DNA from: Lineus longissimus
Lineage: Eukaryota > Nemertea > Pilidiophora > Heteronemertea > Lineidae
Reading direction: 5' to 3'
Length of the DNA: 64,000 nucleotides
Assembly (NCBI RefSeq): GCF_910592395.1
Contig: NC_088318.1
Location: 1,800,001-1,864,000 of the forward strand
The first letter of the stretch is position 1. The number at the start of each line of letters is the position of its first letter. The notes under the pieces were generated by a model that was not told where the DNA came from, did not search any database, and saw only the letters and a list, made by a program, of their open reading frames with translations. Positions 1 through 64,000 of this stretch are shown here, piece after piece. The position numbers were made by a program, and so were the translations under genes.

Positions 1-2107
1 TTGAAACCATCTTCAATGAGTTTCTTCAGCTTCTTATAGGCTTCAAAGTACATTATTCTGAAGAGAAAGACACATATCAAGTAATTAAAGGTCTGTACCT
101 AACAATTAGGGAGAAAAGAACATAAAATCTGGACAACATAATAATCATCCAGGTCACTGTGATCACCAATTGTTGAAGCAGGTACCACGGATGACCATCG
201 CAAACAGGCAATTATAGTCCCATTTCAGATTTAAGTCGCAGGCAATAATTTTAATATCACTCATGGGCGGGGCATTTTACTGCAGTTCTTATCGAGATGA
301 GACACTTACTTCCAATCGTTGATATCCGTTGGAAACGTTCTCCCTGACTGAGTACAGATGATTGTCCCATCCATGTCAAAACCAGCAATCTAAAACAAAA
401 CATAAACCAAATTCGTATTGAGATAGAAGCGGAACTTGTTTACACTTGCCACATTAGCATCCTGGCATCTTAAGCACAACCCACAGACAGCTTCTTCTAC
501 TAATTTTACCTCTGTCCTCCAAATACATGGACAGGGTAGCGTTTGATTGAATTTGAGCTGAAATTATGACAAATTTCCAGATTTTACTTACCTTGGAGGA
601 TGCTTGGACACCTCTGCTAGTGTGCATAAGTAACTTGTTGTCATGAGAAACCCAATTAGCCTCTCTACACGGTTCTCCTCTCACTTTCTCAGAATCAGTT
701 GAACTTTTTGTTGCCTTTGATTCTCTTAGAGTGTCAGGAGGACTAAATGAGACAAAGGGAATTGAAATTGAGATATTGTCAGTCTGAAGAAGCATTCTGG
801 AGAAAAAAAGTGAAAAAGATCATCTCACAAAATCATCACTGGACGAAAAATCTTGAGACATGATGAGACAAGTAACTGACCGTGGCAGAATGTGTTCTTC
901 TCCAGCAAATATAGTGAGCAAGTCATGGATGTTAAGACTTTTTTACATAAATTAGTCCTGGGGAAAATACTGCTTTGAGCAGGGAAACCTGGAAATGCGA
1001 AAAAAACAAATATCTCCTTTTGTATTGCATTGTATACTCACTCAGCTTGAGCCATGGCCTGCATCAGCTTCAACTGCTCCTCTACATAAGCCTTATGTTT
1101 CTCATCCTCAGAGTCTGATGCTTCATCTGCACAACCCTTTCCATTCTCACAGTTTTTCCTCTTGAGATTGCCTCCTTGAACATTAGACTCAGACTTCAGC
1201 CTCTTTCCAGCACCAACTTGCTCAGTCTCACTGTGTTTCCTTTTCAGATTTCCTTTCTGAATGTTAGATTTTCCTCCAAAGAAGTCCGATATCTTCCCGG
1301 ACTCTTTTGAGTTACTCAAAGTTGTATTAGTATTTGATGAACTCTTCGATTGAGATGCTTCTTTCTCTTTCAGCTTGAAAATGACCTTATGAGGATACTG
1401 GCCACTCAGAATACATAACTTTTCATTCCCTGTCACATGAATTGTGTTGTTCTATCCAATCTCATTGTCGCCAGCGCTTGTTGAATTAGCACCAAGTTGT
1501 TTCACCGCTACAGTCAATCTGTCGAAGTCCGCAATGAGCTCCACTGAAAATATCGATGGATTTGAGAATTTGGTCACAAAGGTAATTCATCTCATTGGGT
1601 GATGACAATTTGAGTAATGACATGGGCTTGATCTAGCAATATTTGGGTTATCTTCTGGGAAAAGCGTTTTCTCATGCACGAGGTACACCTGTTTGTGTCC
1701 AAACTAAGTTGAAACTAGGCCTAGTCATTGTTCAGATAATCCGTGTCGAATGGCCCACAAAGGCAAAATAGGCAGAATAACTGTTCCCCTACAACCTTCC
1801 ACAAATTCCCCAATAGGAATAATGCTTGGAAGCTAGACTTCAAAAATGCTACCACACACGCTAAAAGTCTGTTCAGCACACATGTATTGCTCAATGACTT
1901 CACTATCGAGGGTGGGCTACAAAGAAGGAAGCCTGCAGGGTCATGGGCCTACCTTATACACCAATGTATACCTTGTTTCTTTGAACAACGAGTATCTCTA
2001 ATCAGGGTCTGTGGACTTCTGCCAATGATGACTGGCTGTTGATGTGGCAGAGGAATTGGAGGATGGCTATCTTCAATACAGACAAGTTGACAACTCCTGG
2101 CCTTCAT
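1..2107 (-). CDS. PNKP: PNKP, bifunctional polynucleotide kinase 3'-phosphatase, N-terminal part (runs off left edge)
   Basis: PNKP repairs DNA ends in single- and double-strand break repair: it removes 3' phosphates and phosphorylates 5' hydroxyls, in the nucleus. Exons read on the minus strand: 2107-1972, 1543-1042, 796-592, 389-310, 57-1 (continues). All junctions are GT-AG and keep one frame. Exons 1-2 give an FHA domain (PPIPLPHQQPVIIGRSP, then RCSKKQ joined to VELIADFDRLTVAVKQLG), as in vertebrate PNKP. A basic Ser-rich linker follows, with two similar basic motifs (GNLKRKHSE, GNLKRKNCE), probably nuclear localisation signals, and an acidic SDSEDE stretch of CK2 type. Exon 3 ends HTSRGVQASSK; exon 4 opens IAGFDMDGT, the HAD phosphatase motif with nucleophile Asp near residue 286; exon 5 reads IMYFEAYKKLKKLIEDGF. 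The linker is longer than in human PNKP. Oddity: codon 1454-1452 is TAG inside the FHA exon. The start could also be at 2131. The kinase domain lies outside. Confidence 0.95.
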
Positions 2108-3125
2108 TTCTGGACTGAAAAAGATGGTCAATGGGCAATCAAATCTATGAACAGAGGGAACTATATTTCATTCTTCTTTGAGCCTTCTCACAGCTTTCTT
2201 CGTATAGCCGAGGCATAATTCGTCTTGTAACTTCTCTCCCAGTCTCTCCTAAAACTACCAGTGATGGCACTGTAAGAAACGCACAATCAATTATGTCAGA
2301 TAGATTTTGGGTTGGATGCTGCTAATCATGTAATCAATAATCATCAAGAATGTCATTTTTGGAAGCATGAAGTTCCACACAAAAAAATTAACAAGTTTTT
2401 TTCTGAGTCCACGGATCATTGACATCTATTCTTTTAGCGATGGTCACCTGGCTGGGTGATTGAACTATCTACAAAAGGATTTTGGTTCAATTATTTACAT
2501 TCGTAACAGAGAAAAACGGCATTTGTTGATGAAATCTTCAGAGAAAAAACAAGAATTCTCGTTGATGGGAAATGAAGTACCAATTTTACCAAAAATCGTC
2601 CTTACAATTTCTATTCGATAGATCGACTACAACCGCTGTACCAATCGATGATTTGACAACGCCATTTTGTGCAAAATATGAACATGACCTTTTTTCTGTA
2701 TCATCTTCACCCTTTAGAGATTATAAGAAGCATTTATAAAAAAACAACTAAATTTGGCATATTCATTTGAGAAATTCAATATTATTCATTTTATTAAAGG
2801 AAAATAGTGTACCTATATTTGTATCGCTGATAATAGCAGTGAAGTGTCAGTAAGATTCATACGCTGAGAACATCATTGACCAGCGTTGAAAGCAACTTTG
2901 CACTGATTGGAGATTGCGCGGAGATTGAGACTGTTGTCGTTAAGTGCTGTTCGCGACAAATGATAATCATGATTTACACACACTTATAGCAAATAATAAA
3001 TTTTAAATAGGCATTATTCGTTTTAATAGTAGTATTTTTAACATGATTTACTAAAACAATAATTTACTTATTGAGTTTTAAAAATCTAGGTCATTCGGGG
3101 TGAACACAAAATATTGACGAAGAAG
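2108..3125. promoter_or_regulatory. Shared PNKP/PHKB intergenic interval, possible bidirectional promoter
   Basis: About 1 kb separates the start codons of two divergently transcribed genes. It is AT-rich with no convincing ORF. I see no clear TATA box at an obvious position. The 5' UTRs of both genes must lie here or further out; a CTAG ending at about 3090 could be an acceptor for a PHKB 5' UTR exon. That this acts as a bidirectional promoter is inferred from layout only. Confidence 0.4.
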
Positions 3126-6100
3126 ATGTCGATCTTGTCGACATCTGAGCGTTTGCACCACGAAGACCGATTTCGCCCCTCCTGGATGTCTAGACAAGAG
3201 ACATTTCACACTCTCATGAAACATGGAGAGAGTAACGAGGTCATGGACTTCAATCTCAGGGTTCAGAAGCTAAATGAATACTACAAAAATGGTCAGTTTC
3301 TGAGACTGTCATTTTTGACATTTTGATTACCTAGTCCTAGGCCTACCAGGTTTTGCATTGTAGGTTTTGAAGTCATTTCATTATCTTCTTCTCGTTTAAG
3401 CTAACGTTGGGTGGTCTAATTAGTTCATTCCAACAGGCAACACCCTCATTTTTTCAGTGAGACATCAAATCATTGCTTACCAGAGCCCAACAACCGGCCT
3501 TTTCCCTGCCAGCACAGTTGGAGCAGAGAAAAAGGTTGCCTATGTCCGTGACAGCATCTACTGTGCCTCTGCGATTTGGGCATTGTCAGTTGCCTACAGG
3601 AGGATTGACTACGATAAGGGCAGGACGCATGAACTCGGGCAGACGGCTGTGAAATGTATGAGGGGCATTCTGCATTGTTGGATGAAACAAGCGGATAAGG
3701 TGGAAAAATTCAAAGTGACCCAGTCTCCAAAGAATGCGCTGCATTCCAAGTTTGATATGATCACCGGCGACCCTGTCCTGAGGGATGAGGACTACCAACA
3801 CCTCCAGATCGACTGTGTTGCCATGTTCTTACTTTATCTTGTTGAGATGATCGAGTCAGGGCTACAGGTAAGGCTTCAAATATGGGATAAAACAAATATC
3901 ATTATTTATTATAAACAAAGCACTTATTCTGGTAGGCCTTATGCCAACGTATGTTGGAGATATTTAAAGTGGATTTCGCTCATCCACCTTTTCAGTGCAA
4001 GTGCTACAAAAATGTACCTTCTTATTTCCTCTTCAGCGGAAGAAAACTTGGTTACCTCGATTTGGTCTGCTGAACTCATGATCAGTTAGCATGGAATTCC
4101 ATACACATGCAGCAATTTGGGACCGTTTCATTAATTCTCCCATTAATATTGACTGAGGTGCAGGAGGGGTATTGTATTGAGTAGGGGTTGGAAGTACCGG
4201 GTAATGTGAGTTTCAGTTGTGTTTTTCATGCATGTCCTTTTAGATTATCTACACCACAGATGAAGTGACGTTCATACAGAACTTGGTGTTCTACATTGAG
4301 AGAACGTACAGGACACCCGATTTTGGCATGTGGGAGAGGGGGAGCAAGTATAATAATGGATCACCGGAATTACATGCAAGGTAAATATGTCATTAAACTT
4401 GTTTCTCTAGTGTCTGTCGTCATGTGATTGGTCACTCACCTCAGTTGGCGATGTGACGTCGTTCCACTACTGCAAAATGCAGAACATCTATGAGAAGTCT
4501 TCAGGGAAGCTGATGTCGAAAATAGGTTTGTGCAAGGGAAGTAACAGCATTCTGTGCTAATATGTTATTTTCACAGATTACTTTGCAATTCTGTGAACAT
4601 GTCTTTCTTCCAGCTCTATCGGGATGTCGAAGGCTGCTCTCGAGGCCATCAATGGTTTCAATGTGTTTGGTCAACAAGGTGCTGTGTGGTCTGTGATCTA
4701 TGTAGACATCGATGCTTACAATAGGAATAGGACAATCTTTGAAACATTGCTACCGAGAGAATCAGCATCAAAGGTAGGGAGAGTTTGGAAACCTTTTGTG
4801 GAAGAATATCCTGGGTCATCAGTTCAGACAGTTGCCCTCAATTCCTATTGAAACTTTTTAGTAAATCATCTTCAAAGTTTATCCACTAGGTTCGATGTGA
4901 GCCTTCGCATTATCTGAAACCTGTATTTAGGACAAGCCCTATGGTGACCAGGATGAATTATGACGGACACCAGCATTCAGTTTTGTCTCCAAAACAGAAC
5001 TGTCCATTTAAGGAAGATTCAAGAATGCAGAGAAGAAAAAGAAGTATATGACTATAAAGTACCAATTGGAAAGCCAAGCCTGATCAAGTTTAACCATCAA
5101 ATTATACATTATTCTTGATTTCAGAATACTGACTCTTCACTAATCCCCACTATATGTTGGCCCGCATTTGCAACCCATGATGAACCGCTGAGGTCCAAAA
5201 CGATCGACAAGATTACACGGAAACTGAAGGGACGATATGGTTTCAAACGATTCTTACGAGATGGTTACAGGACCGTTGTTGAAGACAAGAATAGGAAGCT
5301 GTACAGGCCTGCTGAAATTAAGGTGGGTGAAGAGCAAAATGTTCATCAAGAACCAGAGTGATGTCAAGGTTGTATGATCTGTGATTGTGGAGTTGTGGGA
5401 GAGGGTTTGTATGATGAGGATGCAGACCTTTGAGGAATTCCCGTAGATGGTGCAACAAGTCTTTATCTCGCGGGTACCATAAGAACATCTTTAAACGACA
5501 ATGCTAACAGCTCGTGACATCTCATGACATAGTGTCACCTCTTGTTAATTTCAAAAGATGGTTTACCGTTGTCTGGGATCTTGACCACACTCTTGCTTCA
5601 TGTTACTAAACTTCTAGGCTGGTAAACCAGGCTAGTTTTACCATCATCATTTGACCTTGTCTGTGTGTTTTCATGCACTTACCCACAGTTCTCGCTGCTG
5701 CGGCAACTAATCTCAATTTTGCGCCACCAACTCATGTGTGTTTGGTATCTCACTAGGGCGGCATGGCAAGCCTCGAGGTAGGTCACATGACCCAAGCTTA
5801 CGGCCACCGTAAAACATTCATCATGCAGAGAGTTGATATCCTGAACTGTGGGGATTATGAGGCACGTCCCGGTTCTGGGCGATCTTGTATTCCTGAGTGT
5901 CGTGCCCCTTGAATGTGTGTCAAGGAAACAGCACTCTGTGACTTCAAAGACACAATAAAGTTCCTATTTAACGTTTTCTTGGCCCTCAAGATTATGAGTT
6001 GGCCTGGAACCTGCAGTTGCCTTGTAATGTCTGGAATTCGGAATCTCAGTTCTCTTAGCTGTTCATCATTCCATAACTAACTAAGCATTATTCATTAATT

Positions 6101-9100
6101 GCCAAATACATTTTCCTCTTAGATATTTTCATGCTTGTTAACCAAAGACTTTGCCTTTTTGATCCCTGAAAAATGTTTTTCCTGATTTAGAACAATTCAG
6201 GCTTTTTTACGGTGAGTTTTAGGTATGGGGTATAGCCTTGGGTGGGTTAGTGTTTTCTAAGTATACAGCATGTTGTCTGGGATGCTACACTTCTACGGTT
6301 CTACGACTCTTATTCATGTGGTCTAATACCACTTCCTTGAACTTGTGTAACAAGTGTTCATTCTTCTCAGTTTGGCACTTCAGATAGTGTCTTGAATTCA
6401 TTTGATTTCTAAGCTTCTTTTGAGTGATTTGACTTTCACTAAACCAACCTCCCAGTAGTTCCCAGCTTTGCTACTAACATTAGATAAGACTTTAACTGAG
6501 GGAGGGGTGGAAGAAGTCGTTCGGGGGGGGGTACATTGCCACAAATCTGTAGGAAAATAAGTTTCTTGGTGGGGCTGCACCTTGCGACTGGGTTTGAGTG
6601 GTCTTGGAGGGTGGCATGATAATGATACTTGGTAGTGGCACATTCACCAGCTTGGAGATAGTGGTTACACTATTGAAGGTTCAAACATATCGACATGAGC
6701 ACGCTTGAAATAAAATATCAAGATGATAGATAAGTCAATTTGTTATTTAAAGTAGGAAAAAACCAGAGCCGCCTGAGAAGTCCTTCGCTGTCGAACAGAG
6801 TTGCCCTCTCTATCCCATCAGTCTTCTGCGGGGACCGGCTGGGAATCGATATGGGGATCCCAGAGTGACACACGCTGAAATTTCCACTGTGGCCCTCCGA
6901 CAGCCCAGTGATAGGTCTTCTCATGCAATACATTGTATGTCAGCCGCCCACTGAGGAAGTTGAATCCGACTTAGTTATGAACTGCTATGAGCAAGTCCCA
7001 GTTATTGGTGTTGAATATGCAACCAGGTGATCTCCAACTCACTGATTAATCCTTTGTAACAATTGATGTCTGTTTCCGTTTCAGAACTTTGACGGGATCG
7101 AATGTGAATGGCCTATGATGTTTGTCTATATGATTATCGAAAGTAAGTAGAACCTTCATTTAATGTGTCTTTCATTCACCATAACTGTCTGTCATGTACT
7201 GGCAGTCCAGCATAATCACCCAAAACAAAAACAAATTTTTAATTGGAAAAACAAGAAGAAATTTCATTGTCTGCCAAAATAGAATCAATGGGTACAAACA
7301 TTTACAGGTTTGCAGTAAATATTATTGTGATATTGTTGTGTTTCAGGCATGTATTCGGGCAATGAAGAGAATGTTCAGCATTATCAGAGTCTATTGGAAC
7401 CGTTATTGAGAAGGACAGCGGACGGTGGTAAGTGTAATGTGTCTCCCACTGAAGATGCCCTTCGTGTGAGCTCTGTGCTTTGGACAAGTCCATACTCTCC
7501 CATTGTATTGTAGGCGTACTCACTGAAGGTTTTACACCACTGTTGTAATGAAATTGTAAACCCAAGTTCTGGCCCTGCTCCATGTAGTCGCGAATACATC
7601 AAATTGGTGCCCAACTCTATTAGAACACTCCAGGAGTTGGGGGGAGGGGGTGCTATGTGAACACTATCAGCTTGTACCCACATTGTTTTCGATCCGCCCA
7701 ACAGTGTGTTGCATCTTACTTCCCTTCAGGATATGTTCTTCCCAAGTATTACTACGTGCCAAAGGACTACATTGAAGGGGAGAGAGCGGCCCCAGGGAGT
7801 CAGTCCAGGATGCCCAGCCCTGAAGGCAGTAAGGAGGGCCTGTTCATGTGGGGGCAGGCCATATATATCATCTCACAGCTACTGGGTAGGAAATTCTTCT
7901 TTTCTCAATGGTTAACGATGTCTCTAATCTGCCTCTAATCTGCTTTCAAAGTGTTCATTTTTCAGCTTGCAATTTCTTGCTATGAGATTTGTCAAACTGA
8001 ACTTATTGTGTACACAACATAACTGTACCCATTTCAGGAGCGACAAAGCAGACTCTTAAAAAGTGAGGGTGTCCTTTAATTAGTGAGCTGTCCGCCAAGA
8101 GAGGTTCCACTATATATAGAGATATCATGATCCTTTTCAACCACGTCCCCTTTATCATTCTTGGTTCCAGTTGATGATCTTATTCATGTGACGGAACTAG
8201 ACCCCATCAAACGATTCTTACCAGCAGGGAAGCGGCCCAAACCCAGCATCCGTTACTCCTCATTTCAGGTCTGTACAGCACTAAGTGTCGTCATCAACAT
8301 CATAATCTGTGTCGTTGTGTTCATCAGCAGGTTGCAGAGTTGCCCCTAGTGTAGGATATCTCTTATGCTTACTGCAGCAGGTGAGACGTCCCGACATGAA
8401 GGGGGACTCTGTGGCCTGAGAGGAGTGCTTAGTATGTTGGCTTACACCCATTATTTCTTCCAGTTGATGACCTCGTGCATGTAGCAGAGCTAGACCCTAT
8501 CCACAGATTCCTACCAAAGGGACTCAGTGATAAACACAACATTAGATACTCCTATTTCAAGGTTTGTTTTCAAACCAGGGTGTGTCATTCTGTCTTCCAG
8601 TGGATAACCTCCTGCATTTGGCCGACCTTGACCCTGCACATAGGTTCCTTCCTGTCCGCATGAGGTCCAAGCATTATATTCGCTATTCCTACTTCGAGGT
8701 TTGTGTACAAACCTAGTGCCTAGTGTAGTTTAGAATAGGAAGTGCTGCGTCAAAAGGCAGAGCTGTGCCTCATTGTAAATATCTACCGCTGTAAATATCT
8801 CTGCAATTTGTGAAAAGTCTTTAATGATCTAATGTTCTGACTGTTGTTTCCAGACGTCAGACGGGTTGTGTTGTTTTACCTCATCATGCATTAGGTGCTT
8901 GCTGGAGGAAGGAATATAGGCTTTCGGCAATATATTGTACATAATGGTTGTTAATCCTAGATAGTGTTGGCAAAATTTTCCTTTACAATGCTTGAGACCA
9001 AAGGTGGTGGAGGTAAAGTGATCTCGCCTTTCTTTGCTCCACTGTATGAATGATTGTTTCATTTGTCTATAAGATTTATGCAAGAATATTGTAACGATGG

Positions 9101-12100
9101 CCTACAGGACTTGTATTATGGTTCTGTATAGATACAGCTTATTACTGTTGAACGAAGGACGCTTGACCTGTCCCGTCCTTGGGCTTTAGATACAGCTTAT
9201 TAGTTAAGGTAGGCAAGTAAAGAGAAAGCAGTGATCCAAAATATGGGTTTGATTATCTTATCTTTGATTGAAACTCCCCTTCATTTGGTTGGCCTCTGAA
9301 TATTCGGAGCAATGTCAGAATAACAACTGATTAAATTATGATTATATGTAAGAGTTTATTGACAATTTTGTTCCAGAATACTGCCAAAGATCTTTCAGTT
9401 CAGGTACTGCTCATCGCAGAGAGTATCCGTCTCCAGCAGCTGCTTGCCACGTATGGTATCCATGCGCAGACGCCCCATCAGGTTGAACCGGTCCAGATCT
9501 GGTCTCCGAACACTCTAGTCAAAGCATACGAATACATGGGGCAGAATAGGAAGTTAGGCTTGTCGGGGAGACCCAAGAGGCCTATTGGACAGCTTGGTAC
9601 AGCTAAGGTAGGTGAAAAAATGGATGTGGTTATGGTTAAATCAGCACTTTGGGACTTCCCAATACCTACACTGTACGGCAAAAAGTAACATGGTTTGGAC
9701 TTGCACAATCTTTGATATTTCGCTTTATACCAAATTACATGAAACAAACATTGAAATGTAGCTTTTACTGCACGCAAACACATGGAAATACATGTATTAA
9801 TAAAAAGCTATGTAATGCTTTGGATCACCATGGATACTGAACGCTTATGTTTTAGAGGTGTAAAAGCCAACTATTCTCAGACATGTGAGATTACAAATCA
9901 GAAATCTGTTTATCAAATCATGTTTCTGTATTTCAGTTTTATCGTATATCGAACACGACGGTGCTATGTTACCCATTACTGTTTGAACTGAGTGATTTCT
10001 ACCTGTCGCAAGATATGCCGCTGGTCATTGATGAACTGAAGGTAAAGTGTGTTGATTTCTTTTTGAAACCTGTCTTGGGACCGAGATCCCGTGGACGCTG
10101 CCATGTTGATGTGGATGATTTCCGACATAAAAAACTCGAGATGACGCCTATTGTGTAATCAATGGAACCACATTTAGACAGACACATCATGTCATAATGA
10201 AAGGGGTTATGACATTAGGGGCATTAACATGTGAATAACGACGATTGCCTCATATCAATTGCATTTTCCAGGGGCCAGTGCTGTTTTTCTGGGAGTGACT
10301 GGTGAGGTGAAATATGGAGTGGATGTTGAGTCAATCATATGTAAAATCAAATCTGTTTATAAAGTGTTGTGACTACAGCATTGAATGTTCCAACTCCTTC
10401 ATCATTTCATATGTGTAACTATTTTCTTCTGTCTTAAAGAATGACTTGGCATTTCTTGCTAAGACATGGAAGCTCGGAGGACGGCCAACATTCTGTATGC
10501 TGATTCGTGAAGACACAATCAAGAGCCCGCAGTGGCGCGACTTTGTCGATTTCTTAGCTGAAATGAAGCGAGGTGAAGTCAACGGTGTGAAGATCAGGCT
10601 TGGAAGATTACAGGTAGAAACATTAGGAAATCTATCGAGTCAAATTGTCATGCAAAAATGGCTGCTGAACAATTAACTGGGATCAGTATGAAATCTTTGC
10701 AGTGGGATCACACATCTGTTGTGTTTTTCGAAGCAGTGTCTTTGTAAATACTACTCTCTTCCTCCTTTTCTTTGCTAGACTGGCACTCTGTTGATTTCTT
10801 TGACTGCACAGATTGTCTAGTTATCAGTGTCAGTTTACCTGGCAATGGTCTGAAGGGAAACCAAATAGTTTGCTAATCAAATCGCATTCAAATACTTCAT
10901 CATGTGATCTATTTTGTATTGCAGGAGATGGTGTCGTCTGCTTGCATCGAGCACTTGGACTTCTTCCGCGGCAGTCTGGACGAGGGCAGCACATTCACCC
11001 CTATCCAAGAGGTCGTCTCTGGTCTCAACTACGAGGGCTTGACTGATCTCCCTAAAGAGGGAAAGATTGAAGATGACGCCACAAGTATCAATACCGTGGT
11101 AAGTATCTCATTTGATAAAAAAGCCCGAAATTTGTGTTTCTTTGAAATTTGACAAGATTTTAAGGAATAAATGCTGTTATGGCCATAGCAGAGCCTACTG
11201 AAATAAGGGGTAGGCAGCGCCCTCTACACAAGTACAGAAACTCTGTAGGTCAACATTAGTGACAGCTGACAGAGAGAGCGCAGTAAAGCATGTAAAGTCC
11301 TGAGTTTACACCTCTCAATATCTAAAACGTTTCAGGAACTGGAGAGGAAGTCTAACTGGGACTTGGTGAGAGATCTTCACAACACAACACGCCTCTTACT
11401 CCAGAGTCATATCCTTCACATCCTGCTCAGGAGGGAGGGCCTTAACTTCAGAGTGGATGATTGCACCGTCAGAGATCACCTTCAGCATCTTATTAGGAAG
11501 GCTGGTGTTCAACAAAACTGGTATGTTTGAGGTTTTGAAGCTTGTGGTTTCTGTGAATGGGGTGGAGAAGTCTAATGCTTAGATAGATCGCCTGAATAGA
11601 CTCTACATGAATACATGCTCTATATCATCAGTAGTGGCTAAATGTTTACACTGAACCTTTCCACTGGACTGCAGCAGCCTCATCGTGGTTCGTATGACTA
11701 CGATTCCATAACATAGACCCCAGTCTGTTTCAAAGGGTATCCTCTCTAAATCAAGTTCCAACCAAGGTATTTATAAGTTGCCAGTCCTTATAAGACATTC
11801 GTATCTATACACAAGCGACTTAAATTGTCACTAAAGGATAGGATGTACTACATGATCTGGCCTACCTGTGGCTTAGCTATATTCTCCCTTTGAAGGGCTC
11901 ATCCTTGTTGTTTTTCAGGGCTGTTGTACGCTTCTGCTCCGCTCTGCTTCATAAGATAGTGGACAGCTTGGCACCGTCATTGTCATCTGTTTTAGTCCGT
12001 GGCAGGCAGGTATGTATAAGATCACTCTCCAGTTGACTGACACAATCTGTGATTCGTCTGTGTGGCAGGTTTAGCTTAGACTTGAACGACTAACAGATTT

Positions 12101-15100
12101 ACTACGCGCTACCAAGCTCTCGGCTTCCCAGTCACACAAAATGGAAAAAATCAAAATCTGACGGAACTGTCTTGCTATTCTGATTTAAACCCGACTGAGG
12201 CCTCCGTGCAGTGATCATCTTTGTTAGTACCATGCTGTTTTTACAACGCTAAACCTTTATAACCAAGTGATTTACCTAAAATTCCCCTTGTAGGTGACTC
12301 TTGGTGTGTTCGGCCATGAAGAAGAAGTGATCGACAAGCCGCTCTCACCGGACGAAATCCGTAACATCCTCTACATGAAGTGCTACCCCCATGACATCTA
12401 CCAGGCCGTACTTCAACAGGAGATGATTCTCAATGTGGGCATGCTCTTCTCTGTCCATCCAGAACTCTTTGATGGGATTCTCAAAGTTCGTATCGGGTAT
12501 GTTTATTGAATGACCATGCTGCCCTGAAGTCACTTGGGAATCAACTACTAGAGACACTGCGTACTGCCTCACGACTCAATTTCTTTCTCATACAAAGTAT
12601 TTTTTGTCCGTTAGAACTCAATTTACAAATATATTAAAGAGCAAATAAAAATTCTCTGATATGGCAGTGACGAATTCCAAGCAGTCTTGCTTATTGAAAA
12701 CTTGGCAAATTGTCTCTGCAGAGCTTTTAATTAGCTTTGTAAAACATCAAGAAAATGAAAACTGATTTATTTCGTGCATGTACTTCAGATGGATAATCCA
12801 AGCTATGCAGTTAGAAATCAACTACAGCGATGATGAAGAACCCTCATCCCTGTACGGCCTCTCGCCGGGGACGATCCGTAATCTTCTCCATTCGATCCTC
12901 ATGAAGCTCGACCTCGATCAGGACTACAGGTAAGATCAGGCTCTCTCAGATCTTTGCATGTGAAATTGTTGTCGTTAAAAGGGAAAGTCTACATGCTAAT
13001 CTTAATAAAGATATGCACCGTTCAGTTGATTGGTAGTTTCATTAATAGGCTGTGGGCCAAATCCAAAAACATGTCTAATGCGACTTATTTCGGGGGCAGA
13101 GTGAAAATGTCGTCACAAATTCAAAAACTGACCCCAATTGTGGATTTGGCCTATGGCCTATGATGCATGTGTTGCGCTTGTGATGCTAACCTATTCATCT
13201 TTAAGTGTGATATTATTGACCTTTACTTAGTGTTTTGAATACCGCTTTAAGAGCCCTTGCTTTGTTTCTACATATTCCATGTTACGCCAGTAGACATTTT
13301 GTACAAACAATTTACACTCTCCTTCTCCAGAAATTTTATGACGGGGGCGTTTTTGTTGGCTCCAGCCCATAGCATGATTACCGTACTGTGACTCTGAGTC
13401 GACTGAGACTTGATTTGGATCGGAATATTTCTCTAACAAAACAATTGTTGCAGACGTTATTGTTGTGTTGTGATGATGTTGTGCAGTACTTACTCATAAT
13501 ACTAAGGAATAATCAACATTTTATCAAGTCTACAAAAAGTTAGAATTGAGATTTATAGTCCATTATTGACTACGGTACAGGTTATCATCCAATGTCACAC
13601 ATCAATCTATAGTGCAACAGCGTAAATGTTGAAGTTGATAAGTGAGATATTCGGAGTCTGAAAAGTGGGTCTGAAAAAAAGATTGAATATTTGTAACCAG
13701 GGCTGGGATGTGTGTTTATGATGCACTGGCATTTTTCCTTGCGGTATCAAGTCAACTAGCTCTGCATATCAAAGCTTAGGCAAACGTGTAAATTTGCCTG
13801 TACAGTCTATCTGATCACTAGAGTGCTTATCCTTTAGATCCGAATTGTTTATTTTGTAGTCTTGATAAAATGTTGACAACCTAGATCGACATGTTAACTG
13901 CATTGCTTGTCTCTTTCCCTTGTTAGCCAAGCGCCAGAGTATATGAAGTCAAGAAGGTAGATATTTTTTTATGCCCGGTACAAAAGCATTAAATCCTCTG
14001 TCTGTATAAAGGAAATTGGTATGTGTAATATTTTGGTGAGGGACAAATAAACTGGCTCGCAAATCTAGATCAGTGACATAACACAACTTTTTGACACAAG
14101 TAACCCCAGACTGGACCTTACATGACTGTTACTTAGTACCGATATACTAATTTGTGCTAACATATTCCTTAATGATAAACATGATAAATCTATGTAAAGT
14201 TTTAATCTCGTATTCTACTAGTTGGTCAAGACCTAGCCCAGAATCGTTTGCATCAAGGTAAGAAGGTAGTGCCCCCTATAATGGATGTTCCAAATAACTA
14301 CCTTGGACCCCTTGTTGAAAATAACATGTTTTTCTTGTTTAACCAAACCTAATATCATCCCCAAAACACAGCTGGGCTATGATATGTAGTTCTTGAAAAG
14401 GCATTTTTCACTGGACTACATTTGTAAAGGTGACGAGAATTGAATTACCCAGCACTGCCTAAGAAGCCATTACCGGGCCTAGTAGTCTGTGTAGGCTTAC
14501 TATTACTGGTAGTGCTTTGCCGAGGCGTCTACATTCAAACATCACTTCAGTTAATACTGACCTCAGACAAGTTACTTGTCTTCTGCGAGAACACTGTCCT
14601 GAGGACACTGGTGGCTGCACATTGAAGTACCAAAAAATGATTCTCTGCATGCATTGAACCAAATGATGCTACAAATAAAACTAACTGGAACACTATCTGA
14701 CCTACACTAATACCTCCTTCTTTGACAGTTTTGTACAGTCAGTCCCAACCTCACTTCGACTTACACCAGCACTTTCATTCTCTCTCAGTCTGTGTTGATA
14801 GGTTACCGGTATATGAATTATGATTGGTTGTGTATGTAATGTTCCCTGGTTGTCTTCGTGCGTTTTGGAGGTATATGTATATTTGCCTGTTTATAATGTC
14901 AAGTAGGTGTTAAGTTACTAAAAAACTCCTGATGTTCTTCGAGTGCCAATTAACTTTTCAACACACCGCTGTCTATCTGCCATGAAACAAGGGGTATAGT
15001 ACCCTGATGACAAGAAGGGCTTTAAACCCTCATGGGCACTTTTGAAACATACAGGAACAATTCGTCATGGTCAGTTTGAAAAAAGGTGAAAAGGGTTTCA

Positions 15101-17598
15101 ACTTAAGGGCCTTTCATGGCCAATTTCGAAAGTTTTCTGCCCAGATTGTTGTTCATATCCCCCCCCCCTTGCTGAAAGGTAGTACAGAGATGAAAATATC
15201 CTCCAAAAATCTCAAAATCGGTTCTCGGCAGATAGACACGTGGTTGTCTGCTAGGTTTGTACGCATGACTAATATTCTATAGTAGCTTGTAGTTCACTCT
15301 GCTTTGCTCTCACCCTGTTCTTTAGGACCTCGACCGTGTCAGCCGCCTCTGACAGTCGCTCTTCTGACTCGGTGTTCATCTTGGGGTATAAACGGTGAGA
15401 TGGTTTCTTTCTGTTCTGTTTCTACATGTAGGTACTGTACACCACCAAATGTCTGCAAATTACGCGCATAACTGCTCTAACGGAGATTTGGTGTATGCAC
15501 TGGGCACATCTCATGTAAGTGAATGGATAAGTGGATGTCCATCAGTTGAGCTCCTTGGGGCAACACCAATGAAATTTTGAGTTTAACTCCTCAAGGTCTT
15601 GTCAGTAATATCCACAGCACAAAATAGAAGAAATTTGTTAAATGAACCAAGATGTGCTGAAAAAATGACTTCTTTGGCAAAAAAAGCACTATCACAGTTC
15701 TCATTCATTTTCCAATACTTTGATATGAAGGAAATAGAGCCTTGCAAGAGGACTGGAGCGCTATGTCCATTGCTCTATTCATGTCTACTACTTCATTATA
15801 GCCTTTCTTTATCTGTCTTACAGGAGTTCGATCTGGAGAAGACAGCTCGATGGCGCTCTGAATCGTGTCCCGAAGGACTTCTATGAGAAAGTTTGGCAGA
15901 TACTGGAGAAGACAGCAGGGGGCCTGAAGGTGGCTGGCTATCATTTACCTCAGGTGAGAAAACTTTACTACTTATTGTCAAGTTAAAACTTAAAGTTTGT
16001 TGTCAACTTCGGGAGAAGTTGTTATCTGATTTTACACTTCAACCCAAGTCTATCCGGAAGCCTTTCGTTTACACTCAGAGAAGCTGCTTGTTCAGCACTA
16101 CAAGCTGAGCATTTCTGACCAGTAGCCATTTACACCTTGGTGGAGTAAGGCAAGCTGGACAAAGAGACCTGCCTAAAGTCTCAGAACAACTGTAAAGTTT
16201 GAACCTGGGCTCTCTTGATGCTTGTCCAGTGCAAGCCACTAATCGACAGTGGCTCCTAGAGCTTTCCCCTCTCCCTAGATGGCACTGCCACACAGAATAC
16301 AGTGTCGACCTATTTAACTTAAGCTAATTGAAGTACGTCTGTTCAAATAGGCCTACTAGCCTAAAGACATAAACACAGTATATGTAGCTTACTTAAACAA
16401 TCAGTTACGCCTATATCTTGTCACTTTTCCAGCAACCTACCCTCTCAGACATGACTCTCTACGAGCTGAACTTCATGCTCCTGGTCGAACAGATGTTGAG
16501 TAAGATTGCTGACCCTGCCTACAGACAAGTTGTAGTCGAGGTAAGCTGATCAACACTCAGGATTCCCTCGGCGAAGACACATAAACTCCCGAAAATTGAG
16601 AACCTGAATACATCAAAAAGCAGAACTGCTACTTACTCTGCAAAACAATGACATCATCAGAGACACCAAAGCCAATTGTTTTTGTCTTTATACCCAAGTT
16701 GCGATTCATCCGGCAAGTAAAGCACGACGCAAAATTATTCAATGTCTCTGCCTTTTCAGACGTTCATGGTTGTGGCAACTATTTTGGAACGAAATCCCGA
16801 GCTCGAATTCTCGACGGCTGTTGATATTGACAAGGTGAGATGACACTGACATTAACAGGGCGTCGTGTAAACAGGTCGATTTCCTCAACTTGCAGACTGG
16901 TCTTTGTTCACTAAGACGGTCATTTGATAGGTCTCTGCTGCTGAACTTTTCACAGATTAGCTATGGCCAGTCTTTTGACATACAACTGCAGGACTTTGTA
17001 GTTAGTGCCTGTCCTCAGGTTGAGAACTAAATATCCTCAGATTTGAATTTCGTAAAGGTAAAGCTGTTGTTGTAACTGACTCTTCTATGCAATGAATGTT
17101 TGCACAAACTAGCCATGGCAGATTCAGTGGCCCAAATTCATAAAGGGCGTTTAAGGGTTAGACATGTACAACTTCTCTCTAATCAGTTTCAGGGCCTGTT
17201 CATATTCTGTGAAGATTCACATGAAGGGCCAGAATCTGTCTATTCCGTAGTTAAACGCTGTTTTAAGCTAAACACCCTTTATGAATTTGGCCCAGTAAGT
17301 TATCCAAGTGAAGTAAGTCCACCTGTTTATCGTAGGAAAGTTAATTCTGTAGTCATCTTGTTCATCAGCCAGTCTCTTTTCCTTCTTTATACAGATCATT
17401 CAAGGTGCTTTCAAAGCCTTCCAGACTAACAAGAGCCAGACATCTGAATACGAGAAACAAGACAGTATGCATGCTTTCTACAACACACCGCCTAACATCA
17501 AGCACGGAACTACCAGTTATATTGCAAAAACTGTTGTGGAAGAACTTCTTGCGGGTCAGATTCTTAGCACTGGAGAGAACACGTGTTCTGTCAGTTAG
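3126..17598 (+). CDS. PHKB: PHKB, phosphorylase b kinase regulatory subunit beta (complete, spliced)
   Basis: Regulatory beta subunit of phosphorylase kinase, the cytosolic complex that activates glycogen phosphorylase. Coding exons: 3126-3291, 3458-3867, 4244-4380, 4614-4773, 5125-5322, 7085-7142, 7347-7427, 7730-7885, one of 8171-8268/8464-8561/8601-8698, 9377-9607, 9937-10041, 10440-10613, 10925-11098, 11336-11520, 11919-12009, 12294-12496, 12789-12929, 15824-15953, 16433-16540, 16760-16834, 17395-17598. Phases agree throughout; the total is 3285 nt, 1094 aa, close to human PHKB. Beta rather than alpha identity rests on [11 protein letters not shown]-type and [66 protein letters not shown]. 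The N-terminal half is the glucoamylase-like (GH15-type) domain; [12 protein letters not shown] lies in the C-terminal region conserved in PHK subunits. It ends CSVS, a CaaX box. Start: first ATG of the open exon; a TTG upstream at 3114 is not credible. Three optional cassettes fall between 12929 and 15824. Confidence 0.97.
8040..8112. repeat. Degenerate end of the TACAGTRGAACC MITE family
   Basis: GGGTGTCCTTTAATTAGTGAGC and the closing AGAGAGGTTCCACTATA resemble the right part of the element at 19518-19700. It lies in the PHKB intron just before exon 9a. The left end is not recognisable. Confidence 0.45.
8171..8268 (+). CDS. PHKB: PHKB alternative exon 9a
   Basis: First of three tandem versions of the same 98-nt exon. 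It follows TTCCAG and ends CAG before GTCTGT. Completing the preceding exon's phase-1 G, it reads [18 protein letters not shown], a variable stretch, then IRYSSFQ, in frame with the next exon (NTAKDLSVQ). The corresponding vertebrate segment has the pattern ELISPKDIDPVQRYVP. By my count it shares 22 of 33 residues with 9b and 18 of 33 with 9c. Confidence 0.9.
8464..8561 (+). CDS. PHKB: PHKB alternative exon 9b
   Basis: Second 98-nt version, after TTCCAG and before GTTTGT. It reads [18 protein letters not shown], then [10 protein letters not shown]. Same entry phase (1) and exit phase (0) as 9a and 9c, no stop. Using 9a and 9b together would shift the frame: 98 is not a multiple of 3. Confidence 0.9.
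8601..8698 (+). CDS. PHKB: PHKB alternative exon 9c
   Basis: Third 98-nt version, after TTCCAG and before GTTTGT. It reads [18 protein letters not shown], then [10 protein letters not shown], in the same frame. Only 39 nt (8562-8600) separate it from 9b, shorter than introns animals normally splice, so 9b and 9c should not be joined. It shares 21 of 33 residues with 9b. Confidence 0.88.
13927..13956 (+). CDS. PHKB: PHKB optional cassette A (30 nt)
   Basis: Bounded by TTGTTAG and GTAGAT. Inserted after the 12929 donor it reads [10 protein letters not shown] in phase 2 on both sides, so inclusion keeps the frame. Basic and Ser-containing. Real use is inferred from splice sites and phase; no transcript evidence. 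Confidence 0.5.
14222..14257 (+). CDS. PHKB: PHKB optional cassette B (36 nt)
   Basis: Bounded by CTACTAG and GTAAGA, phase 2 on both sides. Reads [11 protein letters not shown], with RPSPES as a plausible proline-directed or basophilic phosphorylation site. It sits in the linker where paralogous alpha subunits carry a phosphorylated Ser-rich segment. Confidence 0.55.
15326..15394 (+). CDS. PHKB: PHKB optional cassette C (69 nt)
   Basis: Bounded by TTCTTTAG and GTGAGA, phase 2 on both sides. Reads [20 protein letters not shown] then YK. The Ser-rich sequence ending in hydrophobic-Gly-Tyr recalls the segment SSSDSGGHHIGW of PHKA alpha subunits. If used, it gives this beta subunit an alpha-like regulatory loop. 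Confidence 0.6.
16120..16255 (-). repeat. tRNA-derived SINE-like repeat in PHKB intron
   Basis: On the minus strand, TAGTGGCTTGCACTGGAC resembles a tRNA box A and variable arm, followed about 30 nt later by GGTTCAAAC (box B-like, 16205-16197). The plus-strand start, ACACCTTGGTGGAGTAAGGCA, matches a repeat tail I associate with many marine invertebrate genomes. Diverged and presumably inactive. Confidence 0.5.
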
Positions 17599-18150
17599 AA
17601 ATATAGTGATAACTATTTTGGTAGTGGACTGAACAAGCTTGTGGACTGAACAAAGGACATGAAACAATTCAAGTATACCTCGGTTAAAAACCGGTGTGAC
17701 ATTACTGAATATCACTACCTGAAATACAGGCATGGTATCAGCTGGTACTCGGTGAGAAAACAAACTGCATCGTTGCGTTGTGCTGATCATCGCTGTCTTC
17801 CTCGCCCACAAATGTGCTGAATTATAGGATTTAATAACTGAACTGGTATTCAGTTGCATCATGTTGATCGTCCTGGTATCTTCTCCATCACAGTGTACTG
17901 AATTGGAGGATGTAGTAACTGGTAGATTTGGCTATTGGGATATTTACCCAGTTTTCATGAGATGGCATTGGTCACTATTCAATATTGTTGTATATGTTAT
18001 TACTGTCTGAGGCAAGAAAACCCTCCTATCCAGTGTCAGTGTGATTTATGAGGATACTGGTGGAGATAATGAAATCTGTCTTTAGCCAATTACATTGTAT
18101 TGTCTTCGAATGTGCTTTGTAGATAATGCCGCTGTACAAATCTGTATATA

Positions 18151-18156
18151 AATAAA
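18151..18156 (+). terminator. PHKB polyadenylation signal (AATAAA)
   Basis: Canonical AATAAA about 550 nt past the PHKB stop at 17596-17598, followed by GT- and T-rich sequence near 18185. It sets the likely end of the 3' UTR at about 18175. Confidence 0.65.
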
Positions 18157-18175
18157 ACACTGGACTGAGTATTTA

Positions 18176-21100
18176 TTGATAAACTGTCTTGTTACTTTTT
18201 ACCCAAAGTTGGCTCTCCATACGATATGGACCATTGATGCAGGAGGACATTCACAACCTCAAAAGTTTGACTCTGAACCTGGACACCTAGGACCCCCCTT
18301 TCGTAGTGTTTGACTCGACATACTGCAGGACTATTGGACTTGGTCAATGCCTATATCTGAGGGCACCCAACAGTCACACAAGACAGCTACAAACTTTGAG
18401 TTGACTTGCGTTATTTTGGCGACTTGTGTTATTTTGGCAACTGAAAACCGAGAAAATATTGACACAAACTAAAATAGGGTCCTGACAAGTGTCCTTGCAT
18501 TCTGCTGAGTGTATGTGACATTGTCTCAATTGGCAAGGTTGTGCAGCAGTTGTGACTTTGTCCCAACTGAGGAGATGAGAAAAGGTTTATACTAGTAGGA
18601 TATTCTAGATTTGTGTCTTGGTTATCTGGTTGTGACATAAGGGTCGTATTCATTCAAAGGGGGTGGGTGGGGGATTACCTTCACTGCAAAGTGAGGGTGC
18701 AGAAAATCTGCTTGAAAAACACGTTTGGTGAGACCTGGGGGGGGGGGGCATTTGCAACCCTGCTAAATACTCTCTCTTTCTACCGGTTGGGCATTGTGAC
18801 CTTCCCGAGTGACATCCCTGCTGTTGTCTGAATATCCCCCGGGAATAGACTTGTGCCATCTCAACAGCTGTCCCCCTCACCCTTGATCAGAGACGCCCTA
18901 CAAATCCACATTACAGATTAAAGGGTATTGTCCTCGGGGGAGGGTGTGGTCACATTTAAAAGGCCGCACGCCATACACGTGCGCTCTTTAAATACCTCGG
19001 TTTCAGGACCTCATGGGAATTTTACCTGTACATTAGAATAGGCACTAATTCGTCATTGACATGGAAGCCAGGTATACGCATGCGCACACTCATCATATGG
19101 TAATTACTTCCTGTAAACAATCTAAGTGAGTTGCGCCACACTGCTGAATAACTTCCCGGTGTGTGGATATAATCGTGATCTTATTCTGGGTTACTGCAAA
19201 AGATAGCCATCTGAGGATACCTGCGGTCAGGTACGTATGTAAAATTTGCTGTCTTCTGATACAGAGCCTGAGAAATCGTAGGGTAATGGCAATGACTGAC
19301 ATGACGCGCGCAGCATGAGAGAAAGCACATGCCACACCGTCAAAACATGCAAAATGTGGGCTGAGCTGGTGCAGTGGTCCGTTATTGATGGTCGATGTAT
19401 ATTATATTGGTAAATTTGTCGATATGTACATGTAGGCTATTATATATTATATGCGGTTTGTTTGTCTTCTAAATTGCTCGTTTTATGATGTTGGATATAC
19501 CTTATAGTGAAACAATGTACAGTAGAACCTCTCTATTAAGGACAACATCGGGAATGCCAAATGCTGTCCTTTAATAGAGAGGTGTCCTGGATAGAGAGGT
19601 CAAATTGAATGGAAAGTACCAATTTGGGACCAAAACTAGTGTCCTTAATAGAGTGGTTGTCCTTAATAGAGAGGTGTCCACTAAGGGAGGTTCCACTGTA
19701 TTTGCTTAGTAACAATGGTGGTGATTACAGTGCTATGTTGGGCGGTTTCCCTGGTAACATTGTGGTCGGTGGCGGGCTGGGAAGGGTTACATGTAGGTAG
19801 GGGGTGTGTCTAAGTGGGGGAAAAAGACCCGGACCCCTTATTATAACTTCAGAGAGGGGGTAATGTCATGATGTGGATCGTTGTATACCAGCGAGTTCAT
19901 AAATTGGGGGAGGGGGCTTTTCGAGCCCACACCCCTTATTCACATAAAGTGAGGTAGAGGGTGAAAAGCAGCAGGGCACCCTCCCTTTCTGAGACTGCTG
20001 GATCCCCGCGGCCCTGGACCACCCCACTCAATGGTGATGGCATCATTTTGTTGATTTGCTCTTTCACATGGTCAAGAAAGTACATTGTACTTCTGTAGAA
20101 TAAATGTGTTTCTAGGTAAAATCCTATCTGTCAGTCCCATTATAAGCTTATTCTTCATCAATGGATAAATCAGTGCCCTGTCCTGTCTGAGCTAGGCCTA
20201 CTAAACTATACTATTGCAAGATTTGTCTGCAGGCAAAGACTGTTAATATGTATGCCCCTGTCTTTAGACCAGCAGCTCTGCACATGTCTGCCCCTGTTTT
20301 AGACCAGCGGCTTTGCACAACTAAGTATGTTTGTCTTCCTTTGTGTGCCTGTTGCCAAACCATTGGCCTAAACAATGCTAAAGTGAAGTATGGGTCTACT
20401 TCTGCTTGTATCCCCTGTGGTTTATTTGGTGTTCTCCGTACCAATACAAAAGGGGGGACCCCTCTTGAAAATTCCCCCCTCAGCCTGTCACCCCTTCTTG
20501 AAACTCTGTAGTGGTGAGGATCAGGGAAATGATTTTCCCGGATATCGTAGTCATTGTGATCAGTAATTGTTGCTAAATATTGATGTTGACTGATCATCAG
20601 CTGATCTCTCTTTTTTCGGAGAGTGGGTCAAAATTATTAATGGACTTTTAAATAAATAGGCCTGTTTCTCTCAATCACTCTTACCATCATCAAATCCTTG
20701 TCTATGTTACCTATCTGGTATAGGAATAATTTATTGTTAGGCCTAAACAGGAACATGATCACATATTCAGGGCAGGTGATTTGTTTTTCTTTCTCATGTT
20801 AGAGAGCTCTGAGGAAGCGATTAGGTTACTTTGGTCTGTTATACTATTGACACAGTCAACAGAAGCAGGCCTTAAGAAATAGAGAAGTAGAAAAACATAA
20901 TAAGCATACCTCTCATGTTGACACCCCTCCTAGCGCTCAGTTAATTTAGCCTCAGCTGAGTAGAGAACTGTTTGGGACTGCCCCCATCTTCGTCTTAAAA
21001 AAATAACTTGCATGGATTAGTTGGTTCCTGGGAGTAATTCAGTCAGGTTTAATGGCCTCTCCATTTATATAGACCTTGTGACATGCCAGGCAAATATCTG

Positions 21101-21356
21101 AAACCTTGTTTTGCTGGCTGAAGAAATCACTTCAGATTTGAGTGGGAATGTTGGGTTTTGTTTTACCTAAAATGTTCACAATCAGTTTATCTTCAGGTTT
21201 AATTAACTAAAATGATTTCCTTTGTAAAAATTGTAGGATTTTCAAAATTAATTAGTTTAGTTCCAGTATTGTTATCTCAGAAGTGAATTTAATTCAATTG
21301 ATTGATGAAAAGTCTGAGTTCTCTTTATCTATATCATTTCAGAGCAAAGACCCAAA
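18176..21356. other. Intergenic stretch PHKB to TEP-like gene
   Basis: No convincing gene. It holds a G12 run (18737-18748), a TA-flanked MITE (19518-19700) and G/C-rich low-complexity sequence around 19800-20020. A pyrimidine-rich acceptor ending TTTCAG at 21342, just before the TEP start codon, implies a 5' UTR exon somewhere upstream here. Confidence 0.6.
19518..19700. mobile_element. TA-flanked MITE (Tc1/mariner-like ends)
   Basis: Inverted ends TACAGTAGAACCTCTCTATT and TACAGTGGAACCTCCCTTAG (right end reverse-complemented) enclose about 183 bp and begin and end in TA, the target of Tc1/mariner transposases. The inside carries repeated versions of GTCCTTAATAGAGAGGT. It has no coding capacity, so it is non-autonomous. 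Confidence 0.75.
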
Positions 21357-22272
21357 ATGTCCAGTGCGTGGATGTCCATCCTGCTAGTAGGGATTCTGTG
21401 TGTGTCAGCAAGTTACGCAGCCGGGTATGTATACTCTGAGGATATGTCCCCTGTCATGTCTGTCCCTTGCTGGTCACTGTAAATGTTGTCATTTACGAGA
21501 CTAATTGCTCCGTAGGCGTAGGTTTGGTCGGGGTGCTAACAACTCCTTTTTGGGATAAATCTTAGTTGGATTCAACCGTGAAAGTTCCAAAGTGCTGAAA
21601 GACATGCTTTTCAGCAAAATGACTGTGAAAACCCCTTCGAGAATACCCCTCTTTTTCTCACAAAACAATTTAACCCCCCCCCCCTCCAGAAATCCTGGGG
21701 ACTCCTCCACCAATGTATAGATAAACACCAATATATAGATAAACTAATGTATAGATTAGACTCAAGAGTGGTGGTCCTGGTACCAGCAAGGTTCAAGCGA
21801 AGTCCAAATGATGAGTTTCGGTGACCCATCACAACCAGGGGACATAGAAATGTTCTAACCAGGCGCTGCATTGCGTAAACCATCCAACAATTGTTGGTCC
21901 AGAGGCTAAGTGCAGATCACTTAATTCAGATTGGAATACCAAAAACCAATAATGATACATGTACATGAATGATGATATGTCATGTGTGTTTTCTTGAAAT
22001 TATCGAATTTTAGCTTGATGACCTATCATTTCGGACAATGGTATATACAGTCCTCAAATCAAATTGATTGCCCCATTCTATTGAAATAAACTTGCCTGCT
22101 GTGACCAATACCCTGTTGTCATGACGAAGTGATTGTAATGTATTTAGAAGTAGGTGATGTTATTGCCCTGTGGCATTGGCCTACATTATTTGTTCTCAAA
22201 TTATTCAATGATGCTGTTGTTAGCTCACCTCTTAGCAGAGGTGAGCTTATCCCATACCGTGGCGTCCGTCGT

Positions 22273-22349
<77 letters not shown>

Positions 22350-25300
22350 CGTCGTCCGTTAGCAGGGCACGTTTCGTAACTGTTAGAGCTATTGAGTTGA
22401 AACTTGGTACACATGTACCCTTATGTAATGACACCTAGGAGACCAAGTTTCGGTCCGATTCGTTTCATGGTTTGGCCACCAGGGGGCCAAATGTTAAAAG
22501 TGAAAATATGCAATATCTCCCTTAATAGTAGTCGGGAAATTTTGAAAAAAATATGGTAGGTACTTCTAGCAAAGGTGCATCATATATCCTCCGGGTTTTT
22601 GATTTGACCTCCTTTTCAAGGTCACAGAGGTCAAATGGTGTAAATTAGCCGTTAGGATGTAACAATGGCACGTTTCTAAACTGCAATGACTATTGATACC
22701 AAATTTGGTACACATTTACCCCTTAGTCAGGTGATCTCAGGGACCAAAGTTTGGTCCAATATGATTCACCACTTGACCACCAGGGGGCAAAATCCAAAAA
22801 CCTTAAAAATGTGATTATTCCTTAACTTCTTGCCCGATTGCCACCAATTTGATATCATGGGTACATCTAACCACCATACAGTATATGTTACACAGGTTTT
22901 TAATTTGACCTTCTTGTCAAGGTCACAGAGGTCAAATGGCGTAAATTCGCCGTCAGGCCGTAACTATGGCATGTTTCTTAACTGCAATGACTATTGATCA
23001 CAAATTAAGTACACATGTACCCCTTGGTCAGGTGATCTCAGGTACCGAAGTTTGGTGCGATCTGATTTGACGTTTGGCCTCCAGGGAGGGGGCCAAATCC
23101 TAAATTCTTCAAAATGCCATTATTCCTAGTAATGACTTGCCCGATTGGCACCAATTTTATATCATAGGTACATCTAATTCTAACATCCATTCAATGTGTC
23201 ACCCGGGTCTTCTTTGATTTGACCTACTTTTCAAGGTCACAGAGGTCGAATGTACTGTAAATTGGCCATTCTGGGGAAATTGTAATTGCTTGGACCTACA
23301 TCAAACCTAACACTACATGACACAAGACCATGCTCTTTATCCATCTTTCCTCCACATGAGGTGAGCACAATGGCCCTGGCCATTTCATTTTTTACAGTAT
23401 TGATAGAATGATATTGTGATTTTGTTGCGACTGGTTGTCATACTCTGTGAAATGAGACAAGTGATGATAGATTGCAATTAGCACATCAAAGTGTGATTCC
23501 CGATGCCTACCATCACTGGGTCCACTCTCACAAGAAAGGGATGTTAGACCTAATAATTCATAAATGTGACCCGTCACAGCGAAACCAGGCGCTTGTCGCG
23601 CAGAAGATGAGCCTAAATGACACCAGGAGATAATAGAAGAAATTGATGTGCTCATATTTCACAAAAGGCAGACAACAGAGAAATGAACAAACAGTCCACC
23701 TCAACCTGCCAAGCTCAGAGCGACATGCGCCTACTTTTGCTGTGACGGGTCACAAATGTCATAAATTAACAGAGAAATGCAAAGGGCCATGTCATCTTCA
23801 GCCTTTAAATCGATGTAATTTAAACCTGCTTGTGTACCAGCAAAAAACTAATTTGAAACTTTTTACCGGGATCCCATGGGTATTTTTCAGAAAGTGATAT
23901 TTGATAAATAGATTGAAGATTGATACCGGCTGGTACCTGGCCATGTAAGTTTGAAGAGGGACAACTACTTCAGAGTAGGTTGGTTGAATAGGTTCGTGTC
24001 CCAAAATGTTACAGTTGTGATCTCGCATATATCTTTTTCCTCGATTGTTATCTGTCTTTGATGGTACTCATGAATTTTATTCCCATTATATTATAAGAGA
24101 AAAATATTCATAACTATAAATAGGCCAGTGTGTTTTGTGCTTGTGTGTCATTGCTCTGGCATTCTGATTATGTCCTTGGATGGGAGATGTCGTCATTCTA
24201 ACCTATATGGGCAACTGCCCATGAACGTTATAAGTGAATTGAATTGAACCCAGCTGAGCGAACAGGCACTACCTTCCCCCATTATGTGCCTCGCACAGAC
24301 TGTCACCAAAAGTTGGCTGCCCCTGCACTGACTGTCACAAAAACTTGGCTGCTGACCAGGTTTTGATTTAATCTCAATGGCTTTGGTTCGGATACAAGAT
24401 TACCTCAAGCCGGCTATACTTTTGAACAGCCAGACGATATCAGGTCAAAAGTGGTTAACATGAGACTTTTGGCCTGGAAAATAAATACAATATTGTTGGA
24501 ACTTTCAATGCCATTTAGGTTGGATCTAAATAACCAATGCATCGACATCAATTTATTGATTTAAGAGTGATGGGACCAGTTTTGTGAACTCTTTCCAAGT
24601 AGGGAAGCAATTACAGTGATGAAGTAGACGGTTGAATGTCATTTTGTAGTCAATAAAAAGCCTGTTGTGCAATCCATGATAATTATTTGTGGCTGGGACT
24701 AATATTTTGTTGTAACATGAAAAAACCCAGCATCATCTCAATATTTTCTCTGCTATATTACAGTAGCAAGTAATCAGTCAGTGATTTTGGGAAGTTGCTT
24801 TTGTTTTTGAACAGAATAAGAATTCTTCTGCTGACGAGTGGAGCAGTGGAAACATCAGCACCTATCACCTCTGATATCCTGGGTTCGATTCCCAGTTGAC
24901 CCTGGTACACTCATGTGATAGAGGGCAACTTTCGCTCTTCACCAGCTTATATAGGTTTCCTCCAGGGTCTCCGGTTTCCTCCTACTTGCATTACTACAAT
25001 CGCCCGATATGGTTATACAGCTAATAATATCCTAGTTGACGCTCAGCTCTGAAATTCAATATTTCAACCAATTCTTTTTTCTGCAGTACTTGGGCTGTGA
25101 TCTGTCCAAAGTTCATCCGTCCTGGCCAAAACTTCATATGTACTGTATCAATGACAGGGGGGACCATTACGACCATGGACGCCTCTCTCGTCAATGAGAA
25201 GGGGCAGGACTTTCCCAACACGAAGAAGACACTCACTAACATTGGCAATGGTAGGTTGACTGATCATATCCACTCAAAAAGTGGAGCTCTTTTTGTAATC

Positions 25301-28300
25301 ATCTTTTAAAGCCTGTTTCATGTCCATTTCTCTCTTAGTGGACCCCTCTCTTAGTAGGACACGCTCTAACACTGATTTCAGTTGTGCTGTAATTTCTTTT
25401 CAAACTGACCTCTGTAAGCAGGGCACCTTGCTATTTGGACCTTTTCATCCTTTATAAAACTGAAGGGTCCTTCTATGCTGTTTCAATGACGTGCATTGAT
25501 CTCAGCGGCCTACCTATTAGTGTTGAAACTGCTGAAATATCAGTTCTTGACTTCTTTTTCAGGGGTGGCAAAGAAGTTGGAGCTCACTAACGTAAGTACG
25601 GGATCTTTGAGACATAAAAGCATATTGTGCTGACACTCGATACCACAAACCTGAGTAAACACTATCTTGAGTATTCCGTCCTGTCATGCATTGCATTCAT
25701 AGGTGATAAACAGGGTGTACTTGGTTTATTGAGTACGGCATCAGACAACATCAAATCATCCTACTCGATAACTCAGGTCCCGTTCGCGAGTCTTGATAGG
25801 AAGTGGTGTCAGAAATCGAAATAGTGTTTTGACACTAAAATGTCACTATTAGCTCCAGGTCTAAAATGCCTTGGTGAAAATGTTATGTTATTGTAGTTGT
25901 CTGCGTATGCCACCTACGGCTTTCCAGCTACCTTAAGTAAGTTGTAGATTTACAAAAATGATTGAGGTCTTGAAGCTTAAAACGCAAGAGTCAGCCGATA
26001 ATTTTTGTACACCTGAGTTTATGGATGGGCCAACATTTTGTAAAACTTTGGTTATAGAGTATACACTAGACCTGTGTGTAACTAAAAGTTAATGGTAGCT
26101 GTGAAACTTCCCACAGTAGACTGACCTCTCTATTAGAGACGGCATTTGTCAGTCTCAAGGGTGTCCTCATTAAAGGGGTTCTACAGTATTTGCATCCACT
26201 ACCCCAGTGTGCATACAAAAATGTAGCTTGCCTGCACTGTGTTTTCTTGGGAGTAGGTATTTTTATTTGACAAGAACAACAATTGGTTGAAGGTTGTGTT
26301 TTCTCGAAATAGAAACAAATACCTTGAATACAACCTCTTACATCCGGATACATCATCCATGCTAATAAGCTGAGTCTTTACAAAGGCGGGAGTAGGGGGA
26401 GGGGGGCACGATGTCAGGTTGAGGTTAGAGATGAAGATCAGTGGTACTGATTCGTTCATACTCAGTCTGATTATGTTCTATTCCTCCTGCAGGTGCCCAC
26501 CGATCTGAGGGTGAATGATGTCAAGTTAAAGGTGGATATGATGATTGATGGCACCAATGTGAAGAATGAGACTGCCCTCGAGATTGACAGGAAATCCATG
26601 TCGATCTTTATTCAGACTGACAAGGCCAAATATAAGCCCCAGGATACATGTAGGTATCAAGAGTAAGGTTGAAGACCTTTCACAATCTGAGACAGATCTG
26701 TCTAACATTGTGGCATGCTTTTGCCATCTAGTAGATACTTGATAATCTTAGTATTTACTCATCTCCAAGATTTCCATTCGATCATGCATTGCATGTACAC
26801 TCAATAAACCAGGTTGATGGCATGGAACTATGTCATCGGATTATCAAACTCGATACTCCAAGTCAGAAATGTGAATACATTCGTTTTCTTTCAGTGAAAT
26901 TCCGAATCTTTGCTACCGATGAAAACTTGATGCCTGTTCTGAAACCATTGGATATCGTTCTGAAGGTAAGAACCTGAAAGCCTACTGGTCATAAACTTCC
27001 CAGTTTTCAGCTAGCCAGGAGTACTTACATGTATCTACTTACTTCCCACAATATTGTGACCAAACGTGCTGTGCTAACAAGCGTTTTTTGTTGCTGCAAC
27101 CTGCGATAATGTGCAGTATTTGCTTTGTCAACATTTCACCGTTCACAGTTTTTCTAGGCTGATAAATCCTTTTCTTTGATTTCCCAGGACCCAAAGAATG
27201 ATGTGTTCCAGTGGTTGAATGTCACTGGAAAAGCTGAGAAAAATGGTAAGACTAATACAGATGTCCATGAGGCTGATTCTGGTTGGAGAGATATGTTAAA
27301 TTCCAATGTCATAGACAAATTAACCAGACCCAGAATTAAAAAAAATTGATTCCAACAGCCCTTACCGGAGAGTGCTATGAAAATGTGTTGAGTATTATCT
27401 TTGTTGATATCTCTTGCTTGTCTTTTTTCGCAGGTGTACTGTCTTTGGAGTATATCATACCAGGGCTAGCTGAGCTAGGCGGTTGGTCAATCAATATCAA
27501 GAGTGGCGTAAGTATTTATACTCTTTGCTTGAAAAACCTTTGCTGGATCTTGTGCCTTGAAGTGTGAACGCTCTTGCGCCAGGCCAGTAACCGCAGAATA
27601 AAGTAGCGTAAAATAGAATTATCAGACACCGGTCAGGGGTTTGTAGGCTAAAAAGTTACTCACTAACCTTATTGGTGACATTTGTCCGTTGTGTGTTTAG
27701 TTTTTCTATTGCCTATTGTCAATTCACCTTTGAATTTCAACCATCAACTTAATGCTATGAACTTTATTTTACAGGATAACAGTAACAGCAAGAAGTTTAC
27801 TGTAGAGAAATATGGTATGTAACCTCCGGGATAGCCTTTGCAATCCCTTTTAATCAGAGGATTGTCTATAACAAAGTTACGAAATTGAATGAAACGCGAG
27901 TGAAGTTATCAAATGTGTTGCAACTCCATGTAACATATCAATATTTTTGTTTCAGTCCTTCCTCGATTTGAAGTCAACATCAACACAGTGTCTTTGACTT
28001 CCGGTCAAACAGCCCGATCGTTCCTTATCGAGGGAAGCAAAGATAATCCGATTGAGATCAGTGCCAAGTAAGTTGTCACTGCTTCAACTTTCCTACTGTC
28101 ATACACCATGCAAAACCAACCTCCCATAGTAGGCCTTTGGAACATTTTAAAGATACAAAGGCCTGCTGTAGGAAGATGTGCAAAACCCTCATTTCGTTGA
28201 TACCGAAGAGATAGTCGTTTGGCAAATAAATCTGATTGGTGCCCACTGTTGAGATGCATGAAATTTGCCCCTCCAAACTTGAGTGAACGCAAATTTGAGA

Positions 28301-30491
28301 CAGGAGACCCATTAGCACTGTTAGCCTGCACTTCATGAGGAAATGACAGAGTGCTAAAAAAGGCTGAATTGGCTGGGAAGATTTGTCAATATTTTGCTTC
28401 AAGTGACTTGCTCTTGGTGTTGTGATGAACAATTCTGGCAAAGTAAGTATTTTTAGATACTTTGGACTTTGACGTTGCAGATCAAATACAATACTTCTTT
28501 TAACGTCACATTTTCTGGGTGACATTACAAACTGAGTGTCATTTTCACATGAAAGGGACAAAGGCCATTGATCGGTAAGACCTATACTGTGACTTTCAAC
28601 CCTCTTTGGCTGGCTCGAGTGGCGAGATGGCAGGCAGATTTTCTGAATACTAAACTCATTGATGTTTGTTTACTTTCTAGGTACACATTTGGTGAGAATG
28701 TAAACGGTGTTGCACATGTAACCATCAAGCATGTGTCTACTTACAACTGGGGCCCAAACAATAAAATCAAGGAGGACAAGTTTGTAAGTTACTGAAAACG
28801 TACTGCAGCCATTGGAATAAGTGGCTGAACGGAGCTTAGATTTTGATTATTTCATTTGAAGTAGACCATTGAGGTGAGACATTTAGTGCCACAGTATCGG
28901 TTACCAAGCCCAAATCTGTCATTCAAAAGAAAGAAAAATCACTTTGACGCTTATGCCACAATTTTCCAACAGAGTCCTTTGTCGAGAGATATATGGATTT
29001 TCCTGGCGCAAGGAATGTGATCTCCCCAAAGGCTGGAGTGATGTCACATTTCAAGGGATTGAAAAATGGATATTTCTATGATGGGAGATTCTATGTAAAA
29101 TATGGTTGGTGGTAATCATCATCGTTTCTACATGTATGACCTTAACTTTTGCCTGTGTGCGAAGTTGCGAGATTGTATTTTGATGGTGTTCGATTGTGAT
29201 TTCCTTGCATCCAAAATTGTCCGTGTGTGTGGATGAAGTCGCAGTCAGATGGCCGTGATAAGATCATTTAGAAATATTTTTCTTTTGATGACTTTCAGAA
29301 AGAGACATTGTCTGATGGAAAAGTGGTTCTAAAAGTCGATGTGGGTACTGGTATCGTCCACCTGTCTATCTTCGCAGAGGTGGTAGAGTCCGATACTGAT
29401 GAGAAATTGAACAACTCAAGGGAGATAAAAGTCTATCGGTGGCCCTGTAAGTTAATGAAGATGGCATTGACACCAACTATTTACGTGCAAGGACTTACCT
29501 ACAATGGCTATGTGAGTATTTCTATAAAGGGGTTACACATCCTCGAAACATAACTCAAGTGCAATCTAGCTTGGTTTTCAATGTAAAATACATCACGTCT
29601 CGTTTTGTCTGGATTTTCGAATCGTTGTCAAGTTTGAATGTATTGAACTGACAACTTTCTTTTCTTTGTTAAATTTGAGGTTTGTAATTGAAATCATCAC
29701 TGTTGGGTCACAGTACTCGCTGGAGCTCAAATTCCACCGTAAACCGTCTTTCTCAATTTTCACCCGGAGACGTGCCAGTGCAGTGTTCATTCCCCAGGTG
29801 AAGCATCGCTGCGTTTTGATCTGCCCTCTTCATCATGAAATGGCATTCCAACAGTGGATTTCACCTTTGTGTGTTTCAGTTACAAGTGCAGTCATCCGAT
29901 GGTACAACTTACCCTGACGATGTCGACATTACAATCAACTACAACTCCTGCTCCACGACATTTTATGGATATAGAAATTGCCAATCATCTAATAATACCA
30001 AGTATCAGTTGCCACAGCCGACCATGGTGAAGGGAGGGGGAGATGGAATTGTCCCGTTCAGTTTTGATACAAAACCTGGATTTGATGCATACAAAGTGAC
30101 GGTGAGTATGTTGGTTTTTGTTTTGAACATGGACATCCTTTGATAGGTCATTCTCATCACATGAATGACATTCAAACATTTTTTCTCTGCCATTTTGTAG
30201 CATGTCATTTTACATAAAACACACCATAATTGGACGGAGAGTTAGCCTTAGCCATACCTTGGTACGACCACTGATACCTCACCATCAGTTCCTTATTTCA
30301 AAGAGGTATAAGCATTCGTTGAGGGCTGCAGGTGGCTGAAAGCACTGAGAAATAACTGTTCGGACTACTTTTTTCAGGCGACAGCTACTTGTACTAAAGA
30401 AGAGGTGTCCTACGAACTCAGCAAGTTCGAGACGCAAAACGCAAAACTTGGATTTTCTCTGAAGCTTGTTTCTGATTACGATGAAATTAAG
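21357..30491 (+). CDS. Alpha-2-macroglobulin/TEP/CD109-family protein, N-terminal portion
   Basis: Secreted or surface-attached thioester-protein relative, a family acting in protease trapping and complement-like defence. Exons: 21357-21424, 25087-25250, 25563-25591, 26493-26649, 26895-26965, 27188-27245, 27434-27507, 27775-27814, 27956-28067, 28681-28783, 29299-29511, 29880-30101, 30378-30491. All phases join; they total 475 codons. Residues 1-21 (MSSAWMSILLVGILCVSASYA) are a signal peptide. MG1 reads WAVICPKFIRPGQNF. Family hallmarks are IFIQTDKAKYKPQDT joined to LKFRIFATDENLMPVL (near 125-150), WSINIKSG, the VEKY-VLPRFEV junction (near 220) and LTPTIYVQGLTYNGY (near 350-363). This covers about MG1 to MG5. 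Missing in the window are bait region, thioester (GCGEQ-type), CUB and MG8. Family usual length is about 1400-1500 aa, so the gene is truncated, ends early by alternative splicing, or continues through a very long intron. Confidence 0.9.
22221..23389. mobile_element. Modular repeat element, copy 1 (hairpin, GTC microsatellite, three ~300-bp modules)
   Basis: Starts with a hairpin (AGCTCACCTC, 6-nt loop, GAGGTGAGCT), then CCATACCGTGGCGTCCGTCG, a GTC array (22275-22349), three modules starting near 22364, 22662 and 22966, and ends GAGGTGAGCACAATGGCC followed by an ATTTCATT tail. Modules hold CCACCAGGGGGC and AAGGTCACAGAGGTCA. No protein is encoded. It lies in the first TEP intron. The layout resembles Helentron-associated elements; classification is inferred. 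Confidence 0.75.
22275..22349. repeat. (GTC)25 microsatellite inside repeat copy 1
   Basis: 25 uninterrupted GTC units flanked by interrupted GTCC variants. The poly-Ser, poly-Arg and poly-Val readings are artefacts of the repeat. Confidence 0.95.
23563..23756. mobile_element. MITE with GTGACCCGTCACAGC inverted ends
   Basis: GTGACCCGTCACAGC at 23566-23580 recurs as its exact reverse complement at 23739-23753; the arms extend inward with AGGCGC and GTCGC matches. About 190 bp, non-coding. It sits in TEP intron 1 just after repeat copy 1. A degenerate relative may lie at 31930-32040. Confidence 0.7.
24833..25010 (+). repeat. tRNA-derived SINE-like element
   Basis: Box A-like TGGAGCAGTGG (24839-24849) and box B GGTTCGATTCC (24882-24892) are spaced as in a tRNA promoter. 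The flanking sequence cannot fold into an intact tRNA, and an unrelated tail with TTTCCTCCAGGGTCTCCGG follows. It lies just upstream of TEP exon 2. Confidence 0.6.
26111..26188. repeat. Short degenerate MITE related to 19518-19700
   Basis: ACAGTAGACTGACCTCTCTA at the left and AGGGGTTCTACAGTA at the right resemble the ends of the TACAGTRGAACC family, with GTGTCCTCATTAAAG inside. Only about 78 bp remain. A further fragment with TCTCTTAGTGGACCCCTCTC lies near 25335. Confidence 0.5.
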
Positions 30492-33119
30492 GTGAGTTGA
30501 GACTTGATTCTCTTTCTAAACTGGGGAATCCATTTGTCAATTTATGCTTGTGACTGCAACGTGATGGTAAGACACATTGGAATTGCAGTCGTTATTTCTA
30601 CTGGTGTATACTTTCAGTCATCCTGGCATTCATACACAATAAAACTATGACATACAATCTGTTCTCTGGACTCATATAAGTTGCGAGAACGGCATAAACA
30701 TACTGAAGAAGCCACTGTGGACAATGTTGAATCTGTACAATCTCCAGTAATGCGATTCTCGTACTGTTATGTCGTTATTTCTTCTTACCAATACCCCTGG
30801 AGATACTGATGTGAATCAGCTCTGCAGTCAAAACTGCAGCTCCCAGTGGACTGGTGTTGCAAAATGTGACTGACCACCATCGGCACCCCCAAAGCCGAAC
30901 TATTTGCAATTGTGGATACCCTGCTTTTAAGTTATTGTCTAAAACTTGGAGAACAGTCATGAAATCAACATCATAGTCATTTTGTGGGACGACATCCAGT
31001 TTGTTTCAGGGATTTCGAAATTCCAGTGACCGTGGAGACGCTATTCTCTTGGATTAGTGTAATAGCAGTTCATGTCTTGCTTGATAGATGGAGTAAGTGC
31101 TTGTCTCTCCTCGAACACGTTCTCTCTCTGTCAAGAAGGCTCTGAGGCCTATGAGGTGTACTGGTGTGACTCCTGTCTAAAAGATGCCTCTCTTGCTGAA
31201 GCTTGCACAATAACGTGTGCTTCTTTTTGCGTTAATCAATGAAACTATGAGTCTGTCTGTTGGTGGCTGAGATTGTACGATCAATAATGTGACAGCAGAG
31301 ATAATGTGATGTGCCAAGCAAAAAGTGCTGGGATTTGTTCTACTCGCTCATTAGCGGCGGATAAATCTTTTTTTAAGCTAATTATTCTGACACGTCTCAA
31401 TTGCAGTGTAGCATGCGTTTGCATGAAAGAAACATTTGCGCCTCAATTCCGAAAGCGGTCTAACTTTTTACGATTGAGATGCTATTTTGGAATCTACAGC
31501 GAAGAAAGTTTTTTTTAGTTTTGTGCAGACAACTTGTCATATTTTTGGTGTGATGGAATTGAAATTAAAATTGCACTGTTGACTCTCTGTACTAAAATTG
31601 TGAATGTCAGGCAGCGCTCAAATCCTGTTTGAAACATTCGGCTAAAGCACCACAGGTTTGAGCCTATATTTTGAGCTCCACCCTCCCGTCCTCGATTTTA
31701 GTACAGAGACCCCCCCATGGAGTTAATTCCTCAAGCTGTATTCAAGTTATAGTATTGGCAGATAAACAGAAGAACTGAATATACTGTAGACTCCTATGGA
31801 CTACTCATCAGCCTTGCTTGGGCTACTCTCCTGCTTTTCTCCATTGACTGACTAAGCTCCTTTGGCACTGATGGAAGACAGTAAAGTACCACTATCCTGT
31901 TTGGTCAATGATACGTTGAACACGACATCAGGGGCAAGCTTCCGGAGCATTTCAAAAGGCCAAGGTCGTTTGCGCCTTCCACTCAGGATACGCAGGCCTG
32001 ACTCGCAACAAGGGCCTACTTTTGCCAGGGCAGGTCACATGATGTTCCTCTTATGCTGATGCAGACAATGAAAACAAAGACGTGTTTATGAGATTATGTT
32101 TATTCAATATACTCACAAACTTGAACAAGGACATCAAAGTTGACCAATTCATATATTCAATTGGTGGTCATTGTGTAACATGTGGAATTTGGTGCCTTGG
32201 GGGCTTGGTTGTTCAAAACAGTGTTGGTGTCAATTATGTACCAATACTGTCCTCATTATTGAATTATCTGAACTGATATCACAAATTCAGCTCAGTTAAC
32301 AGTCTTAGTATATAGTTATGACTGGTTGAGAGAGTTGATCAAGTTGATATTATGTACTTTTAATTCAGGAGATGCTGTGGAATAGGTTAAAAAATACAGT
32401 GTACATGTCGACAAGACCAAAACACAAGCATCAACAATTATACCGTGAACTAAGGGGACTAGTATGAAATATCACATCCCCATGGATCATCCTCAAATAT
32501 CATTCACGTCAAACATGACATTTCAGTATAACGCCACAAGAGATTCTAGTTATCAGTGATGTCAGTTTTGACAGCTTTGTTGAAAGGGGTATTGAAGATA
32601 ATATGATCTCATTTTCTGACATGATATTCCAAATATGTGATATGTGACCGATAATTACTCTGGCATACCTTTGGTAGAAAATGAAGAAGGGGTGGCAATA
32701 GCATGCCCTGACAAATGAAACATTGCAGCGTTGAAGTGTTACTGGTTTTTTTATCCTTTAAGGTCAAAGAAGCAGCCACCTCAATGTTCTCCCAGTTGCT
32801 GAAAGGAATGGGCAGCTTTTTGCTGCAGTATGTTCGTTCTTCTCGCGTGATAACTGAGTCAGATTTTGAATTTTCCTCTTTCGTGCAATTTGTTGATGGA
32901 AACTACTTACGAAGAATGGGAGGTGACTGGGCAGCCTACAGCAGGTGTCAAACCACGCATTATTCCGCAGACAAGCAATCTTTGTATCACTCATCGAAGC
33001 AATAAAAATCACTTGTATGCAGGGCACTTAAAGTCGGCAATAGTACATGTAAGTGAATGAACAGAACTACCCAATGATGGTGATATTTGCTGCACCGCTC
33101 AAAACCGCTGCCTGTTTCG
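30492..33119. other. Interval after the last TEP exon, no further gene found
   Basis: No macroglobulin, bait or thioester exon could be recognised. Two weak candidate terminal exons follow acceptors in the right phase: after TTTCAG at 30620 (SSWHSYTIKL then stop, with AATAAA overlapping) and after GTTTCAG at 31010 (GFRNSSDRGDAILLD then stop). 31930-32040 resembles a worn MITE. The 3' UTR of the GPCR probably enters from the right. Confidence 0.4.
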
Positions 33120-34367
33120 CTACACTGGTACATGTTCAATTTGAACATTGTTCAGCTGTTGACTCCCATTTACAACTCGTTGTTGCGGCGCTACATTATA
33201 ACTAACCGTCTGATAGGTATTCACAGAATTGTTCGGGTTAATCGACGTCAACCGTGGGTCTTGTGTGAAACACCAATGGATCACCATCGAACGCAGTGTT
33301 TTCCGGAAAGACGCATTCACCGCACAGTATAAGACAAAGTTCATACTGTAATTGATAAGGTTAAGAGTGTTCGTAATACAGAAAATCGTGTCCGTTGAAA
33401 CTTGTTGAGTTGGCCCGTGGACTATGTTGATGTACATGTATATTTCACCTGGTGCTACCAAAATGAAGAACATGATAATTATGGTAATTAGAGTAGGCGT
33501 CAGGCGGTCCTTCTGTTGGCGGTATGACGCGTTGGCACTGATCTGACGCTGGATGCGCCTGGCCTGGTTCAGCGCTCGGATGAGATGAGCGTTACAGTAG
33601 ATCAGGATTAGTAAAGGAATCACAAAGCCGATGACGAATACAACACTTGTATAACTAACAAGGAATGTCAGATCACGACCAAGTTTTGATTTATCCACAA
33701 GATAGCAGGTGTCATTAATATCGATGCCTTTTGCGTCGATGTACCCATATCTAGCCAGGAGTATACACCGAATGGGGTAAATCTGGTTCATCCAGAAGCG
33801 GGGTAAGTTTATTCCTATTGATATCACATAAACGGATATAATGGCTAATCTGGTGCACTTGGCATCGACAATGGAGCGCGCATGTAGCGGGTGACGCACA
33901 ACGATATATCGGCCAATGGTCATAGAGACCGTCAACCACGTACTCGTCAATATAAAGGTATTCACTAGAGGCGTCTCAACAAATTTAAACAACAGAAATG
34001 ACATCATGCTGTGAGAAATATAAGGATGTTTCAGCATAGACTGGGGTAGCGCCACCAAACAGAACATCATATCACTAACGGCAAGAGCAATGAGGCACAT
34101 TTGGACCGTCCGTTCCATGCTGTCCATGGAGGTGGTGAATCGCTTCCTCGACAAAACGATAAGGTTCAGCATATTGCCCAGAATTCCAAAGGCACAGACG
34201 ACGGGTTGGACGTACCCGTTGATAATTTCGATATAGACTGAATTGTCCGGTAACGTCCCTCCAGTTCCTCCGTTTGAAGGCAAGCTTGTGTTCTCAGCAG
34301 TTTCATTGGTCAGATTATACCCAATCGTATCGTTGTCGCCCAAATACGATGAATCCACGTCCGCCAT
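33120..34367 (-). CDS. Class A (rhodopsin-like) GPCR, FMRFamide/neuropeptide receptor-like
   Basis: Single-exon seven-helix receptor of 415 aa, at the plasma membrane. The N-terminus has four N-glycosylation sequons (N12, N18, N21, N26). TM1 carries GILGNMLNLIVLSR (N65 = 1.50), TM2 LALAVSD-type LIALAVSD (D99 = 2.50), TM3 ends IGRYIVVRHPLHARS (GRY in place of DRY), TM4 is followed by NLPRFW, and TM7 reads NLINYSMNFVLYC (NFVLY in place of NPxxY) before an amphipathic SFRKTL. NLPRFW, HPLHARS and NFVLYC are typical of the insect FMRFamide receptor group, hence the call; the ligand is unknown. The position expected for Cys 3.25 is Lys128, so the usual TM3-ECL2 disulfide seems absent, although ECL2 has two Cys. 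The ATG at 34367 follows a possible 5' UTR acceptor near 34399. It lies opposite the TEP gene, perhaps nested in an intron. Confidence 0.93.
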   Translation of the reverse strand: MADVDSSYLGDNDTIGYNLTNETAENTSLPSNGGTGGTLPDNSVYIEIINGYVQPVVCAFGILGNMLNLIVLSRKRFTTSMDSMERTVQMCLIALAVSDMMFCLVALPQSMLKHPYISHSMMSFLLFKFVETPLVNTFILTSTWLTVSMTIGRYIVVRHPLHARSIVDAKCTRLAIISVYVISIGINLPRFWMNQIYPIRCILLARYGYIDAKGIDINDTCYLVDKSKLGRDLTFLVSYTSVVFVIGFVIPLLILIYCNAHLIRALNQARRIQRQISANASYRQQKDRLTPTLITIIIMFFILVAPGEIYMYINIVHGPTQQVSTDTIFCITNTLNLINYSMNFVLYCAVNASFRKTLRSMVIHWCFTQDPRLTSINPNNSVNTYQTVSYNVAPQQRVVNGSQQLNNVQIEHVPV

Positions 34368-36231
34368 TGTGGTGTTAGCCGTTCGAAATAATCTGATTTA
34401 AAAGTGTGAGAATTTTCTTGTGTTCCTCACTTTCTACCAAATGAACTGGAAACTATGATTTTTACTCCACACCAAATATCACATAATCGCATGTCATATC
34501 CAGTTGAGTCGTAATCCAAGGTTTTATGCAAATGATGTCAACATCTGTTTGATTTTATTTTATCAAAAACCATTTAGGTATCACTTCCAGAATCCTTGCC
34601 TAGAATCCAATGCAATATTGTTATCCAGTGATTGAAGCGCAAGCTCCTAAGTGGTGAAAAAATCAATATTACTTTAAAAACTTTTTAAATCTAGCTATGC
34701 GCTTCGTAATCCTTGCTACATATTGCATCCCTCAGACCAGTTGAGGGGTTGGACGCATCCGTTAGACATTTGCATTTCACTTTAATAATCCACTCGCTGA
34801 TGATAATCATGCATATACATCCGCCACTAAAAGAATTCTAGCGTTTTTGCTGATATTTCCTACAAGATCTTGTCTCACAGGTGCGTATTCCTTTGGTACC
34901 GGAGAATAGTAACTTAGCCAATCACAATAAACAAAATTGAATTCTACACTTTCTTCACCCTAGCATAAGACCACGTATCATGCAGCCGTGAATTTTTTTT
35001 ACCGTATATATTCCGTTCATGAACCGATTCTGCCTTGTGTTAATTCATGAAATATTTCATCAATTTCCCTCTGGGAAATTTCTTATTCATAATCCAGTTT
35101 CCAGCTTGAACAATATGTCACATTGAATGTAAGTTGTATCCAAATCTGTAGTAATTCCACGATGGCGTCCTTGTAAATGAATTACGTTTCGTGATAAAGG
35201 GTATGTATATCTAACAGTAATTTTGCCACTGGGCAGTAATGTCACATAGAATGCATGATTTATTCTGATTTGTTGGATCGAAAACTGATCAAACGATTTG
35301 TTGAATATCTTTAAAACTGATCAAATTGTATGTCCTCTGCTTTGTTATGATCCAAAGCAATGAGTCAAATCAAATAGGAAATTGATCAACAGCTGATCCA
35401 GTTTTTGATAACAAGTTTTTGCAATCCTTTAACATGAATTATGCTTTGTTATAAAACTGCTGGTTTGCCGGAGTTCTGTGTAGTTTCTAAAGTTTTTTAT
35501 CCATCCATCTCGTCTGCTGTGACATCTGTGTGAACGAAAAAACAGAGTTTGGCAAGAAAAGCATCAAAGCTACGGACAAGATCTTACACTTCATGGAAGT
35601 AGTTTGTTTTTTTTTTGTTTTTTTGTTTTTAAACATTCGTTTATTTCTTCATAGTAGTTGATGAAATTGAATGTAGGGGGCCTGGAGAGCTGTGGCTTGA
35701 TCTATGTTGCCTCATTGATCTAGCTATGAGGCTATGATGATGCTGACAACAACATCTTTACTGTCTGAAAGCATTTCCTTCCCTGTCACGCAAAGATGCA
35801 TGGTCAGTCATGAACTGACGGTCACCAGAGATGGCTAAACTCCGGCACACCCAACAATCCTGAATATCCCTTCGCTTCATTCAATTAGCCATTGATGAAT
35901 AATTGCAAATCTTTTTGACAGATATCGTGGTTTACACTACACTTACCTCTGATATAGCATGCTCCTCATTCATTATATTACCTCAAGATCACTTGTTCAA
36001 CTTGATACATACTAAAAATAGAAATGATGGAAAGAGAATGAGAATAATGAGACTTTAATGAAGTTCACCTTCTCCGGTGTTGTACCAAATGGAGTTAATC
36101 CACACGCTTTGTAACTTGCAATAGTACTCGTAGTAGATCGGTCCTAGTGCAGGAAATGCATATTCACATCAGCAATGTTGTTTCATAAAAATCAGTGGAT
36201 TCAATTGATATTGTAATGGACTAGGGGACTC

Positions 36232-36253
36232 GGGGGGGGGGGGGGGGGGGGGG
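36232..36253. repeat. (G)22 homopolymer
   Basis: 22 consecutive G on the plus strand. Exact length may be unreliable in any assembly. It could form a G-quadruplex. Confidence 0.9.
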
Positions 36254-36463
36254 ATCCTTATAAGTGGGACAGCAAGGTCAGTGTACCTTATCAAGGCCGA
36301 TGCAAACATTGTAACTTAATGATAATGCCAAGTACTGGTTAGATAAATGCATAACGTTGCATAACATTACTGACTCCAAGCAATGAATAGCATAAGACGA
36401 AATCACCAATTTAGTGATTTTTACTAGTTCAGCTACCAGTCTTCGTGTAAATAAAGACTTGAG

Positions 36464-36537
36464 CAACCACTGGATCTCTTTCTTTAACCACTGGATCTCT
36501 TTAACCACTGGATCTCTTTAACCACTGGATCTCTTTA
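36464..36537. repeat. 18-bp tandem repeat
   Basis: About four units of CTGGATCTCTTTAACCAC, the first with an inserted TTCT. Local duplication; no coding sense. Confidence 0.8.
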
Positions 36538-36960
36538 AAAGCTTTGTTTTCCAAGCAACATTTCTCTCATACTGCGTATATTTTCAGGATATCAAAGCAC
36601 TTCTTGCCTGCAGCATCCGCCCTCTTGGTTATAAATGTATCAATTACTTTCAAGTAACACCAATTACCTGTTAATAAAGTCAACTAAATATGACCATTTG
36701 CAAAACTTATTACTTTGAAGTGATAATTTTGCTCTTTGTTATGTTTGTAATGATACCATTATGGAAGTTTATGTTATATTTCTCTGTCACCCATCCATTG
36801 ATGGCCACCCTCGGCATTACTTATCTTCTGTGATGTGGTTAGCATGTCGACCACAACTCCCAAGGAAATTTGTTTGAACATATTTTATTACGTGGAAGTA
36901 TCATACAAGTTAATTTGAGGCCATTTCAACCCTTGAGCAGTGTCATGTTTGAAGTTATTG

Positions 36961-37078
36961 GGTGATATGAATAAAGAGTAGTAAATGCTTTTATCTAAAA
37001 CTCCATGTACATTTACACTTGGCCTTTCTGTACAAAATTGGAGTAAAAGCATTTGCTAGCCTTTATTCATATCATCCA
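36961..37078. repeat. Foldback (inverted repeat), about 120 bp
   Basis: The left arm GATATGAATAAAG, a 5-nt mismatch, then AAATGCTTTTA recurs inverted at the right with the same spacing; CTCC/GGAG closes the arms and TGTACA/TGTACA pairs inside the loop. Could be a tiny MITE or a hairpin transcript. No target duplication recognised. Confidence 0.7.
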
Positions 37079-37617
37079 TCGTCTGGGATTGGGGATGTTT
37101 GTCCAGGAGGTTGCTAGAATGTAAAGTCAGTCAAAATGAAAAAAACTGCCTGTCAATCCCCAATTTCTCGTTTTCATCATGTTTGGGCTCAGATGGTGAT
37201 GTCCAGATATAGCATGGGGCAGGTTGGGGCCAACTGGTTTTATACCTTATCCAAATTTGTTTCACTTGTTCTTTGTCAGTCTATGGCTTACAATTTGATG
37301 CAACTGTAAAAAGACACTTTTTCACTGCATGCAACTTGCGTTTATGATTAAAGACATCACTATAAATTGCTATCTTCGGAGCAAAAGAGCACAGCTTTGA
37401 GGCGATGTCAATGTAAGATGTACAATAGAGTGCTTTCAATCAGGAAGTCAACATCATGATGGCATTAGAAACGGTACACTTGTTTTGAGTTCTGCTGATA
37501 CAACCAATTTGAATCAATGGGTGACCTGATCAAAGTGCAATGCAAATTTAGAAAGAAAACCATTCTTTGGTGTATCATCAACAACTGGTTTAGAATTTCA
37601 ATTAAGTCAGTCTTGAA

Positions 37618-37662
37618 TGATGCATGATCAAGTCTTACAAGAGTTTCTGAATGGAACCATAT
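37618..37662. repeat. Dispersed 45-bp repeat, copy 1
   Basis: Matches 59156-59200 at 40 of 45 positions in the same orientation (core GTCTTACAAGAGTTTCTGAA). Flanks are unrelated. Probably a fragment of an unnamed repeat family. Confidence 0.5.
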
Positions 37663-39614
37663 CGTGGGCGTTACCAGTATCTGCTGATTGGCAAATTGTT
37701 CTGATGCTGCGAGAAGTTCGTTTGTTTTGGCAACAATCTGTAATCTGAATGCCAAGCTGTTTGGAAAAAAGCAGTTGCCTTGTAACAGTGCCAGGTGCCT
37801 CACCATAATCTGCTTGAGTTGCTTCCGAGCATTAGGGAACTTTAAAAATCTTTGATGTTCATCTGATTCCTTGTCAGAGATTTTCTTTTTAGAAGTGGCT
37901 GTGTGGAGTACCTAATGGTTGATCAATGTGTCTTTCCGCCGTGGGAAAGTTATAGTTACCATCTGTATGATTGAAATCTTGGGGATGTTGGTGTAAATTT
38001 AAAAAATGTTGTTACTTTGGTAAAAATGCTTACTATTGTGATATGGGTAAAACACTCTTTATCTTCAATCAATGGATGGGTTTTATCAAGAATTCATAAA
38101 GAATACACCCCGACTTAAAGCAATGATCAGATTTGACGAGTTGGGTTCAATCCAGACTTCAAGGCTGATTGAATAATGATAACCCCAATGGCTAGATGAC
38201 GCTATGTCAGATGACACTGAATACTCAGCCATCGTCACAAATTGAAATCGACAAACTCAATCATGTTGGCTGCTTTTTGTCGACGTTTGGCGACACTACC
38301 AAAATTCTATTAGTCTAAGTTATCGTTTTAGAAGACTTGCTGGATAAGGAATGGATCAAAACGATCGGAATGGATTGCTGTTTGAAGACTTTAAAACTCC
38401 CATTTATTGCTTTATTTGATATTGGACAAAGCAGTTCGCTGTTGTTAGAAGCAAGTTAGTTAAGTCGATTTTAAGGCACCACTACTTACTTCTTAGAAGA
38501 TTGTAGAACACTGGGGTAATTTTAAGCTTATGTAAAGTGGCATGCCCACAATGTAGGCAGGATTTTGCTCACTGTCTTGTTTCTGTTATTCAAAACATCG
38601 TGTGTACGGCAAAAAAGGAATATCTGATAATGAAATGGTGTCGGCTCTTTTGCTCTCTATTCTTATCTGCCCGCAGCTCAGTCACGTCGAGCCCATCATA
38701 AAAACCAACAAAATATTACTTTATGGATGGATCACGTAATATCAAACATAAAAAACATACATAACTTGTATAAGTAGATCTAGTAATGGCACACAGTTTG
38801 TGTCAAAGATCTTGAGTAGTTGGTGTCCGATATGACTCACTTGTGTTTTGCTGAAGAGGGATGTTTTTGCTATATTTCCTGTCTGGGCAAAGGTGCCAAG
38901 AGAAAAAACTGGTTTATGATCTTACATCTCTCTCTAGGATCCATTAGGGCTTGGTATAAAGAGTATTGTGATGATGGGAAGTAACTTCATGAGACCTTGG
39001 CAGGTGTGTTACTTTGTTAGGTTCGCTGAGTGCTGGTGATATCTATCGAGGTAATGGCTAAATGTTTTGGAGTCTTTCAGGTCACTGGTTGAGGCACATC
39101 ATCACCAGTTCTGCAGCTTTGCAATGAATTTGCTTCACCGATGGCTCTTGAGCCATGAGGACAAATTCCCAACTTTGCCAGTGATCTTGTTTCACAAATG
39201 ACTCAGTACACCATACTGTATATGATACATAGCTGATGGGTATAAATGTCTCTCTACTGCCTGTTGTTTTTGGCTGCTCCTTTCAATCTCGGTGAGAGCT
39301 GCGAAAAACAAGTATTTGGTGTCTCGAATTCGGCTGCCATTTGAGAGCAGCTCTTGTACAATGTGAGTGCTGCCAAGTCGATGCTCCAGCTTCCTCTGCT
39401 AATGGCCCTCATTAAGCCTTAAGCAAAATATTGACATTTCTTTCTTTCGCCTTTAGCTGACGCGTTGTCCTTGACAACTGACGGCTCTATTGGCGTCATA
39501 TGAATGTGACCTGGCAAGACGTGCGATTCGGAAGGTGACAAGCCTCAGGCCAAAAGCTAATAGCAAGATTATTGTAACGCTTAACATTTTATTTCTTTGA
39601 GCATGAAAGCTTTA

Positions 39615-39640
39615 CCGCGATAACAGTTTTGTTATCGCGG
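39615..39640. repeat. Perfect 11-bp hairpin
   Basis: CCGCGATAACA, loop GTTT, TGTTATCGCGG. The stem is perfect and GC-rich at its base. Possible MITE end or foldback; no gene end adjoins it, so a terminator role is unsupported. Confidence 0.7.
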
Positions 39641-40140
39641 GCTTACTTGTTTGCTGAAGGGCATGACAGAAGACGTTACTCCTTCACAGGGAAATAATAC
39701 AGGAGGGTGATTCTCCTTGATCAACTGCGACTTCAACACCTCAACAGGGAATATTGTCCTCCTGCCCTGTAATATTTGCCTCTCACCCGTCTGTGCCATT
39801 TGCGTGTGCTTGTGAAACTATCGCAATGAGAGTTTCAGACTAATAACCTATTGATGTATTCATGACCAAGCGCACAGACACAAGGATGAGACAGTTAATG
39901 ATGCCACGTCGCGGTAAACATGTTTTCGTCTTGGCTAGGTTGTTGACCTCAGGATGCTCCAACATTCAGTTTGAGAAAAGGCCAACACATGTTAACTTGT
40001 TCTCCACTGATAAGTCAATCTTGTTGATGTTGAAATGCTCAAAAGGAAATGAACAGTCAGTGAGAACAAATTTGATTGTAAATCTATCTGGAGTGGTCAA
40101 CTTCGGATATTGTCTCCGGATGTTGTCTCCAGTCGGAACA

Positions 40141-40393
40141 CTTGCAGATGTGAACTCCTTGGCAACACTTGCAGATGTGAACTCCTTGACAACACTTGCA
40201 GATGTGAACTCCTTGACAACACTTGCAGATGTGAACTCCTTGGCAACACTTGCAGATGTGAACTCCTTGACAACACTTGCAGATGTGAACTCCTTGGCAA
40301 CACTTGCAGATGTGAACTCCTTGACAACACTTGCAGATGTAAACTCCTTGACAACACTTGCAGATGTGAACTCCTTGACAACACTTGCAGATA
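40141..40393. repeat. 27-bp minisatellite, 9 full copies plus a partial
   Basis: Units of CTTGCAGATGTGAACTCCTT plus GACAACA or GGCAACA start at 40141, 40168, 40195, 40222, 40249, 40276, 40303, 40330, 40357, with a partial at 40384 and a diverged trace at 40441. As 27 is a multiple of 3, most frames stay open (plus: TLADVNSLT; minus: EFTSASVVK). The surrounding ORFs show no other protein features, so I treat it as non-coding. Confidence 0.92.
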
Positions 40394-43300
40394 GAGGAAC
40401 CCTGATATAAGTCTGACATTCCATCAACTTCTTGCGGACACTTGCAGATCTACCTAACCCTGATAGCTGCCGGACCTTCGTGCCAGACCCAGAAATGCAG
40501 ATTGTTTCCCGGGATACAGTGATAAATAGGCGTTTGGATGTGGACTATGGTAATGGTTTTGGGCATATCCGTAAACACACACCATTCAATGGACCCTGAT
40601 TGATGTTAATCTACCAGAATCGACCACCATTTCCTTGGCGTGACTGCACAGTCGCCGCATCAAATCAATCAAATATCAGATGGACGAGGAGTTTGGCCAG
40701 TTCTGCCTTGGGAAGGGAAGGAAAATCAGCGATTGGTGGTATCCTGGAAATACTCACGAGGTGTGATTGAGTCAAGGTCTGATTTGCCTCTTTCCGATGA
40801 GCGTCTCCTGCGGCATAGTAATGGCTGAACTTTGCCGAGTTATGCGGTCAGCATTTGTCGATTCAGAAGTCATCCAGAAACATCAAAGGCTGACCGCATA
40901 AGTGGCCATTTTGTTTCCCCATAACAAAGTTTGACCACTAGAGACACTGATTTAAAGGGTTTGCTGTACTTTTGAAAGTTGATTCTGATCAAGGAAGTTA
41001 GGTGTGGGAAGAGGTGCAGTTGGATTTGAACATAATGAAAGTAGGTAATTTTGCCCAAGCCTCCTGATTGAGATTGATGTGTATTGATCTTGGAACCGTG
41101 ATCTTGGTGAGACTGTCGTAATTTGTGTAGGAAGTAACTTTAAAGGTCAGAGTCGGAAACCTCGTGTGACTAACGCTATCTCTAAGGACACATTTCTCTC
41201 GGGTGCATTGGTAGAGTAATGAAAGTAACTTACTTGGCACACATCATTTAGCTTGATCAGTATTGATTCCTGAACCTTGTGTGACCAGGGAATGCGGACG
41301 AAGTCATCATTCGTAGCAAGGTCCAATCAATATCAACGTCATTTGTGGACAAAAAACCTTCCTTTTGCTTCCATATAGGACTGGTCGGGGTTTTTGTTTG
41401 TAATGGAGGAAGAGTCCTTAACCGAGCTGGTTGATCAGTAATGATCCTAGAACCCAGACCTGCCACAGCTGTTCTACCCTCTGGTAAAACCTGCTGCAAT
41501 CCAGGGAAGCTGGCCACAATCCATCTGTACCCCAGGCCAACCACAGTTCTGCGGGCAACAAATCTCCAACAGATGAGAGTGACACCACGCAGTCACAACA
41601 AATCAGTTTTTCCTCACGAAATCACTTTTATTTATGTCTCCTTTGAGGAATTAGAAAATCAATGATTTGGGACAAGGAATTAGATTAAGTGCAAGTTCAT
41701 TTCATGGGCTTTTGAACCCAATTGATGGATTCTGATTCAAATCCTAACGTTTGAGGAGTCGCCAAGATACCTGGGAACGACTTTCAATCATCGACTGACT
41801 TGTTTTGGAGTATGGAAGGACTGCGATCACAGATTCAGCCACTTCAAATTTCTCCAAACTAAGCAAGATGAATGATACCAAGTGCTCAGGTGGAAACTCT
41901 TGCAAAACTACAGCCCCTTAAAGACCGGAAGGAGGTTAAAATCTGACCCTGGCCGAGAAGTTCAAATACATGTCCAACCCTATGTTAGTAAAAATCCAGA
42001 AACAGCAATGAAGTGAAGAGAGGAAGCAGACAACACAATATTGACTACAAGCCCACAGAAGCCAACAGAACTCCCACAGAGGAGAGATCAGATGGTGTCA
42101 ACATGAAGGATCAGCTGCAATGGAGACTGGGTGGAATTGCGGAGGAAGAGAGATGGGAGAATCAGAGAGCACTGTCCTTAGTATTTGTGTCACCGATGAG
42201 TGAAAAAAGATTTTTGCTGTCTGGTTCATACCGAGAGGTGCACGACTGACGTTCAGGCCAATTTGTCATTCAGGGAAGACTTCTGTTGTTGGCCTAGCAT
42301 CTATTCTTGTGCTGGCGACATTCAAGAAGGTTAATGATGTGTCATTATGATACCCATCCCCACGCTCTCTGTCTCTCTGGTCGGAGTGATTACGTTACTG
42401 GGGCACAATGTCAGTTTACAAAAACAAAAATCGCGTCATTAGTGAGCTACAGGGCTGCTTTGATGAAGTTTTTAGATATCAATGCAACATTTATTAAAAG
42501 ATAAGTCGTCTGAGAGCCACAATGCTGTTTTTGATGATGAAATCACTGTGAACAATAACGCAGCAAAATAGGCCTTTTTTATTTGTCTTCAGGTAAGCCG
42601 AAACTCTTGTATTGTTACGTTAAAATTTGGCATTAATCTCTTAAAGGTTCTCAGTAATGTTAGAAGGGTTTGTTCCTATTCCTTTTGATGGATACAGAAT
42701 AATAGGGGAAGCTCGCCCTTTTGCCATTTGGTTCTATCAACAGATGTCTAGTGCAATTCGTTTTCAGCATCTTAAAGGAGTACATGTATGTATTTGTTGT
42801 CAGTTTGACTGGTGAATATATTGTTGTCCGAAATGTCAAACAAACCTGGTGAATCTGGAGGCAAGATTTCATCTGCCTTCAGACGTCTGAGGAAAGTTCC
42901 ATCTTCATTGTGTGGTGATGTAATTTCTTTAAGTGTCTTAATTATATTGTTGTTGCCAACTCCTAGTTTCAACTCTGCGAAATGACACCATGTCAATATC
43001 TTCCTAGACCCAAAGCTACTTCTTTAAAAAGACCTTATTCAAAGGATTAAACATTCGCCATAACATTTAAACCTAGCAATCCTTGCAGCACAATTTACAG
43101 CTGTGATCAAAACAAGGCTTTTCATATTCCAATACTAGCAGTATATAAGCCGCTTTCAAAATAGGACTTGATGCCTCGTCGTTGGTTGTCAATTTAGACT
43201 TCAAATGACATCCAAAACTTTCAGCTGGTACCTCAACTCTTGTCTTCAGTTTCAGTCTACCCCAGCAGTCTTGATGACCAAGAATGACCAGTGAGGTATT

Positions 43301-43993
43301 ATATTGTTAAGTCCGATGTTCGGAGCGGTGAGCTACTTGCTTGCCTTTATCTAGTACTAATCCAGATTGGTGAAAGAATTGAAATACACCCACGGAGCGA
43401 GTGATTTTATCCTCTGTGTGCTTATTTCATTTACCTATAGCTTGAAGCTTACTTTTAAACCTTACTGAGATGAGTTTATTTATTATTAAAGCGTGGGTTG
43501 TCGTAAGGGTTTTGTGGTTCCAAAGACTTTTGTTCAAGGTGTCGGCTTCTAAAGCAACCTGCAACCGAGCGCAAAGTAATTGCCTGCGATCATGATTGCA
43601 TGCGACAGAAGTTGCTTGTTTATGATGGTCATTGCAGGTGCCAGCGATAAGAATGGGTGATCGCACTGACCTCCAATCAGTTTCAAACCAAGTGATTACC
43701 GGTTTCATCCCCACAGGAGAGATCGGTTTGTGGTGCAGAGCAAGAAACAAGCAAGTTGATGAAGAGCACTGAATGCTAAATGTGCTCTAGTTTTAGGCCT
43801 GCCAGACACATTTTTGATGAAAGTGCCAAAGATGTATTCCTTTTTGTAACAAGTTGATGATGCAAATCAGGATTCACTTTAGGCTTTTGTGATACAAAGA
43901 ATTAAAAAAGGCTTCAGTTTTTATTAATTCTTGATGACAGGAAATGTCTGCGACACACAAAAGTGGAAGCACATATTTACTGGTGCTGATTTT

Positions 43994-44038
43994 TGGCTCA
44001 CCGTAGGGGAGTCTATACAATACCGCAGTGTCCGTCGT

Positions 44039-44103
<65 letters not shown>

Positions 44104-45678
44104 CGTCGTATCCTAGTTCAAAAACAGTGGCACGTTTCTTAACCGCTAGGCCTATGAACTTAAAACTTTGTACACATGACCCCCTAGGTCAGATGACCCG
44201 TGACACTAAATTTCTGTCCGATCTGATTCTCTACTTGGCCACCAGGGGGCCAAATGTGGATATCTAAAAAGTGTGATATCTCGCTTATTAGTGACTTGTT
44301 TTCGATGAAACTTTTGTTGTAGGTACTCATAGCAAATATACATCTTATATCATACGGGTTTTTAATTTGACCTACTTTTCAAGGTCACAGAGGTCATATG
44401 GCGTAAATTGGCCGTTAGAGTGTAAACTATGGCACGTTTCTTAACCACTAAAGCTATGAACTTGAAACTTGGTACATATAACCCCCTATATCACATAGCC
44501 TCTGGTGCTGAATTTCAGTTTGATCTGATTCTCAACTTTGCCACCAGGGGGCCAAAAGTGGAAATCTAAAAAGTGTGATATCTCGCTTATAAGTGACTTG
44601 TTTTCGATAAAATTTTTATGGTAGGTACCCTTAGGAAGAATACATCACATATCTTACGGGTTTTCAATTTGACCTACTTTTCAAGGTCACAGAGGTCATA
44701 TGGCGTAAATTGGCCGTTAGAGTGTAAACTATGGCACGTTTCTTATCCACTAAAGCTATGAACTTGAAACTTGTTACATATAACCCCCTATATCACATAG
44801 CCTCTGGTGCTGAATTTCAGTTTGATCTGATTCTCAACTTTGCCACCAGGGGGCCAAAAGTGGAAATCTAAAAAGTGTGATATCCCGCTTATAAGTGACT
44901 TGTTTTCGATAAAATTTTTATGGTAGGTACCCTTAGGAAGAATACATCACATATCTTACGGGTTTTCAATTTGACCTACTTTTCAAGGTCACAGAGGTCA
45001 TATGGCGTAAATTGGCCGTTAGAGTGTAAACTATGGCACGTTTCTTAACCAGTAAAGCTATGAACTTGAAACTTGGTGCATATAACCCCCTACATCAGAT
45101 AACCTCTGATGCCAAATTTTGGCTTGATCTGATTCTTTATTCGGCCACCAGGGGGCCATAATGGAAAAAGTAAGAAGTGCAATATCTTGCTTATTTTTAG
45201 TGATTCGTTTTCAATAACATTTTTATGGTAGGTTCTCCTAGCAAGGATACATCACATATCATATGAGTTTTTGATCTGACCTGCTTTTCAAGGTCACAGA
45301 GGTCAAATGGCGTAAATTTGTCGTTTGATTGTAACTATGGCACGTTTCTTAACCACTAAAGTTTTGAACTTGAAATTTGATACACATGACTCCCTACGTC
45401 ATGTCACCTCGGACACCGAATTTCGATCTGATCTGGTACTCAACTCGGCCACCAGGAGGCCAAAACTAAAATAGGTAAAAAGTGCAATATCTCGTTTATT
45501 ATTGACTTGTTTTTGATGATATTCTTATGGTACTTACTCCAAGCAACGATACATCACATGTCATACCGACTTTGGTTTGACCTATATACTATACATGTAC
45601 AATGTGTCTTAATCTGGATGAATTACAAAGCACCAAATATCTATATGGTGAGCACAATGGCCCCTGGCCGTTTCATTT
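43994..45678. mobile_element. Modular repeat element, copy 3 (five modules)
   Basis: Begins TTGGCTCACCGTAGGGGAGT and a GTC array at 44041-44103, then modules starting at 44129, 44431, 44733, 45035 and 45339 (period 302-304), and ends GGTGAGCACAATGGCCCCTG with TTTCATT. Modules two and three are almost identical, showing recent tandem duplication. Four modules have intact AAGGTCACAGAGGTCA (44381, 44683, 44985, 45290) and four intact CCACCAGGGGG (44239, 44541, 44843, 45145). Confidence 0.8.
44041..44103. repeat. (GTC)21 microsatellite inside repeat copy 3
   Basis: 21 pure GTC units at the same place as in the other copies. Confidence 0.95.
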
Positions 45679-48600
45679 TGACAAATATTGGATGTTTGGT
45701 CGATATCCACAGCACACCACTTATGTCACCTATAGTGAGAGAAGTGACAACATCAATATTTCTTGAGTTGTTTTGGTTTTTTGGTGAAGTGAGTAATCAG
45801 GTGCAGAGCTGGTATATTGCTAACAATAGAAGTGAAAAAGCAGCAGAAGCTATAAAAGATTGGCATTTATTGTTATTGATGGAAAACTATTCTCTACCTA
45901 CATTGTATTTACCCCGCAATTTTTAAACCATTGGTGCCAGCTTTAAGCTGTGAAATGTCATGCACAGCTCTAGTTTGGTAAATCTTTGCCTTTTGCCGTT
46001 AAACATTAATCTTTTATGCCCTACTTCTGAACATCAAAAGAAAATATATCGCCGCCCTACATCAGGGCGCAGTTTGAGTTTTTCATTAAGACAATATTCC
46101 TCCACCAGAGTGCAACACTTGAAGAGGTCAGAAGAAAATGTCATGTCCTATAGCGGCATTATTTCAAGATAGTGACCTGATGCGTGTTTGATAGATGATT
46201 AGAATGGCCAATGGTGCATGCCATCATGAAATCTTCTTAGTTTATGCTGGGCTCTCAACTCAATTAAAAAAGGCAACCTTTTGTTCAGATTGAATCGAGG
46301 TGGAATATCTACTGCTCCATGAGGGTTGTGATTGGTCATTCTGACTGACGAGAGTCATGTACATGTATTAAGTCATGCTGAAAACTTGTAAATTGATGAT
46401 GTAAAAACCTTTGTTCCCAAGGCATGATCAGTAAAATGAGCAGCAAGCCCACGTCACCAACAGTATCTATTCCGTGAACCTTCCATCAGATCAAAGTAAT
46501 TTATAAAACATACACCATTTCTTTTCTCGCGATGAATTTGTCCAAAACAAGATTTTGCCCTCGGCAGTGTCGTTTAAAAATCAAATCATGAAGAAGTATT
46601 GGAGCGAAGAGTGTGTTCCCCCAGAATGGATAAGAGTGAGATTTTTGTGTGTTTCATCACCATCATTGCCAATCTTTATGGGTGGAAATTACAATAGTTG
46701 ATGGCCAACCCATTAGTGCGTAACTGTTACCGTTACTGCTTATTCCTGCATATGGCAGTGATATCGGTTTGAAAAAGAATTTGATGGTTGCATACCTGTA
46801 GGCGAGCCTTCTATTGTTATGAACCAATTCTGAGCTGCTGTACATGATGGAAACAATATATTTACACGAACATTTTTGTGCAGCTGGTCGTATCAAGACA
46901 GAGTCCTAATGGATGCCAGTTACAGGAGTTACTGAATAGAAAGTGATTTTGTGGAATGATGTGGCTTTCTCCACTCGTCAGTGTTCTGCAGATTTCATTC
47001 ATGTAAGAAGCCTTCTGATTGGTCAAAACTGCATTCTTTCTTGGCTTTGTTATCACCCGTACAGTGCAATAATAATAAGATGACTGTCACCGGGAGAATA
47101 CCCAACCTTTGATGCTAAATTTCTCATAAGTTAGAGCGAATTTGTGACAGGTGACATCTCGGAAGACGTCCTGACCTTTCTGTACGTTAATTCCTGAACT
47201 GAAGTCAACTGTCATGATTTAAAATTCTCAGCGTGCTAATCTAAGTCATTAAATGTTAATTTAGGTTTAATTTCTCAACTCACTTTTTTCTTTTGCGAGA
47301 CTTGTTTCTTGTGTATTTTCAATGGAATTTGGATGATGTGACAATATGATCTTTTTTGACAGAATGACATTTCTGAAACTAAAGCAAACTTCGTATAGGG
47401 CAACAAAATGCCCTTACCGCGCCTCAGTCGGCAACAAAGTAATTGTTGCATCATAAAGTCAAAGTTGAGTTTCTGCATTACTGGCGGGAGGCGGAGGATG
47501 GATGTTGATGGGCAAGCAAACAATATGCTTTTGTTACTAAAGGGTAGTCATCTCAACTGACATCTTTTGAAAGTCGAGCAAAATCATTGCATTTTTAGCT
47601 CACCTCTTACAGTGTACAACCTGGGTCAAAACTTATACAAAATAGGCCAAAGTCAGCCTCGTTCTGGATTGACCTAGTTTGTGTACTATCTAGTGCATTC
47701 CAGTTTCAATGCACTATGATCTCAGATAGTGCTTTGATAGCTGGGGTCATTATTTGAAATGACTCTGACACAGCCCAAATCTTTTTTTACCTCAATAAAT
47801 ATGCTTAATATTGTTAGATACATACCACACTACAATCCTAATGCAACATGTATTCCATTTAAGCACTTTTGAGAGCATAAAATGCATTTCATTGTGAGTA
47901 CTGTCCAACACACACCCCATCCCCAACTTCTAATTGGGATAGAAAAAGTTTCTATGTCTAAAACAAGAGACCATTGATGGGAGACCTTTGATTGACATCT
48001 TGGCTGTGGAATTCAACCACTTTTCTCAATGAATATGCACACCCCTTGATGTATGAGGCTTATGAATGGCTGGAGTCCACCCAGCACAGCCCCCTCCCCC
48101 TCAACTAAACTGTCAACAACATTCTTGGTGGTCAACTTGTGTATGGTATCATGATACAGCCTGGTACAGGGACCTTTCTGCTTGATTAATTACACACATT
48201 TGGGTTAATTTGTTTATACACTTGTCTGCTATAATCTCTCAAACTCAGCAGGCTGCTTGTTTGCAAGGCGGCATATTCCTTTGATCTTGTAATAGGGATA
48301 GATTTTGTTTCTGATACTTCAAGTGCAGAAGGTCAATTCCATGGTGTTGACCATGTCTTACTGTAGTGAATGAGTACAATTTACACCCTTTCTGGTCATC
48401 AACGAAGTGGCTATCACATTTTTGATGTTGCTTGTCCAGCTCATTATCAGCCGCTCATTAGCATATTGACCACAGTAACCATGATGAAACACGTGGTGGT
48501 GAAGATCAAGTGCTTCCTGCCTTGTCAATTTTGTTACATCTTTCCTGGTTCCAGTTCTTCTGAACAGGTTAAACTTATTTTGTTGTTCCTTTGGTGGATT

Positions 48601-49018
48601 ATATTCTTACTTCTTTTGGATTATCAATGTTTCACCTTTGTAGGCCTATATTCATTCAGTGACCCTTACTTTGATTTATATTTTTCGACCAAAAAAGGAA
48701 TATGGAATGAAATAATTGTTTGGATATTTGGATATTCTTGATTCAATGGATTAGGGATGTTAAGAGGATGATTTTATTTATTGTACTGCAATAGTGAATT
48801 CAATGCACATTTCAGATGGACAAACTCCACTTTCCATGCATGGCACTATTATTGTTTACATTCCTAATATAGGTAAACTAGGACATATTATGCATGAATC
48901 TATGTCAGTGGGCGGCCAAGTTTATGCTAACCAGGTATACTAAACCGAGGCTATAATCTGCCAGCAACTGGGTCACTTTGGATATCAGTTACACTTTGGC
49001 TACCCAGAGCACTCACTG
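45679..49018. other. Gene-free stretch
   Basis: No recognisable gene. TTTTTAGCTCACCTCTTACA at about 47594 matches the terminal sequence of repeat copy 1, so a solitary end of that family may remain there. ORFs up to 123 codons show no known domain and no splice context. Confidence 0.5.
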
Positions 49019-50123
49019 TTAGCAGAGGTGAGCTTATCCCATACCGTGGCGTCCGTCGTCCGTCGTCGTCGTCGTCGTCGTCCGTCGTCCGTTAGCAGGG
49101 CACGTTTCGTAACTGTTAGAGCTATTGAGTTGAAACTTGGTACACATGTACCCTTATGTAATGACACCTTGGAGACCAAGTTTCGGTCCGATTCGTTTCA
49201 TGGTTTGGCCACCAGGGGGCCAAACGTTAAAAGTGAAAATATGCAATATCTCCCTTAATAGTAGTCGGGAAATTTTGAAAAAAATATGGTAGGTACTTCT
49301 AGCAAAGGTGCATCATATATCCTCCGGGTTTTTGATTTGACCTCCTTTTCAAGGTCACAGAGGTCAAATGGTGTAAATTGGCCGTTAGGATGTAACGATG
49401 GCACGTTTCTAAACTGCAATGACTATTGATACCAAATTTGGTACACATTTACCCCTTAGTCAGGTGATCTCAGGGACCAAAGTTTGGTCCAATATGATTC
49501 ACCACTTGACCACCAGGGGGCAAAAATCCAAAAACCTTAAAAATGTGATTATTCCTTAACTTCTTGCCCGATTGCCACCAATTTGATATCATGGGTACAT
49601 CTAACCACCATACAGTATATGTCACACAGGTTTTTAATTTGACCTTCTTGTCAAGGTCACAGAGGTCAAATGGCGTAAATTCGCCGTCAGGCCGTAACTA
49701 TGGCACATTTCTTAACTGCAATGACTATTGATCACAAATTAAGTACACATGTACCCCTTGGTCAGGTGATCTCAGGTACCCAAGTTTGGTGCGATCTAAT
49801 TTGCCGTTTGGCCTCCAGGGAGAGGGCCAAATCCTAAATTCTTCAAAATGCCATTATTCCTAGTAATGACTTGCCCGATTGGCACCAATTTTATATCATA
49901 GGTACATCTAATTCTAACAACCATTCAATGTGTCACCCGGGTCTTCTTTGATTTGACCTACTTTTCAAGGTCACAGAGGTCGAATGTACTGTAAATTGGC
50001 CATTTTGGGGAAATTGTAATTGCTTGGACCTACATCAAACCTAACACTACATGACACAATACCATGCTCTTTATCCATCTTTCCTCCACATGAGGTGAGC
50101 ACAATGGCCCTGGCCATTTCATT
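49019..50123. mobile_element. Modular repeat element, copy 2, near-identical to copy 1
   Basis: Follows copy 1 almost base for base from TTAGCAGAGGTGAGCTTATC to the ATTTCATT tail, with three modules (from about 49099, 49397 and 49699), but its GTC array has 7 units (49062-49082) against 25. It lacks the first hairpin arm. DR3 sites lie at 49351, 49653 and 49967 (the last with one change); CCACCAGGGGG at 49209 and 49510. Confidence 0.85.
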
Positions 50124-53100
50124 GGTAGGTATACCATAACGATTGTGAGATGACTTTTTCGGGGCCAGTTAGATGAAACTACCATATCTGTTTGCTCGAA
50201 TGGCTTCAAATTTCCAGCCGTACCGATCGTTTCTTCAGAGCGTTTGGTTTCATTATTGAATTGGTTGAGGAAATAGACTAGTGTCACTTAACAAATTTGT
50301 TAAAAACACTGCTTGTCAGTTTTGATTTACGAGTCACATAATCCTACTCATTGTGTGATGGCTTGCTGATGAAGGAAATGGAAAAATTTGCGCTGTGATG
50401 GTTTTCAACAAGATGTAGATCATTTTTGAAGTGCTTTGTTTGGTAAGAGTAGATAGTGTGTCATATCCTCCGATTAAATAGTATCTGAGCAAAATACTAA
50501 GAGGCATGATAGCAAAATCTCGAACACATTTTTTACAATGTTTTATTTTGACAATGGATTATGTATGAGCTTCGTTTTGACTTGGTTTGGTGGGACAACC
50601 TACCGTTTGTGTTGGTTTAAAATGTGTGCAAGGCAAATTCTTGGTGAATCATGTCTAAAATATATCAAGTTTGAGATGTTTTAGAGTATAACAAAATACC
50701 TTACTGTTGGTATTGGTTTCTCTCTAAAAACTCCAGCGGTGGTTATAGTGACGACAAGCTCAGTATATATTCCTTAGAACACCCTAGAGCTATCGTCAAC
50801 TGGCAAGCAAAGTAGCAACAGACGCTTTGATGAGCAGATTATGGTGCGTTGCAACCGGATCAATTAACCGAGCCTAATGCTCTACATCATCACACAATTT
50901 GCAAAAACAAGTCTTTCCTACCACAATCATTACAGTCACAAGAAAAACACAAGCCTTTCTCCAAAAATGCAATTTGCGCTGAACCGCACTGAGCAGCAAA
51001 AATGGGAAGCCTTATCGCTGAAATTGGAATTGGAATTGAGGCGGTATTTGTGATCAGAAGGTCATGGGTTCAAGGATGGCCAGTGCCGCTCTTGATACTG
51101 TGAGCAAGTGTAGTTCAGTTTGCGTGTTCTACGGCTTCTGCAGCTTCTGCAGATGGTTAAAAAACTTGTCACAATAAGCTGTAATAAGCTACAGTATAAA
51201 AAACTTACATTAACTTACCCAGGGACTAAAACTTATAAATTTACTGGCTCGAGGGTGTAATTGGTTGGTAAATCTCTTCGTATTATAAAAGTCTCATCAG
51301 AATTAATGGTATTCTTTTAAAAAGTTGTGAAAGTAATTGCAGCGGGAGGTTTCCTGGTTGGCCCACTTTGTCACTTTGTGAGCTTCTCACTTGATTAATA
51401 GCCTTAGACATGATAAAACCTCAAGGCACATTCGTCAGTAGACATTCTGTCTTTCACTCTGGCACTTTTAAGGCTATTTATTGACAGCGCAGGAAAGTGA
51501 AAACTGCCATGCTCGGCAGGCATCACTTTAAATCTGGTATCAATTTACTGAGGTGTAAGTGGCTTGGGGAGCCTGCCAAATCATGTCGAAGATTTTTTTG
51601 GCATCAACTGAAAATTCCTTATCAGAACTTCAAGCTATCATCAATTCGGACTGTTACAAAACCCACAATTTCTGTGCACACATACCTGTATACTGCTTCA
51701 TTTTGTTCTCGAGTTGATATTTTGTTACTTGATTAACGGTTCCCTAGATCCAGAACGACATCATCTATACACCAAATAACCTCATGATGCTAGTCTTGTT
51801 CATCATTCTAGAGGGGGACGAGGCCAACAGTGTTCTATTTTATAGCTTGAAGATAATTTTGACATGCGCCCTTATTGAATACGGGATAAGGCTGAGATAC
51901 ATTTAATGCTGCGCAAATGAGCGATTTTAAATTCCAGCTACTCAAAAGGATCTCTCGTGCGCTCGTAAAACCAGTAATCGCAGGGTTCGATATTGACTCG
52001 GCAACCTGCAACGGCCACAGCAAGCCAGCGATTATCGTCGCAGATTTGTTCAAATTGCTTCTTTGCGCAAGACGAGCATAGGGCAATGTTTTAAGTGATG
52101 GATTGCATTTTGAACCTGGTCATGCGGGTTTGAGACATTTGTGTTGCGAGTTGTTTGGGTAATGGAATATGGCTTTTGAGGGATTTTACTTTCTTGGCAG
52201 AATCTTATTGGTTTGATATTCTTTGACATCTTTGGTTTGATTCATTTGACTACTGAGCCACTACAACAATTGTCGCTTACCGTTTGTAACCCTTTCACAG
52301 CTGGCACAGTTTCACGCTCATGTCCGCTGTGCCAGCACAAAAAAGGACTTTTGAAATTTCAGTCATGCCTCGTACAAACCTTGTTTGTGACAAATCTATC
52401 AAAGATTTCTGTAGGAAATCGGTTCAGCATAGCTTCCTGTAGGCCTAGATATTTGTTTTCCAAATGAGATCCAAATTGGGCTGGAACTTGCGTGTGAAAC
52501 AGCACAAATTCAGAGTCCAGGATTTGTCAAAACCAACTAGAACATATAAGATTATCCGATTTTTCATGTATTCAAACTCAGTTTTCAAAAACCAAAACAC
52601 AAACAGTTCATTTGGTTCAGCTTGATCCGCCAATTGATGCCACATAGCATTGATCTCTCCGAATTGAAAAACAATAAGGGCGACAGTGCATGGTTTGACC
52701 ATTTGTAGATAAAGCCTGGGCACATGGTCAATTATTAGTTCATCAATTTGAATGGACTCACGCAGCAAGTGAATAGACTGTCCCTTTCCAGTTCAATTGT
52801 CATGCTTTGATGTCGGCCATTATAATAGCGTGCGATTCCTCAATTTACTGATCACCATGTCCATTTGCAAGGCCAATATCACTAAAATAACAGTATTTGT
52901 CATGCGTGCAGACCAGTGTAATCTGAACTCGGATATTTTGAAAAGAAATTGCGACTTGGAATTATACTGCCATCAATGAATATCAGTGACCATCATATTA
53001 TTGGTATTGAAAATGCTAACTTAATGTAAACCCGGGAATATTCATGGCCATCTTAATTCACGGTTTGTGAAATTGCAACTTTGTGTAATGGTACTCAATC

Positions 53101-53633
53101 ATCAAAACCTTCTCTGAAAGTTTGATGCTATAAATAAACATCGGCCGCCGGTCGTAAATGAACTCGTCGTTGTTGGTTCATGTTGAAATATATGTAGTAA
53201 CATTGAGCCACAGTATTTCTCAATCTATTCTGACTTGTTAATTTGATGAAATTGCCTGTTGGGAGATGATGGATGAGGGCAAAATCATGCATCTGGTTAA
53301 GTCCTTGATGCAAAAACACCTCATTATCGTTGCAGCTTTTAGTTAAGCTAATTTAGCTTTGATCATAAAACTGGTGATTGGTATCATAGTGGTAATTAAC
53401 TCTGAATTATATGTCAATTGCTATTTCATTATAATGTGCATATGTTTAATGTGACGGATCAAGGCCGTTTTGGTTCAAAATAGAATTTTGGCTGCAGAAT
53501 TTTTTTATTGTGATACAATTCCCATAACTTTTTGTACTTATGACAAAAGTTAACCCAACTTTCTATTCAATGTTTTTCAGGTAAGAGTCAATACGATGGG
53601 TAACTAGAAGCTAGAGGAAGGTAGGTCTTGGTT
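50124..53633. other. Gene-free stretch
   Basis: AT-rich sequence with no ORF of recognisable content, no tRNA and no clear repeat structure that I can see. Confidence 0.45.
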
Positions 53634-53979
53634 TTTGGCTCACTGGTACGGTGAGTCTATACAACACCGCAGTGTCTGTCATCCGTCGTCGTTGTCGTTG
53701 TCGTCGTCCCTCGTATCCTATTTCAAATACAGTAGCAAGTTTCTTAACCGATAGGGCTATGGACTCAAAACTTTGTATGCATGACCCCCAAGGTCAGATG
53801 ACCTTTGACACTGAATTTCAGTCTGGTCTGATTCTTGACTTGGCCACCAGGGGGCCAAAACTGGAAACATAAATAGTTTTTGATGAAATTTTTTGTTTTG
53901 ACCTACTTTTCAAGGTCCATTGTTAATTAAGTCATTACCAAAATACCGGTGAGCACAATGGCCCCTGGCCTTTTCATTT
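53634..53979. mobile_element. Modular repeat element, copy 4, short (one module)
   Basis: Starts with hairpin GGCTCAC, TGGTAC, GGTGAGTC, then a degenerate GTC/GTT tract, a single module with CCACCAGGGGG at 53844, a broken nuclear-receptor site (only CAAGGTCC remains near 53910), and the family end GGTGAGCACAATGGCCCCTG. It shows the minimal element. Confidence 0.75.
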
Positions 53980-56900
53980 ATAATATCATGGTGAAATAAT
54001 ACCCCAAGCATTTTGGCAATAGGGGAATGACAGAAACCTTCAAAGGAGGACAATAACTCTTTCAAGACCGTACCTGGTATTTACCAGGTCCGTAGACTGC
54101 GTACTATTAGCCCGAAGTAATGCGTATTGCTTAATTTTCCCCAAGTTCTATCTTTCACCACAGTCCCTATATGGTAATGCAAGCTACATGTATATTACAG
54201 TGACATTTTTCTCAAGTCAAGTTGAGATTCAGGTCGCTCGGTTTACACCGAGTTGAGCCTGGGGTACCATTCACCTTGAAAACCCTGTGGTAGCAAATGA
54301 GTTTAGTACTGTCGAGGACACCTGATAACATTGATGCCACCTGAAAAGCTCGCCTCTACCCAGTGTCAATAATAAGTTATTAAAAGTTTCATATTTACTA
54401 TTTGTAGTTCATCATGATTTGTGTTTGATCAGATCCTGTTGTAATTGTAAAAGTTATTTGATATCGTTGCTATCTTTTCATCGTTGAACACTGGTTTGTC
54501 GTACCGCTGCCGTCATTTGCATCGGACATTTATATCGGAAATAAGTCAACTGAGTGAATGATGTGATGCTGAATGACAAAATTTGCAGCTTTTAAACCAA
54601 AGTTATTTGAGGTTAGATCAATAGTTACGATACTTCCTTGTTCAATTCTTTGATGTACAGATCACAGACGATTTTTCATTGTAATGTTCTATTAGCAACG
54701 TGATCATATCAGCAGATTGGACATCAAAATGCAGTCATTCCTATTTTGCTTTAAAATTTCTTGCGGTTGTTGTTGTATATCATCCTACTTCATTGAACCG
54801 TTCAAGCCTGCCCAGTCTGGAAGTTTAAACATCATTACAAGTTAGCTTCTAAATTACATTACAAAGCTTTTAGCTGATTTGCAATGCATTGGAACTTGGG
54901 TAATGACCAACTGTGTAATACATTCCCAAGTTGAACATCAAGTATATTCGAAATTGCCCAACAAATCAACTGTAACGTGACATTTCTATGTTAACTGGGA
55001 CTCAGTGGCACTGTCCACTTAGGCCATAGCTATTTTTCAAAAGTGTCCATTGAATTATGTTATTGACTAACTAATATAAAGCAGAAGGGGACGGCTTAAG
55101 TAGGAGTTGGTCATTGGACAGTTTCAGCACACTACTGATAGTATTCATCATCCCCGCCAGATCTTGTGTTTGTAATCATATCCTGCTAGCTAGAAAAAGG
55201 AAATAGGCTATTACAGAGGTCCACCATGGTCTAAGATATCTGTAACCCTATCACAAATAGGTTAATCATTGTCACGGAATCTGATATAAAATAAAAGGCC
55301 AGGGAAACTCAGCTGATATAAGAACTCTGTCTCGTGTGGAACAGGGTAGAAACATTATCCCCTTGTTTTGCACTTCTCTTCCCTGAGTACAAAGAACAGA
55401 AATTTGAACCCCGGTTTAGCCCTACTCCACTATAGCTAGATATTGCATGATAACTGTGGCAGCTGAACCCCTGTTTTGCGCTAGGCCACCAGTTATGGAG
55501 CATGGTACAATCATGTGTGAACTGTCTGTCCGCAAACTTCATAGAATGTTCATGAACATTGGTTTCATAGAAAAGTCTTGCACGTAATGATGATACAAAT
55601 AAGCATGATTAGATCTGCTGATTGTTCAATGTTTTTGGGCCAATCTGTTCTGATCCCCACCCACCAGTCACTGTCACCTACCATCATCCACTTAGTCTGT
55701 ATTCAATACTAGCAGTGCTGATCTCATGATCCGCTTATGTGTCAGACAAAGCCTTTTGTTAATGTGATTTAAGTGTCTTATTTTGAAATGACGCATCAGT
55801 GATTGTTACTGGTATAAGTACAGTCACTCACCTCACCCATCATTGGGGTCATCTGCCAATAACTGTCTTAAAGGGGATTTCACACAATCAACGTTTCAGC
55901 CAACTTTTTACATTTTCTCGAGTGGTGAAAATGAACCTTCTCATTTCCTGTTTATAAGTCCGCCGCAGATCAGTAAGCTAGACTCGCCCTGATGAACATG
56001 TGGACAAGAGGGCCGGCAAAAGGGTTCCGTTCTGAAACTCGCATATGACTTTATGATGTATCAATTTCTTTGATACCGACTGAGCCGCATTATGGCCATT
56101 GTATTGCTTGTAGGAAGTTCACTTTAATGTCATTACAGTATCTCATTCTGAGAGGACATATTGGTGATTATCGCCGGCAAAGGTACAGCCAGTCATCTGA
56201 CCTAAAGACATTGGGGTTACTGTCGGGAACTGATTATTGGCTTGGTTGAACTGATCTTGTAATCTGATCAGGTTCTCTGCCAAGAACAGCTAATCTAATC
56301 TTATTTCAGTATGTTACCCCGACAAAGTCTTTCCGGTGGCTTTATCTGTCAGGCTTTCTACCTTTCTATACCTAGTTTGTTTCTCAGTCACGTCATGTCT
56401 GTCCTGTCTCGGACTGAAATTCCAGTGCCTCAGGTCTCTGTGGTAGCTGGTAAAGTGTTTTCTGGTTTGGACTTGCCTTACTTGGCCTAGGTGTATAAAT
56501 GGGAACCAATCCGATTAAAAAAAGTCAATTTCTGCAAGGAAATAAGTAAGTGTTGTTTTGGTCTCTCCTCTGACTCGAGTAAAAAAGTATGATTCATGAG
56601 TTTTGAATTTGCTGAGTCTACCAAGAGCCCATCATCTGGCAATCACGATTCCTTTTGCCATCAGATCAGGATAATAGACTTTTCATCCCACGGCGTCCAG
56701 AAGCATCAGGATAATAAGTCACCCTTTTTCTGTTCGTATGTCTGTTTGCCCCGTTTATTGTTGACATGTTGATGAGATACTGCTAACCAAATTGTGTTCT
56801 TTGTGATTTGTGACAGTTGATTGGTTCGGATTGCTTGAGGTTGCTGGTATTGAGTCGACAGTCGAGGCTGACAGTTACAAGTTTGTGGATTGTTGAAAAA

Positions 56901-59900
56901 GTGGAAGCAGAGTTGGAAATGTTTTTTTGGGGGACGCATTTTTTGTCCAACTTGACAGAAGCCAGTTGTTCTTTGTGCACATTTTTTTGCTTTTCAGTTC
57001 TTCTTTGATGGCTCAGTTTTCTTTGGTGGCTATAAGATACCCTGATCAGAATGCCCAACCAAATAAAACCAGAATACATCTTTAAAACAAGGGAGCAGGT
57101 TTTCTCCTGGACATGGGATCATAGGAATACGAAAACCTGAACCTAGACTACTTAAAAAACAAACTAAACCATCGATCAAGTCAGCATTCTGAATCTGGCT
57201 TGTGAAACTGAGAGCCACCTGATTGGTGAAAATCTTGTAGAAAAGATTGATAACCGACTGGAAGGAAAAATGTAATTGATCAATTAGGCTGTCACAACCG
57301 ATTAGGGATGCTGCTTGATGCACCGAATCTCAAGTTTCTTCTTATTCACGATCACGTAACATGAAACGTGAAAAAAATTGTGTAAAAATTTGGAATTTTA
57401 GTTGGTTAAACTAATGTTAGCATGCTCTGATAATTGCTCAACATGATCAAAAACACATCTGATTGGATATCCCTTTCGATGGATTGTTTTATGAATCTGA
57501 AAATGTTAGCAGGATTCAGGCAGTACATTTGCAGTCCCTGAATTGGTGTAATGGTTGGGTAGCCTCCAAGGCATGCCTGGAGTTACACACAAAGTAGCTT
57601 CAAGTTAGCACAAATTGCTTAAACAAGCACGCTCTACGTATGTTATCCTTGACTGGTTCTCAAGGACATAGTGAGAGTGATTGGGAAATGAAGCGTTTTT
57701 GGCTTGGCATGATGATGTAATGGACTCATTGAAGAACATTCTGAGCTCATTGAAAATGATCGCTAGCGTGACTCCTAAGGAGTTCTATTCATGTCCTTAT
57801 TAGATGACACCTGGTTTCAGGTTCGTTCAGTTTCCAAGTTTTTGGATTCGAGATGGCATTTTTTGTGATAAGATGTGCGTGATTATCTTTTTAGCATTGC
57901 TGGCAAATTACTCGTGATGCGGATGCAGGCAGGTTGATGAGAGCTAAACCTCAGCCTAACTTCATGGATGGATTGAATTGCAATGCTGATCAGTTATCTG
58001 CCCATCACCCAGCTTCAGCTGATGCCTTATAAAACCCTAACTGATGTTTACATACATCCAGAAGTTAGCAAAAGGTTTATACATCCAAAGTGGTTTTCAA
58101 ACTTTCAGATATGATAATGTTGACTTGCTTACCAACGTTTTTACTCTGATCTAAATGCTCTACTCTGTCGGTGACGATGTCCACTACAGAGCGTTGTTCA
58201 AGGACCAGGAGGGACTTAGTTGCTTTATGTCACCAGAAAACCAGACTCATATGACAAGATATGATACTTTCATCATAAAGAGAAACTTGTCTTACCGTTT
58301 AGTTAAGCCAAAGAATGGTGCACAATTTGAATTCATGTGACTTCCTAAAATGAAAAAGAATGAAGAATGCGGTTAATTGCAGAACCGGTCATTGATACAA
58401 TTATCGAAAGTTTATGCGCGTCCAAACCATATGCTAGAGGGGGTTGGGTCTGAGGCCTGTGTTTGTTATAAATCCTCGTATCGGGGCTGAAATAAATAGC
58501 TGAGTGGCAGTTGTGAAAAGTGTCATGAACAACCCATTAATGCTCGGAGCATACAGATAAATCTCAGCAAACTCTTGTGGCATGTTTATACAGTAGCTAA
58601 AAATATCCTGTGAGATGTTCTGCAATTGACGAATTTTAAAGACGTGATCTCGTAGTCATTCACCTCTGAGTGCCCCAAGATTATGACTTCGTATGAAGCC
58701 ATTACCGGTAATTTTATTTGAATATCAATTCTAATTTAGTTGAACATTAATTTTAGCTTAGATACCTAGAGTTTTTTTATAACTCAGTTGTGAAACTAAG
58801 AAGCTGTGAAAAAGGAAAAGATGATTGAAGATTGCCATTAATGTGACCAGATAAATCACGTGAAGTGTCTTTTTGGCAATGTAATAATTTTATGTAATAA
58901 AAGTCCTAAATCACGTGCATTAGCAATAGCTATTTCCAGTGTGCTCATCAATCACAAAAATCCTTAAGCCTTGGTTTGCATAACGTTCACGTTATCACTT
59001 CTAACTTGTTGCTTCAAGAACGAACAAGTTATTTCCAAGGAGATAGCTACGGGAAATTCACAATGTCACTTTCTGTCACATTGTGTTTTCAAGCATAAGT
59101 CAACTGACAGACTAGCTTGTGACAAGTGACCTTTTCAGGGGTCATATGAAGTAGTTGATGCATTATCACGTCTTACATGAGTTTCTGAATGTAACCCTAT
59201 TACAGGCCCTATTGTCCACATGTTCATCAGGCCGTATCTAACTGATCTGCGCTGTACCTTTAAACAGGAAATGAGAAGGTTTATTTTTACCGCCCGAGAA
59301 AATGTTAAAAGTAGGCTGAAACGTTGGTCGTGCGAAGTCCCCTTTAACAACAGACCATGTGACATCACCATAATTCTTGTCGCTATAAGCTGCATGTGTT
59401 ATCACTAAATTTTAAAAAAGATTTTTGCAACGTCTTTTCAAGGTTACCTTTGATAGGCAAAGCTTTTAGCGGCAGGCATCGTTGTCATAACAAACTCAAT
59501 CCACAGGGTTTAATAAAAAGTCCTTTCCCCATCACCTGAGAAGTTGGATTGCTTAATGCTGAATAAATGCAAAAAATGTAAGAATAACAAAGCGAAATGC
59601 TTTCTTTAAAAATCAGTATCTATTTGAACTGCCAAGAGCATTTAGTTGTCATCCATTATTCCCAAAAAAACTGGCACAACTTGCTCCTGATTTATCCCTA
59701 GATGATTATGATAACTTTATTGTGTTTGTGATAGGTTTCATGCTGACTTGAAATTGAATCGGCCCGTCGGCAATCTTGATGATTGTGGTGTGAGAAATAG
59801 TCATGTGAATGCTATGTGATATGAAACGGGATTCATGAGTCTGAGGAGAATTGTTGAAAAACGAGGGTAGCAATTCAGTTATAGTCGTGATTAGACGTTA

Positions 59901-60806
59901 CTGTGACTTTTCCACAGATGATGATTTATGTGTTCTGAATCAAGTTGGTAAATTTGCATAAGTAAAATGATTGCAAACAGTAAATTACCAGCTCTGTTGG
60001 CACAAGAATGCGTTGCCGTATTATGTGTGCTGCCAACTCAACCACCGCAACCAAGAAGAGTAGTACAGACAAGATAGACTGCTCCTGATGGCGCTGCAAT
60101 ATTGGTAAAGACGCAGACCATTTGCCTAACACCTGATAGAACACCAAAAGGAAACAAAATCAGCACCCTCAAACACTTACAAATTAACAGGGACATCCAA
60201 TCCACTGCGGTGAAATCCTACTAAATATGTGGTGAGAAAAAGATTAAAGGAGAAACTAATTGAGGTTATTCAGATCAAGAGACACAAGCCCTCTCTGAAA
60301 AGACACAATGGCCTTTTCATGATCAATACCAATAAGTACTTGTAAGTTAGTAAAATTACAAAATAACAGGGAACATTCAATCAATTAGGATGAAGTCACC
60401 ATACCAACAGCTTATGGTGTTATAATTTTTAGTTATTGGTATTGCATGCTGTTCTGTGTGGGTAACACTGTATGGTCTTGGGACTATGGATCATTTAGTG
60501 ACGAGACAATGATCAGTGGAGACTTGGCATAAACACAAAAGTTCTGAACAAAAACAGTCAGGAGGAGAACCGAAGGAACTTAAGGGTATCCAAACAGTTC
60601 ATAACCCTTCACTAAGGTTTCCCCTGAGCTCAACAAGCATAAGAAAGAAAAAAAAATGCTGTGACAATCAACATTGTGGCTCGTCATTAACAGGCAATAC
60701 CATCATTTAGACATCATCCCAGCACCATTAACACCAAAAGTGGTCCAAAAAAAAGTTTAGATTCCTATGCAGCCAAATGACATCACTTGTGCCAATTCTG
60801 ACTGTT
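53980..60806. other. Gene-free stretch
   Basis: No credible exon. Small items are a perfect palindrome ACCTGGTA-TT-TACCAGGT (54072-54089) and the second copy of the 45-bp dispersed repeat (59156-59200). ORFs below 100 codons look random. Confidence 0.45.
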
Positions 60807-61115
60807 GCCTTCTCCCACTTCAGGGATGAAAAATTTCCCATTTTTGGTGGATTTCAGACTTTTTCCCCTGACTTAATGCTAAATTCGATAGCTGGTATGG
60901 AAAGATTGCCTTCTCCCACTTCAGGGATGACAAATTTCCCATTTTTGGCAGATTTCAGACTTTTTCCCCTTACTAAATGCTAAATTCGATAGCTGGTATG
61001 GAAAGATTGCCTTCTCCCACTTCAGGGATGACAAATTTCCCATTTTTGGTGGATTTCAGACTTTTTCCCCTGACTTAATGCTAAATTCGATAGCTGGTAT
61101 GGAAAGATTGCCTTC
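60807..61115. repeat. 101-bp tandem repeat, three copies plus a start
   Basis: Units start GCCTTCTCCCACTTCAGGGA at 60807, 60908 and 61009, with a fourth beginning at 61110 that diverges after GCCTTCTC. Each contains TTCAGACTTTTTCCCCT and ends CTGGTATGGAAAGATT. Copies differ by a few bases. Not coding in any frame I trust. Confidence 0.88.
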
Positions 61116-64000
61116 TCGGCTTTCTGAGGATCTTTGAATTTCCAAAATTGGACCAAAAATAAGCATTTAAGAGGCACTTTCGTGCAAGCACCTGTGGATC
61201 AAAGGGGAAGATTTTCACCGAAAAAATATATTTCAGACTTTTTGCCTTTGCTCATTGGCATCCCTGCCCACTTGCAACCAGCTGTCAATATCTGTCTCCA
61301 AAGCGTTAAGTCAACAATTATGTAGGTCCTGACGTAACTCACACCAGTATCTTAGTCAGGGCCATGATCAAATATCTTTATCTTTTTCCCTTCACCGGAG
61401 GAAAATCAGTTATGTAGCACAATGGAGGAAGCATATCCTAACGCAATTATGAAACTGGATAACGTAAAAAGTTATGGGCATTGTGTATAAAATTCCCCTC
61501 AGACTGGATGCGATGTAAAAAAACATCGACAAGAGTTCATCTATAGCAGCATCATCTTACAGGAGATCTGGTTGTATTCTTACGAAATGTCTTGTATATG
61601 TCTCTGTGGTCAAAAGATCGCCAAGACAAAAAATACAGAAATTACAGAGCCGACATTCGTGTTCATTCTTGCTTAGAAAATTAGTGCAAAGAACAGTTCC
61701 TTTTTCGGCGGATGTTTTATTGGCAGTTTCAGCCTGTCTGGATTAGCCTCGAGCACAAGGGGAATATTACAATGAAAATATGATATTAATCTTGGAGAAA
61801 ATGTGTTCATTTTTCATAGTTAGACAGAGTAATATGCAGGATCGGCGCTTGTGACTTGAGACTACATTGTATGGCTCATTGAACCCGAATCGTGCATGCA
61901 TTACATGCTGCAATGTACATCAATGTGCAGGTGAGTTCAGTGTCACGTTAGGGTGAGATATGGCTTATTAACACTGAAAATATGCTGATATATACACTGT
62001 TTTGTATGACGTCTAGGATGGTGCTGCGAGATATATCTCTATCATTTTGTAATTTTTTGCCAACTAAGTCGAGTTCACTTACAGCTAACAGTTCGTTTAA
62101 TCATGCCAAGTATGAATTTTGTAACAAACCTTCTTTAACCCTTTATTCCCAGAAGAGTGGTAAAGATAATGAAAATTAACCCTTTCAAATCTCTGCAAAT
62201 CTTTGCAAATTAACTGAATTTCAGTTCACTTTGGAGGAGACTTGCCTCCACAGCCTTACTTGGCAATCAGTCTGGGAGAAGGCCATTTTTGAATGCGTGC
62301 AGTATTCTGTAGAAGTCCACCAAAGTTCACCAAAGTTGACAGGGTCCAGCCCTTGTGGTGTGCCACACTCATAAGCACATGTGGTTACCTGAATTTCAGT
62401 CAATAAAACCATAATTTTTCCTTTAACCATTAGACCCTGACTACTGGAATTCATAATCCTACCTTTGCATGGTATTCCTGCTGAAAATCATACTCCAGAC
62501 TCTCTTTTAATTATTCCCAAATTCAGAAAAAATCCAGAAACTTAATCCAAAAGCTGACACCACTCCAGTAATTAACTAAGTGTGCTAGAAGACACACATA
62601 CAACCTCACCTCCAACTTCAAGTACAAAATACTGCCAGTATTTATACAGCAACACCTGGAATTTCATCATGCATTTCAGCCATCAGAGTCCTAGGTCACT
62701 AGAAATGAGGTTGATTATTTAGTTCGGGTCTTATCACTAGATGTCATGGTGGGTATATAAAAAGAGGCCGTCCGAGGCTGCTTGAGGTTGTTCAAATAGG
62801 TGTCAACACCCGTAAACAAGAAAGGGTTAATTAAAGCAAAGTTTAATATGGTACAAACTATGAATTTTAAAGATTCTTGCATTCTAGTGGAACCAGTTTT
62901 AATGAGTATCTTCATTATTTATGATGCATCAAATTGGCCTTAAATTAAACTAAATTTAAAAAAAGTAATTTCGTCTTTATTTCAAGAAAGGCAAACAATT
63001 TTTCACAAATCTTCAAGAAAAGTTCAAACACCGAAAGATCTACTCAGTACAAAAAAATGTAAAATTTTGATTTTCCAAATATGTTAAATACCTGCTGATT
63101 ACACCGTTGTGTACTAACAGACATAAGTCATGCCAAGTTTCATTGTGCTGGGGTGTGGATGGAATGCATGGGCTTCAATCACAGGTAAAAAAGAAAAGGT
63201 TTCCCCATAATGTGCTCGTGTTGAGACACATGCAACTCGTATCATTATCTTTTTACGAAAATGTCCCATGGTACTGGAAAAGACGGTGAACCGGATCCAT
63301 TATACCCCTCAGCCTGCTCTGATGCGACAATGACAGGATAACAATATCGTTACTTCTCTTCTTCTGGAAGAACACACGCTCATCTCGGAAATCTCGTGTC
63401 GCTCAATGACATTTTATACGACTCAATTACTGAAAAGGAATTGATGATAAAAACTAGACAGCGGAAAATATTTGTTGATGCGATGTAAAACCTGTCTTAT
63501 ATGAATATCATCTGCTTAAAATCTCTCTCCTTATATAATTAACATGACTAGATAGAGGATTGGAATCGGATAATTTTATAAATGAATTAAATATTGCCTT
63601 AAGCAGGTTTTTCCTGATGAAACTTTTATTTCAAATATTGACAACGGAAGAAGATGGGATGAGCAACAAGAATACGTCTTTGGAAATGTCCCTTACAGCA
63701 AGAGAATTCTTGTTAAACTTAAAAGGGACAACTTGGGTGTGTCATTCACCTGGCCAGGTTGATAATACCCCCGCTTGCCACCATGCGCCGCCACTTGTAG
63801 TATTACACAATGCTGATCTCTGATAATGATCTTTGCCAGTAAGGCAGTTTTGGCCATTTGGAGATGTCACAGTACTACTGGGAGCCAGTTTTGTTTGAAA
63901 AACCCAACACACCTCATGCCCTAATTGTCCCTTTAAAAGAGCCTATCAATTCGATGAAGTGTGGATGAAGTGTTTGAAGCCTGAGGCCGCCACTGATCGT
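61116..64000. other. Gene-free stretch to the right edge
   Basis: I see nothing recognisable. An 87-codon ORF at 63560-63823 has no known motif and no start or splice context of note. Confidence 0.4.

Follow-up and report, generated by a model that had tools for sequence, protein, structure and literature searches.

The PHKB locus of Lineus longissimus

The window, a 64,000-nt stretch of the genome of Lineus longissimus (Nemertea), contains a complete PHKB gene, which encodes the beta subunit of phosphorylase kinase (PhK). Our gene model predicts three forms of the product, each 1124 aa long, with Pfam GH15 and KPBB_C domains; PhK beta is the best solved relative of this protein, and its GH15-like and KPBB_C domains place it in PHKB. 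When built with exon 9b, the model is identical to the annotated phosphorylase b kinase regulatory subunit beta-like isoform X2 of L. longissimus (P0001), except for two microexons and the acceptor of exon 2, which lies at 3437 in our model instead of 3458. Between exons 8 and 10 stand three tandem versions of exon 9:

3126..17598 (3' end about 17598), plus strand: PHKB gene from start codon to stop, modelled with 22 coding exons plus alternative exons
7730..7885, plus strand: exon 8, shared upstream exon, leaving in phase 1
8171..8268, plus strand: exon 9a, 98 nt, ancestral-type version
8464..8561, plus strand: exon 9b, 98 nt, the version in annotated isoform X2
8562..8600, plus strand: 39-nt gap between 9b and 9c, with every A at most 38 nt from the 9b donor
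8601..8698, plus strand: exon 9c, 98 nt, the version least like 9a
9377..9607, plus strand: exon 10, shared downstream exon, entering in phase 0

All three exons precede a GT (AG/GT throughout). They are of equal length, follow the acceptor TTCCAG, and are entered in phase 1 and left in phase 0, exactly as the preliminary description of this locus had it. The same description held that two versions together would break the frame, and every join (9a+9b, 9a+9c, 9b+9c and the triple), as well as skipping of the exon, does meet a stop codon. One refinement concerns the triple, which at 294 nt is a multiple of three; length alone would permit its inclusion, yet its interior is out of frame and reaches a stop in the second copy. 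Isoform X2 carries 9b, the sole version seen in a protein record here.

The exon 9 copies are homologous and constrained as protein

The three 33-residue peptides share the motifs LDP, RFLP and IRYS and are identical at 22 (9a/9b), 18 (9a/9c) and 21 (9b/9c) positions, which agrees with the motifs and the range of 18–22 pairwise identities reported earlier. The corresponding DNA identities are 64, 56 and 63 of 98. Peptide alignment scores of 112, 93 and 119 stand against maxima of 33, 16 and 24 from 2000 shuffles each, and the resemblance among the copies exceeds chance. A profile built from 62 distinct exon 9 peptides, with 9a, 9b and 9c among them, was run against a six-frame translation of the window and recovered the three exons (E values from 2.5e-19 to 5.8e-16), with nothing else above E = 0.17. 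When the 9b peptide was searched against the entire genome (391 Mb in 30 contigs), it hit three places, all of them at the PHKB cluster.

First and second codon positions agree at 49/66 (9a/9b), 47/66 (9a/9c) and 52/66 (9b/9c), and third positions, the least conserved in all pairs, at 16/33, 10/33 and 12/33 (Fisher p = 0.014, 0.0002 and 0.00005, respectively). Nei–Gojobori dN is 0.28, 0.32 and 0.26 in the same order; dS is 2.6 for 9a/9b and saturated for the other two pairs. This pattern shows that all three exons are under purifying selection as protein. Because dS is 2.6 or saturated, the duplications are old, although a date is not obtainable from one genome.

Exon 9a resembles the ancestral type

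We compared the three versions with 120 relatives listed of 5680 matches. The closest version was 9a for 109 of these, 9b for two and 9c for one, with eight ties, most of them vertebrates. The two relatives nearest 9b are P0001 itself and P0080, an acorn worm protein (15/33 identities, versus 13 with 9a), and the one nearest 9c is P0064 (11 versus 10). The other nemertean listed, Tubulanus (P0002), matches 9a at 19/33, 9b at 15/33 and 9c at 13/33 residues. By these comparisons 9a is the ancestral-type exon. Relative to the majority residues of 44 invertebrate PHKB rows, four derived residues are common to 9b and 9c but not 9a, and four to 9a and 9b but not 9c, so the order of duplication is ambiguous.

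A weak fragment search for relatives with a 9b- or 9c-like exon yielded none among the nine proteins (of 136 candidates) that passed E ≤ 1e-20; the three that cover exon 9, P0121, P0122 and P0129, were rejected by eye as 9b/9c types.

Two observations concern this segment in other animals. In P0080, isoform X2 of Glandiceps talaboti, the exon 9 segment deviates from the usual motif, has NFK as its end, and is possibly another alternative version in the acorn worm. Of the 120 listed relatives, 14 have short insertions precisely where exons 9 and 10 meet (P0020, P0021, P0024, P0027, P0029, P0039–P0041, P0044, P0059, P0094, P0099, P0112 and P0116), and these insertions differ among Physella acuta isoforms; the junction thus varies in other animals too.

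The exon probably encodes a connector between domains D1 and D2

Exon 9 aligns to residues 456–488 of human beta; it comes after the final helix of the glucoamylase-like domain and ahead of a strand that belongs to the domain beyond. An AlphaFold2 model (mean pLDDT 68.5, pTM 0.49) shows the segment as mostly coil, with low confidence at residues 485 to 499. Because the model is weak and superposes poorly on human beta as a whole (TM 0.48), we read no contacts from it. From the alignment and this model we infer that exon 9 forms the D1–D2 connector. The segment had previously been described as a loop in the glucoamylase-like domain; the weak model and the alignment favor a connector to the next domain over an internal loop.

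Conservation within the segment was assessed in the 44 invertebrate rows (P0002–P0045), a set in which one species is represented by several isoforms and from which P0001 and all rows beyond P0045 are absent. D473, L479, P480, R490, Y491, S492 and F494 are 98–100% conserved in these rows and are kept in 9a, 9b and 9c. A second set, A481, E483, R484, P485 and Q495, is 82–100% conserved. At these five positions (481, 483, 484, 485 and 495) 9a has A, K, R, P and Q; 9b has K, L, S, D and K; and 9c has V, M, R, S and E. The motif is therefore changed at all five positions in 9b and at four in 9c, where R484 is kept. E483 is changed in 9a too, to K, and the change is not wholly confined to 9b and 9c. 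That 9b and 9c alter a motif otherwise held by evolution speaks for a functional choice of version.

In human PhK (PMC10978961), the smaller beta–beta interface uses beta D1 and D2, and one alpha–beta interface uses beta D2. The same paper describes ADP bound between beta D1, D2 and D4, with D2–D5 shifted relative to D1 and activity raised. A D1–D2 connector in three versions could tune this behavior.

Splice-site spacing probably separates 9b from 9c but not 9a from either

The 39-nt gap between 9b and 9c is far below the shortest other intron of the PHKB model (166 nt); the other gaps around the cluster measure 285 (8–9a), 195 (9a–9b) and 678 nt (9c–10). The As in the 9b–9c gap lie 11–38 nt from the 9b donor. 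Joint use of a donor and a branch point needs about 50 nt (PMC7969005, PMC5740500), so splicing from 9b to 9c is very unlikely. A donor-to-branch-point distance under about 50 nt occurs for 9b–9c only, if the branch point lies within the gap; one upstream of the gap would fall inside exon 9b. The spacing is different for 9a–9b and 9a–9c: the 9a–9b intron has 195 nt and its branch-point candidates lie close to the 3' end, and 9a is not sterically barred from either 9b or 9c.

The donors also differ in strength. The 9a donor scores 7.7, which is average (9 of the gene's 20 constitutive donors score lower), whereas AAG|GTTTGT (9b, 5.8) and GAG|GTTTGT (9c, 5.0) are weak, with one of the 20 lower than each. 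A stem search placed a hairpin on both weak donors:

8560..8576, plus strand: 6-bp hairpin on the 9b donor (GGTTTG, loop TTTT, CAAACC)
8697..8714, plus strand: 7-bp hairpin on the 9c donor (AGGTTTG, loop TGTA, CAAACCT)

Of the 7538 GTs in the window, 86 carry a stem of at least 6 bp and 18 carry one of at least 7 bp; none of the 20 other PHKB donors has a stem longer than 3 bp. The 3' arm of the 9b hairpin overlaps the branch-point-like As open to 9c in the gap, two nearer As excepted, and we regard this hairpin as a lead to a candidate 9b/9c switch. Outside their loops the two hairpins are near-identical, though third positions of the exons agree at just 12/33. They are not independent, because the copies are related, and they differ by no compensatory change. 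In 151-nt folds the donors of 9b and 9c were not unusually buried (unpaired probabilities of 0.33 and 0.24, versus 0.09–0.76 in the 20 others).

Six duplex tests of long-range pairing among the four cluster introns gave nothing that stood out (z from −1.65 to 1.03). Folding of the whole cluster region gave z = −1.97 against just 15 shuffles, for one genome. The motif GCATG is found 0 times in the cluster introns and 12 times in the other introns of the gene, and other splicing-factor motifs differ within about 1.6-fold; neither comparison is informative.

Mutually exclusive splicing best accounts for the cluster

Equal length and phase, homology, coding constraint, stop codons on every join or skip, and the 39-nt gap strongly support mutually exclusive splicing. 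We consider it highly probable that 9a, 9b and 9c form a mutually exclusive exon cluster with one version chosen per transcript. The preliminary description had proposed this, and its proposal is strengthened by the gap and by the presence of 9b in an annotated isoform; what it leaves unexplained is the separation of 9a from 9b and 9c, which sterics do not provide.

In a looser arrangement, all three versions could be used without strict exclusion, double inclusion or skipping being common, and decaying transcripts would then set the level of PHKB. No steric bar sets 9a apart from 9b or 9c, and any double inclusion or skip leads to an early stop. In humans, joining reads occur in 83 of the 377 clusters whose lengths are not multiples of three (PMC5740500). 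A 9b–9c join is sterically implausible, however, and constraint on all three peptides argues that each is used productively; we find this arrangement improbable.

It is very unlikely that one or two copies alone are still used and the rest are relics of duplication. Such a history would fit a protein record in which 9b is the sole version, and a 9c that has a weak donor and has diverged furthest from 9a. Yet all three copies are free of stops and frameshifts, their acceptors and donors are kept, and synonymous change greatly exceeds amino-acid change; once synonymous sites are saturated, an exon no longer in use would not have kept an open frame.

An assembly error or collapsed haplotypes mimicking a tandem array is scarcely credible, since 34 to 42 of the 98 sites differ between copies, the introns that separate them have quite different lengths (195 versus 39 nt), the assembly is chromosome-scale (PMC8593623), and we found nothing in favor of an error.

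A candidate exon pair in PHKA and further alternative exons in PHKB

In the PHKA gene of L. longissimus, on contig C9, we found a homologous pair of tandem exons that is a candidate for mutually exclusive splicing:

L008 5356–5500 and 7007–7166 (C9:18835356–18835500 and 18837007–18837166): PHKA candidate exclusive exon pair, 145 and 160 nt

Both exons are 1 modulo 3, and they share 16 identities over 48 aligned residues, with an alignment score of 91 against a shuffle maximum of 4 (500 shuffles). As in the PHKB cluster, the exons are homologous, in tandem and equal in length modulo 3, here in a paralogous subunit, but the pair corresponds in position to beta exons 11/12 rather than to exon 9. 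In the 28 kb of PHKA that were searched, the counterpart of exon 9 occurs once.

The PHKB gene itself has four further small exons:

5757..5777: microexon of 21 nt that encodes GGMASLE and lies between exons 5 and 6, present in P0001
13927..13956: 30-nt in-frame exon, present in P0001
14222..14257: 36-nt in-frame exon
15326..15394: 69-nt in-frame exon, present in P0001

The 30-, 36- and 69-nt exons stand in a row and are absent from Tubulanus and the other relatives shown. We presume that these exons (13927–15394) lie near the place of the human PHKB muscle/brain exclusive exons.

Proposed mechanism and implications

Phosphorylase kinase, the switch for glycogen breakdown, is one of the classic allosteric enzymes; its beta subunit is a scaffold. 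In the mechanism that we propose, tandem duplication of an ancestral 9a-type exon would have given rise to the cluster, and exon 8 would be joined to exactly one of 9a, 9b and 9c and then to exon 10, yielding three beta subunits that differ solely in the 33-residue connector. Exon 9b would exclude 9c because donor and branch point are too near in the 39-nt gap. A splicing regulator, together with decay of frame-shifted transcripts, may keep 9a from 9b and 9c, and the weak donors would make 9b and 9c regulated choices. With less certainty, the choice of version may alter the D1–D2 connector and so tune PhK assembly or allosteric coupling by tissue or stage.

What the glucoamylase-like, non-catalytic parts of PhK alpha and beta do is described as unsettled (PMC10978961). 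Three connector versions with the rest of the subunit constant would amount to a natural swap experiment, one that marks exchangeable residues and points to the connector as a control point. The 39-nt 9b–9c arrangement also offers a compact case in which steric exclusion could be tested. A broader scheme, which we hold to be unlikely though worth stating, is that exclusive exons vary both PHKB (three D1–D2 connectors) and PHKA (two versions of a segment), giving graded alpha4–beta4 holoenzymes with tissue-tuned ADP sensing or domain coupling, and that the donor hairpin could switch between 9b and 9c.

Comparison with known exclusive exons

Mutually exclusive exons have been recognized by length, splice sites, frame and homology (Pillmann et al. 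2011, PMC3228551), and the PHKB exon 9 cluster agrees with them in each of these respects. In the human set of Hatje et al. 2017 (PMC5740500), the lengths of 377 clusters (60%) are not multiples of three. Like the clusters in these two sources, the exon 9 array is internal, has equal lengths, phases and splice sites, is homologous and frame-breaking, and includes one short gap of the steric type. Unlike them, it has three members, lies in a species and at a gene position for which we came across no report, and is known here from genome sequence. The possible 9b–9c branch points, all at most 38 nt from the donor, recall alpha-tropomyosin and OGDH exons 4a/4b (PMC7969005); in OGDH, by contrast, the branch points are distant and the intron is longer, whereas the PHKB gap is 39 nt in total and covers one of three exon pairs.

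We found no report of exclusive exons at this site of PHKB in the open-licence literature, and the exon 9 array is very probably a known kind of system at a site for which that literature yielded no report. The mammalian PHKB muscle/brain exclusive exons, which we take to be human exons 26/27 near the C-terminal part, are alike in belonging to the same gene and in offering alternative versions of one segment. They differ from exon 9 in site, as the preliminary description had also remarked, and L. longissimus has cassette microexons at the presumed equivalent place (13927–14257 and 15326–15394). In Drosophila, the gene for phosphorylase kinase gamma also has exclusive exons, so that a subunit of the same enzyme is varied in the same manner. 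That cluster belongs to the catalytic subunit and departs from the expected length and homology (PMC3228551), whereas the PHKB cluster conforms to both.
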